A stretch of DNA of 64,000 nucleotides. Source: Demequina silvatica. GTDB taxonomy: Bacteria > Actinomycetota > Actinomycetes > Actinomycetales > Demequinaceae. The notes below the pieces were generated by a model. The model searched no databases. It saw only the letters and a program-made list of their open reading frames with translations, and had not been told where the DNA came from. Positions 1 to 64,000 of the stretch are shown one piece after another. The stretch's first letter is position 1, and each line of letters begins with the position of its first letter. The stretch covers positions 186,001-250,000 of the forward strand of contig NZ_BBMA01000002.1 of the NCBI RefSeq assembly GCF_000971215.1, given 5' to 3'. Both the position numbers and the translations under genes were made by a program.

Positions 1-142
1 CGAGGCACCGCGAAGCAATTCGGTCGGCGGGTCCTGCGGCGGCGAGTGGGAGGCACCGTCCACGAGGGAACGCACAACGACGCACCATCATACGCGCGTC
101 AGGCGGGAATCTCAATCCGGGCGAGGGCGTGACGCGCGTCGG
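1..142. other. Non-coding window edge downstream of truA
   Basis: No conserved coding frame, tRNA or clear terminator is visible in these 142 bases. The region may hold the 3' end of the truA unit. Confidence 0.4.
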
Positions 143-1000
143 TCACGGGAGGGTGCGACGCCCTCGGGTAGCCTCGGCGCGCGCGGCGAGCAGCGCATCG
201 TCCGGATACGCCACCTCCTCGAGCGTGAGGCCGTGCGCCGGCGCCACGGCGATCGCCTGCGAGCGGCCCTCGGTGGCCGCCACCATGGCGAGCCAGTCGA
301 CGTCGCGCCTGCCCTGCCCCACCGCGAGCAGCGCGCCCACGAGCGAGCGCACCATCGAGTGGCAGAACGCGTCCGCGCGCACCGTCGCGACCACCAGGCC
401 CGTGTCGGGGCCCTCGGTCTCGCGGCGCCACGAAAGTTCGGTCAGGTCGCGGATGGTGGTGGCGCCCTCGCGGCCGCGGCAGAAGGCCGCGAAGTCGCGC
501 AGGCCCAGCAGGGTGGACGATGCGCGGTTGAGGGCCTCGACATCCACCGGGCGGTCGACGGTCAGGACGTGGCGCCGGGTCAGCACGTCGGGCACCCCGT
601 CCGTGACGCGGTAGGCGTACCGCCGCTGGGTCGCGGAGAAACGGGCGTCGAATCCCTCCGGCGCGATCGAGACCGCCCGGACCACCGCATCGTCCGGAAG
701 CACGCCGTTGAGGCGCGACAGGAGGCCTTCCGCGGGGGTGCGCTGCGCGCGCCCGGGCATCCGCTCCCAGGCGGCGGCGTCGATGTCGACGTGGGCGACC
801 TGGCCGCGGGCGTGGACGCCCGCGTCGGTGCGGCCGGCCACGGTCACGCGGGGACGCTCGTCCTGACGGATGATCCGCGCGAGGGCGTCCTCGAGGACGC
901 CCTGGACGGTCCGCAGCCCCGGCTGGGTCGCCCAGCCGGAGAACTCGGTGCCGTCGTAGGAAAGGTCGAGGCGGGCCCGCACGATCCCGGATGTGATCAT
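143..1000 (-). CDS. truA: tRNA pseudouridine synthase A
   Basis: The 285-residue product isomerises uridines 38-40 of the tRNA anticodon arm to pseudouridine. The catalytic motif [12 protein letters not shown] is visible, with the nucleophile Asp at about residue 59. The N-terminal [13 protein letters not shown] and the C-terminal [16 protein letters not shown] segments fit the TruA family, and the length is normal. It ends the leftward rplQ-side operon, 38 nt after rplQ, the usual place in actinobacteria. The ATG follows a purine-rich GAGG-type site. Two copies of the repeated word CGCATCGTCC lie inside the gene (194 and 686). Family assignment is secure; the start could be a few codons later (GTG at VRARLDL). 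Confidence 0.95.
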
Positions 1001-1038
1001 GCGGACCCGCCTCGGGTCACCTTCAAGGAAGGCGGAGA

Positions 1039-1569
1039 CTACTTGGTCTCGGCGGCGTCGTCGGTCGCCTCGGCCGCGGGGGCCTCGGTCTCCTCGACAA
1101 CCTCGACGGTCTCCTCGGCGACGGGCGCCTCCTCGACCTTCTCGGCCTTCTTCGGCGCGGCCTTCTTGGCGGCCTTCTCGGCCTCCTTGGTCACAGCCTT
1201 CTTGGCAGGGGCACCGAACTCGACGAGCTCGATGACGGCCATGGGGGCGTTGTCGCCCTTGCGGTTGCCGACCTTGGTGATGCGGGTGTAGCCGCCGTCA
1301 CGCTCGGCGAAGCCGGGGCCGATCTCCGCGAAGAGCTTGTGGACGACGCCCTTGTCCGAGATGATCCCGAGCACCTTGCGGCGCGAGGCGAGGTCGCCGC
1401 GCTTGGCGAAGGTGACGAGACGCTCGGCGTACGGGCGCAGGCGCTTGGCCTTGGTCACGGTGGTGGTGATGCGGCCGTGCTCGAACAGGCTCTGCGAGAG
1501 GTTCGCGAGCATGTGACGCTCGTGCGCGGGACCGCCGCCCAGGCGGGCGCCCTTGGTGGGGGTAGGCAT
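1039..1569 (-). CDS. rplQ: 50S ribosomal protein L17 with a long charged C-terminal tail
   Basis: L17 binds the large subunit near the peptide exit tunnel. Residues 1-118 match the bacterial L17 core ([19 protein letters not shown], then [19 protein letters not shown]). About 58 further residues are Ala/Lys-rich, then Glu/Ala/Thr-rich, with no conserved fold. Similar low-complexity tails are common on actinobacterial L17. It lies between rpoA (18 nt upstream) and truA, in the classical alpha operon order. The ATG is clear. Confidence 0.97.
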
Positions 1570-1587
1570 GATTGAGAATTCTCCTTG

Positions 1588-2574
1588 TTACTCGTCGCTG
1601 CCCGAGAAGTACACGGACGAGCTGCTGTCGTACTCGACAGCGCTGTCCTTCAGGGAGAAGCCCAGCTCGGCGAGCTTCTCCTTGACCTCGGTGATCGACT
1701 TCTGGCCGAAGTTGCGGATGTCCATGAGGTCCGCCTCGGAACGCGCGGTGAGCTCGCCCACGGTGTGGATGCCCTCGCGCTTGAGGCAGTTGTAGGACCG
1801 CTGCGTGAGGTTGAGCTCCTCGATCGGCTGGTTGTAGTCCTCCTCGAGCGACTCGTCCGTGTCCGACGGGCCGATCTCGATGCCCTCGGCGGCCTCGTTG
1901 AGGCTGCGGGCGAGCGAGAAGAGCTCGACGAGCGTCGCGCCTGCGGACGCCACGGCGTCACGGGGCGAGATCGAGGACTTGGTCTCGACGTCGATGACCA
2001 GCTCGTCGAAGTCCGTGCGCTGCGCGACACGGGTGGCCTCGACCTTGTAGGTCACCTTGAGGACGGGCGAGTAGATCGAGTCGACGGGGATCTGGCCGAT
2101 CTCCGCGTCGTAGCTCTTGTTCATCGCCGCGGGCACGTAGCCGCGACCACGCTCGACCGTGAGCTCGACCTCGAACTTCGCCTTCGCGTTGAGGGTCGCG
2201 ATGTGGAGGTCCGGGTTGTGGATCTCGACGCCGGCCGGGGGCTGGATGTCAGCACCGGTGACGACGCCCGCGCCCGACTTGCGCAGGTACATCACGACGG
2301 GCTCGTCGTTCTCCGACGAGACCACGAGGTTCTTGAGGTTGAGCAGGATCTCGGTCACGTCCTCCTTCACCCCGTCGATGGTGGTGAACTCGTGGAGGAC
2401 GCCCTCGAAGCGCACCGACGTCACGGCCGCGCCCGGGATGGACGACAGGAGCGTGCGGCGGAGCGAGTTGCCGAGCGTGTAGCCGAAGCCCGGCTCGAGC
2501 GGCTTGAGCGAGAACTGCGAACGGTTCTCCGAGATGACCTTCTCGGTCAGCGTGGGACGCTGTGCGATCAGCAC
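1588..2574 (-). CDS. rpoA: RNA polymerase alpha subunit
   Basis: The alpha subunit starts RNA polymerase assembly and contacts UP elements and activators through its C-terminal domain. The N-terminal dimerisation domain has the motif [19 protein letters not shown] flexible acidic linker ([18 protein letters not shown]) leads into the alphaCTD ([20 protein letters not shown]). I chose the GTG at 2574 ([12 protein letters not shown], 328 aa) because AAAGGA lies a few bases upstream and family members begin this way; an ATG seven codons earlier is possible. A 154-nt gap with three hairpins separates it from rpsK. Confidence 0.96.
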
Positions 2575-2589
2575 GGTTGTTTCCTTTCC

Positions 2590-2694
2590 GAGCATCCGCT
2601 ATCTGATGCTCGAGCGTTCCCCGCCGGGTTCGGTCCGGCGGGGGCCAGAAGCCTGGAATGGTGCGGCCACGGGCCGATGCGCTGCATCGGCCCG
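2590..2694 (-). other. Cluster of three hairpins between rpsK and rpoA
   Basis: Three perfect inverted repeats sit in the 154-nt gap: 2590-2596/2605-2611 (7 bp), 2619-2627/2635-2643 (9 bp, 7-nt loop) and 2670-2680/2684-2694 (11 bp, 3-nt loop). None is followed by a clear U-run in the leftward direction, so complete termination looks unlikely. They could be processing or partial attenuation sites that set the rpoA level against the upstream ribosomal genes. That role is inferred. Confidence 0.5.
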
Positions 2695-2728
2695 CGACCG
2701 GGAGCGCGTGTCTCCACGCGCGGGCGTG

Positions 2729-3118
2729 CTAGTTGCGGCGGCGCTTCGGCGGGCGGCAGCCGTTGTGCGCCTGCGGGGTGACGTCCTTGATGGAGGTCAC
2801 CTCGAGGCCGGCGGCGGTCAGCGAGCGGATCGCGGTGTCGCGGCCCGAGCCCGGGCCCTTGACGAACACGTCGACCTTGCTCATGCCCGCGTCCTGCGCA
2901 CGGCGCGCGGCGGCCTCGGCGGCCATCTGCGCGGCGTACGGGGTGGACTTGCGGGAGCCCTTGAAGCCGACCTGGCCCGACGACGACCACGACACGACGG
3001 CACCCGAGGGGTCCGTGATGGAGATGATCGTGTTGTTGAAGGTGGACTTGATGTGCGCCTGACCGTGCGCGACGGTCTTCTTGATCTTCTTGCGCGGCTT
3101 GCGAGTAGGAGCGGCCAT
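2729..3118 (-). CDS. rpsK: 30S ribosomal protein S11
   Basis: S11 forms part of the platform of the small subunit, close to the mRNA exit and the Shine-Dalgarno helix. The 129 residues include the conserved [24 protein letters not shown] and the C-terminal [17 protein letters not shown]. The basic N-terminus and length are normal. It follows rpsM by 3 nt and is presumably translationally coupled to it. Confidence 0.98.
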
Positions 3119-3121
3119 GTC

Positions 3122-3490
3122 TTACTTCTTCTTTCCGGCGACGGTCTTCTTGCGGCCCTTGCGGGTGCGGGCGTTGGTCTTGGTGCGCTGACCACGGACG
3201 GGCATGCCGCGGCGGTGGCGGAGACCCTGGTAGTTACCGATCTCGACCTTGCGGCGGATGTCGGCGGCCACCTCGCGGCGCAGGTCGCCCTCGACGGTGA
3301 AGTTGGCCTCGATGTAGTCACGGATCGCGACGAGCTGGTCGTCGTCCGCGTCCTTGACGCGCAGGTCCGGGCTGATGCCGGTCGCTGCGAGGATCTGCTC
3401 GGCGCGGGTGCGGCCGACGCCGTAGATGTAGGTAAGTGCGATCACCATGCGCTTGTCGCGCGGGATGTCGACACCGACGATGCGTGCCAT
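3122..3490 (-). CDS. rpsM: 30S ribosomal protein S13
   Basis: S13 sits in the head of the small subunit and contacts P-site tRNA and the 50S bridge B1. The 122 residues carry the helix-hairpin-helix segment [14 protein letters not shown] and the basic tail [20 protein letters not shown]. The C-terminus ends in lysines. It is followed closely by rpsK and preceded by rpmJ at 125 nt. That gap contains a short 7-bp stem (3556-3562/3569-3575). Confidence 0.98.
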
Positions 3491-3615
3491 TGCTGGTTCT
3501 ACTCCATCAGTAGTCGGAGGTCTGACGCTCGACCGCCCCGCTGATCAGTCGCGGGCCCCGGCCTCCGAGCCGGGGGTTTGATGCATAGGGTCGAACGAGG
3601 ATGTTCTGGGTGTGT

Positions 3616-3729
3616 CTAGCCCTGACGCTGCTTGTGGCGCAGGTTCTCGCAGATGACCATCACTCGGCCATTGCGTCGGATCACCTTGCACTTGTCGCAG
3701 ATGGGCTTGACGCTGGGCTTAACCTTCAT
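3616..3729 (-). CDS. rpmJ: 50S ribosomal protein L36
   Basis: This is a 37-residue protein reading [19 protein letters not shown] at its N-terminus and ending HKQRQG. It has the Cys-X2-Cys, a third Cys and the His of the zinc-binding L36 type, so it is the zinc-containing (C+) form. It lies between infA and rpsM, the standard bacterial position. It is easy to miss because of its length, but codon by codon it is unambiguous. Confidence 0.97.
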
Positions 3730-3777
3730 GGTTCTTTCCTGCGTCGTCGTCGCGCACGGGTGCGCTCGGACGGCGGC

Positions 3778-3999
3778 TCACTTGTAGCGGTAGACGATCC
3801 GGCCGCGGGACAGGTCATAGGGGCTGAGCTCCACCACCACGCGGTCCTCGGGGAGGATCCTGATGTAGTGCTGGCGCATCTTGCCGGAGATGTGAGCGAG
3901 CACCAGGTGCCCGTTCGTCAGCTCCACTCGGAACGAAGCGTTCGGCAGTGCTTCCACCACCACGCCCTCGACCTCGATGACTCCGTCTTTCTTGGCCAT
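3778..3999 (-). CDS. infA: Translation initiation factor IF-1
   Basis: IF-1 blocks the ribosomal A site during initiation and supports IF-2 and IF-3. The product is 73 residues ([20 protein letters not shown] to [10 protein letters not shown]), a single S1-type OB fold of standard length. I place the start at the ATG of MAKKDG; a longer frame upstream is not conserved. A strong promoter (TTGAGA, 17 bp, TATAGT at 4057-4085) gives a leader of about 50 nt, so infA starts its own unit here instead of being read only from the secY-adk-map genes. Confidence 0.97.
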
Positions 4000-4056
4000 T
4001 ACTCCGCTAACGTTGGTTGACAGGGAATGCGGGCGCGCAAAAACGCCCAACGGAAA

Positions 4057-4085
4057 ACTATACGGCAATCTCCGGCCCGTCTCAA
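4057..4085 (-). promoter_or_regulatory. Promoter of the infA-rpmJ-rpsM-rpsK-rpoA-rplQ-truA unit
   Basis: On the minus strand there is TTGAGA (4080-4085), a 17-bp spacer and TATAGT (4057-4062). This is one of the closest matches to the housekeeping consensus in the window. The predicted transcription start is near 4050, about 50 nt before the infA ATG. Confidence 0.75.
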
Positions 4086-4146
4086 CCGGCGCCGCGCATC
4101 GTCGCGCGGGCACGGGGACGCCGGGCGACGCCGCCCCGTCAGCCTG

Positions 4147-4452
4147 TCAGCGGAACGAGTTGCGCAGGCGCTGCACCGCGAGACCCGAGATGCGCGGGTC
4201 GCGGTGGTCGGCGAGCCGGCGGACCACCGACGAGGGGGTGCGCGCGTTGCCGAGCAGCGCGCTCAGCACGTCGAGGCTCGAGTCGTGTCCCAGCGACACG
4301 AGGGCGCCCATGGGGCAGTCGCTGCGGGCGGCGACGGCCGCCCGCACGTGCGGGTCGCGATGGACCGCGAGCGGCAGGAGCTCGGAGCCGCTGATCTCAG
4401 GGTTGAGCGCCCGCACCACGTCCTCGGATGCCCCGCTGGCCGGAACCACCAC
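4147..4452 (-). CDS. Short LRV/HEAT-like repeat protein (copy A)
   Basis: This 101-residue protein consists of about three helical repeats of roughly 24 residues. Visible units are HRDPHVRAAVAARSDCPMG, LVSLGHDSSLDVLSALLGN and VVRRLADHRDPRISGLAVQR. The pattern resembles the leucine-rich-repeat-variant (LRV) and HEAT families, which form solenoids for protein binding. The GTG start has a good GGGAGG site six bases upstream. It is the first and shortest of three paralogues between infA and map. It carries a single Cys, in the shared RxDCPxG motif. The partner and function are unknown. Confidence 0.75.
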   Translation of the reverse strand: MVVPASGASEDVVRALNPEISGSELLPLAVHRDPHVRAAVAARSDCPMGALVSLGHDSSLDVLSALLGNARTPSSVVRRLADHRDPRISGLAVQRLRNSFR

Positions 4453-4587
4453 CGCGTACCTCCCGCACTTGTCCTTTGGGAAAGTATCCTCCGAGTCCCC
4501 TGGATCCGGGCAAATCTCTGTGAGGAATCAGACATGCCGTCACGTATCCGACACACGGCTCCTCCGGCGGGGGCCCGCGCGCTCCCG

Positions 4588-5208
4588 TCAGTGCGCGGGT
4601 CGCGGGGGCTGCCGAGGCGGCACGGCGGGCCTAGGCGGGAGCACGCGGTCGGGGCGGTCCCCCACGGGCGAGCGCTCCTGCGGCGGCGCGCCCCGCGGGG
4701 TCGACGGGCGGTCCGCGAGCTCGGCGAGGCCCGCGCCCCGCGCGACGCCGGAGGTCCCGCCCGGGGCGGCGACCACCTCGCCCGAGAGCGAACGGCGCGC
4801 GAGCCGCGCCACCTCCTCGCGACGGTGAGCCGCGAGCCGCTCGAGCACCGTGCGCGGCGTGGCCGAGTTCCGCGCCAGCGCCTTGAGCACGGACAGATCG
4901 CGGTCGAGCGCGAGCACCCCCGCGATCGCTCCCGCGAGTCCCGCGCCCGACGCGAGCGCCACCCGCACGGAGGCGCGCCTGTCGTGCGCGAGCGTGGCCT
5001 GCATGCCCAGCGGGCAGTCGGGACGCGCCGCGATCGCCTCGCGCACCGCGGGCTCACGGTGCTCCACCAGCACGAACAGGCGCTCGCGCGGCAGCCCGTC
5101 GGACCGCGCCTCCATGACCACCGCCCGCAGGCCGTCGTCGCGCGCCTCGCCCGCCACCGGCACTCCGGATGCTGCCATCAGCGCCCGGGACCACCCGTCG
5201 TCGCCCAC
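4588..5208 (-). CDS. LRV/HEAT-like repeat protein (copy B)
   Basis: The 206-residue product has repeats in residues 40-145, for example VEHREPAVREAIAARPDCPLG, LAHDRRASVRVALASG and VLERLAAHRREEVARLA. The last 60 residues are rich in Pro, Arg and Gly and look disordered (ending PRPAVPPRQPPRPAH). A GGGAGG site precedes the GTG start. It shares the RxDCPxG motif and repeat register with its two neighbours, so the three probably arose by tandem duplication. No catalytic residues or signal peptide are visible. A cytoplasmic scaffold role is inferred. Confidence 0.75.
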   Translation of the reverse strand: MGDDGWSRALMAASGVPVAGEARDDGLRAVVMEARSDGLPRERLFVLVEHREPAVREAIAARPDCPLGMQATLAHDRRASVRVALASGAGLAGAIAGVLALDRDLSVLKALARNSATPRTVLERLAAHRREEVARLARRSLSGEVVAAPGGTSGVARGAGLAELADRPSTPRGAPPQERSPVGDRPDRVLPPRPAVPPRQPPRPAH

Positions 5209-5314
5209 CGTGTCCTCCCGCTCTCGGTGACGGGAGGCTAGGCGCCGCGGATGAGCAACGCCTGTCGCTCAGGTGACGGGCCGGTTGCGAGCGGGCGAAG
5301 CGTGGGTAGCGGGC

Positions 5315-5935
5315 CTAAGCGTCGATGGGCGGACGGAAGCCGCGGACCGGCGCCGTGCGCGTGGGCCGGGGCATCAGCGGCTCACCCTGCTCGACGTGCG
5401 GATCGGCCGCCGCCATCGCCTCATCGGCGGCCGCCTCGAGGCTCGCCGCGGCGCTCTCCGCCAGCATCGCCGCGCGGCGCGCCTGCGACTCCTCGAACAC
5501 GCGGTCACGCAGCTCGGGCGTGTGCCGGTCCTCGCCCGCCGCGGCGAGGGCACGGGCGTCGAGGGCCGCGCCGGCCGCCGTCCTCACCTCGCCCTTCCTG
5601 TGCGACGCGAGGATCTCGAGCACGTCCTGCGTGACCGCCGGGTTGCCCGCGACCGCGCACGCCACCGCCGGCTGGCGGTCGTGGGCGAGGTAATCGAGGA
5701 TCGAGTGCAGCACCTTGGGGTTCGCGGCCATCGCGGCCCGTACCGGCACCGCGTGGTCGTGCGCGAGCGTCACCATCAGCCCGAACGGGCAGTCCTCGCG
5801 CCGGGCGATCGCCTCACGCACCAGCGCGTTGCGCGATCCGCCCAGCTCCTGGATCCGTTCCTTGGCCAGCCCCGGTGCGGCCGCCTCCTCGACGTCCGCG
5901 CTCGCTCCGGGAGCATAGGAAAACCCTCGCGCCAT
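5315..5935 (-). CDS. LRV/HEAT-like repeat protein (copy C)
   Basis: The 206-residue product has four to five clear repeats between residues 35 and 130: VREAIARREDCPFGLMVTL, VPVRAAMAANPKVLHSILDY, PAVACAVAGNPAVTQDVLEI and ASHRKGEVRTAAG. A predicted coiled, Ala/Glu-rich helix follows (about 150-185), then a Pro/Arg tail. The ATG follows GAGGAGGGG. The regular N-P-x(5)-L repeat signature makes this the best-preserved member of the trio. Function is unknown; by family it should bind protein or possibly nucleic acid. Confidence 0.78.
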   Translation of the reverse strand: MARGFSYAPGASADVEEAAAPGLAKERIQELGGSRNALVREAIARREDCPFGLMVTLAHDHAVPVRAAMAANPKVLHSILDYLAHDRQPAVACAVAGNPAVTQDVLEILASHRKGEVRTAAGAALDARALAAAGEDRHTPELRDRVFEESQARRAAMLAESAAASLEAAADEAMAAADPHVEQGEPLMPRPTRTAPVRGFRPPIDA

Positions 5936-6084
5936 GGCGCCCCTCCTCAGCAGGCCGGCGTCGGGAGCGCCGGTTGAGGCGACGCTAACCCGCCTGTTTT
6001 GCGCCTGGATACCGCGGAGGTAACGCTTGCGTGAACGCGTGTGCGGTGGGCCACACCAGGGACGATGCGCGGGTCGCCGCTCCC
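5936..6084 (-). other. Intergenic region between map and the LRV genes
   Basis: This 149-nt gap holds a TAGCGT -10-like box near 5977-5982 on the minus strand, which could serve LRV copy C, and an exact GGACGATGCG word at 6060-6069. I see no convincing terminator for the secY-adk-map unit. Confidence 0.4.
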
Positions 6085-6894
6085 CTAGGGCGCGACGGGC
6101 GTGACGCCGAGGGGCGCGAGCCGGGACGCGCCGCCGTCGGCGGCGGTCAGCACCCAGATGCCGTCCTCGTGCACGGCGATCGAGTGCTCCCAGTGGGCGG
6201 CGCGCGAGCCGTCGAGCGAGACGACCGTCCACTCGTCGTTGAGGACCGCCGAATCGGGGGTGCCGATCACCAGCATGGGCTCGATCGCGAGGCACATGCC
6301 GGGCTTCACGCGCGGGCTGCGGCCGCGCACCCGGTAGTTGGGGACGTCGGGCTCCATGTGCATCTCGGTGCCGATGCCGTGGCCCACATAGCCCTCGAGC
6401 GGGTGGAGCCTGGCCTCGTCGGCCACGTCCTCGATCGCGGCCGAGACGTCGGAGATGCGATCCGCGGTGGCGAGGGCGGCGATGCCGGCCCACAGCGCGC
6501 GCTCGGTCGCCTTCACGAGCGCGAGGTCGGCCTTCGCGAGCGGCTCCCCCACGATGAAGGAGATCGCGCTGTCGCCGTGCCAGCCCTCGACGATCGCACC
6601 GCAGTCCACCGACACCAGGTCGCCCTCGGCGAGCACCCGGTCGCCGGGGATGCCGTGGACGACCTCCTCGTTGACGGAGACGCACGCGGTCGCGGGGAAG
6701 CCGTGGTAGCCGAGGAAGTTCGACGTGGCGCCGGCCTCCGCGATGACGCGTGACGCGGCGGCATCCAGGTCGCCGGTGGTGGCGCCGGGCACGGCGGCCT
6801 CCTTCGCGGCGGCGAGCGCGCGCTGGACGATCACGCCGGCGCGGGCCATCACCCGCATCTCCTCGCGGGACTTCAGCTGGATGCGTCCCGACAT
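6085..6894 (-). CDS. map: Type I methionine aminopeptidase
   Basis: The enzyme removes the initiator methionine from nascent proteins. The 269 residues contain the five metal ligands of the pita-bread fold: two Asp in LVSVDCGAIVEGWHGDSAI, His in YVGHGIGTEMH, Glu in CLAIEPM and Glu in the final HWEHSIAV segment. There is no N-terminal zinc-finger extension, so it is the short type Ia form. It follows adk by 2 nt, in the conserved secY-adk-map order. The ATG is well supported. Confidence 0.97.
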   Translation of the reverse strand: MSGRIQLKSREEMRVMARAGVIVQRALAAAKEAAVPGATTGDLDAAASRVIAEAGATSNFLGYHGFPATACVSVNEEVVHGIPGDRVLAEGDLVSVDCGAIVEGWHGDSAISFIVGEPLAKADLALVKATERALWAGIAALATADRISDVSAAIEDVADEARLHPLEGYVGHGIGTEMHMEPDVPNYRVRGRSPRVKPGMCLAIEPMLVIGTPDSAVLNDEWTVVSLDGSRAAHWEHSIAVHEDGIWVLTAADGGASRLAPLGVTPVAP

Positions 6895-6896
6895 CG

Positions 6897-7460
6897 TCAG
6901 CGGGCGACGGCGGCGACGAGGCGCTCGGTGACCTCGTCGATCTCGCCCAGGCCGTCGACCTGGACCAGCAGCCCGCGGCCGGCGTAGAACGCGGTCAGCG
7001 GCGCGGTGGAGGTCGCGTACACCTCGAGGCGCTTGCGGATCACCGGCTCGGTGTCGTCGGCGCGGCCCTCGATCTCGGCGCGCTTGAGGAGGCGCTCGGT
7101 CACCACGTCGAAGTCGGCCGTGATCTCGATGGCGACGTCGAGCTCGACGCCCAGGTCCGCGAGCATCGAGTCGAGCTCGACCGCCTGCTCGGGGTTGCGC
7201 GGGTAACCGTCCAGGAGGAACCCGGCCGCCGCATCGTCCTCCGCGAGGCGGGCGCGCACCATGGCGTTCGTGACCTCGTCGGGGACCAGCTGGCCCGCGT
7301 TCATGTACTCCTGTGCCTTGCGGCCGAGCTCGGTGCCGCCCTTGACGTTCGCGCGGAAGATGTCGCCCGTCGAGATCGCGGGGACGCCGAACCGCTCCGT
7401 GAGGCGGGCGGCCTGGGTGCCCTTGCCGGCACCGGGAGGACCAAGGAGGACTGCACGCAT
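6897..7460 (-). CDS. adk: Adenylate kinase
   Basis: The enzyme interconverts ATP + AMP and 2 ADP. The 187-residue protein has the P-loop GPPGAGKGTQ at residues 7-16, the NMP-binding ISTGDIFRANV and the LLDGYPRNPEQ motif. The LID is the short form without zinc-binding cysteines, as is usual in actinobacteria. The ATG overlaps the secY stop by one base (TAATG), so the genes are translationally coupled. An exact CGCATCGTCC word lies inside the gene at 7230. Confidence 0.97.
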   Translation of the reverse strand: MRAVLLGPPGAGKGTQAARLTERFGVPAISTGDIFRANVKGGTELGRKAQEYMNAGQLVPDEVTNAMVRARLAEDDAAAGFLLDGYPRNPEQAVELDSMLADLGVELDVAIEITADFDVVTERLLKRAEIEGRADDTEPVIRKRLEVYATSTAPLTAFYAGRGLLVQVDGLGEIDEVTERLVAAVAR

Positions 7461-8758
7461 TACTTGAGGAACCCTTCGTAGTGGTGCTGCTCGAGCTGGG
7501 ACTGGATGCGCTTCACCGTGTCGAGACCCACGCCCACGAGGATGAGGATCGAGGTGCCGCCGAACGGGATCGAGGCGGACAGGCCGAGCGCGACGAACAG
7601 CAGGGTCGGCACCAGCGCGACGAGAGCGAGGTACAGCGAGCCGGCGGCCGTGATGCGGGAGAGCACGTAGTCGAGGAACTCCGCGGTGGGGGTGCCGGGA
7701 CGGATGCCAGGGATGAAGCCGCCGTACTTCTTCATGTCGTCGGCGACCTCGGTCGGGTTGAACGTGATCGCGGTGTAGAAGTACGCGAAGAACACGATCA
7801 GGAGGATGTAGAGCGCGATGTGCAGCGGAGCGCTCGGCGAGGCGACGTGGTCGTTGAGCCACACGACCCAGCCGGACGGGTCGTCCGCCTGGAACTGGAT
7901 GATCACCTGCGGGATGGTGAGCAGCGAGGACGCGAAGATCACGGGGATGATGCCCGCCATGTTGATCTTCAGCGGGATGTAGGTCGACGAGCCGCCGAGC
8001 ATCTTGCGGCCGACCATGCGCTTCGCGTACTGCACCGGGATGCGGCGCTGGGACTGCTCCACGAAGACCACCGCGGCGATGACGATCAGCAGCACGATCG
8101 CGGTGAACAGCGTGTTGCGCGGGCCGTTCGACGAGTTCCAGATCGAGGAGACGATGCCGGGGAAGCCCGCCGCGACCGACGTGAAGATGAGGAGCGACAT
8201 GCCGTTGCCGACGCCGCGCTCCGTGATGCGCTCGCCGAGCCACATGATGAAGATGGTGCCCGCGGTCATGGTGAGCACCATGGTGAGGATGACGTTCCAC
8301 GAGTCGTTCGGGATGACCGGGACCGAGCAGCCGGGGAAGAAGATGTCGTTGCGCGCCATCGTGATGTACGAGGCGGACTGGATCGCGGCGAAGCCGACGG
8401 TGATGTAGCGCGTGTACTGCGTCAGCTTGGCCTGACCCTCGGAGCCCTCCTTGTGGAGCGTCTCGAAACGAGGGATCAGCACGCGCAGCAGCTGCACGAT
8501 GATCGACGCGGTGATGTACGGCATGATGCCGAGCGCGAAGATGGACAGCTGCAGGAGCGCGCCGCCCGAGAAGAGGTTGAGGATCGCGAAGCCGGCGTTG
8601 GTGCTCGTCTGCGCCAGGCAGAGCTCGACGTTGCCGTAGTCCACGCCGGGCGTGGGGATCGCGACGCCGAGGCGGTAGACGGCGATGATGCCGATGGTGA
8701 AGAGGAGCTTCTTCCGAAGATCCGGAGTGCGGAACGCACTCATGAAGCCACTCAGCAT
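7460..8758 (-). CDS. secY: Preprotein translocase subunit SecY
   Basis: SecY is the channel of the Sec translocon in the cytoplasmic membrane. The 432 residues have ten hydrophobic segments starting with KLLFTIGIIAVYRLGVAIPT. The C-terminal cytoplasmic loop GFIPGIRPGTPTAEFL is the conserved SecA/ribosome contact. I place the start at MLSGFMSAFRTP, with GGAGG a few bases upstream. A strong hairpin separates it from rplO, and a possible TATCCT -10 box lies between that hairpin and the start codon. Confidence 0.97.
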   Translation of the reverse strand: MLSGFMSAFRTPDLRKKLLFTIGIIAVYRLGVAIPTPGVDYGNVELCLAQTSTNAGFAILNLFSGGALLQLSIFALGIMPYITASIIVQLLRVLIPRFETLHKEGSEGQAKLTQYTRYITVGFAAIQSASYITMARNDIFFPGCSVPVIPNDSWNVILTMVLTMTAGTIFIMWLGERITERGVGNGMSLLIFTSVAAGFPGIVSSIWNSSNGPRNTLFTAIVLLIVIAAVVFVEQSQRRIPVQYAKRMVGRKMLGGSSTYIPLKINMAGIIPVIFASSLLTIPQVIIQFQADDPSGWVVWLNDHVASPSAPLHIALYILLIVFFAYFYTAITFNPTEVADDMKKYGGFIPGIRPGTPTAEFLDYVLSRITAAGSLYLALVALVPTLLFVALGLSASIPFGGTSILILVGVGLDTVKRIQSQLEQHHYEGFLK

Positions 8759-8797
8759 TGATCCTCCAGGGAAATCAGAACAGGAAGAGGATACGCG

Positions 8798-8827
8798 ACC
8801 GGGCCCGTCCTTCAGGACGGGCCCGGT
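8798..8827 (-). terminator. Hairpin between rplO and secY
   Basis: A perfect 13-bp GC-rich stem (8798-8810/8815-8827) with a TTCA/TGAA tetraloop starts 11 nt after the rplO stop. No U-run follows leftward. It probably ends or attenuates the long ribosomal transcript before secY. Confidence 0.6.
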
Positions 8828-8837
8828 GCGATCACTG

Positions 8838-9500
8838 CTAGCCCTCGTTGACCGAGCCGCCAGCGGCCTCGATCTTGGTCTTCGCGGACTGCGAGACCTT
8901 GTCGGCGTCGACCAGGGTGACCTTGACGGCGATCTCGCCGTCACCCAGGACCTTGACGGGCTGGTTGCGGCGCACCGCGCCCTTCGCCACGAGGTCCGCC
9001 TTGGTCACGTCGCCGCCCTGCGGGAACAGCTCGGAGAGCTGACCCACGTTGACGACCTGGTAGTACACCTTGAACGGGCTCTTGAAGCCACGCAGCTTCG
9101 GGATGCGCATGTGGATGGGCGTCTGACCACCCTCGAAGCGCTCCGGAACCTGGTAGCGGGCACCGGTGCCCTTGGTACCGCGACCCGCGGTCTTGCCCTT
9201 CGAGCCCTCACCACGACCCACGCGGGTCTTCTTGGTGTGCGAGCCGGGGGCCGGACGGAGGTGGTGGACCTTGAGGGTCGCCACCTTCTCCGCGGGCTCC
9301 TCCACCTTGGGCTCGGCCTTCTTGGCGGCCGGCTTCTTGGCGGCCGGCTTGGCCTCGTCGGTCGCGGCCTTCTTGGCAGCGGGCTTCTTCGCGGCAGCGG
9401 GCTTGTCAGCCGCAGCCTTCGCCGGAGCCTTCTTGGCGGCCGGCTTCTTGGCGGGCTTCTCCTCGACGGCGTCGTCCGCCGGCTTCTTGGCCTCAGCCAT
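8838..9500 (-). CDS. rplO: 50S ribosomal protein L15 with histone-like N-terminal extension
   Basis: Residues 75-220 are a normal L15 ([20 protein letters not shown], then [13 protein letters not shown]), a late-assembly 23S rRNA-binding protein. The first ~72 residues are an added Lys/Ala/Pro tail with repeated PAAKK/PAKK units, resembling histone H1 or actinobacterial HupB tails. The ATG overlaps the rpmD stop by one base, so the long form is the coupled reading frame. No alternative start with a good ribosome site is evident near residue 73. Confidence 0.95.
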
Positions 9501-9682
9501 CAGTCAACCTCCTCAACGGTGACCAGGTGGTCCACCGCCTTGACCATCCCGCGGATCTCGGGACGGTCCTCCTTGACGACGATGTCGCCGATGCGCTTCA
9601 GCCCGAGCGACCGCAGGGTCTCGCGGTGCTGCGGCTTCGTGCCGATCGCCGACTTCTTCTGAACGACCTTGAGTCGTGCCAT
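9500..9682 (-). CDS. rpmD: 50S ribosomal protein L30
   Basis: This is a 60-residue L30 ([20 protein letters not shown], with [13 protein letters not shown] in the middle), the short bacterial form. It lies between rpsE (2-nt gap) and rplO (1-nt overlap), the standard spc-operon position. Confidence 0.97.
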
Positions 9683-9684
9683 GA

Positions 9685-10254
9685 CTAGTTCACCCCCGCT
9701 GCCTGGGCGCGGAGCATCGCGGCCGGAGCCACGTCCTCCACGGCCTTGCCGCGACGGGCCGCGACGGCCTCGGGGCGCTCGAGGCGCTTGAGGGCGTCGA
9801 CGGTCGCGTGCACGATGTTGATCGCGTTGGACGAGCCGAGCGACTTGCTCAGCACGTCGTGGATGCCGGCGCACTCGAGCACCGCGCGCACCGGACCACC
9901 GGCGATCACACCGGTACCCGGCGACGCGGGACGCAGGAACACGACGCCCGCGGCGGCCTCACCCTGCACGGCGTGCGGGATGGTGCCCTGGATGCGGGGG
10001 ACGCGGAAGAAGTTGCGCTTGGCCTCCTCGACACCCTTCGAGATCGCGGCCGGCACCTCCTTCGCCTTGCCGTAGCCGATGCCGACGTTGCCCTCGCCAT
10101 CGCCCACGACCACGAGAGCGGTGAAGCTGAAGCGACGACCACCCTTCACGACCTTGGCGACGCGGTTGATGGTGACGACGCGCTCGACGAACTTGTTCTC
10201 CGGCTCGCTGTCGCGGCGGTTGCCGCCCCGGCGGCCGCTGTTGTTGTCAGCCAT
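9685..10254 (-). CDS. rpsE: 30S ribosomal protein S5
   Basis: S5 acts at the decoding centre and in translational fidelity. The 189 residues have the double-stranded-RNA-binding N-domain ([19 protein letters not shown]) and the C-domain [18 protein letters not shown]. An N-terminal Gly/Arg/Asp/Asn-rich stretch of about 20 residues precedes the fold, as in many actinobacteria. It follows rplR in the spc-operon order. Confidence 0.98.
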
Positions 10255-10277
10255 AATTCCTCACTCCTGGCCGCGCC

Positions 10278-10649
10278 CTAGAGGGCGAGGCCCGCCTCTC
10301 GGGCACCGTCGGCCACGGCAGCCACGCGGCCGTGGTACTTGTTGCCGCCACGGTCGAAGACCACGGCCTCGATGCCCGCGGCCTTGGCGCGCTCGGCGAC
10401 CAGCTGGCCGACCTTCGACGCCTTGGCAGACTTGTCGCCGTCCATCGCGCGGACGTCGGCCTCGAGGGTCGACGCGGACGCGATGGTCTTGCCGACGGTG
10501 TCGTCCACGATCTGCGCGACCATGTGGCGCGAGGAACGGGAGACCACGAGGCGGGGACGAGCAGCGGTGCCGGAGATCTTCTTGCGCAGGCGGAAGTGGC
10601 GACGCTTGCGCTGGATCGCCTTGCCCTTGCCCTTGATTGCGATACCCAT
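10278..10649 (-). CDS. rplR: 50S ribosomal protein L18
   Basis: L18 binds 5S rRNA with L5 and L25. The 123 residues include [18 protein letters not shown] and the C-terminal [20 protein letters not shown]. Length and sequence are typical. It lies 3 nt after rplF. Confidence 0.98.
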
Positions 10650-10652
10650 GTC

Positions 10653-11189
10653 TTACTTACCCGTCTTTCCTGCCTTGCGGCGAACCTGCTCGCCGGCGTA
10701 GCGGACGCCCTTGCCCTTGTACGGCTCGGGCTTGCGAATCTTGCGGATGTTCGCCGCGACCTCGCCCACCTGCTGCTTGCTGATGCCGGCAACGGTGAAC
10801 TTGGTGGGGCCCTCGACCGTGAAGGTGATGCCCTGCGGCGGGCTCACCACGACGGGGTGCGAGAAGCCGAGCGCGAACTCGAGGTCCGAGCCCTTGAGCG
10901 CGACGCGGTAACCCGTGCCGACGATCTCGAGCTTCTTCTCGTAACCGGCGGTCACGCCGGTCACCATGTTCGCGATGAGCGTGCGGGTGAGGCCGTGAAG
11001 CGACTTCGAGACGCGCTCGTCGTTCGGGCGCTTGACCTCGAGGCCCTCGTCGCCCTTCTCCACGGTGATCGGCGACGGCACGACGTGCGTGAGGGTGCCC
11101 TTCGGGCCCTTCACGGTGACGTCGGCACCCTCGATGGTGACGTCCACTCCGGCGGGAACCGGAACGGCGATCTTTCCAATGCGAGACAT
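10653..11189 (-). CDS. rplF: 50S ribosomal protein L6
   Basis: L6 binds 23S rRNA near the sarcin-ricin loop and GTPase centre. The 178 residues begin [17 protein letters not shown] and end with the conserved [20 protein letters not shown]. Two tandem L6 folds are expected and the length fits. It lies between rpsH and rplR. Confidence 0.98.
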
Positions 11190-11210
11190 TGTTCAGTGCT
11201 TCCTTTCCGG

Positions 11211-11609
11211 TTACCAGACGAACGCGACGACCTCGCCGCCGACGCCCTTCTTCTCGGCCTCACGGTCGGTCAGCAGACCGGAGGAGGTGGACAGGATGGC
11301 CACGCCGAGGCCGCCGAGAACCTTGGGCAGGTTCGTGGACTTCGCGTAGACGCGGAGACCGGGCTTCGACACACGGCGCACACCGGCGAGCGAGCGCTCG
11401 CGGTTGGGGCCGTACTTCAGCGTGAGGGTGAGGGTCTTTCCCACCTCGGCGTCCGCGACGGCGGAGCCGGAGATGTAGCCCTCGGCCTCCAGGATCTTGG
11501 CGATGTTCGCCTTGAGCTTGGAGTGCGGCATCGACACGGTCTCGTGGTACGCCGCGTTCGCGTTGCGCAGACGCGTCAGCATGTCTGCGATCGGGTCAGT
11601 CATCGTCAT
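11211..11609 (-). CDS. rpsH: 30S ribosomal protein S8
   Basis: S8 is a primary 16S rRNA-binding protein. The 132-residue frame begins [18 protein letters not shown] and ends with [20 protein letters not shown]. The start at 11609 gives the standard family N-terminus; a longer frame upstream is not conserved. It is preceded by rpsN with a 55-nt gap. Confidence 0.97.
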
Positions 11610-11664
11610 GAGTGTTGAACTCTTCCTCGCCGTGGTTTCCCTAGGGGACCTGTGGCGTAGTGGT

Positions 11665-11850
11665 TTACCAGCTGCTCTTGGTGATGCCGGGCAGCTCACC
11701 GCGGTGAGCCATCTCGCGGAAGCACACGCGGCAGAGGCCGAACTTGCGGTACACCGAGTGCGGACGGCCGCACTTCTGGCACCGGGTGTAGGCGCGGACG
11801 GCGAACTTCTGCTTGCCGGCGGCCTTGTTCTTCAGCGCGGTCTTGGCCAT
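11665..11850 (-). CDS. rpsN: 30S ribosomal protein S14, zinc (type Z) form
   Basis: The 61-residue S14 has two CXXC pairs (RCQKCGRP and LCRVCFRE), so it is the zinc-binding short form that sits in the spc operon of most actinobacteria. It is located between rplE (3 nt) and rpsH. Confidence 0.98.
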
Positions 11851-11853
11851 GTC

Positions 11854-12414
11854 CTACTTCTCCTTGAACGGGAAGCCCAGCTGCTTGAGCAGCGAGCGGC
11901 CCTCGTCGTCGGTGGTGGCGGACGTCACGATGGTGATGTCCATGCCGCGCACGCGGTCGATCTTGTCCTGGTTGATCTCGTGGAACATCGACTGCTCGGT
12001 GAGACCGAAGGTGTAGTTGCCGTTGCCGTCGAACTGCTTGGGGCTGAGGCCGCGGAAGTCGCGGATGCGGGGCAGCGCGATCGAGATCAGGCGGTCGAGG
12101 AACTCCCACATGCGGTCGCCGCGCAGCGTGACGTGCGCGCCGATCGGCTGACCCTCGCGCAGCTTGAACTGCGCGATGGACTTGCGGGCCTTGGTGACCT
12201 GCGGCTTCTGGCCGGTGATCGCGGTGAGGTCCGCGATCGCGCCCTCGATCAGCTTCGAGTCCTTCGCGGCGTCGCCCACACCCATGTTGACGACGACCTT
12301 GACGAGGCCGCCGACCTGGTTGATGTTCTCGTGCGCGAACTCCTCGCGCAGCTGCGCGATGATCTCGTTGCGGTACTTGTCCTTGAGGCGCGGAGCGGTG
12401 GTCGCGGTGGCCAT
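11854..12414 (-). CDS. rplE: 50S ribosomal protein L5
   Basis: L5 binds 5S rRNA and forms the central protuberance. The 186 residues include [39 protein letters not shown] and [17 protein letters not shown]. The start overlaps the rplX stop by one base. Confidence 0.98.
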
Positions 12415-12752
12415 CAGACGTCCTTACCCGAGCGCTTGGCGACGCGGACGCGCTTGGTGCGCGTGCGGCCGTCCTGCTCGACCTCTTCCGTGCGGTAGCC
12501 CACACGGGTGCCCTTCTTGGTCTCCGGGTCCACGAGCATCACGTTCGAGATGTGGATCGCGGCCTCGACGGTCACGAGGCCACCCTCGGCGTTGTCGCGG
12601 CGGGTACCCGGCTTGATGTGCTTGGTGACGCGCTGGATGCCCTCGACCACGATGCGCTCGCGCACGGGGTCGACCGACAGCACGCGGCCCTGCTGACCGC
12701 GGTCACGGCCGGCGATGACGACGACGAGGTCGCCCTTCTTGATCTTCGCCAT
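12414..12752 (-). CDS. rplX: 50S ribosomal protein L24
   Basis: L24 starts assembly of the 50S subunit. The KOW domain is visible at the N-terminus ([20 protein letters not shown]), followed by [15 protein letters not shown]. At 112 residues the length is typical. It overlaps its neighbours rplN and rplE by one base on each side. Confidence 0.98.
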
Positions 12753-13123
12753 CAGATGACCTCCGGTGCCAGCGAGATGATCTTCATGAACTTCTTGTCG
12801 CGCAGCTCGCGGCCCACGGGGCCGAAGATGCGGGTGCCACGGGGGTCACCATCGAGGTTCTTGAGGATCACCGCAGCGTTCTCATCGAAACGGATGTACG
12901 AACCGTCGGGACGGCGGCGCTCCTTGGTGGTGCGCACGACGACCGCCTTGACAACATCGCCCTTCTTGACGTTGCCGCCGGGGATCGCGTCCTTGACGGT
13001 GGCGACGATGATGTCGCCGATGCCGGCGTAGCGACGGTGCGAGCCACCGAGCACGCGGATGCAGAGGACTTCCTTCGCACCCGTGTTGTCGGCGACGCGG
13101 AGTCGCGACTCCTGCTGAATCAT
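12752..13123 (-). CDS. rplN: 50S ribosomal protein L14
   Basis: L14 forms part of intersubunit bridge B8. The 123 residues begin [20 protein letters not shown] and end EKKFM-like ([17 protein letters not shown]). Sequence and length are canonical. A 59-nt gap to rpsQ marks the S10/spc junction. Confidence 0.98.
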
Positions 13124-13182
13124 GTCTTTGTCTCCTGTCGTCTGGTTCTCGCCGAGTCCTCAGCGAGCCTGGTCGAACCTAG

Positions 13183-13470
13183 TTACTTGGCCTTCTCGAC
13201 GATCTCGACCAGGCGCCACCGCTTGGAAGCGGACAGCGGGCGGGTCTCCATCACGACGACGAGGTCGCCGATGCCGGCGGTGTTGAGCTCGTCGTGGGCC
13301 TTGATCTTGCTGGTGCGGCGCATGACCTTGCCGTAGAGCGGGTGCTTGACGCGGTCCTCGATCTCCACGGTGATGGTCTTGTCCATCTTGTCCGACGTGA
13401 CGTACCCGCGGCGCGTCTTGCGGTAGGCGCGGTGCTCCTCGGTCGCCGTCGTGTGCTTCTTGGTCGACAT
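13183..13470 (-). CDS. rpsQ: 30S ribosomal protein S17
   Basis: S17 is a primary 16S rRNA-binding OB-fold protein. The 95-residue product has the core [20 protein letters not shown] and [20 protein letters not shown] short hydrophilic N-terminal extension ([18 protein letters not shown]) precedes it. It follows rpmC by 9 nt. Confidence 0.98.
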
Positions 13471-13479
13471 GTCTGTTCC

Positions 13480-13719
13480 TTATGCCTTCGCGGAGGGCGC
13501 GGTGCGGATACCGAGCTCGCGCTCACGCAGGATCGTGTAGATGCGCGCGATGTCGCGCTTGACGGCCTTGAGGCGACCGTGGTTCTCGAGCTGACCGGTG
13601 GCCGACTGGAAGCGCAGGTTGAACAGCTCCTCCTTGGCCTTCTTCAGCTCCTCGACGAGGCGCTCGTTCTCCATGCCGTCCAGCTCGGAGGGCATGAGGT
13701 CCTTGGTACCGATGGCCAT
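13480..13719 (-). CDS. rpmC: 50S ribosomal protein L29
   Basis: L29 sits at the exit tunnel and helps dock trigger factor and SRP. The 79-residue protein has [20 protein letters not shown] and [10 protein letters not shown], a two-helix coil. It overlaps the rplP stop by one base. Confidence 0.97.
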
Positions 13720-14138
13720 TAGATGTCACCACCCTCACGGGTCACAAAACGGGTCTTCATGGGGAGCTTGTGCTGCGCGCGGCGCATGGCCTCGCGGGCC
13801 AGCTCCTCCGGCACGCCGGCGAGCTCGAACATCACGCGACCCGGCTTGATGTTGGCGACCCACCACTCGGGCGAGCCCTTACCGGAGCCCATGCGGACCT
13901 CGGCGGGCTTCTTGGTCAGGGGGCGGTCCGGGTAGATGTTGATCCAGACCTTTCCGCCACGCTTGATGTGGCGGGTCATCGCGATACGGGCCGCCTCGAT
14001 CTGGCGGTTGGTGACGTAGGCGGGCTCGAGGGCCTGGATGCCGAAGTCGCCGAAGGCGATGCTGGTGCCACCGGTCGCGGCGCCCGAACGCTTCGGGTGG
14101 TGCTGCTTGCGGTGCTTCACTCGACGGGGGATAAGCAT
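13719..14138 (-). CDS. rplP: 50S ribosomal protein L16
   Basis: L16 organises the A-site tRNA-binding region of 23S rRNA. The 139 residues begin [20 protein letters not shown] and include [19 protein letters not shown]. It lies between rpsC (2-nt gap) and rpmC. Confidence 0.98.
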
Positions 14139-14140
14139 GC

Positions 14141-14953
14141 TCAGCTCTCCTTACCGGCCTCGGCGGCAGCCGGGGCAGCGGGGGCCTCGGCCGCGGGGGC
14201 CTCGGCCTGACGGGGGGCGGAGTCACGACGCGGACCGCGGTCACCGCGGTCGCCGCGGCCGCCACGGCCGCGCTGGGGACGAGGAGCCTTCGCCTGCTCG
14301 GCGGCCCACTCCTTCTCCGTCATGTCGCCCTTGTAGATCCACACCTTCACGCCGATCTGGCCGAAGGTGGTGCGGGCCTCGAAGAAGCCGTAGTCGATGT
14401 TCGCGCGGAGGGTGTGCAGCGGCACGCGGCCCTCACGGTAGAACTCCGAGCGCGACATCTCGGCGCCGCCGAGACGGCCGGAGCACTGCACACGGATGCC
14501 CTTCGCACCGGCGCGGAGCGCGGACTGCATGCCCTTGCGCATCGCACGGCGGAAGGACACGCGCGAGGCGAGCTGCTCCGCGATGCCCTGCGCGACGAGC
14601 TGCGCGTCGACCTCGGCGTTCTTGACCTCGAGGATGTTGAGCTGGACCTGCTTGCCGGTCAGCTTCTCGAGGTTGGCGCGAAGCTTGTCGGCCTCGGCGC
14701 CGCGGCGACCGATGACGATGCCCGGACGCGCGGTGTGCAGGTCGACGCGAACGCGCTCACGGGTGCGCTCGATCTCGACCTTCGACACGCCGGCGCGCTC
14801 GAGGCCCTCCGACATCATCTTGCGGATCTTGACGTCCTCGTTCACGTAGTCGCGGTAGCGCTCGCCCGTCTTGGTCGAGTCGGCGAACCAGCGCGAACGG
14901 TGGTCGGTCGTGATGCCCAGGCGGTAGCCGTGGGGGTTGACCTTCTGTCCCAT
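14141..14953 (-). CDS. rpsC: 30S ribosomal protein S3 with Gly/Arg/Ala tail
   Basis: S3 lines the mRNA entry channel. Residues 1-210 contain the KH type 2 domain ([20 protein letters not shown]) and the C-terminal S3 domain ([20 protein letters not shown]). About 55 extra residues form an RGG/RGD-rich stretch and then an Ala/Pro/Glu tail ending EAGKES. Such tails are known in actinobacterial S3 and may bind RNA. It is 11 nt from rplV. Confidence 0.97.
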
Positions 14954-14964
14954 TACTTGGCCCC

Positions 14965-15324
14965 TTACTTGGCAGCGACCGGGGTCGCGACGGTGACGGT
15001 GATGTGGCAGGAGCGCTTGAGGATCTGGTTCGCACGACCCTGAGCGCGCGGCTGAATGCGCTTCATGGTCGGACCCTCGTCCACAAAGATCTCCTTGATG
15101 ACGAGCTCACGCTCGTCGAAGCGCTCGCCGGCCTTGTCGGCCTTGACACGCGCGTTGGCGATCGCCGAGTCGATGAGCTTGCGCACATCGGTCGCGACGG
15201 CCTGCGGCTGGAACTTGAGCGAGGCCGAGGCCTCCACGGCGTTCTGACCACGGACCAGGTTCACGACGCGGCGAGCCTTCTGGGCGGTCACGCGGATGTA
15301 CCGCGTCTGCGCCTTGGCTTCCAT
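14965..15324 (-). CDS. rplV: 50S ribosomal protein L22
   Basis: L22 has a beta-hairpin reaching into the exit tunnel, where macrolide-resistance changes occur. The 119 residues begin [20 protein letters not shown] and include the hairpin region [20 protein letters not shown]. The length is normal. Confidence 0.98.
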
Positions 15325-15356
15325 GTTCTTTACTCCCTTTACTTCGCTCGGGCGCC

Positions 15357-15635
15357 TTAGCGGCGGCCCTTGCGGTCGTCCTTGACGTGGCCCTTGAACG
15401 TGCGCGTGGGGGCGAACTCGCCCAGCTTGTGGCCGACCATCGACTCGGTGACGAACACCGGGACGTGCTTGCGGCCGTCGTGCACGGCAAAGGTGTGACC
15501 CAGGAAGTCCGGCGTGATGACCGAACGACGCGACCAGGTCTTGATGACGTTCTTGGTACCCGCGTCGTTCTGGGCGTCCACCTTCTTCTGAAGGTGGTCG
15601 TCGACGAAGGGGCCCTTCTTGAGGCTACGAGGCAT
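15357..15635 (-). CDS. rpsS: 30S ribosomal protein S19
   Basis: S19 sits in the subunit head with S13. The 92 residues begin [20 protein letters not shown] and include [20 protein letters not shown]. Canonical length; 12 nt after rplB. Confidence 0.98.
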
Positions 15636-15647
15636 GTCCAGGCTCCC

Positions 15648-16487
<840 letters not shown>

Positions 16488-16505
16488 GAGTGCTTACCTG
16501 TCCTT

Positions 16506-16811
16506 CTAGCCGGCCTGGCCGCTGAAGATGTCGATGCCCGCGTCGCCAGCGATGGTGACGATCGCGCGCTTGACGTCCTTGCGCTTGCCCAGGCCGAAGC
16601 GGGTGCGGCGCGCCTTGCCCTTGCGGTTGATGGTGTTCACGGACGCGACCTTGACACCGAAGATCTGCTCGATGGCGATCTTGATCTCGGTCTTGTTCGA
16701 GCGCGGGTCCACCTCGAAGGTGTACTTGCCCTCGTCCATGAGGCCGTACGTCTTCTCGGAGACGATCGGGCGGACGATGATGTCGCGCGGGTCCTTGTTC
16801 AGCGTGGTCAC
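16506..16811 (-). CDS. rplW: 50S ribosomal protein L23
   Basis: L23 is the main docking site for SRP and trigger factor at the tunnel exit. The 101 residues include [20 protein letters not shown] and [11 protein letters not shown]-like [16 protein letters not shown]. The GTG start follows GGAGGAG and lies 1 nt from the rplD stop. Confidence 0.97.
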
Positions 16812-16812
16812 G

Positions 16813-17460
16813 TTACTTCTCCTCCGCCTCGGACTCCGTCGCGACGGCCTTCACGGACTTGCCCGTGGCGGGGCCGGCGACGAACGCGTCGAAGGCACCC
16901 TTGGTGAAGACCGTGTCGTCGTTCACGAGAACGTCGTAGGTGTTGAGCTGGTCGACCGCGATGAGGTGCACGCTCGCCGCGTTGCGCAGCGAGAGGATCG
17001 TGAGCTCGTCCGAGCGCTCGATGACCACGAGGGCCGAGCGGCCCGCGGTGATCGCGGCGAGCGCCTCGATGGCGGCCTTGGTCGACGGAGCGTCACCCGA
17101 GACGATCGAGTCGACCACGTGCACGCGGTTCGCGCGGGCCCGGTCGGACAGGGCGCCACGGAGAGCGGCGGCCTTCATCTTCTTGGGGGTGCGCTGCGAG
17201 TAGTCCCGCGGCTGCGGGCCGTGGACGGTGCCACCGCCGGCGAACTGCGGGGCGCGGGTCGAGCCCTGACGGGCGCGGCCGGTGCCCTTCTGCTTGTAGG
17301 GCTTCTTGCCACCACCGCGGACGTCGCCGCGGGTCTTGGTGGCGTGCGTGCCCTGACGCGCGGCAGCGAGCTGCGCCACGACGACCTGGTGGATGAGGGG
17401 GACGTTCGTGTCGACGTCGAAGATGTCGGCGGGGAGCTCGACGGTCTTAGCGGTAGCCAT
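16813..17460 (-). CDS. rplD: 50S ribosomal protein L4
   Basis: L4 binds domain I of 23S rRNA, and in some bacteria it represses its own operon. The protein begins [19 protein letters not shown] and contains [20 protein letters not shown], the tunnel-loop region. I chose the ATG at 17460 (215 aa). A GTG at 17469 overlaps the rplC stop as GTGA and would add three residues; both are plausible. Confidence 0.96.
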
Positions 17461-17465
17461 GGCTA

Positions 17466-18128
17466 TCACGCGCCCTTCACGGCGGAACGGATGAGAACGA
17501 CGCCGCCCTTGTTGCCGGGAACCGCGCCCTTGACGAGCACGAGACCCTTCTCGACGTCCACCGAGTGGACGCGCAGGTTCTGGACGGTCTTGCGGGCGTT
17601 GCCCATGCGGCCGGCCATCTTGAGGCCGCGGAAGACGCGCGAAGGCGTCGACGCGCCACCGATGGAGCCCGGCTTGCGGTGGTTGCGGTGCGCACCGTGC
17701 GAGGCGCCCACGCCGGAGAAGCCGTGACGCTTCATGACACCGGCGGTGCCCTTGCCCTTGGTGGTACCGGTCACGTCGACGAGCTGGCCGGCCTCGAACA
17801 CCTCGGCGGTGATCTCCTGGCCGAGCGCGTACTCGGACGCGTTGTCGGTACGGACCTCGGCGACGTGGCGGCGCGGCGTGACGCCGGCGGCCTCGAAGTG
17901 GCCCTTGAGCGGGTTGGTGACGCGGCGCGGGTCAACGGCGCCGAAGGCGAGCTGAACGGCGGCGTAGCCGTCGCGCTCGGCGTCCCGCACCTGGGTGATG
18001 ACGTTGGTGTCGACCTGGATCACCGTGACGGGCACAACGCGGCCCTCGGCGTCCCACACCTGCGTCATGCCCAGCTTCGTACCGAGCAGCGCGGTGACCG
18101 CGCGCTGGGCATTGGAAGTCGTAGTCAT
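17466..18128 (-). CDS. rplC: 50S ribosomal protein L3
   Basis: L3 is an early-assembly protein close to the peptidyl transferase centre. The 220 residues have [20 protein letters not shown] near the N-terminus and [20 protein letters not shown], the loop bearing the conserved Gly/Gln region. It follows rpsJ with a 28-nt gap. Confidence 0.98.
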
Positions 18129-18156
18129 GTCGGTGGTAGTCCTTCTGTAGAAGCTC

Positions 18157-18465
18157 TTAGAGCTTGATCTCGATGTTGACGTCCGCGGGCAGGTCGAGAC
18201 GCATGAGCGAGTCGACGGCCTTGGGCGTCGGGTCCACGATGTCGATGAGGCGCTTGTGCGTGCGCATCTCGAAGTGCTCGCGGGAGTCCTTGTACTTGTG
18301 GGGCGAACGGATCACACAGAACACGTTCTTCTCGGTCGGCAGCGGCACGGGGCCCACGACCGAGGCACCTGCGCGCGTGACCGTCTCGACGATCTTCCGG
18401 GCCGACGAGTCGATGACCTCGTGGTCATAGCTCTTCAGCCGAATGCGGATCTTCTGTCCCGCCAT
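18157..18465 (-). CDS. rpsJ: 30S ribosomal protein S10 (NusE)
   Basis: S10 serves in the subunit head and also as NusE, linking NusG to the ribosome. The 102 residues begin [20 protein letters not shown] and include [19 protein letters not shown]. The ATG at 18465 gives the standard N-terminus and is preceded by AAGGCAG. It is the first gene of the S10 operon. Its promoter lies about 150 nt upstream (18618-18646), and the leader carries a 26-nt element shared with rpsL. Confidence 0.98.
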
Positions 18466-18508
18466 GGCGTGGTTCTGCCTTATCTCTCGATACAACTATG
18501 GTCATCAC

Positions 18509-18534
18509 CCCGACCCCCGCGCTCGGGCGTGTCG
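18509..18534 (-). promoter_or_regulatory. Conserved leader element of rpsJ (shared with rpsL)
   Basis: On the minus strand the sequence CGACACGCCCGAGCGCGGGG continues with GTCGGG. Apart from one base it is identical to 23121-23146 in the rpsL leader. Both copies lie 40-50 nt before the start codon of the first gene of a ribosomal operon. A cis-regulatory role is inferred from this conservation; no known family is assigned. Confidence 0.6.
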
Positions 18535-18617
18535 CCTAAGTGGGACACACGCGCGCCTGTGACATCTCTGCCGGGCCTCGGGTGAAGGTGTGGCTGCCCG
18601 CGATAGGCAACCTGAAT

Positions 18618-18646
18618 ATTGTGCCAGATTCGCGCGTGGCGCGCAA
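18618..18646 (-). promoter_or_regulatory. Promoter of the S10 operon
   Basis: Minus strand TTGCGC (18641-18646), a 17-bp spacer and CACAAT (18618-18623). The predicted start near 18610 gives a leader of about 145 nt before rpsJ. No other candidate in the rpsJ-tuf gap matches as well. Confidence 0.6.
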
Positions 18647-18671
18647 ACGGAACCCGGCGCTCCCCTGCTAC

Positions 18672-18743
18672 GGGACGATGCGGTGGTCACCGCATCGTCC
18701 CGGGGCAAGGACGAGGGCCCCCGGCCGAAGCCGAGGGCCCTCG
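18672..18743 (-). terminator. tuf terminator followed by a second hairpin made of paired GGACGATGCG words
   Basis: Leftward after tuf comes a 14-bp stem (outer arms 18712-18720 and 18735-18743, closing on a UUCG tetraloop) ending in UCCUUGCC. A few bases on, a perfect palindrome at 18672-18701 is built from one forward and one reverse GGACGATGCG word. Together they insulate the S10 operon promoter from tuf transcription. Confidence 0.7.
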
Positions 18744-18762
18744 CTCTCAGTAAGCCGTGGAC

Positions 18763-19953
18763 CTACTTGATGATCTTGGTGACGGTGCCCGAACCGACGG
18801 TGCGGCCACCCTCGCGGATCGCGAAGCCCTGACCCTCCTCGAGGGCGATCGGCTGGATGAGCTCGACCGACATCTCGGTGGTGTCACCCGGCATGACCAT
18901 CTCGGTGCCCTCGGGCAGCGAGATGACGCCGGTCACATCCGTGGTGCGGATGTAGAACTGCGGACGGTAGTTCGTGTAGAAGGGGTTGTGGCGGCCACCC
19001 TCGTCCTTGTTGAGGATGTAGACCTTGCCCTCGAACTGGGTGTGCGGCGTGGTGGTGCCGGGGGCGACCACGACCTGGCCGCGCTCGACGTCCTCACGCT
19101 TGGTGCCGCGGAGCAGCAGACCGCAGTTCTCGCCGGCCCACGCCTCGTCCATCTGCTTGTGGAACATCTCGATGCCGGTGACGGTGGTCTTCTGCGGCGA
19201 GCGGATGCCGAGGATCTCGACCTCCGAGTTGATCTTGAGCTTGCCGCGCTCCACCTTGCCGGTGACGACGGTGCCACGACCGGTGATCGTGAAGACGTCC
19301 TCGATCGGCATGAGGAAGGGCTTGTCCATGTCGCGGACGGGCTCCGGGACGTTCTCGTCCACGGCGTCCATGAGCGCCTGCACGGAGGCGACCCACTCCG
19401 GGTCGCCCTCGAGCGCCTTGAGCGCGGAGACGCGGATCACGGGGGCGTTGTCGCCGTCGAAGCCCTGCGAGGAGAGGAGCTCGCGCACCTCGACCTCGAC
19501 GAGCTCGAGGATCTCCTCGTCGTCGACCATGTCGGACTTGTTGAGGGCCACGAGCAGGTAGGGCACGCCCACCTGGCGGGCGAGCAGCACGTGCTCACGC
19601 GTCTGGGCCATCGGGCCGTCGGTCGCCGCGACCACGAGGATCGCGCCGTCCATCTGCGCGGCACCGGTGATCATGTTCTTGATGTAGTCGGCGTGACCCG
19701 GCGCGTCGACGTGCGCGTAGTGGCGCTTCTCGGTCTGGTACTCGATGTGCGCGATGTTGATCGTGATACCGCGCTCGCGCTCCTCGGGAGCCTTGTCGAT
19801 GTCCTCGAAAGGCGTGAAGGGGTTGAGGTCCGGGTACTTGTCGTGCAGGACCTTCGAGATCGCAGCGGTCAGCGTGGTCTTGCCGTGGTCGACGTGACCG
19901 ATCGTACCGACGTTCACGTGCGGCTTGGACCGCTCGAACTTGGCCTTAGCCAT
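18763..19953 (-). CDS. tuf: Elongation factor Tu
   Basis: EF-Tu delivers aminoacyl-tRNA to the ribosome. The 396 residues have G1 [10 protein letters not shown], the effector loop with RERGITIN, G3 DAPGHADY and G4 NKSDMVD. Length is standard. AGGAGG precedes the ATG. It follows fusA with a 120-nt gap that may hold an extra promoter (a TTGAGA lies at the gap edge, but no good -10 box at the right distance). Confidence 0.98.
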
Positions 19954-20073
19954 GGTGGCTTCCTCCTGATTGGGTTGTGAGACTCGGGTAGAGGATCCGA
20001 CTGCCGATGGCCGCTGCCATCGTGGGGCGCATCCCTACTGGTCGTTATTGTTGCTGATTCTCAACCGGTGGGA

Positions 20074-22188
20074 CTACTCGCCCCGGGTCTTTGCGATGAT
20101 CTCCTCGGCAACGTTGCGAGGAACCTCGGCGTAGCTGTCGAAGGTCATCGAGTACACCGCGCGGCCCTGCGTCTTGGAACGCAGGTCGCCGACGTAGCCG
20201 AACATCTCCGACAGCGGGACCAGAGCGTTGATGACCTTGACGCCGGCGGCGTCGGACATCTCACGGATCTGGCCACGGCGGGAGTTGAGGTCGCCGATCA
20301 CGTCGCCCATGTAGTCCTCGGGCGTACGGACCTCGACGGCCATCACGGGCTCGAGCAGGACCGGGTTGGCCTTGCGCGCGGCCTCCTTGAAGGCCATCGA
20401 GCCGGCGATCTTGAACGCCATCTCCGACGAGTCGACGTCGTGGTACGCGCCGTCGACCAGGGTCGCCTTGACGCCGACCATGGAGAAGCCGGCGAGGATG
20501 CCCACGTTCATGGCGTCCTGGATACCGGCGTCGACCGACGGGATGTACTCGCGCGGCACGCGACCACCGGTCACGGCGTTGTCGAACTCGTACATGAGCT
20601 CCGAGTCGGCGTCGAGCGGCTCGATGGTGATCTGAACCTTCGCGAACTGGCCGGAGCCACCCGTCTGCTTCTTGTGGGTGTAGTCGTACTTCTCGACCTT
20701 GCCGCGGATGGTCTCGCGGTACGCGACCTGCGGCTTGCCCACGTTGGCGTCGACCTTGAACTCGCGACGCATGCGGTCGACGATGATGTCGAGGTGCAGC
20801 TCGCCCATGCCGGAGATGACGGTCTGACCGGTCTCCTCGTCCAGGCGGACGCGGAAGGTCGGGTCCTCCTCGGCGAGCTTCTGGATCGCGACCGACATCT
20901 TCTCCTGGTCGCCCTTGGTCTTGGGCTCGACCGCGACGTGGATGACGGGCTCGGGGAACGTCATCGACTCGAGGACCACCTGGTCGCTCGGGTCGCACAG
21001 CGTGTCACCCGTGGTGGTGTCCTTGAGGCCGATCACGGCGTAGATGTGACCGGCGGTCACACCGTCGACCGGGTTCTCCTTGTTGGCGTGCATCTGGAAG
21101 ATCTTCCCGATGCGCTCCTTCTTGCCCTTGGTCGAGTTGATGATCTGCGCACCCGACTCGAGCTTGCCCGAGTACACGCGGATGTAGGTGAGGCGACCGA
21201 AGAACGGGTGCGCGACAACCTTGAACGCGAGGGCCGAGAAGGGCTCGTCGGCGTCGGCGTGACGCTCCACGATCTTCTCCTCGTCGCGGACGTCGTGGCC
21301 CTGGATGGCGGGGACGTCGAGCGGGCCCGGGAGGTAGTCCACGACCGCGTCGAGCATCGGCTGCACGCCGCGGTTCTTGAACGCCGAGCCGCAGAGCACC
21401 GGGTAGAGCTCCGAGTTGATCGTCATCTTGCGGATGGCGGCCTTGACCTCGTCGACCGTGAGGTCCTCGCCGCCGAGGTACTTCTCGAGCAGCGCCTCGT
21501 CGGACTCCGCGACGGTCTCGAGCAGCTCCGCGCGGTACTCCTCGGCCTTGTCGGCCAGGTCCGCGGGGATCTCCTCGATCTCGTACTTGGCGCCCATGGT
21601 CACGTCGCCCTTGGCGTCGCCGGGCCACACGAGGGCCTTCATCTGCACCAGGTCGATCACGCCGAGGAAGTCGTTCTCCGCGCCGATGGGCAGCTGGATG
21701 ACGAGCGGCTTCGCACCGAGGCGCGACTTGATGGTGTCGACGGTGAAGTAGAAGTCCGCACCGAGCTTGTCCATCTTGTTGACGAAGCAGATGCGCGGGA
21801 CGTCGTACTTGTCGGCCTGACGCCAGACGGTCTCCGACTGGGGCTCGACGCCCTCCTTGCCGTCGAACACGGCGACCGCGCCGTCGAGGACGCGCAGCGA
21901 GCGCTCCACCTCGACCGTGAAGTCCACGTGGCCGGGGGTGTCGATGATGTTGATCTGGTTGTTGTTCCAGAAGCAGGTCACCGCGGCAGAGGTGATGGTG
22001 ATGCCGCGCTCCTGCTCCTGCTCCATCCAGTCGGTCGTCGACGCGCCGTCGTGGGTCTCACCGATCTTGTAGTTGACACCCGTGTAGAACAGGATGCGCT
22101 CGGTGGTGGTCGTCTTGCCGGCATCGATGTGAGCCATGATGCCGATGTTGCGGACCTTGTTCAGGTCCGTGAGCACGTCCTGTGCCAC
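20074..22188 (-). CDS. fusA: Elongation factor G
   Basis: EF-G drives translocation and, with RRF, ribosome recycling. The 704-residue product has G1 [15 protein letters not shown], the switch [10 protein letters not shown]3 DTPGHVDFT and G4 NKMDKLGAD, followed by domains II-V (for example [14 protein letters not shown]). The start is GTG (VAQDVLTDL) behind AGGAGAT. It lies in the str operon between rpsG and tuf. Confidence 0.98.
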
Positions 22189-22226
22189 GTGGGATCTCCT
22201 TGGTGTTCCGTCGAACGGGTCAGCGA

Positions 22227-22697
22227 CTACCAGCGGTAGTGCGCGAACGCCTTGTTCGACTCGGCCATCTTGTGCATGTCCTCGCGGCGCTTGACAGCGG
22301 CGCCGAGGCCGTTCGAGGCGTCGAGGATCTCGTTCATGAGGCGCTCGGTCATGGTCTTCTCGCGACGCTGGCGCGAGAAGTCGACCAGCCAGCGCAGGCC
22401 GAGCGTGGTCTGACGCACGGGGCGCACGTCGACGGGGACCTGGTAGGTCGCGCCACCGACGCGGCGGCTGCGGACCTCGAGCGCCGGGCGGATGTTGTCG
22501 AGCGCGCGCTTGAGCACGACGACGGGGTCCTGGCCCGACTTCTCGCGGACACCCTCGAGGGCGCCGTACACGATGGCCTCAGCCGTCGACTTCTTGCCGT
22601 CGAGGAGGACCTTGTTGATGAGCTGCGTGACGACCGGAGCGCCGTAGACGGGGTCGTTGATGATCGGCCGCTTGGGGGCCGGTCCCTTGCGAGGCAT
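22227..22697 (-). CDS. rpsG: 30S ribosomal protein S7
   Basis: S7 nucleates assembly of the small-subunit head and, in E. coli, represses its operon. The 156 residues begin [20 protein letters not shown] and include [18 protein letters not shown]. The start overlaps the rpsL stop by one base. Confidence 0.98.
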
Positions 22698-23071
22698 TAC
22701 TTCTTCTCCATCTTCGCGCCGTAGCGGCTACGAGCCTGCTTGCGGTTCTTGACACCCTGGGTGTCGAGCGAGCCACGGATGATCTTGTAGCGGACACCGG
22801 GGAGGTCCTTCACACGACCGCCGCGCACGAGCACGATCGAGTGCTCCTGGAGGTTGTGGCCCTCACCGGGGATGTACGCGGTGACCTCGATGCCGGTCGA
22901 CAGGCGGACACGCGCCACCTTGCGGAGCGCCGAGTTCGGCTTCTTGGGGGTCGTCGTGTAGACGCGCGTGCACACGCCGCGACGCTGGGGGCTCGACTGA
23001 AGAGCCGGGGTCTTGGTCTTCGAGGCCTTGGGGTGGCGGCCCTTCCTGACCAGCTGCTGAATCGTAGGCAC
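22697..23071 (-). CDS. rpsL: 30S ribosomal protein S12
   Basis: S12 controls decoding accuracy. The 124 residues include [19 protein letters not shown] and the loop [17 protein letters not shown]. Both lysines that change in streptomycin-resistant mutants are present, so this looks like a sensitive allele. The start is GTG ([12 protein letters not shown]). It heads the str operon, with its own promoter at 23209-23237 and a leader of about 130 nt carrying the element shared with rpsJ. Confidence 0.98.
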
Positions 23072-23120
23072 TACTTCTCCGTGTCTCTGTGGTTCTGCGG
23101 GAACGTTCTATTCGTGTCGG

Positions 23121-23146
23121 CCCGACCCCCGCGCCCGGGCGTGTCG
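23121..23146 (-). promoter_or_regulatory. Conserved leader element of rpsL (shared with rpsJ)
   Basis: On the minus strand the sequence starts CGACACGCCCGGGCGCGGGG and continues GTCGGG, differing from the rpsJ copy (18509-18534) at one base. Flanking sequence is not conserved, which points to selection on this element or a shared structure. Confidence 0.6.
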
Positions 23147-23208
23147 TTCCATCGGGTGTCGCACCGTGGGCGCGACTCGGGGGCCCGGCGACGCGGGCAC
23201 AAGCATCT

Positions 23209-23258
23209 AAGATACCTGCGCTCCGCGCCGCCGTCAAAAGCGGACGGCGTCCGCCGGC
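23209..23258 (-). promoter_or_regulatory. Overlapping rpoC terminator and rpsL promoter
   Basis: A hairpin GCGGAC-GCC-GTCCGC (23240-23254) followed by UUUU starts soon after rpoC and should terminate the rpoBC message. Its T-run is also the start of the rpsL -35 box: TTGACG (23232-23237), a 17-bp spacer and TATCTT (23209-23214). Terminator and promoter therefore share bases. Confidence 0.75.
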
Positions 23259-23270
23259 CCCGTCGTAAGG

Positions 23271-26200
23271 TCAGTCTCGGATGTCGAACTCCTCGAGCGG
23301 CACGGCCTCGCCGGTGCCCTCTCCGAAGAACTGGCCGTCCCACTCCTCGTAACCGAAGGTCGGGAACAGGTTGGCCTTCGCCTCCTCGGTCGGCTCGACC
23401 GTCGCCGTGCGGTACTGGGCGAGGCCCGTACCGGCGGGGATGAGCTTTCCGATGATGACGTTCTCCTTGAGGCCCAGCAGCGAGTCGGACTTGCCCGACA
23501 TCGCGGCCTCGGTGAGCACGCGGGTGGTCTCCTGGAAGGAGGCCGCCGACAGCCACGACTCCGTCGCGAGCGACGCCTTCGTGATGCCCATGAGCTCGGG
23601 ACGCGCAGAGGCGGGCTTGCCGCCGGCGGTCACGGTCTCGCGGTTCGCGGTCTCGAAGCGGCTGCGCTCGACGAGCTCGCCCGGAAGCAGGTTCGTCTCG
23701 CCCGAGTCCAGCACGGTCACGCGACGCAGCATCTGCCGCACGATGACCTCGATGTGCTTGTCGTGGATCTCCACACCCTGCGAGCGGTACACGTTCTGGA
23801 CCTCGTCCACCAGGTGCTTCTGGGTGGCGCGGGGACCGAGGATGCGGAGCACGTTCTTGGGGTCGACCGCACCGGCGACGAGCTGCTGGCCCACCTCGAC
23901 GTGCTCGCCGTCCTGGACCAGGAGGCGCGCACGCTTGGTGACCGGGTACTCGACCGGCTCGTCCCCGTTGTCGGGGGTGACCACGAGGCGACGGGTCGCC
24001 TCGGAGTCGTCGACCTTGAGCTTGCCGGTGACCTCGGAGATCGGTGCCTCACCCTTGGGGGTGCGGGCCTCGAAGAGCTCCTGGACACGCGGCAGACCCT
24101 GCGTGATGTCGTCCGCGGACGCCACACCACCGGTGTGGAACGTACGCATGGTGAGCTGGGTGCCGGGCTCGCCGATCGACTGCGCCGCGATGATGCCGAC
24201 GGCCTCGCCGATGTCGACGAGCTCGCGGGTCGCGAGCGAACGGCCGTAGCACTTCGCGCAGGTGCCGACCACCGACTCGCAGGTGAGGACCGAGCGGACC
24301 TTCACCGAGTCGACGCCGGCCTCGATCAGCGCGTCGATGATGACGTCGCCGACGTCCGCCCCGGCCTTCGCCACGACGGTGCCGTCCGCGTCCTCGACGT
24401 CGGTCGCCAGCGTGCGGGCGAACACCGAGGTCTCGACGCGGTCGTGCTTCACACGATCGCCGGCGGCGGTGAGCTCGGCGATGGGCATCGCCAGGCCGCG
24501 CTCGGTGCCGCAGTCCTCCTCGCGGACGATGACGTCCTGCGAGACGTCGACCAGGCGACGCGTGAGGTAGCCGGAGTCCGCGGTACGCAGCGCGGTGTCC
24601 GCGAGGCCCTTGCGGGCACCGTGGGTCGCGATGAAGTACTCGAGAACGGACAGACCCTCGCGGTAGTTCGACTTGATCGGGCGCGGGATGATCTCACCCT
24701 TCGGGTTCGCCACGAGGCCGCGCATACCGGCGATCTGGCGGACCTGCATCCAGTTACCACGAGCACCCGAGCCGACCATGGTGTGGACGGTGTTGTGCTT
24801 GGGGAAGGACTCGCGCATGGCCTTGTCGACCTCGTTGGTCGCCTGGGTCCAGATCTCGATGAGCTCCTGACGGCGCTCGTCGTCGGTGATGAGACCGGTG
24901 TCGAACTGGTCCTGCACCTTCGCGGCCTGCGCCTCGTAACGCTCGAGGATCTCCTGCTTGTTCGCCGGGGTGGCGACGTCGCCGATGGCGATCGTCACGC
25001 CCGAGCGCGTGGCCCAGTGGAAGCCCGCCGCCTTGAGGGCGTCGAGCGAGGCCGCGACCTCGACCTTCGGGTAGCGCTCCGCGAGGGTGTTGACGATGTC
25101 GCCCAGCACCTTCTTGTCGACGTTGCGGTTGACGTACGGGTACGACACCGGCAGCAGGTCGTTGAACAGCGAGCGGCCGAGCGTGGTGGTGAGCATGAAC
25201 GGCTCGCCCTCGACGTGGCCCTCCGGCAGCTCGAAGTCGACCGGCGGGACGGTGTCGCCGTCCACGCGCAGGCGGATCTCCGAGTTGAGGTGGATGGTGC
25301 CCGCGTCGAGCGCCATGACGGCCTCGGACTGCGTGCCGAAGACCAGGCCCTCGCCCTTCTCGCCCTCCTTGAGGAGCGACAGGTGGTAGAGGCCGATGAT
25401 CATGTCCTGCGAGGGCATGGTCACCGGGCGGCCGTCGGACGGCTTGAGGATGTTGTTGCTCGAGAGCATCAGCACGCGGGCCTCGGCCTGCGCCTCCGCC
25501 GACAGGGGCAGGTGCACGGCCATCTGGTCACCGTCGAAGTCGGCGTTGAACGCGCCGCAGACGAGCGGGTGCAGGTGGATGGCCTTGCCCTCGACCAGCT
25601 GGGGCTCGAAGGCCTGGATGCCGAGGCGGTGCAGCGTGGGCGCGCGGTTGAGCAGCACCGGGTGCTCGCGGATGACCTCTTCGAGGACGTCCCACACCTC
25701 GGAGCGCGACCGCTCGACCATGCGCTTCGCGGACTTGATGTTCTGCGCGTGGTTGAGCTCGACCAGACGCTTCATGACGAACGGCTTGAACAGCTCGAGC
25801 GCCATCTGCTTGGGCAGGCCGCACTGGTGCAGCTTGAGGGTCGGGCCGACCACGATGACCGAACGGCCCGAGTAGTCGACGCGCTTGCCGAGCAGGTTCT
25901 GACGGAAGCGACCCTGCTTGCCCTTGAGCATGTCCGAGATGGACTTGAGGGGGCGGTTGCCGGGGCCCGTGACGGGGCGGCCGCGACGGCCGTTGTCGAA
26001 CAGCGAGTCCACGGCCTCCTGCAGCATGCGCTTCTCGTTGTTCACGATGATCTCGGGCGCACCGAGGTCGAGCAGGCGCTTGAGGCGGTTGTTGCGGTTG
26101 ATCACGCGGCGGTACAGGTCGTTCAGGTCGGACGTCGCGAAGCGGCCACCGTCCAGCTGCACCATTGGACGCAGGTCCGGCGGGATGACCGGCACGCAGT

Positions 26201-27143
26201 CGAGCACCATGCCCTCGGGCGAGTTGGTGGTCGTGAGGAACGCGTTGACCACCTTGAGGCGCTTGAGCGCGCGGGTCTTGCGCTGGCCCTTGCCGGTCGC
26301 GATGATCTCGCGCAGCTTCTCCGCCTCGGCCTCGAGGTCGAAGGTCTGGAGGCGCTTCTGGATCGCCTCCGCACCCATCGAGCCCTTGAAGTACGAGCCG
26401 TAGCGGCGCGACATCTCGCGGTAGAGCATCTCGTCGCCCTCGAGGTCCTGGACCTTGAGGCCTGCGAAGCGGTCGAAGATCGCGTCGAGGCGCTCGATCT
26501 CGGCGTCGGCGCGCTTGCGCACGTTCGCCATCTCGCGCTCCGCGCCGTCCTTGACCTTGCGCTTGACGTCGGACTTCGCGCCCTCCGCCTCGAGCTCGGC
26601 GAGGTCCTTCTCGAGCTTCTCGGCACGCGCGTTGATCTGCACGTCGCGGTCGTTCGCGAGGACCTTCTTCTCCTTCTCCAGCTCGTTGCGGAGCTGCGGG
26701 AGGTCCTCGTGACGGCCCTCGTCGTCCACCTCGGTGACCATGTACGCCGCGAAGTAGATGACCTTCTCCAGGTCCTTCGGGGCGAGGTCGAGCAGGTAGC
26801 CGAGGCGCGACGGGACGCCCTTGAAGTACCAGATGTGGGTGACGGGGGCGGCGAGCTCGATGTGGCCCATCCGCTCACGGCGGACCTTCGAGCGGGTCAC
26901 CTCGACACCGCAGCGCTCGCAGACGATGCCGCGGTAGCGGACGCGCTTGTACTTGCCGCAGCCGCACTCCCAGTCGCGGGTGGGGCCGAAGATCTTCTCG
27001 CAGAACAGGCCGTCCTTCTCCGGCTTGAGCGTGCGGTAGTTGATCGTCTCGGGCTTCTTCACTTCACCGTGCGACCAGTTGCGGATCTCATCCGCGGTCG
27101 CGAGGCCGATGCGAAGGTCGCCGAACTCGTTGACGTCGAGCAA
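23271..27143 (-). CDS. rpoC: RNA polymerase beta' subunit
   Basis: The 1290-residue beta' subunit holds the catalytic Mg in [14 protein letters not shown]. The N-terminal zinc-binding region ([20 protein letters not shown]), the bridge helix/trigger loop region and the C-terminal zinc ligands ([13 protein letters not shown]) are present. The start appears to be TTG ([13 protein letters not shown]) with AAGGAAG seven bases upstream, matching the family N-terminus. It follows rpoB with a 74-nt gap and is terminated before rpsL. Confidence 0.98.
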
Positions 27144-27217
27144 GGTTCTACTTCCTTACTGCCGGCTGGTGTGCCGGCACCGAAAACTTCTTCTGTACGG
27201 AGTGAGCTCGAAGCTCG

Positions 27218-30200
27218 TCAGATCTCGTCGACGCTCGAGGCATCGGGACGGCTGGACAGGGAGATGCCGAGCGACTCTGCCGCCTGGTAGGCGTCGTCGT
27301 CGGTCTCGCGCATCTCGATGACGTGGCCCTCGTGGTTGAGGACCTCGACGTTGAGGCAGAGCGACTGCATCTCCTTCATGAGGACGCGGAACGACTCGGG
27401 CAGACCCGGCTCCGGGATGTTCTGACCCTTGACGATCGCCTCGTAGACCTTCACACGACCGGTGACGTCGTCCGACTTGATGGTCAGGAGCTCCTGAAGC
27501 GCGTAGGCGGCGCCGTACGCCTCGAGGGCCCACACCTCCATCTCGCCGAACCGCTGGCCGCCGAACTGGGCCTTACCGCCCAGGGGCTGCTGCGTGATCA
27601 TCGAGTACGGACCGGTCGAGCGCGCGTGGATTTTGTCGTCGACCAGGTGGTGGAGCTTGAGGATGTACTTGTAGCCCACCGCGATCGGCTCCGGGAACGG
27701 CTCTCCGGTGCGGCCGTCGAACAGGCGGGCCTTGCCCTCCTGGTTGACCAGGCGCACGCCGTCACGGTTGGGGTTGACCACCGTGCGGAGGCCGCCGAGG
27801 ACGTCCTCGCGCAGGCCGTCGAACACCGGCGTCGCGACCGGGGTACCCGGCTCCGACGTGACGGCGCCCTCGGGCAGGTTCTTGGTCCACTCGCCCTTGG
27901 CGTCCGTGGCGTCCCAGCCGTGCTTCGCGATCCAGCCCGTGTGGGTCTCGAGGACCTGGCCGACGTTCATACGGCCGGGCACACCGAGCGGGTTGAGGAT
28001 GACGTCGACCGGCGTGCCGTCCTCGAGGAACGGCATGTCCTCGACCGGCAGGATCGTCGAGATGACGCCCTTGTTGCCGTGGCGGCCGGCGAGCTTGTCG
28101 CCCTCCTGGATCTTGCGGCGCTGCGCGATGTAGACGCGGACCAGCTGGTTCACGCCGGCGGGGAGGTCGTCGCCGTCCTCCTCGGTGAACACGCGCACGC
28201 CGATGACGGTGCCGGACTCGCCGTGGGGCACCTTGAGGGACGTGTCGCGGACCTCGCGGGCCTTCTCGCCGAAGATCGCGCGCAGCAGGCGCTCCTCCGG
28301 GGTCAGCTCGGTCTCACCCTTGGGGGTGACCTTGCCGACCAGGATGTCGCCCGCACGCACCTCGGCGCCGATGCGGATGATGCCGCGCTCGTCGAGGTCA
28401 GCCAGCGCCTCCTCGGAGGCGTTGGGGATGTCGCGGGTGATCTCCTCGGGTCCGAGCTTGGTGTCGCGCGCGTCGACCTCGTGCTCCTCGATGTGGATCG
28501 AGGAGAGCGTGTCGTCCTGCACGAGGCGCTGCGACAGGATGATCGCGTCCTCGTAGTTGTGACCCTCCCAGCACATGAACGCCACGAGCAGGTTCTTGCC
28601 GAGCGCGAGGTCGCCCTCGTCCGTCGCGGGACCGTCGGCGATGACCGAGCCGGGGACCACACGGGCACCCTCGTCGACCACGACGCGCTGGTTGTAGGAC
28701 GTGCCCTGGTTCGAGCGCTGGAACTTCGCGATGCGGTACGAGCCGGTGGTGCCGTCGTCGTTCGCGACGGTGACGAGGTCCGAGCTCACCTCGGTGACCA
28801 CGCCCTCCTTGGTCGCGATGACCACGTCGCCGGCGTCGATCGCCGCGCGGCGCTCCATGCCGGTGCCGACCAGCGGCGCCTCGGAGCGGACCAGCGGCAC
28901 CGCCTGGCGCTGCATGTTCGCGCCCATGAGAGCGCGGTTCGCGTCGTCGTGCTCGAGGAACGGGATGAGGGCGGTACCCACCGACACCATCTGGCGCGGC
29001 GAGACGTCCATGTAGTCCACGGCCTCACGGGCGACGAACTCGACCTCGCCGCCGCGGCCACGCACGAGCACGCGCTCGTCGGTGAAGCGGCCGTTGGCGT
29101 CGAGCCCGGCGTTCGCCTGCGCGATGACGAAGTGGTCCTCGTCGTCCGCGGTCAGGTAGTCGACCTGCTCCGACACGACACCCTTGACGACCTTGCGGTA
29201 CGGGGTCTCGACGAAGCCGAGGGGGTTGATGCGGCCGAAGGACGCGAGCGAGCCGATGAGGCCGATGTTCGGGCCCTCAGGCGTCTCGATCGGGCACATG
29301 CGGCCGTAGTGCGACGCGTGGACGTCACGGACCTCCATGCCGGCGCGGTCACGCGAGAGGCCGCCGGGGCCGAGCGCCGAGAGGCGGCGCTTGTGCGTGA
29401 GGCCCGCGAGCGGGTTGTTCTGGTCCATGAACTGCGACAGCTGCGACGTGCCGAAGAACTCGCGGATGGCGGCGACGACCGGGCGCGTGTTGATGAGCGT
29501 CTGCGGCGTGATCGCCTCGACGTCCTGCGTGGTCATGCGCTCGCGCACCACGCGCTCCATGCGCGACAGGCCGGTGCGGATCTGGTTCTGGATCAGCTCG
29601 CCCACCGCGCGGATGCGGCGGTTGCCGAAGTGGTCGATGTCGTCGGTCTCGACGCGCACGTCGCCCTCGGCGCCGTCCAGCGTCGCGACGCCCGCGTGGG
29701 CGGCGGCGATGTACTTGATGGTCGCGACGATGTCGTCGAGGCCCAGCACCGAGTCGCCGAGCTCCTTCGCGAGGCCCAGCTTCTTGTTGAGCTTGAAGCG
29801 GCCCACCTTGGCGAGGTCGTAGCGCTTGGAGTTGAAGTAGAAGTTGTCGAGCAGGTTCTGGCCCGCCTCGACGGTCGGCGGCTCGCCCGGACGCAGCTTG
29901 CGGTACAGGTCGACGAGCGCCTCCTCGTGGCCGTGGACGGTGTCCTTGGCGAGGGTCTCGAGGACGGCCGGGAACTGCGCGAACTCCTCGGCGATCTGGT
30001 CCTCGGTCATGCCGAGGGCCTTGAGGAAGAGCGTGACGGGCTGCTTGCGCTTTCGGTCGACGCGGACGCCCACGGCGTCACGCTTGTCGATCTCGAACTC
30101 GAGCCAGGCGCCGCGCGAGGGGATCACCTTCGCGGTGAAGATGTCCTTGTCGGACGTCTTGTCGGGCGTGCGCTCGAAGTACACGCCGGGCGAACGGACC

Positions 30201-30691
30201 AGCTGCGACACGACGACGCGCTCGGTGCCGTTCACGATGAACGTGCCCTGGCTGCTCATCAGCGGGAAGTCGCCCATGAAGACGGTCTGCGACTTGATCT
30301 CGCCGGTGGTGTTGTTCATGAACTCGGCGGTCACGAACAGCTGAGCGGAGTAGGTGAAGTCCTTCTCCTTGCACTCCTCCGGCGTGTAGCGGGGCTCCTC
30401 GAAGTACGGGTCCGAGAAGGACAGGGACATGGTCTGTCCGAAGTCCTCGATCGGAGAGATCTCCTCGAAGATCTCCTGGAGGCCTGCCACCTCCGGGACG
30501 TCGTTCCGGCCGTGCTCCTTGGCGGCGGCCACACGGGCCTGCCACGCGGTGTTGCCCAGAAGCCAGTCGAAGCTCTCGGTCTGGAGACCGATCAGGTTCG
30601 GGACCTCGATGGGGTCCTGGATCTGTGCGAAGGAGATACGGCGCGATGCGGAACGGTTGGAGATGGCGGAATCGGTGCGCGAGGCAGCCAA
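27218..30691 (-). CDS. rpoB: RNA polymerase beta subunit
   Basis: The product has about 1157 residues. The rifampicin-pocket segment reads [20 protein letters not shown], which is the unmutated sequence, so sensitivity is expected. I place the start at a TTG (30691; [12 protein letters not shown]) because AAGGAA lies 8 nt upstream and actinobacterial RpoB proteins begin here; an ATG frame extends 19 codons further but is not conserved. The promoter lies at 30832-30860, giving a leader of about 135 nt. Confidence 0.96.
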
Positions 30692-30831
30692 GGGTGGTTC
30701 CTTCCCTTTATGATCGTGCGTGACCACGATGCCTAGCCGCGGCTCCACCGGATCCTGGGGCGAAACCCGCTACAAGCGGACGCACGCCAGGTAGGCATTT
30801 GAGGGCAGGGCGATAGACAGCGCAAGTCGTC

Positions 30832-30860
30832 AGACTACAGCGCCGCGCAAGGTTTGTCCA
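30832..30860 (-). promoter_or_regulatory. rpoB promoter
   Basis: Minus strand TGGACA (30855-30860), a 17-bp spacer and TAGTCT (30832-30837). It sits downstream of the rplL terminator hairpin, so rpoBC has its own promoter in addition to any readthrough from rplJL. The remainder of the 349-nt rplL-rpoB gap holds one exact (30956) and one 9/10 (30917) copy of the repeated word. Confidence 0.6.
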
Positions 30861-30978
30861 CTCCCGCGCCGCCGCAGCGCCAGCCGACACGCCGAGGGTT
30901 CCCGAATTGCGACCCGGGACGATGCACGGGCGGGCCCGGGCGCGCACGGAACCACCGCATCGTCCCCCGAGAACGGCA

Positions 30979-31014
30979 GAACGGGGCCGGGTCCTCGCGG
31001 ACCCGACCCCGTTC
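30979..31014 (-). terminator. Hairpin after rplL
   Basis: A 16-bp stem (30979-30994/30999-31014) with a GCGA tetraloop and one G-U pair, 27 nt after the rplL stop. It lacks a U-run, so partial readthrough into rpoB is possible, as in other rplJL-rpoBC clusters. Confidence 0.65.
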
Positions 31015-31040
31015 AGAAGGTTCGGCTGAAGCCGGACGAG

Positions 31041-31427
31041 CTACTTGAGCTCGACGGTCGCGCCGGCGGCCTCGAGCTGAGCCTTGGCCTTCTCGGCGTC
31101 GTCCTTCTTCGCGCCCTCGAGGACGGCCTTGGGGGCCTCGTCCACGAGCGCCTTCGCCTCGCCCAGGCCGAGACCGGTGAGCGCGCGGACCTCCTTGATG
31201 ACCTGGATCTTCTTGTCGCCGACGGCGGCGAGGAAGACGTCGAACTCGTCCTTCTCCTCGACCTCGGCAGCAGCCTCGCCGCCGGCGGCGGGGGCGGCGG
31301 CAACGGCGACCGGAGCGGCGGCGGTGACCTCGAAGGTCTCCTCGAACGCCTTCACGAACTCCGAGAGCTCGATGAGCGAGAGCTCCTTGAACTGCTCGAT
31401 GAGCTCCTCGGTGGTGAGCTTAGCCAT
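31041..31427 (-). CDS. rplL: 50S ribosomal protein L7/L12
   Basis: The stalk protein recruits translational GTPases. It has 128 residues: an N-terminal dimerisation domain ([20 protein letters not shown]), an Ala/Gly hinge (about 35-55) and the C-terminal domain [20 protein letters not shown]. It follows rplJ with a 57-nt gap. Confidence 0.98.
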
Positions 31428-31484
31428 GATGACTTCCTTCTCTCTTGCCTGCGTGAAGCAGATGTGTGTAGTGGGGTGCGGCCC

Positions 31485-32006
31485 TTAGGCCGCGTCTTCC
31501 TGCTTCGCACGCAGGGCGTCGACGGCGCGCGCTGCCTGAGCGAGCGGCGCCTGGAACAGGTATGCAGCACCAAAGAGCGACGCCTTCATGGCGCCGGCAG
31601 CCTTGGCGAGCAGAACCTCGCGGGACTCGAGGTCCGCCAGCTTCTTGACCTCATCAGCAGAGATCACCTTGCCCTCGAGAACGCCGCCCTTGATGACGAG
31701 CTTGTCGTTCTCCTTGGCAAAAGCCTTGAGACCCTTCGCAGCCTCGACCGGGTCACCGGTCACGAATGCGATGGCCGTGGGGCCGGTCAGAAGGTCGTCG
31801 AGACCCTCGATGCCGGCGTCCTTGGCCGCGAGCGCCGTCAGAGTGTTCTTCGCGACCTTGTAGGTCGCGGCGCCACGGATCTCACCGCGCAGCTTCGCGA
31901 GCTGCGGGACGGAGAGGCCGCGGTACTCGGTGATCAGCACCGCCGCGGAGCTGCGGAAGTCGTCCGCGAGCTCTGCAACAGCGTTCACCTTGTCTGGCGT
32001 CGCCAT
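31485..32006 (-). CDS. rplJ: 50S ribosomal protein L10
   Basis: L10 anchors L7/L12 dimers at the stalk base. The 173 residues begin [20 protein letters not shown] and include [20 protein letters not shown]; the C-terminal helix binds L12. It heads the rplJL unit with a long structured leader, in which L10 or the L10-L12 complex normally represses translation. Confidence 0.98.
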
Positions 32007-32055
32007 GTTTGTCCTTCCTTCGGATGACCGCCCGTCCCATCCCCCACATGAGAAA

Positions 32056-32160
32056 GGCCCCGCGCAGGCGGGGCCGGGGGCCTGGCCCGCGAACAGAAAG
32101 GGCGGCCCGTGGGCCGCCCAGACGTTCGCGCACTCGGCGCTTCAGCTTCACCTGCGCTGG
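32056..32160 (-). promoter_or_regulatory. rplJ leader with two stacked terminator-like hairpins (L10 leader type)
   Basis: The leader reads GCGCAGGTGAAGCTGAAGCG in the transcript direction near 32141-32160. It then forms a 9-bp stem (32100-32108/32111-32119) followed by UUUCU, and an 8-bp stem (32056-32063/32068-32075) with loop CUGC followed by UUUCUC. The position and the AGGUGAAG segment fit the L10 leader family, to which L10 binds. The two hairpins each followed by U-rich sequence suggest transcription attenuation. Confidence 0.6.
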
Positions 32161-32232
32161 ACCCCGCATGAGCGGGACTTCGGCCGAACCCGGGGAACCC
32201 GGGCCCGACGACCGGCGGTCTTGGGCTCGTCC

Positions 32233-32261
32233 ATGGTACGGGACCAGCGCATCGTCCGCAA
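32233..32261 (-). promoter_or_regulatory. rplJ promoter with a repeated word in its spacer
   Basis: Minus strand TTGCGG (32256-32261), a 17-bp spacer and TACCAT (32233-32238). The spacer contains most of an exact GGACGATGCG word (32248-32257). Another exact word (32274) and a 9/10 copy (32313) lie just upstream. Confidence 0.6.
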
Positions 32262-32337
32262 ATCGAAGGTGGGGGACGATGCGGCGGTCGCCCCGCGCGC
32301 CCGGGTGACCCGCGCATCGTGCCCGGGGAAGCGAGAA

Positions 32338-32368
32338 GGCCCGGCTCCCCCGAAAGGGGAGCCGGGCC
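32338..32368 (-). terminator. Terminator after rplA
   Basis: A perfect 13-bp GC-rich stem (32338-32350/32356-32368) with a 5-nt loop, followed leftward by UUCUC. It separates rplKA from rplJL. Confidence 0.7.
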
Positions 32369-32471
32369 AGGAGCGGCGCGCGGGACGCGGTGGCGTCGCG
32401 TGGGCCGCTCGTGCTCCGCGTCCGTGCCGGGGTCGCCGGTCGGGGCGCGAGAGTCTGGGGTTGCCCGCTGC

Positions 32472-33170
32472 TTACGCCTCGGACTTCGCGAGGGCGTCGA
32501 TCGGGATGCCGGGACCCTGCGTCGCCGAGATCGAGGCCTTGACGATGTAGCGGCCCTTCGAGGCGGACGGCTTGGCGCGGAGCACCTCGTCGATCACGGC
32601 CTGGAAGTTCTCGAGGAGCTTCGCGTCGCCGAAGGACGCCTTGCCCAGCACGGTGTGCAGGTTGGCGTGCTTGTCGACGCGGAACTCGATCTTGCCGCCC
32701 TTGATGTCGGACACGGCCTTGGCCACGTCCATCGTCACGGTGCCGGTCTTCGGGTTCGGCATGAGGCCACGGGGGCCGAGCACGCGGCCCAGGCGGCCGA
32801 CCTTGCCCATGAGGTCGGGCGTCGCCACGACGGCGTCGAAGTCCTGGCGGCCGGCGGCCACCTCCTCGATGAGCTCGTCGCCACCGACGATGTCGGCGCC
32901 CGCCTCGCGGGCAGCCTCTGCCTTGTCACCGTTGGCGAAGACCAGGACCCTGGCGGTCTTGCCGGTGCCGTTCGGCAGGATGACGGTGGAACGGACCATC
33001 TGGTCCGCGTGACGGGGGTCGACGCCGAGCTTGAACACGACGTCGATGGTCGAGTCGGTGTTCTTCGAGGACGTCTTCTGAGCGAGGCGGAGGGCCTCGA
33101 TCGGCGTGTACAGCTGGCCACGGTCGACGAGCTGGGCTGCGTCGCGGTAAGCCTTGGAGCGCTTGGTCAT
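32472..33170 (-). CDS. rplA: 50S ribosomal protein L1
   Basis: L1 forms the mobile stalk that releases E-site tRNA. The 232 residues begin [20 protein letters not shown] and include [20 protein letters not shown] and [11 protein letters not shown]. It follows rplK with a 65-nt gap and ends about 100 nt before a strong terminator. Confidence 0.98.
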
Positions 33171-33235
33171 CTGCGTTGTTCCTTTGCAGTTCGTGGTGCG
33201 GGCCAGCGCGGCCCTGCCACTGAGGTGGGAGGTCC

Positions 33236-33670
33236 TTAGGAGACCGTGATGCCCATGGAGCGGGCGGTGCCGGCGATGATCTTCGCGGCGGCGTCGATGT
33301 CGTTGGCGTTGAGGTCGGCCATCTTGGCCTCGGCGATCTCACGCACCTGAGCGTCGGTCAGGTTCGCGACCTTGACGGTGTGCGGGGTCGACGAGCCCTT
33401 GGCGACGCCGGCCGCCTTCTTGATGAGCTCGGCGGCCGGAGGCGTCTTGAGCACGAACGTGAACGAGCGGTCCTCGTACACCGTGATCTCGACGGGCACG
33501 ACGTTGCCACGCTGCGACTCGGTCGCGGCGTTGTACGCCTTGCAGAACTCCATGATGTTGACGCCGTGCTGACCGAGCGCCGGACCGACCGGCGGGGCAG
33601 GGTTGGCGGCGCCGGCCTGGATCTGAAGCTTGATCAGCCCAGTGACCTTCTTCTTCTTCGCGGGTGCCAT
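33236..33670 (-). CDS. rplK: 50S ribosomal protein L11
   Basis: L11 binds the GTPase-associated region and is the thiopeptide target. The 144 residues include the Pro-rich N-domain [20 protein letters not shown] and the C-domain [11 protein letters not shown]. An insertion-free family match. It follows nusG by 60 nt. Confidence 0.98.
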
Positions 33671-33730
33671 GTTGAGGGTCCTTATCTTGTTGCCTGTGCG
33701 GCTTGGCGGCCGCTGGTTCGCTGTCGCGAG

Positions 33731-34489
33731 CTAGATCTTGGTGACCTGGGTGAACGACAGCTCGACCGGGGTCTCCCGGCCGAAGATGGAGACGAGCACG
33801 TGGAGCTTCTGGCTCTCAGCCGAGATCTCCGAGATCGTGCCCGGGAGGGTCGCGAACGGGCCGTCGATGACGGTGACCGACTCGCCGACCTCGAACTCGA
33901 CCTCGACGGGGGTCTGCGTGGTGGCGGACTCCTCGGCTGCGGCCGCCTCGGCCACCTCCTTGGGCGCCAGCATCGAGTAGACCTCGTCGATGGTGAGCGG
34001 GACGGGGTTGTGGGCGTGGCCGACGAAGCCGGTCACACCCGGGGTGTTGCGCACGGCGCCCCAGGACTCGTCCGTGAGGTACATGCGCACCAGGACGTAT
34101 CCGGGCATCCGGACGCGGGTGACGAGCTTGCGCTGGCCGCCCTTGATCTCGGCGACCTCTTCCATGGTCACCTCGACCTGGAAGATGTAGTCCTCCATGT
34201 GGAGGCTCTCGATGCGGTGCTCGATCGCGGCCTTCACGCGCTTCTCGTGACCCGAATAGCTGTGCACCACGTACCAGTCGCCCTCGAGGGTGCGGAGGCG
34301 GGACTTGAACTCGGCGACCGGGTCGGCGATCGGGGCGTCGATGTCGGCCTCGACCTCGGCGTCGGTCTCGGTCGAGTCCTCGACCGGGGCGTCCGCGATC
34401 TGCTCGTCCGCGGGGGTCGCCTCGGCGACCTCGGGCTCCAGGCCGTCGATCTCGGTCGTCACAGTCTCGTCAGTCTTCTCGTCGCTCAT
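33731..34489 (-). CDS. nusG: Transcription antitermination factor NusG with acidic N-terminal extension
   Basis: NusG binds RNA polymerase and couples it to Rho or to the ribosome through S10. The NGN domain starts near residue 70 ([20 protein letters not shown]). The KOW domain is at the end ([20 protein letters not shown]). The first ~65 residues are highly acidic and probably disordered, as in other actinobacteria. I use the ATG at 34489 with AGGGGA upstream; a GTG one codon earlier is possible (252 or 253 aa). Confidence 0.97.
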
Positions 34490-34512
34490 CACTCACTCCC
34501 CTTGAGGCGGCC

Positions 34513-34770
34513 TCAGCCGCCGAACACCTTCGCCGAGACCCAGCCGAACACGAAGTCCAGCCCGAACACCAGGATCATCATCACGGCCACGAAGCCGAGA
34601 ACGATCCAGATGTAGCGGATCAGCTCCTGGCGCGTGGGGGTGACCACACGTCGCAGCTCGGAGATGACCTGGCGCACGAACAGCGCGATGCGTCCGAAGA
34701 TGTTCAGACCCTCGCGCGACTCGTGCCGCGGGTCCTTCTCTCCAGAATCCGTCACGGCAGATTCGCTCAC
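34513..34770 (-). CDS. secE: Preprotein translocase subunit SecE
   Basis: SecE clamps the SecY channel. The 85-residue protein has one membrane helix (YIWIVLGFVAVMMILVFGLD) preceded by the amphipathic RQVISELRRVVTPTRQELIR, the actinobacterial short form. GTG start with AAGGA upstream. It is located between tRNA-Trp and nusG. Confidence 0.96.
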   Translation of the reverse strand: MSESAVTDSGEKDPRHESREGLNIFGRIALFVRQVISELRRVVTPTRQELIRYIWIVLGFVAVMMILVFGLDFVFGWVSAKVFGG

Positions 34771-34819
34771 CGAAAAGTCCTTCTCTCTGGATTGCGCTCG
34801 CGGGAGATCCCCGCGTACG

Positions 34820-34892
34820 CAGGGCAGGAGGGACTCGAACCCACAACCGCCGGTTTTGGAGACCGGTGCGCTACCAATTGCGCCACTGCCCT
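34820..34892 (-). tRNA. tRNA-Trp (CCA)
   Basis: A 73-nt cloverleaf: acceptor AGGGCAG pairs with CTGCCCT, the D arm is GCGC AATTGGTA GCGC, the anticodon stem is CCGGT/ACCGG with loop CTCCAAA (anticodon CCA) and the T loop is TTCGAGT. The discriminator is G, as expected for Trp. No CCA end is encoded. Placement upstream of secE is conserved in actinobacteria. Confidence 0.95.
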
Positions 34893-34991
34893 TCGGGATC
34901 CCTGACGGGGCCCCGCGACGTCCGCCTTCACCATGCTGCGACCCGCCCGAAGGCGCGAACCAGCCTGACGAAAGTCAATCGCCGACGTCAC

Positions 34992-35021
34992 ATGTTACGC
35001 GGTTCCGGGAGAGAAGTCGAA
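34992..35021 (-). promoter_or_regulatory. Likely promoter for tRNA-Trp and secE-nusG
   Basis: Minus strand TTCGAC (35016-35021), an 18-bp spacer and TAACAT (34992-34997), about 100 nt before the tRNA. It is the best match in this gap, but the spacing to the tRNA is long. The rest of 34893-35127 shows no gene. Confidence 0.4.
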
Positions 35022-35127
35022 CCCGGGTTGCTGGGAGGCCTCGTCGCCGCCCGCCATGTGCGCCGGACCAGAGTAGCGGACGGCACAGGGTGCGAGCGCC
35101 GCGTGCGTCGGGTGGGTGCATCGCGTG

Positions 35128-35228
35128 GACTCCCCATGACACTTGGGACTCGTGTGTTCACGCGTGAAGGATGTGACCGTCTCACGAGTCGATCCGTGTC
35201 CCATCCGTCACAAGTGTCATGGGGAGTC
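35128..35228. repeat. 101-bp interspersed palindromic element, copy 1
   Basis: The ends GACTCCCCATGACACTTG and CAAGTGTCATGGGGAGTC are a perfect 18-bp inverted repeat. Inside are a second inverted repeat (35147-35154/35183-35190) and the palindrome TTCACGCGTGAA (35157-35168). A copy of exactly the same length and orientation lies at 60719-60819, most alike at both ends and in the central CGCGTGAAGGATGTG. It carries no gene. It is either a small non-autonomous mobile element or a structured RNA or regulatory element. Confidence 0.8.
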
Positions 35229-35345
35229 GCCGCCGCGGCGCTCACCACCACCCTCACCACTCCCTCACCACCCCGCGCGCCTGGACGTGCCAGGGACTAC
35301 CGTGAGATCGAGTGCGATTCGCGCGCGACACAAGGGGGCACCGTC
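35229..35345. other. Upstream region of the PLDc_N-SHOCT gene
   Basis: This 117-nt stretch contains a CACCACC-rich segment and TACCGT (35298-35303), a possible -10 box, but no good -35 box. AAGGGGG (35333-35339) is the ribosome site of the downstream gene. Confidence 0.35.
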
Positions 35346-35759
35346 ATGGACTTCTTCGACAACTTCCTCGACATCCTCTGGTGGTCCCTGTGGGTCACGA
35401 TCTGGGTGATGTTCATCTTCCTGATGATCAGGTTCGTCATTGACGCGTGGCGCGACAACGAGATCGGCACCGGCGCGAAAGTCGGCTGGACGCTGCTGCT
35501 GATCCTGCTGCCCGCGCTCGGCGCGCTCATCTACCTCCTCGCGCGCGGCAAGGGCATGACGGAGCGCGACATGGCGGCGGCGCGCGACTACCGCGCGGCG
35601 GAGGTCGAGTTCACCCGCAGCCTCGCGTACGACGACGCGGACATCGACGCGCTCAAGCGGCAGCCCGCCACCGAGATCTCCCGCGCCAAGGCGCTGCTCG
35701 ACTCCGGCGCCATCACCCCGGAGGAGTTCGCGCAGCTCAAGGCGCGCGCGCTCGCCTGA
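35346..35759 (+). CDS. PLDc_N and SHOCT domain membrane protein
   Basis: The 137-residue protein starts [20 protein letters not shown]. It has two membrane helices (about 8-30 and 47-68) in an arrangement like the phospholipase D N-terminal (PLDc_N) domain. The end, [20 protein letters not shown], is a typical SHOCT helix-turn-helix of small oligomerisation modules. No catalytic domain is present. The ATG follows AAGGGGG. Function is unknown. It stands alone, between the 101-bp repeat and the aminotransferase gene. Confidence 0.8.
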
Positions 35760-35851
35760 CACCCGTCGACACGCCCGCCGAACCACCCGCACCGCACTCG
35801 CGCCCGCGCGTCCCACATCGCGGACACCGCCTCGAGGGCTCAGGTGGAACA

Positions 35852-37063
35852 ATGGCGCGCATGAAGCCCGCACGCCGCGTCTCTGCCCGCCTCGGCGCCA
35901 TCGCGCCGTCCGCCACCCTCGCCGTCGACTCCAAGGCGAAGGCGCTCAAGGCCGCCGGCCGTCCCGTCATCGGGTTCGGCGCGGGCGAGCCCGACTTCCC
36001 CACGCCCGAGTTCATCGTCGAGGCCGCCGTCGCGGCCGCGCGCGACCCCAAGAACCACCGCTACACCCCGGCGGCGGGCCTTCCCGAGCTCAAGCAGGCG
36101 ATCGCGGCGAAGACGCTGCGCGACTCCGGCTACGAGATCGACCCCGCGAACGTGATCGTGACCAACGGCGGCAAGCAGGCCGTGTTCCAGGCCTTCGCCG
36201 CGATCGTCGACCCGGGCGACGAGGTCCTCCTGCCCGCCCCGTACTGGACCACCTACCCCGAGGCGATCGCCCTCGCCGGCGGCAGCGCCGTCGAGGTGTT
36301 CGCCGGCGCCGACCAGGAGTACCTGGTCACCGTCGAGCAGCTCGAGGCGGCCCGCACCGACAAGACCAAGGCCCTCCTGTTCTGCAGCCCGTCCAACCCG
36401 ACCGGCGCCGTCTACTCGCCCGAGCAGACCAAGGCGATCGGCGAGTGGGCCCTCGAGCACGGCATCTGGGTCCTCACCGACGAGATCTACGAGCACCTCA
36501 CCTACGACGACGCGGCGTTCACCCCGATCGTCAAGGCGGTCCCCGAGCTCGCGGACCAGACCATCGTGCTCAACGGCGTCGCCAAGACCTACGCGATGAC
36601 CGGATGGCGCGTGGGCTGGATGATCTCCCCCGCCGACGTCACCAAGGCGGCCGCGAACTTCCAGAGCCACCTCACGTCCAACGTCGCCAACGTGTCCCAG
36701 CGCGCGGCCATCGCGGCGCTCGAGGGCGGTCTCGAGGAGGTCCACCAGATGCGCGAGGCGTTCGACCGCCGCCGACGCACCATGGTCGACATGCTGCGCC
36801 AGATCGACGGCGTCGTGTGCCCCACCCCGACGGGCGCCTTCTACGCCTACCCGAGCGTCGAGGGCCTCATCGGCCGCACCGTCGGCGGCGTGGAGATCGC
36901 GTCCAGCGCGGACCTCGCGACCGTCATCCTCGAGCAGGCCGAGGTCGCCGTGGTCCCCGGCGAGGCGTTCGGCCCGTCCGGCTTCCTGCGCCTCAGCTAC
37001 GCGCTCGGCGACGAGGACCTGGTCGAGGGCGTCGGCCGCATCCAGAACCTGCTCGCGGGCTGA
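35852..37063 (+). CDS. Class I pyridoxal-phosphate aminotransferase (aspartate aminotransferase-like)
   Basis: This 403-residue enzyme probably transfers amino groups between aspartate or another amino acid and 2-oxoglutarate. Visible features are the [13 protein letters not shown]-terminal motif, the substrate-carboxylate region [15 protein letters not shown], Asp210 ([10 protein letters not shown]), the PLP lysine near 245 ([16 protein letters not shown]) and the C-terminal Arg in FLRLSYAL. Subgroup Ib is likely. In actinobacteria a gene of this kind commonly stands near secE. Substrate specificity cannot be read from sequence. Confidence 0.9.
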
Positions 37064-37088
37064 CCGCCCGCACGCGTCTGCGACGCCC

Positions 37089-37128
37089 GGAAGGGGCGCA
37101 TCGTCCCCCGGGACGATGCGCCCCTTCC
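37089..37128 (+). terminator. Terminator after the aminotransferase gene, built from paired GGACGATGCG words
   Basis: A perfect 19-bp stem (37089-37107/37110-37128) with a 2-base nominal loop. Each arm contains one exact copy of the repeated word (37097 and 37111). GUCUUCC follows rightward. It should stop transcription before the ABC transporter genes. Confidence 0.75.
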
Positions 37129-37176
37129 GTCTTCCGGCGGAGGCACCCGGCGCGCGGGCTGGCTAGGCTCGACGGC

Positions 37177-38067
37177 ATGACGGAACCCGCGATCGCCATC
37201 GCCGGCCTGCGCAAGCACTACGGCGACCTGCACGCCGTCGACGGCCTCGACCTCGAGATCCCGCGCGGCGAGGTGTTCGCGCTGCTGGGCCCCAACGGCG
37301 CCGGCAAGTCCACCACGGTCGAGATCCTCGAGGGCTTCCGCAAGCGCACCGCCGGCGACGTGCGCGTGCTGGGCGTCGACCCCCACCACGCGACCAAGCA
37401 GTGGCGCGACCGCGTCGGCATCATGCTCCAGGGGACGTCGGAGCGCGGCTCGCTCACGGCGCGCGAGGCGCTGGGGTACGCCGCGAGCCTGTACCCGTCC
37501 CCGCGCGGCGTCGACGAGATGCTCGAGGCGGTGGGGCTCACGGAGAAGGCCGGGTCGAAGCCGGCGACGCTGTCGGGCGGCCAGCGGCGGCGGCTCGACG
37601 TCGCCCTCGCGCTGATCGGCCGCCCGGAGATGGTGTTCCTCGACGAGCCGACCACCGGCTTCGACCCCGAGGCCCGCCGCCAGTTCTGGACGCTCATCGA
37701 GTCCGTCCGCGGCGACGGCACCACCATCCTCCTCACCACCCACTACCTGGACGAGGCGGACCACCTCGCGGACCGCATCGGCATCATCGCCGCGGGCCGC
37801 ATGGTGGCGCTCGACACCCCCGCGGGGCTGCGCGCGCGGGCGGCCGATGCGCGGGTCACGTGGGTCGAGGACGGCACCTCCCGCACCGAGGAGACCCCGA
37901 CGCCCACCGCGCTGCTGCGCGACCTGCTCGCCCGCACGTCGGGTGAGATCGAGGGCCTCGAGGTGGTCCACCCTTCCCTCGAGGACGTGTACCTGCGGCT
38001 GATCGGCGATGCCGCGAGCGCGGCCGCCCACCCCACCGGCACCGCGACCGAGGAGGCCTCGGCATGA
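37177..38067 (+). CDS. ABC-2 type exporter, ATP-binding subunit
   Basis: The 296-residue ATPase energises the permease encoded next. It has Walker A GPNGAGKST, signature LSGGQRRRLDVALAL, Walker B MVFLDEP and the H-loop TTHYLDEADHLADR, i.e. the DrrA/NatA-like drug or lipid exporter class. The ATG has TAGGCT 7 nt upstream and no Shine-Dalgarno site, so the transcript is probably leaderless. It overlaps the permease gene by ATGA. Confidence 0.92.
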   Translation: MTEPAIAIAGLRKHYGDLHAVDGLDLEIPRGEVFALLGPNGAGKSTTVEILEGFRKRTAGDVRVLGVDPHHATKQWRDRVGIMLQGTSERGSLTAREALGYAASLYPSPRGVDEMLEAVGLTEKAGSKPATLSGGQRRRLDVALALIGRPEMVFLDEPTTGFDPEARRQFWTLIESVRGDGTTILLTTHYLDEADHLADRIGIIAAGRMVALDTPAGLRARAADARVTWVEDGTSRTEETPTPTALLRDLLARTSGEIEGLEVVHPSLEDVYLRLIGDAASAAAHPTGTATEEASA

Positions 38068-38882
38068 CCGCGACCACCGCATCGTCCGCCCCCACCTGGA
38101 TGTCCATGACCCGTGGGCGCTTCGTGGTCGAGGTGAAGGAGTTCACGCGCACCCGGGAGCAGATGGTCTTCATCTTCTTCTTCCCGATCATGCTGCTCGT
38201 GCTGTTCGGGTCGGTGTTCGGCGGGCAGGAGATCGCGGACGGGGTGTCGTTCGCGCAGTACTTCCTGCCGGGCATGATCGCCTCGGGAATCCTCAACACG
38301 GGCTTCCAGTCGTTGGCGATCTCGATCGCGATCGACCGCGACTCGGACGCGCTCAAGCGCGTCCACGCGACGCCGCTGCCGGCGACCGCGTTCTTCGCGG
38401 CGAAGGTGGCCCAGGTGCTCGCGGTGTCGGTGGTCCAGATCGCGGCGCTGGTCGCGATCGGCGTCGCGTTCTACGACGCGCAGCTGCCGTCCGGCAGCGG
38501 CTGGTGGACGTTCGCCTGGGTCTTCCTGCTGGGCACCGCGGCGTCGACCACGCTCGGCATCGCGATGTCCTCGCTGCTCCGCAACGCGAAGGCCGCGTCC
38601 GCGATCCTCACCCCGCTGGTGCTCTTCCTGCAGTTCACGTCCGGCGTGTTCCTGGTCTACACGCAGATCCCGACGTTCCTTCAGCACGTCGCCGCGGTGT
38701 TCCCGCTCAAGTGGCTCGCGCAGGGCATGCGGTCGGTGTTCCTGCCCGAGAGCTTCGAGGCGGCCGAGGCGAGCGGGTCGTGGCAGCATCCCGCGACGGC
38801 GATCGTGCTCGCCGCGTGGATGGTCCTGGGCCTGATCGTCGCGGTGCGCACCTTCCGGTGGACCCGGCACGACGACAACTGA
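38064..38882 (+). CDS. ABC-2 type exporter, permease subunit
   Basis: The 272-residue membrane protein has six predicted helices and the ABC-2 family core (SGVFLVYTQIPTFLQHVAAV near 195-215, then FPLKWLAQGMRSVFLP). It pairs with the preceding ATPase, with a four-base ATGA overlap. The substrate is unknown. The repeated word CGCATCGTCC is within codons 5-9, where it only fills a non-conserved cytoplasmic tail. Confidence 0.9.
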   Translation: MTATTASSAPTWMSMTRGRFVVEVKEFTRTREQMVFIFFFPIMLLVLFGSVFGGQEIADGVSFAQYFLPGMIASGILNTGFQSLAISIAIDRDSDALKRVHATPLPATAFFAAKVAQVLAVSVVQIAALVAIGVAFYDAQLPSGSGWWTFAWVFLLGTAASTTLGIAMSSLLRNAKAASAILTPLVLFLQFTSGVFLVYTQIPTFLQHVAAVFPLKWLAQGMRSVFLPESFEAAEASGSWQHPATAIVLAAWMVLGLIVAVRTFRWTRHDDN

Positions 38883-38941
38883 CAGCCTCCCCTGAGCGGC
38901 CTCTGCGGCGCCTGCCAGGGTCCGCGCCCCATGCTGACGGC

Positions 38942-39181
38942 ATGAAGCGCACCGCCACCCGCATCGCCGTCACGCTCATCGCCACGGGCTCGCTCCTCGC
39001 CGGACCGCCCGCGGTCGCGGCACGCGCACCGTACACGCCGTCACGGGACGATGCGGCGGCGACCTCGGTCCCCAGCCCACCGAGGCGCGACGCACCCCGC
39101 CACGTGGCGGGCCAGCGCATCCCCGAGGTCGTCGCCATCCTCCCCGACCGGGCGCGTGCCCGAGCCGCGGCGGCAGCCTGA
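38942..39181 (+). CDS. Small secreted protein, unknown
   Basis: A 79-residue frame starts MKRTATRIAVTLIATGSLLA, a convincing signal peptide with probable cleavage after AVA-A near residue 27. The mature part is Pro/Arg/Ala-rich without a recognised domain. There is no good ribosome site, so this is a modest-confidence call. An exact GGACGATGCG word lies in its coding region (39046). It sits just before a palindromic site and the acidic secreted protein. Confidence 0.5.
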   Translation: MKRTATRIAVTLIATGSLLAGPPAVAARAPYTPSRDDAAATSVPSPPRRDAPRHVAGQRIPEVVAILPDRARARAAAAA

Positions 39182-39193
39182 GAGAGCTCTCAG
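39178..39193. promoter_or_regulatory. Perfect 16-bp palindrome CTGAGAGAGCTCTCAG
   Basis: It lies 23 bp before the ATG of the acidic secreted protein and is the likely operator of the promoter region that serves the secreted protein and the OmpR-type system behind it. The regulator is inferred to be the response regulator at 41174. Confidence 0.5.
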
Positions 39194-39216
39194 ACTCCGG
39201 CGAGCAGGCTGGAGCC

Positions 39217-39741
39217 ATGAACACCTCAGCAGCAAGATTCGCGGCGACGATCGCCGCAGCATCCGCGGTCCTGCTCGGGGTCGGCGTCGGGGCGACGGCG
39301 TTGTCGCGCTCCGGCTCCGGCGCGGAGCCGGACCCCACGGTGGGCGACGCCGTCGTCGTCGACTCGTCGGACGACTCGACCCCCGAGCCGTCGTCGTCCT
39401 CGAGCGCGACCCCCGACGACTCCCTCACCACGGTCCCCCACAGCCCGTCCGTCGACGACCTCACCGACGACCACGGCGGCGACCGCCCGGACGACGTGAG
39501 CGACGACGTCGAAGACGACAGCATCGCGCTCCCACCCGGCGACACCCGTGTCGACGACGAGGCGGACGACTCGGGTCACGACTCCGCCGAGGACGCCACC
39601 GACGACAAGGGAGGCGACCGCGCCACCACCGACGACTCGGGTCACGACTCCGCCGAGGACGCCACCGACGACAAGGGCGGCAGCTCGGGCCATGACGGCT
39701 CGGACGACTCCGCCGACGAGAGCGAGCACGAGGACGACTGA
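39217..39741 (+). CDS. Acidic secreted or membrane-anchored protein with a 22-residue tandem repeat
   Basis: The 174 residues begin with a signal or anchor helix (FAATIAAASAVLLGVGVGAT). The rest is Asp/Ser/Glu-rich and probably disordered outside the membrane. Two copies of DDSGHDSAEDATDDKGG are encoded by a 66-bp direct repeat (39565-39611 and 39631-39677). It ends 29 bp before the sensor kinase gene and is likely part of that unit. A role as a cation-binding or wall-associated ligand for the sensor is possible but unproven. Confidence 0.75.
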   Translation: MNTSAARFAATIAAASAVLLGVGVGATALSRSGSGAEPDPTVGDAVVVDSSDDSTPEPSSSSSATPDDSLTTVPHSPSVDDLTDDHGGDRPDDVSDDVEDDSIALPPGDTRVDDEADDSGHDSAEDATDDKGGDRATTDDSGHDSAEDATDDKGGSSGHDGSDDSADESEHEDD

Positions 39742-39770
39742 ACCCGATAGCGTGGCGCCGGAAGGTGACG

Positions 39771-41177
39771 ATGACCTCATGGTTCGGGCAGTCCGGCGCT
39801 CGCGCGGGTTCCGTCCGCGCCCGGGTGGTGATCTACCTGGTGGCCCTCACCGGGGTGGCGCTCGCGGTCGCCGGCACCACGGCCTTCCTCATCGAGCGTG
39901 ACGCGGTCGAGCGAGGCGTCACCGACGAGCTCTCCGCGATCGCGGACGACTACCTCCGATGGATCGCCGAGACCGAGCCGACGGGGATCGACGCCCTCAT
40001 GCGGGACGCGGTCGCCCGGTACACCGGCACCGAGGACGAGGGCGCGGTCGCGCTCGTCGACGGGCGCGCCCGCTATGTCCCCGCCAGCGAGGGCCGGCTC
40101 CGGCTGGAGGACGATGAGGAGCTGCTCGACCTGCTGTGGTCCGACACGACCACGGCGGTCGAGGTGCGCCGCGCAGAGACGTCCAGCGCGCGCTACGGAT
40201 ACGCGGCGATGCCGTTCATCGACGCGGCCGGGACGCGGGTCGCGGTCCTCGCCATCGCGATCGACGAGGGCGCGCGCGTGGGCGAGCTCGTCGACACCTT
40301 CACCGTGTACGCGATCGTCGCGATCGTGGCGACCATCGCGATCGGCGCGCTGGGGTTCGTCACCGTGGGTCGCCTGCTCGAGCCGGTGCGGCTGCTCGAC
40401 CGCACCGCGCGGCGCATCAACGAGACCGACCTCGGCGAACGCGTGCCGATCGTGGGAGACGACGACCTCGCGGGCCTGTCGCGGACCGTCAACGCGATGC
40501 TCGACAGGCTCGAGCGGGCGTTCTCCGACCAGCGGCGGCTCCTCGACGACGCCTCGCACGAGCTCCGCACCCCGCTCACCGTGGTCCGCACGCGTCTCGA
40601 GCTCCTCGAACCGCGCGACGCGGACCAGGTCGAGGCGACGCGGGACGAGCTACTCGCCGTGACCGCGGACATGACTCGGCTGGTCGAGGACCTGGTCACG
40701 CTCGCCAAGGCCGACCGTCCCGAGTTCCTGCGCCTCGCACCCACCCCGCTGGCTGAACTCACCGATGCCGTCGCGGATCGCATGGCGACGCTAGGAGACC
40801 GTGCGTGGAGCGTCGAGTCGCGCGCGGACGGCACCGCCGTCGTCGACCCGCAGCGCCTCACCCAGGCGTGGATGCAGCTCGCGGCCAATGCGGTGAAGTT
40901 CTCGGAGGACGGATCGGCCGTGCGCGTGGGCAGCGCGCGCGACGGCACCGATCTGCTGGCCTGGGTGTCGGACGAGGGTCGAGGCATCGCTCCCGCGGAC
41001 CTCGAGTCCGTCCGCGAGCGATTCGTGCGGCTCGACCCCGACGCGGAGGGCCTCGGCCTGGGGCTGCCGCTGGTGGGCGCGATCGCGCACGCCCACGGGG
41101 GCGAGCTCGAGATCGCGTCGACGCCGGGCCACGGGTCCACGTTCGTCATCCGGGTGCCGTGGCGGGAGGAGCCGTGA
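39771..41177 (+). CDS. Two-component sensor histidine kinase (OmpR partner class)
   Basis: The 468-residue membrane kinase has TM1 at about 19-41, an extracellular domain of about 135 residues, TM2 at 178-200 and a HAMP domain. The H-box DDASHELRTPLT carries the phospho-acceptor His at about 263. The N-box (QLAANAVKFSED), G1 (SDEGRGI) and G2 (GLGLGLP) are intact. The ATG follows GGAAGG. The stop overlaps the response regulator start (GTGA). The signal is unknown; the adjacent acidic secreted protein is a candidate accessory factor. Confidence 0.92.
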   Translation: MTSWFGQSGARAGSVRARVVIYLVALTGVALAVAGTTAFLIERDAVERGVTDELSAIADDYLRWIAETEPTGIDALMRDAVARYTGTEDEGAVALVDGRARYVPASEGRLRLEDDEELLDLLWSDTTTAVEVRRAETSSARYGYAAMPFIDAAGTRVAVLAIAIDEGARVGELVDTFTVYAIVAIVATIAIGALGFVTVGRLLEPVRLLDRTARRINETDLGERVPIVGDDDLAGLSRTVNAMLDRLERAFSDQRRLLDDASHELRTPLTVVRTRLELLEPRDADQVEATRDELLAVTADMTRLVEDLVTLAKADRPEFLRLAPTPLAELTDAVADRMATLGDRAWSVESRADGTAVVDPQRLTQAWMQLAANAVKFSEDGSAVRVGSARDGTDLLAWVSDEGRGIAPADLESVRERFVRLDPDAEGLGLGLPLVGAIAHAHGGELEIASTPGHGSTFVIRVPWREEP

Positions 41178-41824
41178 AGATCCTGCTGGTCGAGGACGAG
41201 CCGCGGCTCGTGGCGAGCTTGCGCGACGGCCTGCGCACCGTCGGCATAGAGATGGACCACGCGCGCACCGGCCGGGAGGGGCTGGCGCTCGCGCTCGCAG
41301 GCTCCCACGACGTCATGGTGCTCGACATCGGCCTGCCCGATCAGGAGGGCTTCACCGTGCTGCGGCGCCTGCGGGCGGCCGGCTCCGACCTCCCGGTCAT
41401 CATCCTGACGGCCCGCACCTCCGCCGAGGACACGGTGCGAGGGCTCGAACGCGGCGCCGACGACTACATGCCCAAGCCGTTCTCCTTCGACGAGCTGGTC
41501 GCCCGCATCCGTCTTCGCGCGCGGCGCGACAGCCCCGCGCCCGACCCGACAGTGCGCGTGGGCCGCTGCGCGCTCGACCCCGTCGCCCGGCGGCTCACGT
41601 GCGATGACGAGGAGGTGCCGCTGAGCCCGCGCGAGCTCCAGCTCGCCCACCTGCTCATGACGAACGCCGGCGAGGTCGTGACGCGCGCACGCGCGCTCGA
41701 GGAGGTGTGGGGTTCCGCGGCGCGAGACAACGTCCTCGACGTGTACATCCGCTACCTCCGCACCCACCTCGGCGCGGATGCGATCGAGACGGTCAGGGGA
41801 GTCGGGTACCGCTTCCACGGTTGA
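41174..41824 (+). CDS. OmpR/PhoB family response regulator
   Basis: The 216 residues have a receiver domain (phospho-acceptor Asp51 in VMVLDIGLPD, acidic pocket VEDE, Lys in MPKPF). A winged-helix DNA-binding domain follows (PLSPRELQLAHLL, DVYIRYLRTHLG, VRGVGYRF). The GTG start overlaps the kinase stop. It is the likely regulator of its own cluster, with 39178-39193 as a candidate site. Confidence 0.92.
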   Translation: MKILLVEDEPRLVASLRDGLRTVGIEMDHARTGREGLALALAGSHDVMVLDIGLPDQEGFTVLRRLRAAGSDLPVIILTARTSAEDTVRGLERGADDYMPKPFSFDELVARIRLRARRDSPAPDPTVRVGRCALDPVARRLTCDDEEVPLSPRELQLAHLLMTNAGEVVTRARALEEVWGSAARDNVLDVYIRYLRTHLGADAIETVRGVGYRFHG

Positions 41825-41882
41825 CGGCGCGCTCGTCCCTTCGGACGATGCCGGCGCCCGGCCCACGCCCTACGCTGGCCTG

Positions 41883-43118
41883 ATGGACGCCAAGGGGCCG
41901 CGCTGGGGTGACGTCGCGATCGCCGCGTCCCTGCTGGTGCTCGCGCTCATCGGCACCCGGGGCGCCGCCTCCTTCGGGCCCGCGCCGCGCGAGTACGACG
42001 CGCTCGGCTACCTGCTGATCGTCGCGCAGGTGGTCCCGCTCGTGTGGCGCCAGCGGCACCCGCGCGTGGTCGTGTGGGCGATCCTCATGCCGTGGGTCGT
42101 CGCGGTGGGCCTCGGCTACCCCGACACCGCGGCGATGTTCGGCATCTACGTCGCGCTGTACGGCCTCGCCGCCTACGTGCCACGGCGCACCGCGCTGCTC
42201 CACGGGGCCGCGGTGCTGCTGCTCATGTTCTCCTGGACGGTCGTGGGGCTCTTCGCGACCGACTTCGTCCAGTGGACGTCGCTCATCGCGGTCACGCTGG
42301 CCGTGGTGGTGCCCATGATGATCGGGTTCGTCGACTTCCGTCGCCGCGAGCGCATCACGGAGCTCGAGCTCGAGCACGCGCGGCGCGAGCAGGCGCAGCA
42401 GGTGGTCGCGGCGGACGCCGTCCGGGCGGAGCGCGCGCGGATCGCGCGCGAGCTGCACGACGTGGTCGCGCACGAGATCACCGTGATGACGCTGCAGGCG
42501 GAGGGCGCGCGCCGCCTCGCCCGCGAGAGCGATCCGCGGGTGTCCGAGGCGCTGGAGACCATCGCGGCGTCCGGCCGCACGGGCCTCGCGGAGATGCAGC
42601 GGATGATCGGCGTGCTGCGCGCGACCGAGCAGGACGCGGTCGACACCGCGGAGCGGGACCGCGCGCTCGCGGAGCTCGAGCCGATGCCGGCGCTCGCCGC
42701 GCTGCCCGCGCTCGCGCAGCAGGTCGAGGACGCGGGGCTTCCCGTCGAGCTCAGCGTCGAGGGGACGGCGCACGTCCCCGCCGGGGTGGAGCTCAGCGCG
42801 TACCGCGTGGTGCAGGAGGCCCTCACCAACGCCATGAAGCACGCCGGCCCGGGCGCCCACGCGCAGGTGACCGTGGTGCGCCGTCCCGGCCAGGTCACCG
42901 TCCTGGTCGAGGACGATGGCCGCGGCATCATCTCCGACGCGGCCCGCCAGAGCGGCGGCCATGGGCTGCGCGGGATGGCGGAGCGCGTCCACGCGCTCGG
43001 CGGCTCGCTCGAGTACGGACCGCGCAGCGGCGGCGGCTTCCGGGTGCGGGCGGTGCTGCCGTCGGCGGACGACCAGGTGGGCCGCCGGTCCGCCGGCACG
43101 GCGAAGGGTGGACGATGA
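41883..43118 (+). CDS. NarL/DesK-class sensor histidine kinase
   Basis: The 411-residue kinase has five or so membrane helices in the first 150 residues with very short loops. This suggests intramembrane sensing, as in envelope-stress kinases. The HisKA_3 motif ARIARELHDVVAHEIT has His at about 192. ATPase motifs are EALTNAMKHA, DDGRGI and GHGLRGMAER. TACGCT lies six bases before the ATG and no ribosome site is visible, so it is probably leaderless. It overlaps the regulator gene by ATGA. Confidence 0.92.
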   Translation: MDAKGPRWGDVAIAASLLVLALIGTRGAASFGPAPREYDALGYLLIVAQVVPLVWRQRHPRVVVWAILMPWVVAVGLGYPDTAAMFGIYVALYGLAAYVPRRTALLHGAAVLLLMFSWTVVGLFATDFVQWTSLIAVTLAVVVPMMIGFVDFRRRERITELELEHARREQAQQVVAADAVRAERARIARELHDVVAHEITVMTLQAEGARRLARESDPRVSEALETIAASGRTGLAEMQRMIGVLRATEQDAVDTAERDRALAELEPMPALAALPALAQQVEDAGLPVELSVEGTAHVPAGVELSAYRVVQEALTNAMKHAGPGAHAQVTVVRRPGQVTVLVEDDGRGIISDAARQSGGHGLRGMAERVHALGGSLEYGPRSGGGFRVRAVLPSADDQVGRRSAGTAKGGR

Positions 43119-43783
43119 TCCGGGTGGCGCTGGTCGACGACCAGGCGATGGTGCGCGTGGGGCTGCGCATGATCCTCGAGTCCGAGGAGGACATCAGCGT
43201 GGTCGCCGAGGCGACTTCCGGCGCGGAGGCGGCCGGGATAGTCGCCCAGCACGCCCCCGACGTGGTGCTCATGGACGTCCGCATGCCCGGCATGGACGGC
43301 CTCACCGCCACGCGCGAGGTGCTCGCCGCGCACCCCGGCACGCGCATCGTCATCCTGACCACCTTCGACGACGACGAGTACGTGTACGAGGCGCTGCGAG
43401 CCGGCGCGTCCGGGTTCCTGCTCAAGAGCGTCGACGGCGACGCGCTGGTGAGCGCGGTGCGCGTGGTCGCGGCGGGCGAGGCGCTGCTCGCTCCCGAGGT
43501 GACGCGCCGCGTGATCGAGCAGTTCGCGCGCACCGCCCCCGTCGCGCCCGAGGACCACACCCCCTCCCCCGAGGCCGTGGGCGACCTGTCCGACCGCGAG
43601 GTGGAGGTGCTGCGCCTCATGGCGCGCGGCCTGTCGAACCAGGAGATCGCGGCGGAGCTGTACGTGTCCTCCACCACGGTGAAGACCCACGTCAGCCACA
43701 TCCTCACCAAGCTCGGCGTGCGCGACCGCGTGCAGGCGGTGGTCGAGGCCTACGACTCCGGGATCGTGCTGCCGCGGCCGTGA
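43115..43783 (+). CDS. NarL/LuxR family response regulator
   Basis: The 222 residues comprise a receiver (LVDDQAMVRVG; Asp54 in VLMDVRMPGMDG; Lys in GFLLKSVDGDA) and a LuxR-type HTH (LSDREVEVLRLMARGLSNQE, VSSTTVKTHVSHI). It is translationally coupled to the kinase and followed by an ABC transporter. That arrangement usually means induction of the transporter by a cell-envelope stress or antimicrobial peptide. Confidence 0.93.
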   Translation: MIRVALVDDQAMVRVGLRMILESEEDISVVAEATSGAEAAGIVAQHAPDVVLMDVRMPGMDGLTATREVLAAHPGTRIVILTTFDDDEYVYEALRAGASGFLLKSVDGDALVSAVRVVAAGEALLAPEVTRRVIEQFARTAPVAPEDHTPSPEAVGDLSDREVEVLRLMARGLSNQEIAAELYVSSTTVKTHVSHILTKLGVRDRVQAVVEAYDSGIVLPRP

Positions 43784-43931
43784 GCCTGCGCCGCAGACCC
43801 GGCCCGCGCATCGTCCCTCCGGGGTCATCCCTGAGGCGGACCCGCCGGAACCGTCCTCGCGGACGATGACCGCGGCGCGCGCGCTTCGCCAGACTGGCCA
43901 CGACACCACCCATCCACGAGGGGCATCCATC

Positions 43932-44669
43932 ATGACCACCACCGTCACCCTCGCCGCGTCCATGCGCGGCGGCACCAAGGACTACGGCTCGGGCGACGCG
44001 GCGGTCCGCGCGCTCGACGGCATCGACGTCGACATCGCGGCCGCCGAGTTCACGGCGATCATGGGCCCGTCGGGCTCGGGCAAGTCGACCCTGCTGCACA
44101 CGCTCGCAGGCCTGGACCGGCTCACCGCCGGCGAGTCCTGGATCGGCGACCAGCAGATCTCGAGCCTGTCCGAGGACAAGATCACGCAGGTGCGCCGCGA
44201 CAAGATCGGGTTCGTCTTCCAGGCGTTCAACCTCATCCCGTCGCTGACCGCGCGCGAGAACATCACGCTGCCGCTCGACATCTCGGGCCGCGACATCGAC
44301 CCGGCGTGGTTCGACGAGATCATCGGGATCCTGGGCCTCGCGGACCGCCTCACGCACCTGCCCGCCGAGCTCTCGGGCGGCCAGCAGCAGCGCGTCGCGG
44401 TCGCCCGCGCGCTGGTCGCGCGCCCCGAGCTGATCTTCGCGGACGAGCCGTCCGGCAACCTCGACTCGCGCTCCGGCGCGGAGCTGCTCGGCTTCATGCG
44501 CCGCGCCGTGAAGGAGTTCGGCCAGACCATCGCGATGGTCACCCACGACCCGTCGGCCGCGTCCTACTCGGACCGCGTGCTGTTCCTCGCCGACGGCCGG
44601 ATCGTGGACGAGATGCGCGAGCCCACCGCCGACCGCGTGCTCGACCGCATGAAGCAGATGGGGCACTGA
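43932..44669 (+). CDS. MacB/LolD-type ABC transporter ATP-binding protein
   Basis: The 245-residue ATPase has Walker A GPSGSGKST, the Q-loop FVFQAFNLIPSL, signature LSGGQQQRVAVARALVA, Walker B LIFADEPSGNLDSRSG and H-loop MVTHDP. These are the marks of the MacB/BceA class, which acts with large FtsX-type permeases. The ATG follows GAGGGG, and the frame overlaps the permease gene by one base (TGATG). Confidence 0.93.
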   Translation: MTTTVTLAASMRGGTKDYGSGDAAVRALDGIDVDIAAAEFTAIMGPSGSGKSTLLHTLAGLDRLTAGESWIGDQQISSLSEDKITQVRRDKIGFVFQAFNLIPSLTARENITLPLDISGRDIDPAWFDEIIGILGLADRLTHLPAELSGGQQQRVAVARALVARPELIFADEPSGNLDSRSGAELLGFMRRAVKEFGQTIAMVTHDPSAASYSDRVLFLADGRIVDEMREPTADRVLDRMKQMGH

Positions 44670-47200
44670 TGTTCCGCCTCGCCGTCAAGTCCGTCAAGCA
44701 CAACCCCAAGAGGCTGGTGCTGACCGCGATCGCCGTCGCCCTGGGCGTCGCGCTCGCCGCGGCCACGTTCACCCTCACCAACGCGCTCTCGGGCGGCTTC
44801 CACCAGCTGTTCGAGGAGATCTACTCCGGCACCGACGTGATCGTCGAGGAGGCGCCGTCCGAGTCCGAGGAGGAGGGCGACCAGTTCGCCGCAGGCGACT
44901 CGGTGTTCTCCACCGACGACCTCGCCGCCGTCCAGGCGGTCGATGGCGTCGGCCTCGCCGTGGGCGGGATCCAGGTCATGGGTGCGGTGCTGCCCGCCGA
45001 CTTCGAGCCCACGGGCGAGCTCACGGCCGGCGGCGCCCCCAGCCAGCTGTTCAACTGGTCGGGCGAGCCCCGCATCGACCAGTCGACGCTGGTCGAGGGT
45101 CACGGACCGGAGACCGACACCCAGATGGTCCTCGACGTCGACAGCGCGCCGCGCCTGGGCTACGAGCTGGGCGACCAGGTGGCCGTCGCGACCGACTCGG
45201 GCGTCACCGAGCTCGAGCTCGTGGGCCTCGTCCGCTTCGGCGAGTCCAACTCGCTGCAGGGCGCGACGCTCGGCTACATGACCGAGGCAACCGCGTGGGA
45301 GCTCGCGCAGTCCGACGGCTACCAGAGCATCTCCGTGCTGGTCGCGGACGGCGCGGACAAGGACGAGGTCGCGACCGCGATCTCCGACGTCATCCCCGAC
45401 GGCACCCGCGCCATCACGGGCGAGGACAAGGCCGCGGAGCAGGCGCAGGAGCTCGACGACCTGCTCCAGTACATCGACATCTTCGCGATCGCGTTCGCGC
45501 TCATCGCGCTGTTCGTCGGCTCGTACATCATCGTCAACACGTTCCGGATCATCGTCACGCAGCGCACCCGCGAGTTCGGGCTGCTGCGCGCGATCGGCGT
45601 GAGCGGCCGCCAGCTGCGCACCATGATCCTGCTCGAGGCGCTCGTCATCGCGGTGGTCGCGTCGACGGTGGGCATCGCGCTGGGCTACCTGGGCGCGCTC
45701 GGGCTCTCCGCGCTGGTGGAAGCGGTGTCGGGCAACATCTTCGGCACCGTCACCCTCCCGATCGACGCCCTGCTGTGGGGCTACGCGCTCGGCGCGCTGG
45801 TCACGCTGATCGCGGCGCTCATGCCCGCGATCCACGCGTCGACCATCTCGCCCATGGAGGCGCTGCGCGAGTCCGCGACCGAGTCCAAGAAGCCGCTGCG
45901 GCTGCGCAACATCGTCGGCGGCGCGCTCGCGCTGCTCGGCGTGCTGGCGATCGTCGTGGGTCTCTACATGGACGTCCCGCGTCCGTACGTGTACGTGGGC
46001 GCCGGCGCGATGGTGCTCATCATCGGCGTGACGCTGCTCGCGGCGCAGGTCCTGGTGCCGCTCGCGTACGGCCTCAAGTCGCTGCTCACGCGGCTGTTCC
46101 GGGTGGACGGCAAGCTCGCCGCCAACAACATCCGCCGCGAGCCTCGCCGCAGCGCCAACACCGCGGCCGCGCTCATGATCGGCGTGATGCTGCTCGCGCT
46201 GGTCTCCACCTTCACGGAGTCGCTCAAGAGCGTGGTCACCGACCAGTTCGCGAGCAGCGACGCGGACTTCTTCGTCCTCTCCACCCAGGGCGCGATCCCG
46301 GCCGGCGCGATCGAGACGCTCGAGTCTGAGGACGGCGTCGACTTCGTCACGTCGCTCGGCGTGGACTCCGCGCAGTTCGAGGGGACGGGCTACGCCGTCG
46401 CGTCGATCGACCCCGTGACCGCGGAGGCGGCGTTCGACTACAACAACGAGCCCGCGTTCACCGAGCTCGACGGCGGCGTCTTCATCGACCCGGTCATCCA
46501 GGAGCTCGGCGTCGAGGTGGGCGACCAGGTGACCCTCGAGGGAGCCGAGGGCTCGGCGACGCTGGAGGTCACCGGCCTCTACCTCAACGAGGGCGACGCC
46601 AACTTCTGGGTCGACGAGGCGACCGGCGCGGAGCTGTTCGGCGAGTACGACGTGGTCCAGGCGATGGTGGTCCTGGACGAGGGCGTGGACGCCGCCGCGG
46701 CGCAGGAGCAGCTGGCGGAGGCCCTCGCGGCCGACTACCCGCTCGTGGTGCTCCAGGCCCCCGACGAGCTCGCGCAGTTCGCGAACCAGTTCATCGACCT
46801 GCTGCTCGGCGTGATCTCGGCGATGCTCGGCGCGGCGCTCATCATCGCAGTGCTGGGCGTGGCGAACACGCTGCTGCTCTCGGTGACGGAGCGCACCCGC
46901 GAGATCGGCCTGCTCCGCGCGGTGGGCGTCCGGCGGCGCTCCATCCGCCGCATGATCCGCATCGAGTCGCTCGTCATGGCGATCTTCGGCACCATCCTCG
47001 GCATGATCCTGGGCGTGGGCCTGGGCGTGGCGCTGGTGCGGGCGCTCGAGGAGTTCGGCTTCTCCTCGGTCGCGATCCCGTGGACATGGCTCGGGATCTA
47101 CATGGTGCTGGCGATCATCGCCGGCGTGGTGGCGGCCATGTCGCCCGCGCGCCGCGCGGCCAAGCTCGACATCCTGCAGGCGATCGCCTTCGACGGCTGA
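44669..47200 (+). CDS. FtsX-type ABC transporter permease with duplicated FtsX domains
   Basis: The 843-residue membrane protein has an N-terminal helix (LVLTAIAVALGVALAAATFT), an extracellular domain of about 220 residues and a first FtsX domain with three helices (around 270-410). Two further central helices, a second extracellular domain and a second FtsX domain (CTERTREIGLLRAVGV-like, here SVTERTREIGLLRAVGVRRR) follow. The partner ATPase is immediately upstream. A role in peptide or antibiotic efflux or sensing, or lipid export, is inferred from the adjacent NarL system. Confidence 0.9.
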   Translation: MFRLAVKSVKHNPKRLVLTAIAVALGVALAAATFTLTNALSGGFHQLFEEIYSGTDVIVEEAPSESEEEGDQFAAGDSVFSTDDLAAVQAVDGVGLAVGGIQVMGAVLPADFEPTGELTAGGAPSQLFNWSGEPRIDQSTLVEGHGPETDTQMVLDVDSAPRLGYELGDQVAVATDSGVTELELVGLVRFGESNSLQGATLGYMTEATAWELAQSDGYQSISVLVADGADKDEVATAISDVIPDGTRAITGEDKAAEQAQELDDLLQYIDIFAIAFALIALFVGSYIIVNTFRIIVTQRTREFGLLRAIGVSGRQLRTMILLEALVIAVVASTVGIALGYLGALGLSALVEAVSGNIFGTVTLPIDALLWGYALGALVTLIAALMPAIHASTISPMEALRESATESKKPLRLRNIVGGALALLGVLAIVVGLYMDVPRPYVYVGAGAMVLIIGVTLLAAQVLVPLAYGLKSLLTRLFRVDGKLAANNIRREPRRSANTAAALMIGVMLLALVSTFTESLKSVVTDQFASSDADFFVLSTQGAIPAGAIETLESEDGVDFVTSLGVDSAQFEGTGYAVASIDPVTAEAAFDYNNEPAFTELDGGVFIDPVIQELGVEVGDQVTLEGAEGSATLEVTGLYLNEGDANFWVDEATGAELFGEYDVVQAMVVLDEGVDAAAAQEQLAEALAADYPLVVLQAPDELAQFANQFIDLLLGVISAMLGAALIIAVLGVANTLLLSVTERTREIGLLRAVGVRRRSIRRMIRIESLVMAIFGTILGMILGVGLGVALVRALEEFGFSSVAIPWTWLGIYMVLAIIAGVVAAMSPARRAAKLDILQAIAFDG

Positions 47201-47230
47201 CGGGCGGCCCGCGAAGCGCGGGACGATGCG

Positions 47231-47263
47231 GCGGCCCCCGGGGACTCGAACCCCGGGGGCCGC
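47231..47263. terminator. Bidirectional terminator between the FtsX permease and murB genes
   Basis: A perfect 13-bp GC-rich stem (47231-47243/47251-47263) with a 7-nt loop between convergent genes. An exact GGACGATGCG word abuts it (47221-47230). Confidence 0.7.
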
Positions 47264-47274
47264 TCGCGTCCGGT

Positions 47275-48321
47275 CTAGATCTCGACGCCCACCGCGACGG
47301 GCTCGGGCACCAGCGTGATCCCGAAGGCGTCGCGCACGCCGTCGCGGACCGCGCGCGCGAGCTCCACGACGTCGGCGGCGGTCGCCGCTCCCCTGTTGGT
47401 GAGCGCGAGGGTGTGCTTGGTCGACAAGGTGGCCCGCGCATCGTCCCTCACGGCGAAGCCGCGCGCGAAGCCCGCGTGCTCGATGAGCCAGGCCGCGGAG
47501 GTCTTCACCAGGCCCTCGGCGGCGGGGTAGCGCGGTGCGTCGGCGGGGACGGCCTCCGCGTGCACGATCGGGTTGGTGAAGAACGAGCCGGCGCTCCACG
47601 TGTCGTGGTCGGCGGCATCGAGGACCATGCCCTTCGAGGCGCGCAGCGCGAGGACCGCCTCGCGGACGTCGGTGATGGGCACGCGGGCGCCCAGCTCCAC
47701 GCCGAGCGCCGTCGCGAGCTGCTGGTAGCGCACGGGTGCCGAGAGGCTCGCCATCCGCGTGTGGAAGGTGACCTCGAGCACCACGTAGCGCGGCGTGGGT
47801 CCCCACGGGCCGTGCGTCATGGTGCGCTTGAGCATCGAGTCGCGGTAGCCGAACTCGGCCTTGACCAGGGGCAACGTCTTGACGGAGCCTGCCTCGCGGT
47901 CCCACGTGCGCACCACGGCGACGATGTCCTTGACCTCCGCGCCGTACGCGCCGACGTTCTGCACCGGCGTGGCGCCGGTCGAGCCGGGGATGCCGGAGAG
48001 GGCCTCGAAGCCGCTCCACTTCGACGCGACCGCCTGCGCGACCAGCGTGTCCCACGGGGTGCCGGCCGCGGCGGTGATCGACAGCCCGCCGCACGCGCCG
48101 TCGTTGACCAGCGACACGTCCTCGCGGCGGTCGCGGACCACCACGCCGTCGAAGCCCTCGTCGGCGACCAGCAGGTTGGAGCCGCCCCCGACCACCAGGA
48201 GCGGCGCCCCGTCGGTGTCGGCTGTGCGGACGGCGTCGATGAGCTCGGCCTCGCTGTCCGTCTCGCGCAGCTCGCGAGCCGGGCCCCCGACGCGCAGGGT
48301 GGTCAACGCGGCAAGATTCAT
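47275..48321 (-). CDS. murB: UDP-N-acetylenolpyruvoylglucosamine reductase
   Basis: MurB reduces UDP-GlcNAc-enolpyruvate to UDP-MurNAc using FAD and NADPH. The 348 residues have the FAD site (LLVVGGGSNLLVADEGFDG), IPGSTGATPVQNVGAYGAEV, the active-site region SAGSFFTNPIV and the closing NRGAATAADVVELARAVRD. The start overlaps the MFS gene by ATGA, but TACCCT also lies six bases before this ATG, so a leaderless murB transcript may start inside the MFS gene. An exact repeated word lies in the gene (47437). Confidence 0.95.
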   Translation of the reverse strand: MNLAALTTLRVGGPARELRETDSEAELIDAVRTADTDGAPLLVVGGGSNLLVADEGFDGVVVRDRREDVSLVNDGACGGLSITAAAGTPWDTLVAQAVASKWSGFEALSGIPGSTGATPVQNVGAYGAEVKDIVAVVRTWDREAGSVKTLPLVKAEFGYRDSMLKRTMTHGPWGPTPRYVVLEVTFHTRMASLSAPVRYQQLATALGVELGARVPITDVREAVLALRASKGMVLDAADHDTWSAGSFFTNPIVHAEAVPADAPRYPAAEGLVKTSAAWLIEHAGFARGFAVRDDARATLSTKHTLALTNRGAATAADVVELARAVRDGVRDAFGITLVPEPVAVGVEI

Positions 48322-49691
48322 GCGCCCAGGGTATCCGCGCCGCGCCGCCGCTCCTCGCGGGTGGGCGCCCCCTCCTCGGGCAGCGCCTGAACGGGCTCCA
48401 CGCCGTCCGCGATCACCGCGGCGGCGGCGTCGCGATCGGCCTCGGCGTCGATCGAGACCGCGGCCGCGCGTTCCCGCCGCGCCAGCGCGCGCTGGGACCG
48501 GAATAGCGGTCCCGCGGCGCGCACCGCGCGCGCGAGCAGGAACGAGATCAGCGCCGCGGGCACCGTGACCAGCAGCGCGCGACGCAGCTCCACCACGTCG
48601 CCCAGGTGGCCGATCACCTGCGGCATCACCAGCCCCGCGATGGTGGAGAACGAGGACACGGCCGCGACGCGCGCGGCGGCGCGATCGGGCTCGTCGGAGG
48701 CGGCGGAGAAGCCGATCGGGACGCCGAGAGCGGCGCCCAGGCCCCACAGCACCATGCCCACGGGCACCAGCCACAGGCCCGGCGCGAACGCGAACAGGCT
48801 CACGCCCACGATCACGAGCGCCGCGGAGACCCGCAGCGTCACCACGCGCCCGAGGCGCCCGATGACCGCCGCGCCGCTCCACCGCAGCGTCACCATCGCG
48901 ACCACGAACACCCAGTACAGGAGGTCGCCCACCGCCTCCGGCTGGTCGAAGGCCTCGACCACCGCCAGCGACGCCCACTGCGCCGCCGCGCCCTCGATGG
49001 TCGAAGCGCAGAACACGATCACGCCGATGAGCACCACGCGCCTGTCGCGGTACTCGTCCCGCGCGGCGGCGAACGGGCCGCCCAGGCCGGGCCGCGCATC
49101 GTCCGGGCGCGGCCGCCCGTCCATCACCGCCGCCGGCAGGACCGCGAGACGGAGCGCGGTCAGCGCGATCCCGACGCCCGCGAAGTGCCACACGGGCGCG
49201 ATGCCGAGGTGCGAGATCCACGCGCCGAGCGCGAGCCCCATCGCCATGCCCACGGAGAAGGCGGCGTGGAACTGCGGCAGCACCGCGCGTCCCATGGCGC
49301 GCTCGACCGCCGCCGCCTCCGCGTTCATGCTGACGTTGGTGAACGCGAAGCCCACGGAAACCAGGAACGACGCGACCGCGAACCAGGCCTGCGATCCCCA
49401 CGCGGTCGCGGCACCCAGCAGCACGATCGCGGCGAGGAACCCGAACGAGGACCACCACAGCAGCGCCCGCGTGCCGAACCGCGCCACCATCCAGCCGGTC
49501 ACGAGCAGCGCGCACAGGGCGCCGAGCGCGCCGAACAGCAGCAGTCGCGCGAGCTCGCCCGTGCTCACGTCGAGCAGCTCGGTGATGGTCGGGTAGCGCG
49601 ACACCTGGGTCGCCATGAAGACGCCCATGATCCAGAACAGGGCGAGCACGCCGCGGCGGGCGGCCGCGGTGCGGGCAGGGCGTTGGGTCAT
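48318..49691 (-). CDS. MFS transporter
   Basis: The 457-residue protein has about 12 membrane helices from residue 15 to 385. The loop motif around GWMVARFGTRALLW recalls the MFS motif A (G-x-x-x-D/R-R-x-G). A hydrophilic C-terminal tail of about 70 residues follows (RSQRALARRERAAAVSIDAE). It is divergent from a LacI-type gene across 93 bp and may be its target; a sugar or nucleoside substrate is possible but not demonstrated. CGCATCGTCC lies in the central loop coding region (49095). Confidence 0.85.
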   Translation of the reverse strand: MTQRPARTAAARRGVLALFWIMGVFMATQVSRYPTITELLDVSTGELARLLLFGALGALCALLVTGWMVARFGTRALLWWSSFGFLAAIVLLGAATAWGSQAWFAVASFLVSVGFAFTNVSMNAEAAAVERAMGRAVLPQFHAAFSVGMAMGLALGAWISHLGIAPVWHFAGVGIALTALRLAVLPAAVMDGRPRPDDARPGLGGPFAAARDEYRDRRVVLIGVIVFCASTIEGAAAQWASLAVVEAFDQPEAVGDLLYWVFVVAMVTLRWSGAAVIGRLGRVVTLRVSAALVIVGVSLFAFAPGLWLVPVGMVLWGLGAALGVPIGFSAASDEPDRAAARVAAVSSFSTIAGLVMPQVIGHLGDVVELRRALLVTVPAALISFLLARAVRAAGPLFRSQRALARRERAAAVSIDAEADRDAAAAVIADGVEPVQALPEEGAPTREERRRGADTLGA

Positions 49692-49784
49692 GGCTCCCTC
49701 GGGACGATGCGCGGCGCGGCCGTGGCGCGGATGGTCGGGCGGGCGGCGCTAACCTGGGGTCTGACCGAGCCGAGGGAGAGCCGC
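49692..49784. promoter_or_regulatory. Divergent promoter region of the MFS and LacI-type genes
   Basis: Ninety-three bases between divergent starts contain an exact GGACGATGCG (49702-49711) and a TAACCT -10-like box (49749-49754, plus strand) for the regulator. No perfect LacI-type operator palindrome is evident. Confidence 0.4.
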
Positions 49785-50849
49785 GTGACGCGCACACGCC
49801 GACCGACGATGGCCGACGTCGCCGCGAAGGCGGGCGTGTCGCTGTCCACTGTATCCCTCACCTACTCGGGCGCCGGACCGCTGTCCGCCGAGACCCGCGC
49901 GAAGGTCGAGAAGGCCGCCGAGGAGCTCGGCTACGCGGGTCCCGCGCCGCACGCGCGGGCGCTGCGCTCGGGCCGCACCGGCGTGGTGGGCGTGGTCATC
50001 CACGAGCGCCTCCAGCTGTCCTTCCGCGACCCGCTGATGCTGCGCATCATGGACGGGCTGGTGGGCGACCTCGGCCAGATGGGCCTGGGCGTGCTGCTCA
50101 TCCCCACCCCCACGGGCGAGCCCGGGGAGCGGTCGCTGCTGGAGACCGCCGCCATGGACGCCGCCGTGCTGCTGCGCGTGCGCGATCACGACGGCGAGCC
50201 GGCGATCGACATCCTGCGCCGCCGCGGCCTGCCCATGGTGGTGATGGAGGGCGAGGCCCCCGCCGGCGCGGGCGTGCTCGAGATCGACGACCGCGGCGCG
50301 ACCGCTGAGCTGATCCGCCACCTGGTGTCGTTGGGTCACACGCGGATCGGCACCATCACGCTGCCCGCGGGGCTCGACGGCGAGACGCGCGTGGTCCCGC
50401 TCGACGAGGCGCTCGCGAAGACGGCCTGGACCCCCGTCCACCGCCGGCTCGAGGCGTTCGCGGAGGCGGGCGTCGAGCCGTGCGTGGTGGTGGAGGCGCG
50501 CGCGTCGATCGTCGCGGAGGGCATTGCGGCGGCGCACCTCGCGCTCGCGTCGGAGCCGCGGCCCACCGCGCTCGTGTGCCAGTCCGACCTGCTCGCCGGT
50601 GGCGCGATCATCGCGGCACGCGAGCTCGAGATCCCGGTACCCCAGCAGCTGTCGGTGACCGGCTTCGACGGCATCGAGCTGCCGTGGATCGCCCCGCACG
50701 AGCTCACCACCCAGGTCCAGGACGCGGAGGCCAAGGGCCACGCGCTCGCCGCCGAGGTGGCGGCGCTGCTGCGCGGCGAGTCGCCCGCGCCGGTGGTGAT
50801 GCCGCTCGAGCTGCGCATCGGGTCCACCACGGCGCCCGCGCCGCGCTGA
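49785..50849 (+). CDS. LacI family transcriptional regulator
   Basis: The 354-residue repressor has the LacI HTH (TMADVAAKAGVSLSTVSLT), the hinge and a periplasmic-binding-protein-like effector domain (TGVVGVVIHERL to SVTGFDGIELPWIAP). The GTG start follows GAGGGA by seven bases. It is divergent from the MFS gene and convergent with a purine permease gene; either could be regulated. The effector is unknown. Confidence 0.92.
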   Translation: MTRTRRPTMADVAAKAGVSLSTVSLTYSGAGPLSAETRAKVEKAAEELGYAGPAPHARALRSGRTGVVGVVIHERLQLSFRDPLMLRIMDGLVGDLGQMGLGVLLIPTPTGEPGERSLLETAAMDAAVLLRVRDHDGEPAIDILRRRGLPMVVMEGEAPAGAGVLEIDDRGATAELIRHLVSLGHTRIGTITLPAGLDGETRVVPLDEALAKTAWTPVHRRLEAFAEAGVEPCVVVEARASIVAEGIAAAHLALASEPRPTALVCQSDLLAGGAIIAARELEIPVPQQLSVTGFDGIELPWIAPHELTTQVQDAEAKGHALAAEVAALLRGESPAPVVMPLELRIGSTTAPAPR

Positions 50850-50886
50850 GGCCGCGCGCCCCCGCCTCGCGCCCGGGGCTGCCCGT

Positions 50887-50977
50887 CCTGCAAGCAGGCA
50901 CGCGACCCATTCGATCCTGCATACGGGACGCCGCGCCTCGCATGCAGGGTTGTTGAACCGGCGGACCTGCATGCAGG
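50887..50977. repeat. Four CCTGCATGCAGG-like palindromes spaced 20-30 bp
   Basis: Copies lie at 50887-50898 (one-base variant), 50916-50927 (half site), 50936-50948 (with an extra base) and 50966-50977 (perfect 12-bp palindrome). They are just downstream of the LacI-type gene, in the 210-nt convergent gap with the purine permease gene. The array resembles a cluster of binding sites or the remains of a repeat. Confidence 0.55.
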
Positions 50978-51004
50978 ACGCGCACTCGCGTCGCGCCCGG
51001 ACGC

Positions 51005-51045
51005 ACCGCGGCCCCGGGCCTCGCGTGGAGGACCGGGGCCGCGGT
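51005..51045. terminator. Bidirectional terminator between the LacI-type and purine permease genes
   Basis: A perfect 13-bp stem ACCGCGGCCCCGG (51005-51017/51033-51045) with a 15-nt loop lies between convergent genes, directly followed by an exact GGACGATGCG word (51046-51055). Confidence 0.65.
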
Positions 51046-51059
51046 GGACGATGCGCGGG

Positions 51060-52529
51060 TCAGCCGAGCGCGGTGAGCAGCGGCCCCATCGCGAAGTACA
51101 GGACGAACGCCGCCGCGGTGCCCCACATGAGCGGGTGCACCTTCTTGGCGCCGCCGGTCGCGACCTGCAGCACCACGTAGGAGATGAAGCCGGCGCCGAT
51201 GCCCACGGAGATCGAGTAGCCGAACGGCATCAGGATGAACGTGAGGAACGCGGGGATCGCGATCCGGAAGTCCTTCCAGTCGATGCCCGCGACCTGCGAC
51301 ACCATGAGGAAGCCGACCACCACGAGCACGGGGGTCGCGGCCTCGAACGGCACCATCGCGTACAGCGGCGTGAGGAACGTCGACAGCAGGAACGCGATTC
51401 CGGTCACCACGGACGCGAGACCGGTACGCGCGCCGTCGCCCACGCCGGCGGCGGACTCGATGTAGGACGTGTTCGAGGAGACCGAGCCGAAGCCGCCCGC
51501 GGCGGCGCCGATCGAGTCGACCAGCAGGATCTGCTGCGAGCGCGGGGGGTTGCCCTGCTCGTCGTTGAGGCCGGCCTCGGCACCCACGGCGGTCATGGTG
51601 CCCATGGTGTCGAAGAAGTCGGCGATGAGCAGCGAGAACACCAGCAGCAGGGCGGTCAGCACGGGCAGCGACGTGAAGCCGCCGAACAGGTCGACCTGGC
51701 CCACGAGCGAGAAGTCGGGCACCGAGGCGATGGCGTCGGGAACCGCGGGCACCACCAGCGCCCAGTCGTTCGCGACGGCGACGTCCGAGCCGAGGTTCGC
51801 GAAGGACTGGATGAGGAACGCCACCACGGTGGCGACCACGATCGAGATGAGCAGCGCGCCGCGTACCTTCTTCACCATGAGGATGACCGCGGTGAACAGG
51901 CCCACCACGAACACCACCATCGGCCACGAGCCGATGTAGCCGCCGATGCCGAACTCGGTGGGGGTCGCGCCCGACGCCGGGATGCGGACCATGCCCGCGT
52001 CGAACAGGCCGATGAACGCGAGGAACAGGCCGATGCCCACGGCGATCGCCTGCTTGAGGAACGCCGGCACGGCCGCGAACACCGCGCGGCGGAAGCCCGA
52101 CAGCACCAGCAGGGTGATGACCAGGCCCTCGATCACCACGAAGCCCATGGCGGCGGGCCAGGTCATGCCCTCGCGGGTCGCGATGCCGAACGCGACGAAC
52201 GCGTTGAGGCCCAGGCCGGCCGCAAGCGCGAGCGGGAACCGCGCCCACACGCCCATGAGGATGGTGAGCAGGCCCGCGACCAGGGCGGTCGCCGCGGCCA
52301 CGAGCGCGCGGGCGACGTCGGGGTCGGTGGTGCCGCCGATGAACATGCCGGTGCTGTCCGGGACGCTCGTCAGGATGATCGGGTTCAGCACCACGATGTA
52401 GGCCATCGTGAAGAACGTGGTGAGACCGCCGCGGATCTCCTGGCCGAAGCTCGAGCCACGCTTGGTGATCTCGAAGTACGAGTCGAGACGGCCGGTGATA
52501 CCGGTCCGCTCCTCGGTGGTTGCGCTCAT
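51060..52529 (-). CDS. AzgA-type purine (hypoxanthine/adenine/guanine) permease
   Basis: The 489-residue NCS2-like proton symporter has about 13 membrane helices. AzgA hallmarks are EIRGGLTTFFTMAYIVVLNP at the start, LGLNAFVAF in TM3 and DFFDTMGTMTAVGAEAGL in the middle. The SSNTSYIESAAGVGDGARTG segment is the conserved substrate region. It scavenges purine bases at the cytoplasmic membrane. A short leader with a 12-residue peptide overlaps its ATG. No purine riboswitch is visible. Confidence 0.92.
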   Translation of the reverse strand: MSATTEERTGITGRLDSYFEITKRGSSFGQEIRGGLTTFFTMAYIVVLNPIILTSVPDSTGMFIGGTTDPDVARALVAAATALVAGLLTILMGVWARFPLALAAGLGLNAFVAFGIATREGMTWPAAMGFVVIEGLVITLLVLSGFRRAVFAAVPAFLKQAIAVGIGLFLAFIGLFDAGMVRIPASGATPTEFGIGGYIGSWPMVVFVVGLFTAVILMVKKVRGALLISIVVATVVAFLIQSFANLGSDVAVANDWALVVPAVPDAIASVPDFSLVGQVDLFGGFTSLPVLTALLLVFSLLIADFFDTMGTMTAVGAEAGLNDEQGNPPRSQQILLVDSIGAAAGGFGSVSSNTSYIESAAGVGDGARTGLASVVTGIAFLLSTFLTPLYAMVPFEAATPVLVVVGFLMVSQVAGIDWKDFRIAIPAFLTFILMPFGYSISVGIGAGFISYVVLQVATGGAKKVHPLMWGTAAAFVLYFAMGPLLTALG

Positions 52530-52564
52530 GCGTCCTCTCTCACGCAGGGGAGAGCGCGCGTCAT
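52526..52564 (-). CDS. Possible 12-residue leader peptide of the purine permease gene
   Basis: A frame reading MTRALPCVREDA ends with a TGA that overlaps the permease ATG (ATGA). GGGAGAG lies five bases before its ATG. It is inside a leader with two mutually exclusive stems, so it may couple leader translation to permease expression. It is too short for coding statistics, hence low confidence. Confidence 0.4.
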   Translation of the reverse strand: MTRALPCVREDA

Positions 52565-52608
52565 CGACGCTCTCCCGGGGATGGTGCGATCCCGGGGGAG
52601 CGACGCTA
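52530..52608 (-). promoter_or_regulatory. Structured leader and -10 box of the purine permease gene
   Basis: TAGCGT (52603-52608) is a likely -10 box; no good -35 box is seen. In the ~70-nt leader, the segment GGGAGAGCG can pair downstream (52548-52556/52568-52576) or, as CCCGGGAGAGCG, with an upstream CGCTCCCCCGGG (52568-52602). The two folds exclude each other, as in an attenuator. Confidence 0.5.
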
Positions 52609-52706
52609 AAGCCGCATGCGCCATGGACGCGCGACCGGATCTCGCGCGGTCACCCTACCGGGTCGCGGGCGGGACCGATGACACTCGCGTCACCCGGTGA
52701 CGCAAC

Positions 52707-53138
52707 TCACGCGCAGGAGACGACCGCCTGCGCCTTCCCCAGCACCTTCTGGCCGTCGTTCTCGACCGTGATGTCGATGCGCGCCGTGCGGGCCTCCGCG
52801 TCGAGCGCGCCCACCTTCGCGGTGAAGCTCACGGTGGCCTCGCCGATCGCGGGCACCGGGATGGGACGGGTGAAGCGGGTCTGGAGGTCGACCACGTTGC
52901 CGGGCCCGGCCCACTCCTCCACCACGGACGCCGCGGTGCCCATGGTGAGCATGCCATGCGCGATGACGCCGGGCAGGCCCACGGACTCCGCGACCACCTC
53001 GTTGTAGTGGATCGGGTTGAAGTCGCCGGAGGCGCCCGCGTAGCGCACCAGGCTGTCGCGCGACAGCTCGACCTGACGCTCGGCGACCACCTCCCCCAGC
53101 TCGAGACCGTCGAAGGACGGGCCGTTCTCGGTGCTCAT
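52707..53138 (-). CDS. MaoC-family (HadB-like) dehydratase
   Basis: The 143-residue hot-dog protein has the hydratase-2 motif YAGASGDFNPIHYNEVVAES with catalytic Asp and His, and GVIAHGMLTMG. In mycobacteria the equivalent HadB pairs with HadA or HadC as (3R)-hydroxyacyl-ACP dehydratase of FAS-II. The partner HadA-like gene is directly upstream (1-nt overlap). Presence of the pair near murB and rpmG is a general actinobacterial feature and does not by itself imply mycolic acids. Confidence 0.88.
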   Translation of the reverse strand: MSTENGPSFDGLELGEVVAERQVELSRDSLVRYAGASGDFNPIHYNEVVAESVGLPGVIAHGMLTMGTAASVVEEWAGPGNVVDLQTRFTRPIPVPAIGEATVSFTAKVGALDAEARTARIDITVENDGQKVLGKAQAVVSCA

Positions 53139-53584
53139 CAGGCCTCCTCGCGCACCGCGAGGGTGCTGGTCACGGTGGAGACGGGCGAGCCGTCCTCGTC
53201 CGACAGCTCGGTCCGGGTGGTGACCATCGAGATGCCGCCGCGCTGCTTGATGTCGTCGATGTGCACGGTCGCGGAGATGAGGTCCCCCGCGATGATCGGC
53301 CGGTGGTGAGTGAAGCGCTCGTCGGCGTGGACGACGCGCGAGAAGTCGACGCCCACCTCGGGGTCGACCACCACGTGGAACTCGGCCTGCTGGGCGATCA
53401 CCACGGCGAAGGTGGTGGGCGCGACCACGTCGGGGTAGCCCTCGGCGCGGGCCGCCTCCTCGCTGCGGTGCGCGAAGGAGCGGGCGTCCACCGCGTCGGC
53501 GAACTCGCGGATCTTGATCCGCGTGACCTCGTAGGGCTCGTGGGGGCCGTACGCGCGACCCACGGCGTCGATGTTCACTGGCAC
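53138..53584 (-). CDS. MaoC-like N-terminal (HadA-like) dehydratase subunit
   Basis: The 148 residues form a FAS1-like hot-dog domain (YEVTRIKIREFADAVDARS, VVAPTTFAVVIAQQAEF, RFTHHRPIIAGDLISATV) that lacks the catalytic Asp/His motif and acts as the structural partner of the HadB-like protein. The GTG start has TAGGGT exactly six bases upstream, so a leaderless transcript is likely. An in-frame GTG two codons later is an alternative. Confidence 0.85.
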   Translation of the reverse strand: MPVNIDAVGRAYGPHEPYEVTRIKIREFADAVDARSFAHRSEEAARAEGYPDVVAPTTFAVVIAQQAEFHVVVDPEVGVDFSRVVHADERFTHHRPIIAGDLISATVHIDDIKQRGGISMVTTRTELSDEDGSPVSTVTSTLAVREEA

Positions 53585-53651
53585 AGTGCCACCCTATCCA
53601 GGAAGGGCGCGCCGCCGCGCGCGTGGGGACGATGCGCGGGCCGGGTGGGCG

Positions 53652-54683
53652 TCACGGCCACCGGTACGTCGCGACCAGGGCGCGGTGGTCGGACCACGGC
53701 ATCGCCACGGTGACGACCTCGGCGGCCACCATCCCGGTGTCCCGCGCGAGCACGTGGTCGATCGCGACCAGCGGCTGGCTGAGCCACATCGGTGGGCCGT
53801 GATGGAGGCCCATGGGACCGTTCGGGTAGGTCGCATTCACGCCCATCCCCGCCTGGTCCGAGGCGTCGGCGTAGCCGAGCGCCTCGATCCCGCGGAACCC
53901 GGCGTGGTCGCGGGTGGTGTTGAGGTCCCCCGCCACCACCACGGGGCCCTCCTGGGCGGCGAGCACGTCGACCAGCGCGGCGAGGTCGGCGTCCCAGTCG
54001 GCGTGGTCGATCACGCCGGGCGACTCGGGGTGCGCCGCCACCACGGTGAGGCGCGCGTCGCCGGTGCCCACCTGGGCGCGGATGGCCTGCGCGGTGAAGC
54101 CGGGCAGCGACTCCGCCTCGGTGATCGGGCGGGTGGACCACAGCCCCGTGCCGAACTTCCAGTCGCCGGGGTACGCCGCGCTGTACGGCATCACCTCGGC
54201 CAGCCCCGCCTCCTCGAGCCGCTCGAGGGCATGCGGCGTGAGCTCGGTGAGGACGAGCACGTCGAGGTCGCTCTCGCGCGCGAGCTCGACCACCGCCTCC
54301 GCGTCGGCCTGGCCGTTCGCGAGGCTGAACGTCGCGACCCGCAGCGCGACGTCGCCGTCCGCGGACGTGGCGACGTAGACCGGGGCGATCCACCACAGGC
54401 ACAGCGCCGCGACCGCCACGCTGACGCCGAGCAGCACCCAGGCGCGCGCGAGCAGCGCGAGCGTGAGCGGCACCGCGACGGCCAGGGTGACCCACGGCAT
54501 CAGCGAGACCAGCACCGCCAGCGGCCCGGCCTCGATCCCGGTGAGCCGCGCGGTCACGGGCACCAAGACCGCGAGCAGCGCGAGGAACGCGAGCACCCGG
54601 GCGATCGCGGTGAGCCCGCGACCCAGGGAGGACAGCGCGGACGGGCCGGAACCCTCGCGCGTGTCGACCCCCTGCTCCCCCAT
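53652..54683 (-). CDS. Membrane protein with endonuclease/exonuclease/phosphatase (EEP) domain, copy 1
   Basis: The 343-residue product has three N-terminal membrane helices (about 28-115) followed by an EEP-fold domain outside or at the membrane. Catalytic signatures are VLVLTELTP (Glu), VVVAGDLNTTRDH (Asp, Asn) and the final PWSDHRALVATY (Asp-His). Substrates in this family range from DNA to phospholipids and phosphate esters, so no reaction is assigned. A weak -10 (CAGACT) lies six bases before the ATG. It is paralogous to the next gene. Confidence 0.85.
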   Translation of the reverse strand: MGEQGVDTREGSGPSALSSLGRGLTAIARVLAFLALLAVLVPVTARLTGIEAGPLAVLVSLMPWVTLAVAVPLTLALLARAWVLLGVSVAVAALCLWWIAPVYVATSADGDVALRVATFSLANGQADAEAVVELARESDLDVLVLTELTPHALERLEEAGLAEVMPYSAAYPGDWKFGTGLWSTRPITEAESLPGFTAQAIRAQVGTGDARLTVVAAHPESPGVIDHADWDADLAALVDVLAAQEGPVVVAGDLNTTRDHAGFRGIEALGYADASDQAGMGVNATYPNGPMGLHHGPPMWLSQPLVAIDHVLARDTGMVAAEVVTVAMPWSDHRALVATYRWP

Positions 54684-54724
54684 GACGGGAGTCTGCCATG
54701 GACCGGACGAATCGGACAGGCGCG

Positions 54725-55696
54725 TCAGCGCGAGGCGTACCTCACCACGAGCGCGCGGTGGTCGGATCCGGGCACCACCACCGTGTCGACATCCACCGCG
54801 GCGAGCGGCAGGTCGCGCGTGACCACGTGGTCGAGCGCGACCAGCGTGGGCGGGGTGCGGTCCTGAGGGAACGTGGACACCAGGCCCGCGCCCGCCTCGT
54901 CGGCGGCGTCGACGTAGCCGCGCGACTCGAGCTCGCGGAACGCGCGGTGATCGCGCACCAGGTTGAGGTCGCCCGCGGCGATCACGGGGCCCTCGACCGC
55001 GTCGAGCACGTCGGTGAGCCGGCGCGTCTCCTCGGACCACGCACGGTGGACCAGCAGCTGCGGCGCCGCCGGATGGATCGCGAGGACCGTGGTGGATCCG
55101 GAGGGCAGCTCCACCTGCGCGAGAACCTGGCGGAACGTGTAGTCGTCGAGGCCCTCCCAGCCCGTGATGGGGTAGCGCGACCACAGCCCGGTCCCGGACC
55201 AGATCGCGTCCGGGAGCGCCGCGGCGTGCGGCAGCAGGTCCTCGAGGCCCGCCGCGATCAGCGCGTCGGCGGCCCCGGGCGTGAGCTCCTGGAGGGACAG
55301 CACGTCCACGTCGTGGTCGCGCACCATGGCGACCACCACCTCGGCGTCGCCCTGGCCCGTGAGAAGGTTCGCGGTCGCGACGGTGAGGGTCGCGTCGCCC
55401 GACGCCGCCGCGGACGTGAACAGCGGCGCGGTCCACGCCGCGCAGAGCACGGCGATGGCGACGGCGGCCCCGGCGAGCGCCCACACGCGCGTCAAGAGCG
55501 CGAGGGCGAGGGGCACGAGCGCCGCCAGCACCACCCACGGCACCAGCGGGACCACGTAGGCGAGCGGCCCCCGCTCCCAGCCCGTGAGCCGCACCGCCAC
55601 CGGCACGGCCAGCGCCGCGAGCGCGAGCCAGCCGCCCACCAGGGCGACCCCGCGCCAGGTCAACCGGCGCGCCCGGCCCGCCCCCGCATCGTCCAC
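54725..55696 (-). CDS. Membrane protein with EEP domain, copy 2
   Basis: The 323-residue paralogue of the neighbouring gene has the same three-helix N-terminus (WLALAALAVPVAVRLTGWER) and EEP signatures VLSLQELTP, VIAAGDLNLVRDH and PGSDHRALVVRY. The likely GTG start reads VDDAGAGRARR and contains an exact repeated word (55685-55694) at the first codons, with GGGAGG nine bases upstream. The domain order and size match copy 1, indicating a local duplication. Confidence 0.83.
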   Translation of the reverse strand: MDDAGAGRARRLTWRGVALVGGWLALAALAVPVAVRLTGWERGPLAYVVPLVPWVVLAALVPLALALLTRVWALAGAAVAIAVLCAAWTAPLFTSAAASGDATLTVATANLLTGQGDAEVVVAMVRDHDVDVLSLQELTPGAADALIAAGLEDLLPHAAALPDAIWSGTGLWSRYPITGWEGLDDYTFRQVLAQVELPSGSTTVLAIHPAAPQLLVHRAWSEETRRLTDVLDAVEGPVIAAGDLNLVRDHRAFRELESRGYVDAADEAGAGLVSTFPQDRTPPTLVALDHVVTRDLPLAAVDVDTVVVPGSDHRALVVRYASR

Positions 55697-55751
55697 GGGC
55701 GCGAGCCTCCCACACGGCAGGCGAGGCGGGACGCAGGCCCGCCGGGACGCG

Positions 55752-55788
55752 ACGGGCGTCGCCCCCGCGGATCGGGGGCGACGCCCGT
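55752..55788 (-). terminator. Terminator after the alpha/beta hydrolase gene
   Basis: A perfect 16-bp GC-rich stem (55752-55767/55773-55788) with a 5-nt loop, 16 nt after the hydrolase stop. It separates the hydrolase from the EEP genes. Confidence 0.7.
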
Positions 55789-55803
55789 GGTCTCGCGTCG
55801 CGG

Positions 55804-56667
55804 TCAGCGCGCGACGCGTGCGTCGAGGTGCTGCGCGGCGAACGCGAGCGCGACGTCGGCCACCTGGTCCCAGCCGCTGTCGATCACCAGCGAGTGGCCG
55901 CGACCGGGGATCTCCACGAACTCCGTGGCGGACCCGTTGCGCGACTGGAGGCGGTACGCGGCGTGCGCGATGGCGCGGGGCACGATGGTGTCCTTCTCGC
56001 CGGAGATCACCAGCAGCGGTCCGCGCGCGGGGTTGCGGGGGTCGAGCCGGGTGGCCGCGCCCGCGGTGAGGTTCGCCGTGGCGGCCTGGAACAGCGGGCG
56101 ACCGGGGGCGGCGACGTGGTGCTCGGTGTAGAGCGCGCGGGCCTCGTCCTCGCTCACCGCGTTGGCGAAGCCATAGCGGAACTGGTCGAAGGTGAGGGTC
56201 ACGGTGCGCGTGCGGTTGGCCGGGTTGCCGAGCACCGGGAACGAGGCCTTCAGGGTGGAGGCCGGGAGCGGCAGCACGCCCTTGAACGGGGCCGGGTCGA
56301 TCGCGACGGTCGCGGCGGCGAGGCCCAGGTCCGCGACCCGCTGGGCGAGCAGGCCGCCGAACGAGTGGCCGATCACGAGAGGGCGCCGGTCGAGCTCGCG
56401 GGCGATCTGCGCCACGTGGTCGGTGACCTCCTGCACGCCGACGCCGGCGAAGGCCTCGGGTCGGTTGCGCGCGTCCTCGACGTCCGCGGGCTCCTCGGGC
56501 CAGCGGGCGACCACCACGGCGTAGCCGGCTCCCTCGAGCTTCTCCTGCCAGGCGTCCCAGCTGCTCGCGAGCAGCCAGAGCCCGTGGATGAGGAGGGCGG
56601 TGGGGCGGCCGGAGGCGTTGGCGGCGTCGATCTCGCGGACTTCCTGGGCGGTGAGCGTGGTGGTCAT
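55804..56667 (-). CDS. Alpha/beta hydrolase
   Basis: The 287-residue protein has the oxyanion-hole region LLIHGLWLLASSW, the nucleophile elbow GHSFGG (Ser102), an acidic residue near the ISGEKDTIVP strand and the catalytic His in IPGRGHSLVID. No signal peptide, so it is cytoplasmic. It is divergent from a TetR-type gene with palindromic sites between them, so induction by a small hydrophobic compound is likely. The substrate is unknown. Confidence 0.88.
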   Translation of the reverse strand: MTTTLTAQEVREIDAANASGRPTALLIHGLWLLASSWDAWQEKLEGAGYAVVVARWPEEPADVEDARNRPEAFAGVGVQEVTDHVAQIARELDRRPLVIGHSFGGLLAQRVADLGLAAATVAIDPAPFKGVLPLPASTLKASFPVLGNPANRTRTVTLTFDQFRYGFANAVSEDEARALYTEHHVAAPGRPLFQAATANLTAGAATRLDPRNPARGPLLVISGEKDTIVPRAIAHAAYRLQSRNGSATEFVEIPGRGHSLVIDSGWDQVADVALAFAAQHLDARVAR

Positions 56668-56716
56668 GATGGTCTCCTTGTCGGGTCTCGCCGGATCGCT
56701 CGACCCGGACGCCAGA

Positions 56717-56805
56717 GAGAACGATCGTTCTCGCCGGTTTCATTCCCGACTCCACAGAAATTTCTTCCGGGCATGATCCAAGGGGAACGAGCGTTCCGTT
56801 AGGGT
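56717..56805. promoter_or_regulatory. Two TetR-type operators and the regulator -10 box
   Basis: GAGAACGATCGTTCTC (56717-56732) and GGAACGAGCGTTCC (56784-56797) share the palindrome GAACGA-NCGTTC, 67 bp apart. The second lies inside the promoter of the TetR-type gene, directly before its TAGGGT -10 box (56800-56805). The first is 50 bp upstream of the hydrolase start. Autorepression and co-repression are inferred. Confidence 0.75.
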
Positions 56806-56812
56806 GACCGAG

Positions 56813-57379
56813 ATGACCACCCCCACAGCCCCCGCCCAGGACGCCCGCGAGCGCCTCGCGGCGACCGCCTCCGACCTCTTCTACCGCGAGGGCATCCACT
56901 CCGTGGGCGTCGACCGCATCCTGTCCGAGGCGGGCATGTCGCGCGCGACCATGTACCGCCACTTCGCGGGCAAGGAGGAACTGGTGGTCGCCTACCTCGA
57001 GCGCGAGGACCGCACCATCCGCGCGCAGGTGGCGGCGGCCGGCGGCAGCCCCGATCCCCTGCGGGCCGCGGTGCAGGGCATCGCCGAGGACGTGGCCCGG
57101 CGTCACACCCGCGGCTGCCCCTTCATCAACGCGGCGGCGGAGTACCCCGACGAGGCGAGCGCCGTGCGCCGCCTCATCGCGACGCACCGCGCGTGGTTCC
57201 GCGGCGTCCTCACGCAGGCCGCGGCGGGCGCGGGAGCGTCCGATCCCGAGCGGGTGGCCGCCTCTCTGGTCATGCTGCGCGACGCGGCGCTCGTGGGCGG
57301 CTACCTGGACGGCGCCGAGTCGATGCGCGAGGCGTTCCTCGACTCGGCCTCGGCCGTCGCCGGGGTCGACCTCGCCTGA
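56813..57379 (+). CDS. TetR/AcrR family transcriptional regulator
   Basis: The 188 residues have a TetR HTH (FYREGIHSVGVDRILSEAGM, then SRATMYRHFAGKEELVVAYL) and an all-helical ligand domain with the conserved HTRGCPFINAAAEYPDEAS, as in TetR proteins near dehydrogenases and hydrolases. TAGGGT lies seven bases before the ATG with no ribosome site, so it is probably leaderless. It likely represses itself and the divergent hydrolase gene through the two palindromes. Confidence 0.92.
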   Translation: MTTPTAPAQDARERLAATASDLFYREGIHSVGVDRILSEAGMSRATMYRHFAGKEELVVAYLEREDRTIRAQVAAAGGSPDPLRAAVQGIAEDVARRHTRGCPFINAAAEYPDEASAVRRLIATHRAWFRGVLTQAAAGAGASDPERVAASLVMLRDAALVGGYLDGAESMREAFLDSASAVAGVDLA

Positions 57380-57422
57380 CCCGCGCGGCGCCCCACATGG
57401 AACGTCGCGCGCGGGAACGAGG

Positions 57423-57457
57423 AAGGCCCGCCGCCCCCGGGAGGGGCGACGGGCCTT
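57423..57457. terminator. Bidirectional terminator between the TetR-type and rpmG genes
   Basis: A 15-bp stem (57423-57437/57443-57457; one wobble pair) with a 5-nt loop lies between convergent genes, 16 nt after the rpmG stop. A UUCCUC follows leftward. Confidence 0.7.
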
Positions 57458-57473
57458 CGGTCGAAGCTGATGC

Positions 57474-57638
57474 TCAGCGCGTCTCGCGGTGCGCGGTGTG
57501 CTTGCCGCACTTCCGGCAGAACTTGGAGAGCTCCACACGGTCAGGGTTGTTGCGGCGGTTCTTCCGCGTGATGTAGTTGCGGTCCTTGCACTCGGTGCAC
57601 GCGAGCGTGATCTTCGGACGAACGTCGTTCTTGGCCAT
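57474..57638 (-). CDS. rpmG: 50S ribosomal protein L33
   Basis: The 54-residue L33 starts [20 protein letters not shown]. Two CXXC pairs (CTECK, CRKCG) mark the zinc-binding form. I chose the ATG at 57638 as the family start. It is downstream of tRNA-Met and tRNA-Thr, as is typical in actinobacteria, but the hadA-hadB genes that usually follow are displaced by about 4 kb. Confidence 0.96.
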
Positions 57639-57707
57639 GGTTCTCTCCCAGCCTTGTAGGGACGCGCCTTGCGAAGGCGCATGATGCAGGCGTTCTGCCT
57701 GAATCCG

Positions 57708-57781
57708 TAGCGAGGGCGGGGCTCGAACCCGCGACCTCACGATTATGAGTCGTGCGCTCTAACCAGCTGAGCTACCCCGCC
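57708..57781 (-). tRNA. tRNA-Met (CAT), elongator type
   Basis: A 74-nt cloverleaf: D arm GCTC/GAGC, anticodon stem CACGA/TCGTG with loop CTCATAA, T arm GCGGG TTCGAGC CCCGC. The acceptor GGCGGGG pairs with CCTCGCT through two G-U pairs. It lacks initiator features (no A-U at 11-24 or mismatch at 1-72 of the usual kind), so elongator Met is the best call; tRNA-Ile2 with modified CAT cannot be fully excluded. CCA is not encoded. Confidence 0.88.
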
Positions 57782-57829
57782 GCGTGCCGCCCGGAGGCGG
57801 CGATCCATCGTACGTGACGACGGACTTGG

Positions 57830-57902
57830 AGCCCCGACAGGGAATCGAACCCTGGACCTTTTCCTTACCATGGAAACGCTCTGCCGACTGAGCTATCGGG
57901 GC
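57830..57902 (-). tRNA. tRNA-Thr (GGT)
   Basis: A 73-nt cloverleaf: acceptor GCCCCGA/TCGGGGC, anticodon stem TTTCC/GGAAA with loop ATGGTAA, T loop TTCGATT. The CCA end is encoded (57827-57829). First gene of the tRNA-Thr - tRNA-Met - rpmG unit. Confidence 0.95.
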
Positions 57903-57912
57903 TGGCCGGAAT

Positions 57913-57940
57913 AGGTTACACGGACTCGGGCCCAAAACAA
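57913..57940 (-). promoter_or_regulatory. Promoter of tRNA-Thr - tRNA-Met - rpmG
   Basis: Minus strand TTGTTT (57935-57940), a 16-bp spacer and TAACCT (57913-57918), ten bases before the tRNA-Thr 5' end, as expected for a tRNA promoter. Confidence 0.6.
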
Positions 57941-57996
57941 AAATCGGCCCCGAACCGCCCGGCAGAGTGTCGGAGGGCGCCCCTAGAGTGGCGCGC

Positions 57997-59268
57997 ATGA
58001 CGCCGTCGCTGAGCGCCGCCGAGGCCCGCCGCATCCACCTGGCCGCGCATTCCCTCGCGCGCCGCCGCCCCGCCGGCCGCCCCGGTCCCGCACGGTTCCG
58101 CGAGTACCTCGAGCGCCAGGGCATCCTGCAGCTCGACTCGGTCAACGTGCTCGCGCGCGCCCACCACGTCCCGGTGTACTCCCGCTTCGGGCCGTACGAC
58201 CGCGACCGGTTCGACCGCTGGCTGTGGTCGGGCGAGCACGCGTTCGAGCACTGGGGGCATGAGGCCTCCGTGATGCCGCGCGACCTGCTTCCGGCGCTGC
58301 ACCACCGCATGACGGAGCGCGCGTCGTGGCAGGGCTACCACCGCGAGCGGCTCGAGCGGGAGCGGCCATGGCTGCTCGAGGAGGTCCGCGCGGCCGTCGC
58401 CGCGAACGGCCCCGTCACCGCCACGGAGCTCGAGCACCTGTCGCCACGCGAGGGCGCCCGCGGCACGTGGTGGGACACCTCGCACGTCAAGGACGCGCTC
58501 GAGTACCTGTTCATCACCGGCGAGGTCGCCGCCTCGCGCGGACCTCACTTCCGGCGCACCTACGACGCCCCAGAGCGGGCGTGGGGGCTGCCGCCGGCCT
58601 CGGCGCGCACGTGGGGCCTGCCGGCACCCGCGGCCCACCAGGCGCTGTTCGACCGCGCGCTGCTCGCGACCGGCCTGGGCACGCCCGCGGACCTGGCGGA
58701 CCACTTCCGGCTCCCGCGTTCGCCCCGGGACGACTCTCACCGCAAGGGCGCCGCGGCCGGCGCCGGCGCCTGGGCGAAGTCCGCAGTGGAGCGCGGTCTC
58801 GCCTCATGGGTGGAGGTCGAGGGCTGGAAGGAACCGGCCCTGCTGTCCGCCGCCGCCTCGGACCCCGGCCGGGCCACCGCATCGTCCCTCCTCAGCCCCT
58901 TCGACCCGGTGTGCTGGTACCGGCCGCGGCTCCAGAGGCTGTTCGGGGTGGACTACCGCATCGAGATCTACACGCCGGCCGCGAAGCGCGAGTTCGGCTA
59001 CTACTGCCTGCTGTTCCTGCTGGGCGACCGCTTCGAGGCGCGCGTGGACCTCAAGGCGCGCCGCAAGGAGGGCGTCCTCGCGGTCGAGGCGGCGTGGCGG
59101 GAGCCCGGGCGGGCGCCCGGGGCGCGACGGAGGGACGATGCCACGGTCGCCCAGGCGCTGGCGGCGGAGCTGGGCGTGATGGCGGGTTGGCTGGGGCTGG
59201 ACGCGATCGAGGTGGCGTCGCGGGGCGACCTGGCCGGGCCGCTGTCCGCCGCGGTGTCCGCCGCGTAG
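57997..59268 (+). CDS. Winged-helix DNA glycosylase of the YcaQ/AlkX (HTH_42) family
   Basis: The 423 residues match the HTH_42 fold: tandem winged helices with FGPYDRDRFDRWLWSGEHAF and LSPFDPVCWYRPRLQRLFGV. The catalytic QxD of the YcaQ subgroup is present as LQLDSVN (Gln45, Asp47); this group unhooks interstrand cross-links and removes N-alkylated bases. TAGAGT lies seven bases before the ATG and no ribosome site is seen, so a leaderless transcript is likely. CGCATCGTCC (58878) and a 9/10 copy (59133) occur in low-conservation coding parts. Confidence 0.88.
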   Translation: MTPSLSAAEARRIHLAAHSLARRRPAGRPGPARFREYLERQGILQLDSVNVLARAHHVPVYSRFGPYDRDRFDRWLWSGEHAFEHWGHEASVMPRDLLPALHHRMTERASWQGYHRERLERERPWLLEEVRAAVAANGPVTATELEHLSPREGARGTWWDTSHVKDALEYLFITGEVAASRGPHFRRTYDAPERAWGLPPASARTWGLPAPAAHQALFDRALLATGLGTPADLADHFRLPRSPRDDSHRKGAAAGAGAWAKSAVERGLASWVEVEGWKEPALLSAAASDPGRATASSLLSPFDPVCWYRPRLQRLFGVDYRIEIYTPAAKREFGYYCLLFLLGDRFEARVDLKARRKEGVLAVEAAWREPGRAPGARRRDDATVAQALAAELGVMAGWLGLDAIEVASRGDLAGPLSAAVSAA

Positions 59269-59326
59269 GAGGCGCCGGACGGTTCGTCGCTTGCGCCGGG
59301 CGCGTCCGGGCCGGAACCATGGGCGG

Positions 59327-60709
59327 ATGGATCATTCACAGCTGCAGCAGGCGGCCAAGCGCCACCTGTGGATGCACTTCACCGAGCACTCGCGATATGA
59401 GCACGCCGACGTCCCGATCATCGTGCGGGGCGAGGGCGCCTACCTCTACGACGCCCAGGGACGGCGCTACCTCGACGGCCTCGCCGGGCTGTTCGTGAAT
59501 CAGCTGGGGCACGGCCGCACCGAGCTGGCCGAGGCGGGCGCGGCGCAGGCGCGCGAGCTCGCGTTCCACCCGCTGTGGTCCTATGCGCACCCCGCCGCGA
59601 TCGAGCTCGCCGAGCGCCTCGCGTCCTACGCCCCCGGCGAGCTCAACCGCGTGTTCTTCACCAGCGGCGGCGGCGAGTCCGTCGAGACCGCCTGGAAGCT
59701 CGCGAAGAACTACTTCAAGCTCGTGGGCAAGCCCATGAAGCACAAGGTCATCAGCCGCAACGTGGCGTACCACGGCACCCCGCACGGCGCCCTGTCGATC
59801 ACGGGACTGCCCGGGCTCAAGCAGCAGTTCGAGCCGCTGGTGCCGTCCACGTTCCGCGTGCCGAACACCAACACGTACCGCGCGGAGGAGATCACCCACG
59901 GCCTGCACGACGGCTCCGACCCGGAGGCGTTCGGCCACTGGGCGGCGGACCAGATCGAGGTCGCGATCCTCAACGAGGGCGCGGACTCCGTGGCCGCGGT
60001 GTTCCTCGAGCCCGTGCAGAACGCGGGCGGCTGCTTCCCGCCGCCGCCGGGCTACTTCCAGCGCGTGCGCGAGATCTGCGACCGCTACGACGTGCTGCTG
60101 GTCTCGGACGAGGTAATCTGCGCGTACGGGCGCCTGGGCGAGATGTTCGGCGCGACGCGGTTCGGCTACGAGCCGGACATCATCACGTCCGCCAAGGGCC
60201 TCACCTCGGGCTACGCGCCCATGGGCGCGATGATCGCGTCCGACCGCCTCATGGCGCCGTTCCTCGAGAAGGGCGAGATGTTCGCGCACGGCTACACGTT
60301 CGGCGGCCACCCGGTCGCCGCGGCGGTCGCGCTCAAGAACCTCGAGCTGTTCGAGTCCGAGGGTGTGCTCGCGCACGTGCGTGACAACTCGGGCGCGTTC
60401 CGAGCCACGCTCGAGCGGCTGCTCGACCTGCCGATGGTGGGCGACGTGCGCGGTGACGGGTTCTTCTACGGCATCGAGCTGGTCAAGGACAAGTCGACCA
60501 AGGAGTCGCTCACCGCCGAGGAGTGCGAGCGCGTGCTGCACGGCTTCCTGTCGAAGGAGCTCTACGCGGCCGGCCTGTACTGCCGCGCCGACGACCGCGG
60601 CGACCCGGTCATCCAGCTCTCTCCCCCGCTGGTCATCGGTCAGACCGAGTTCGACGAGATGGAGCGCATCCTGCGCGACGTGATCGGGCGGGCGTACGCG
60701 CTGCTCTGA
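59327..60709 (+). CDS. Class III PLP-dependent aminotransferase (polyamine/omega-amino acid type)
   Basis: The 460-residue enzyme has NQLGHGRTELAEAGAAQARE, FTSGGGESVETAWKLAKNYF, the PLP-contact Asp261 (LLVSDEVICAYGR) and the Schiff-base Lys290 (TSAKGLTSGYAPMGAM). Sequence style resembles putrescine-, GABA- or beta-alanine-pyruvate transaminases. The convergent polyamine-type transporter next to it supports a role in polyamine breakdown. The ATG follows an AACCAT box by six bases with TTGCGC upstream, another possible leaderless start. Confidence 0.88.
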   Translation: MDHSQLQQAAKRHLWMHFTEHSRYEHADVPIIVRGEGAYLYDAQGRRYLDGLAGLFVNQLGHGRTELAEAGAAQARELAFHPLWSYAHPAAIELAERLASYAPGELNRVFFTSGGGESVETAWKLAKNYFKLVGKPMKHKVISRNVAYHGTPHGALSITGLPGLKQQFEPLVPSTFRVPNTNTYRAEEITHGLHDGSDPEAFGHWAADQIEVAILNEGADSVAAVFLEPVQNAGGCFPPPPGYFQRVREICDRYDVLLVSDEVICAYGRLGEMFGATRFGYEPDIITSAKGLTSGYAPMGAMIASDRLMAPFLEKGEMFAHGYTFGGHPVAAAVALKNLELFESEGVLAHVRDNSGAFRATLERLLDLPMVGDVRGDGFFYGIELVKDKSTKESLTAEECERVLHGFLSKELYAAGLYCRADDRGDPVIQLSPPLVIGQTEFDEMERILRDVIGRAYALL

Positions 60710-60718
60710 CACGGCGGA

Positions 60719-60819
60719 GACTCCCGATGACGCTTGTGACGCGATGATCCTCGCGTGAAGGATGTGGCTGTCGCATCAGCCCCACGGGTGCGCTTCCGTC
60801 ACAAGTGTCATGGGGAGTC
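60719..60819. repeat. 101-bp interspersed palindromic element, copy 2
   Basis: Same length and orientation as 35128-35228. The last 25 bases and the central CGCGTGAAGGATGTG are identical to copy 1. The 22-base ends form an inverted repeat with two mismatches. The interior between these blocks has diverged. It lies 10 bp after the aminotransferase stop and before the pot terminator. Confidence 0.8.
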
Positions 60820-60837
60820 CCGCGGATGACACGCAGA

Positions 60838-60869
60838 ACGGGCCCCGATCCTTGCGGATCGGGGCCCGT
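60838..60869 (-). terminator. Terminator of the pot operon
   Basis: A perfect 14-bp stem (60838-60851/60856-60869) with a 4-nt loop, 20 nt after potC, followed leftward by UUCUG. It also faces transcription from the convergent aminotransferase. Confidence 0.7.
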
Positions 60870-60888
60870 CTCGCGTCCGAGCAGCGGG

Positions 60889-61707
60889 TCAGCGCGAGGC
60901 GATCGCCTTGCGACGGCGACGCGCGCCCAGCTCGCCGATGATCACCGCTGCGAGCGCCACGATGAACATCAGCGTGCCGATCACGTTGACCTGCATCGGC
61001 ACTCCGCGCTGCGAGGCGCCCCACACGTACATGGGGAACGTCACGGTCTGGCCGGAGTTGAGGTTGGTGATGATGAAGTCGTCGAACGACAGGCTGAACG
61101 CCAGCAGCGCCGCGGCGAGGATGCCGGGGAAGACCAGCGGGAAGGTGACCTTCCAGAAGGTCTGCCACTCGTTCGCGTAGAGGTCGGCGGCCGCCTGCTC
61201 GAGGTTGCCGTCGAGACCCGCCAGGCGCGACTTCACGGTCACCACCACGAACGAGATGCAGAACATGATGTGCGCGAGCAGGATGGTCCAGAAGCCCAGC
61301 TGACCGCCCAGGCCCGCCGCCACGAACAGCGCGAGGAGCGAGGAGCCCATGACGATCTCGGGCGTCGCCATCGGGAGGAACAGCACCAGGTTCATCGCGG
61401 TGCGCCCGCGGAAGCGGTGACGCACCAGGCCGAACGCCGCGAACGTGCCGATCACCGTCGCGCCGAGCGTCGCGAGCAGGCCGATCTCGATGCTGGTCAC
61501 CACCGAGGAGCACAGGTTGTCCGGCTTGCACGGGTTGAGCCAGTTGTCCCACGTGAACTTCTGGAACGCGTAGAGGTTGCGCGCGCCGCTCGAGTCGTTG
61601 AAGGACATGATCGCGACGATGATGTTCGGGATGTACATGTAGAGCAGGACCAGGAGCCCGCCCGTGAGGACCAGGTGGCTCCCGATCCAGCGGCCGATGC
61701 GCGTCAT
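60889..61707 (-). CDS. potC: Polyamine-type ABC transporter permease (PotC-like)
   Basis: The 272-residue inner-membrane permease has six helices and the EAA loop LEQAAADLYANEWQTFWKVT, which contacts the ATPase. The first extracellular loop contains two Cys (NPCKPDNLCSS), absent from most PotC proteins, that could form a disulfide. The ATG overlaps the potB stop by one base. Last gene of the pot unit. Confidence 0.9.
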   Translation of the reverse strand: MTRIGRWIGSHLVLTGGLLVLLYMYIPNIIVAIMSFNDSSGARNLYAFQKFTWDNWLNPCKPDNLCSSVVTSIEIGLLATLGATVIGTFAAFGLVRHRFRGRTAMNLVLFLPMATPEIVMGSSLLALFVAAGLGGQLGFWTILLAHIMFCISFVVVTVKSRLAGLDGNLEQAAADLYANEWQTFWKVTFPLVFPGILAAALLAFSLSFDDFIITNLNSGQTVTFPMYVWGASQRGVPMQVNVIGTLMFIVALAAVIIGELGARRRRKAIASR

Positions 61708-62561
61708 CACAGCAGCTCCTCCGTTCCCGCCCGGCGGACGTAGACCAGCACCATCGTGACGATGATCACCATGAGCGACACCGACAGCGCACCCGCGAGG
61801 GCGTAGTTGCCCTGGGTGGTGAAGAGGCTCTGGATCACGTTGCCGACCATGCGCTCGTTCGGGCTGCCGAGCAGCTCCGCGTTGATGTAGTCGCCCGCGG
61901 CCGGGATGAACGTCAGCAGCGTGCCGCCGACCACGCCCGGCAGCGACAGCGGCCACGTGACCTTCCAGAACCGCGTGAAGGGGTTCGCGTACAGGTCCGC
62001 CGCGGCCTCGTTCAGCTTCGGGTCCATCTTCTCCAGGCTCGTGTAGAGCGGCAGGATCATGAACGGCAGGAAGTTGTACGTGAGGCCCGCGACCACCGCG
62101 ACCGGGGTCGCGAGCAGGCGTCCGTCGTCGCCCAGGAAGTGGACGGCCTGGAGGGCGTTCACCACGAAGCCGTCGTCCGCGAGGATCATCTTCCACGCGA
62201 GCGTGCGGATGAGGAAGCTGGTGAAGAACGGCGCGATGACCAGCACCAGCATCACGGTCTTCCAGCGGCCCGCCTTGAACGCGATCGCGTAGGACAGCAG
62301 GTAGCCGAGGATGAGGCAGAAGAAGGTGGCGATGGCCGCGTACCAGAGCGACCTCAGCATGACCGTGCCGTACTCCGACAGCGCGTCCCAGTAGTTCGCG
62401 AAGTGCCACGTCACGTCGTAGCCCGTGAGCACCGAGCCCTCGGGGTCGAACAGCGACGTCGCGAGCAGCGAGTAGAACGGGACGACGAAGAAGATGGCCA
62501 GCCAGACGGCAGCCGGCAGGATCAGCAGATAGCCGGTGCGCTTACGTGCGGTGGCGATCAC
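61707..62561 (-). CDS. potB: Polyamine-type ABC transporter permease (PotB-like)
   Basis: The 284-residue permease has six helices and the EAA loop LNEAAADLYANPFTRFWKVT. A large loop between helices 1 and 2 (VLTGYDVTWHFANYWDALSE) is typical of PotB. The GTG start follows GGAGG and sits 1 nt after the potA stop. It forms the channel with PotC. Confidence 0.9.
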   Translation of the reverse strand: MIATARKRTGYLLILPAAVWLAIFFVVPFYSLLATSLFDPEGSVLTGYDVTWHFANYWDALSEYGTVMLRSLWYAAIATFFCLILGYLLSYAIAFKAGRWKTVMLVLVIAPFFTSFLIRTLAWKMILADDGFVVNALQAVHFLGDDGRLLATPVAVVAGLTYNFLPFMILPLYTSLEKMDPKLNEAAADLYANPFTRFWKVTWPLSLPGVVGGTLLTFIPAAGDYINAELLGSPNERMVGNVIQSLFTTQGNYALAGALSVSLMVIIVTMVLVYVRRAGTEELL

Positions 62562-62562
62562 G

Positions 62563-63714
62563 CTAGTCCTCCTGGCGTCCGGCGCCGGCGTCCTGCGACG
62601 CGTCGAGCAGGAACGCGAACTCCGGGCGCCAGGACACGTCGACCTTGGTGCCGACGGGGATGAGCCCGCCGCGCCGGCCGGTGTTCTGCTCGAAGCAGAT
62701 GATCTCCTGGCCCCACGGCATGCGCACCGTGTAGTCCGTCGAGACGCCCAGGTAGCTGGCGTCCGTCACCACGCAGCCGGGGATCGAGCTGCCGGGGGCG
62801 TCGATCGCGGTGCCCTCCGGCTGGATCAGCACCTTCTCGGGGCGGATGCCCAGCCAGCCGTCCTTCGAGTCGGTGTGGACCTTGCTCGCCTTGATCGAGG
62901 CGATGGTGCCGTGCATGTCGACCTTGACCACCGCATCGTCTCCCGTGCCCTCGCGGCCCACGACGGTCCCCTTGATGAGGTTGGAGCGGCCCAGGAAGTT
63001 CGCGACGAACGTGGTGTGGGGGTTGGTGTAGAGGTCGTACGGCGACCCGAGCTGCTCGATCACGCCCTGGTTCATCACCGCGACGGTGTCGGCCATCGAC
63101 ATGGCCTCCTCCTGGTCGTGGGTGACGTGGACGAAGGTGATGCCCACCTCCTCCTGGATGCGCTTGAGCTCCACCTGCATCGCGCGGCGCAGCTTGAGGT
63201 CGAGCGCGCCGAGCGGCTCGTCGAGCAGGAGCACCTCGGGGCGGTTGACGATCGCGCGGGCGAGCGCGACGCGCTGCTGCTGACCGCCGGACAGCTGGCC
63301 GGGACGCTTGTTCGCCTGCTCCTCGAGCTCCGTCAGCGCGAGGATCTCCTTGACCTGCTTGCCCGAGTCGTAGACCTTGCGGCGCTTGAGGCCGAACTCG
63401 ACGTTCTCCGCGATCGACAGGTGCGGGAACAGCGCGTAGTTCTGGAACACCGTGTTGACGGGGCGGTTGTACGGCTTGGTCGCGGTGATCTCCGACTCGC
63501 CGATCGAGATGGTGCCCGCGGTGGGCGTCTCGAGGCCGGCGACCATGCGCAGCGTGGTGGTCTTGCCGCAACCCGACGGGCCGAGGAGTGCGAAGAACGA
63601 CCCCTGCGGGACCACCAGGTCGAGATCGTGCACCGCGGTGAAGCCGTTCGGGTACGTCTTGTGGAGCCCGACGAGGCGCAGATCGCGCCCGGTCCCGCTA
63701 GACACCTGTGACAT
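62563..63714 (-). CDS. potA: Polyamine-type ABC transporter ATP-binding protein (PotA-like)
   Basis: The 383-residue ATPase has Walker A GPSGCGKTT, Q-loop NYALFP, signature LSGGQQQRVALARAIV, Walker B VLLLDEP, H-loop HVTHDQEEAMSMAD and a C-terminal TOBE domain (VSWRPEFAFLLDASQD). I use the ATG of MSQVSSGTGRD with AAGGAG upstream. The start overlaps the end of potD by 17 nt, so coupling is tight. A 9/10 repeated word lies inside (62932). Confidence 0.92.
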   Translation of the reverse strand: MSQVSSGTGRDLRLVGLHKTYPNGFTAVHDLDLVVPQGSFFALLGPSGCGKTTTLRMVAGLETPTAGTISIGESEITATKPYNRPVNTVFQNYALFPHLSIAENVEFGLKRRKVYDSGKQVKEILALTELEEQANKRPGQLSGGQQQRVALARAIVNRPEVLLLDEPLGALDLKLRRAMQVELKRIQEEVGITFVHVTHDQEEAMSMADTVAVMNQGVIEQLGSPYDLYTNPHTTFVANFLGRSNLIKGTVVGREGTGDDAVVKVDMHGTIASIKASKVHTDSKDGWLGIRPEKVLIQPEGTAIDAPGSSIPGCVVTDASYLGVSTDYTVRMPWGQEIICFEQNTGRRGGLIPVGTKVDVSWRPEFAFLLDASQDAGAGRQED

Positions 63715-64000
63715 CAGAGAAGGCTCCTTCGTATTCGCGGATCTGATACTCCTCAAGCGCCATGAACCCGTGGGTCGACGCCAGAAACTCCTCGGTGGGG
63801 AAGATGAGGGGGTTGTCGACCAGCGACGGGTCGATCTTCTCCATCTCCTCGCGCGCTCCCTCGACCGGGCACACGTACCAGACGTAGGCGGCGAGGAGCG
63901 CGGCCATCTTGGGCTCGTAGTACCAGTCGATCCAGCGCTCGGCGTTGCGCTGATGCTGGGCGAGGTTGGGGACGATCATGTTGTCCGACCAGACCATCAT
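63698..64000 (-). CDS. potD: Polyamine-type ABC transporter substrate-binding protein (PotD-like), C-terminal part
   Basis: About 100 C-terminal residues are visible. They include SDNMIVPNLAQHQRNAERWI and LIFPTEEFL, characteristic of spermidine/putrescine-binding proteins. The N-terminus, with the expected lipoprotein signal, lies beyond the window edge, so no start is claimed. It is the first visible gene of the pot operon (potD-A-B-C order). Confidence 0.88.
   Translation of the reverse strand: MMVWSDNMIVPNLAQHQRNAERWIDWYYEPKMAALLAAYVWYVCPVEGAREEMEKIDPSLVDNPLIFPTEEFLASTHGFMALEEYQIREYEGAFSDVTGV

Follow-up and report, generated by a model that had tools for sequence, protein, structure and literature searches.

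What are three small repeat-protein genes doing between map and infA in Demequina silvatica? We analyzed a stretch of 64,000 nucleotides from its 2.92-Mb genome (hereafter the window), in which the open reading frames (ORFs) and their translations give the minus-strand order secY-adk-map-A-B-C-infA-rpsM-rpsK-rpoA (Table 1). A first-pass annotation of this DNA had described A, B, and C as three paralogous LRV/HEAT-repeat genes and had suggested that they form a cassette acting on ribosomes or RNA polymerase. We recover the three genes but favor another account of their position. With a probability of about 0.6, A, B, and C are lineage-specific LRV adaptor or scaffold proteins that occupy a permissive operon boundary.

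Table 1. Features of the map-infA interval and its neighbors in the window.
Feature	Position	Strand	Description and evidence
LRV gene A	5315-5935	minus	206 aa, ATG start; ORF; aligned orthologues; AlphaFold model; dN/dS
LRV gene B	4588-5208	minus	206 aa, GTG start; ORF; alignment; dN/dS; tree clade
LRV gene C	4147-4452	minus	101 aa, GTG start, alternative start 4449; Pfam; AlphaFold; dN/dS; profile search
map (methionine aminopeptidase), neighbor upstream of A	6085-6894	minus	
infA (IF-1), neighbor downstream of C	3778-3999	minus	
map-A intergenic region, likely promoter/regulatory region of A	5936-6084	minus	alignment; role inferred
A-B intergenic region, likely promoter region of B	5209-5314	minus	alignment; role inferred
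Conserved block ahead of C, likely regulatory site and -10	4483-4534	minus	TGTCTGATTCCTCACA (4519-4534) and GATACT (4483-4488)
infA promoter TTGAGA-17-TATAGT	4057-4085	minus	
Inverted repeat GGGCGTTTTTGCGCGCCC in infA leader, just downstream of promoter	4031-4048	minus	

The three genes are paralogues: A and B share 44% identity (E = 2e-19), and A also matches C (E = 1e-10). All three proteins carry a version of the R-x-D-C-P-x-G motif (REDCPFG, RPDCPLG, and RSDCPMG), as had been noticed, whereas the N-P-x5-L repeats reported alongside it are clear only in A and appear as variants in B and C. Their ribosome sites (GAGGAGG, GGGAGGA, and GGGAGGT) are all as strong as first read, and alignment shows these Shine-Dalgarno sites to be conserved among relatives. 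For C, we prefer the start at 4452 over that at 4449 because two Demequina orthologues have ATG at the matching codon. The frames are also under purifying selection, without which the original proposal would have lost its footing. Compared with five close species, A gives dN/dS values of 0.14-0.47, B of 0.11-0.31, and C of 0.05-0.16, and map gives 0.06-0.19; C, the most conserved of the three, is constrained to the same degree as map. Differences from the nearest relative (L105) at codon positions 1/2/3 number 17/12/70 in A, 21/15/89 in B, and 3/3/21 in C, most of them at third positions. Given the retained reading frames and dN/dS values of 0.05-0.47, these are not chance ORFs. The genes have orthologues across Demequina as a whole, those of A at 28 named Demequina loci. 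Among the named relatives of A, which all belong to Demequina or to closely related MAGs, D. phytophila is the closest (87% protein identity).

Each protein contains 3.5-4 LRV repeats of ~25 residues; in A, about four repeats lie between the N-terminal motif and a variable linker, which the C-terminal motif follows. C passes the Pfam LRV model PF01816 (31.8 bits, cut-off 21.6). In hmmscan, A and B of the window reach 20.7 and 17.4 bits against LRV_2 (PF25591), under the cut-off of 27, and A's frame scored 28.6 against the same cut-off in a genome search that included neighboring stretches. By curated model, membership of the LRV repeat family (PF01816/PF25591) holds for C and is weaker for A and B. 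LRV_2 is matched at E ≤ 0.01 by 20 of the 24 A orthologues and 9 of the 19 B orthologues, and at this level most A, B, and C orthologues hit PF01816 and/or PF25591. An NCBIfam search with the three proteins gave nothing above cut-off. Structure prediction, a check proposed in the first-pass annotation, returned confident helical solenoids for A (core pLDDT 90-98) and C (mean pLDDT 90) with AlphaFold2. Helix pairs recur every 25-26 residues in both models, as in a two-layer solenoid built of 24- to 26-residue repeats. The top fold match of both is 1lrv, with modest E values (4.6e-3 and 0.19). It is also the best solved structure by profile (E = 0.012 with the C profile), and HEAT/ARM proteins are the next-best fold matches. 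Of the two repeat classes originally named, LRV is thus the one borne out, by Pfam, profile, and fold matches, whereas HEAT (PF02985/PF13646) stays below cut-off (C scores 18.0 bits against HEAT_2, cut-off 27.7) and is matched weakly by a minority of A, B, and C orthologues. From models and sequence matches, we place A, B, and C as predicted LRV-type helical solenoids.

The R-x-D-C-P-x-G motif belongs to the LRV repeat. The motif cysteine, counted by eye in the alignments, is present in 19/19 B sequences, 20/23 C and D-type sequences (D is introduced below), and 13/24 A sequences. We considered a metal or Fe-S role for this residue and ruled it out, since 11 of the 24 A orthologues lack it. 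Nor is there an Azotobacter-type Fe-S cysteine cluster in A or C, each of which has a single core cysteine.

The Azotobacter vinelandii LRV protein (1lrv) is alike in fold, profile, and ~25-residue repeats (pattern VRxAVAxNPxxPxxxLxxLAxD). It carries an N-terminal iron-sulphur cluster domain. A, B, and C differ from 1lrv in having fewer repeats (3.5-4), other terminal motifs, and another genomic setting. Elsewhere in the order, in the few frames that are clearly readable, LRV_2 forms a single short domain within a longer protein that looks membrane-anchored or multidomain; A, B, and C, by contrast, are small proteins in which the solenoid runs nearly from end to end. They share a general architecture with HEAT/ARM adaptors such as the PP2A A-subunit and importin-alpha but are far shorter, and their HEAT matches are weak. 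To our knowledge, almost no functions have been assigned to the LRV repeat class.

The finding holds for the whole family Demequinaceae, which is placed in the order Micrococcales, and is broader than could be seen from one sequence. In a phylogenetic survey of the locus, also proposed at the outset, a C profile found matches in 47/47 Demequinaceae genomes and 3/3 genera. Among the 30 best C-profile loci, 29 have infA downstream of C, at 101-251 nt where the contig is not cut short; in the one exception, a SipW/TasA-like cluster stands between C and infA. A tree of 95 LRV copies from 25 Demequina genomes contains a C clade (support 99/98), a B clade (99/92; 20 rows), and a D type that is sister to C (97/91), and the remaining copies at the map-infA locus are mostly A. 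Tree and alignments together indicate that the orthologous groups A, B, and C are older than the genus Demequina.

Genes at the site generally follow the order map-A-(D)-B-C-infA. Across the 25 Demequina genomes, there are 1 to 6 copies and single members have been lost, so that three is not a fixed number. In the other genera, one genome (G177) has adk-C-infA, another (G318) has a C-like gene between map and C, followed by infA, and a genome of 1.1 Mb (G319) has kept LRV genes in the order adk-A-C-infA. The map gene is absent from the secY-adk cluster in both G177 and G319 (L133:5470-6700, L258), and the only MAP of G177 is a distant one elsewhere (37% identity). Separately, SipW/TasA-like (alternate-signal-peptide) clusters with a signal peptidase lie within the map-infA interval of two Demequina (L043:7128-11312 and L196:4116-8559), one after C and the other between A and B. 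The Demequina genome G010 encodes an all-LRV protein of 465-489 aa with many repeats per chain (L065:4350-5819).

In 297 genomes of the order, matches to the A profile outside the family were weak and mostly to longer frames, and none lay by map where the position of map was known. The C profile, run against 297 genomes of the class, gave only nine scattered weak matches outside Demequinaceae. LRV proteins do exist outside Demequinaceae, and none of those checked is at the map-infA site.

Could the genes simply be a decaying or near-neutral tandem duplication of little function, kept by chance at a tolerant site? Copy-number variation, fast-evolving linkers, and individual losses would all be expected of such genes. 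The dN/dS values of C and B (0.05-0.31) are nevertheless well under 1, Shine-Dalgarno sites and upstream blocks are conserved, and all 47 genomes are positive. Selection and retention largely refute this explanation, which we regard as very improbable.

The position between map and infA had been read as an intrusion into a standard actinobacterial order, with map usually directly before infA. Related loci outside Demequinaceae (n = 21) bear this out only in part: the two genes are 148-273 nt apart in nine, but 1321 nt apart in one, and in eleven there is no infA within about 1.5 kb of map. Several of these loci have unrelated genes after map, for example an EPS glycosyltransferase gene and ABC-transporter genes (names read from translations). 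This spacing and these unrelated inserts mark the map-infA junction as a recurrent breakpoint, of which the LRV genes are the family-specific occupant.

LRV genes also occur at a second locus. The window's genome has a divergent copy (C15:74752) that is flanked by a PfkB-type kinase gene and xseA; G177 has fumC-LRV-pfkB-LRV-xseA, and a similar locus is present in G001 (gene names again from translations). This second locus, with a PfkB-type kinase gene flanked by LRV genes in the stretch from fumC to xseA, is conserved in the family and represented by L004 (G000:C15:74752), L134, and L060. These paralogues indicate that the LRV family is not tied to ribosomal genes. The first-pass annotation had taken recurrence of the same trio at unrelated loci as the observation that would count against a ribosomal role; family members do lie at a non-ribosomal locus, although as paralogues and not as the same trio.

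A lineage-specific factor associated with the ribosome or translation initiation (or with SecY and nascent chains) would explain the fixed place between map and infA. It would fit the infA synteny at 29 of the 30 best C loci, kept in three genera, the persistence of C between adk and infA where the locus has no map, and a constraint on C like that on map. Set against these are a copy number of 1-6 with repeated loss of single members, a separate conserved upstream region for each gene, and the paralogues beside pfkB and xseA. Moreover, searches of Pfam, NCBIfam, and PDB found no homology to known ribosome-associated or transcription factors. We consider such a factor unlikely, and the data lend no support to the proposal of a cassette acting on ribosomes or RNA polymerase: location is all that points there, the junction is often broken, and a second locus exists.

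The arrangement of upstream sequences also bears on how the genes are expressed. In the window, A, B, and C are each preceded by a gap of about 105-150 nt, and alignment reveals blocks in these gaps that are identical among close Demequina while the flanks diverge. Those of the map-A gap are CATCGTCCCTGGTGTGG, GTTCAC..CGTTAC, GGGCAAAG, and TAGCGT, and those of the A-B gap are CAGCCGTTGCTCA and CCTAGCCTC. Ahead of C, the 16-mer TGTCTGATTCCTCACA fits the consensus TGTCTGnTTCnTCACA, which is shared by 11 close Demequina sequences, the window included. The 16-mer was not found in more distant species, and the genome contains it just once when up to one mismatch is allowed. We infer from these alignments that A, B, and C are transcribed from separate putative promoters, and the separate conserved block upstream of each gene speaks against their being simply co-transcribed with secY-adk-map. 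By eye, we ruled out a small coding gene in the B-C gap (ATGTCTGATTCC...), as substitutions there lack a three-base pattern.

The near-consensus infA promoter reported earlier is present and conserved in the family. TTGAGA-17-TATAGT is the sole sigma-70-like site in 6.6 kb (expected 0.1), and the 29 C loci that have infA within range score 8-10 of 12. Among 10 outgroup infA genes tested, none has an equivalent promoter at that place, a pattern that fits a gain of promoter strength in the Demequinaceae lineage. Just downstream, the GGGCG...CGCCC repeat (GGGCGTTTTTGCGCGCCC) is conserved through Demequina, with changes in other genera, and is possibly a 5'-UTR hairpin of infA. Rfam detected no RNA family at gathering threshold in the map-infA interval, the infA leader repeat included.

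The ends of A are conserved. A has the end motifs MARGFNYAPGAS and RTAPVRGF; in the orthologue alignment, the N-terminal motif is MARGFxYAPGAS and the C-terminal motif is RPTRTAPVRGFRPP in most species. These motifs persist even though the linker joining core and tail varies in length and sequence. B has an N-terminal WSRALMAASG motif, an LRV core with an invariant cysteine, and a variable tail ending around APRPxV, and an ELRDR/ELRER motif after the core is common to A and B in many species. The end motifs of A, and to a lesser extent those of B, look like putative docking motifs. Almost all RTAPVRGF-type tails belong to A at the map-infA locus. In G001, the map-side A has no tail, and a paralogue beside fumC ends in RPTRQAPVRGF (RPTRQAPVRGFKPAR); with the tail on the second-locus paralogue instead of the map-side A, it behaves as a transferable functional element. 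We rejected RTAPVRGF as a widespread motif. APVRGF recurs just once in the window's genome (C13:12382), in an apparently non-coding frame. Matches to a wider tail pattern at other loci in the 47 genomes were mostly APMSGY-type artefacts of the degenerate pattern, with a few further matches (G317:C3, G316:C154, and G313:C1). Extended C proteins in some species start with PFRGF. One Demequina clade has a C with an N-terminal extension of ~300 residues that starts MxQxRxPFRGF (L260:8211-9446, L129:9834-11132).

Motifs of this kind raise the possibility that A, B, and C (with D-type proteins) form a heteromeric or head-to-tail assembly, in which one chain docks by its RTAPVRGF tail or its MARGF end in the solenoid groove of the next. 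Ancient paralogues that remain co-located, RGF motifs at either end of A and N-terminally in extended C, and the post-core ELRDR/ELRER motif that A and B of many species share would all suit such an assembly. The AlphaFold monomer of A shows its tails at low confidence and undocked, however, and some species have a tail-less A or a single gene. We regard self-assembly as a tentative and rather improbable reading.

Our preferred reading remains that of adaptor or scaffold proteins, to which confident solenoids, family-wide retention, purifying selection, and conserved A termini despite a variable linker all point. A, B, and C most likely belong to a known kind of protein, and a partner-binding adaptor role is suggested by the general behavior of alpha-solenoids. 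They would be small soluble LRV-type alpha-solenoids that arose by duplication in the Demequinaceae ancestor, with the copies retained at the boundary of the map and infA operons. Each short solenoid may offer a binding surface to a protein or peptide partner, and the conserved short motifs at the otherwise disordered ends of A (less so of B) may dock elsewhere, possibly on one another. Each gene would be transcribed from its own upstream region, and infA from its own strong promoter. Their location would then reflect insertion where two essential operons meet at a permissive boundary, and not a ribosomal function, since the junction is broken in related families too and accepts unrelated inserts. 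Against this account, the very tight map-A-(D)-B-C-infA order exceeds what is expected of a merely neutral landing site, and LRV repeats could bind nucleic acid as well.

A literature search returned nothing on the Azotobacter LRV protein, on LRV repeats as solenoids, or on secY/adk/infA in Actinobacteria. For leucine rich repeat variant proteins, it gave a single plant paper and, from a bacterial angle, mainly work on host immunity; the Demequina papers listed were mostly taxonomy or genome announcements.

Demequinaceae thus provide an example of a highly conserved bacterial gene cluster taking up and keeping lineage-specific genes at an operon boundary. They also offer a clean, family-wide orthologous LRV set with docking-like motifs that is usable as bait. 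A bolder idea, which we think quite unlikely, is a family-specific, RGF-docking solenoid assembly locked beside infA by an action on translation initiation, N-terminal processing, or SecY-bound nascent chains. If true, that assembly would add a clade-restricted accessory layer to a machine that is otherwise universal.
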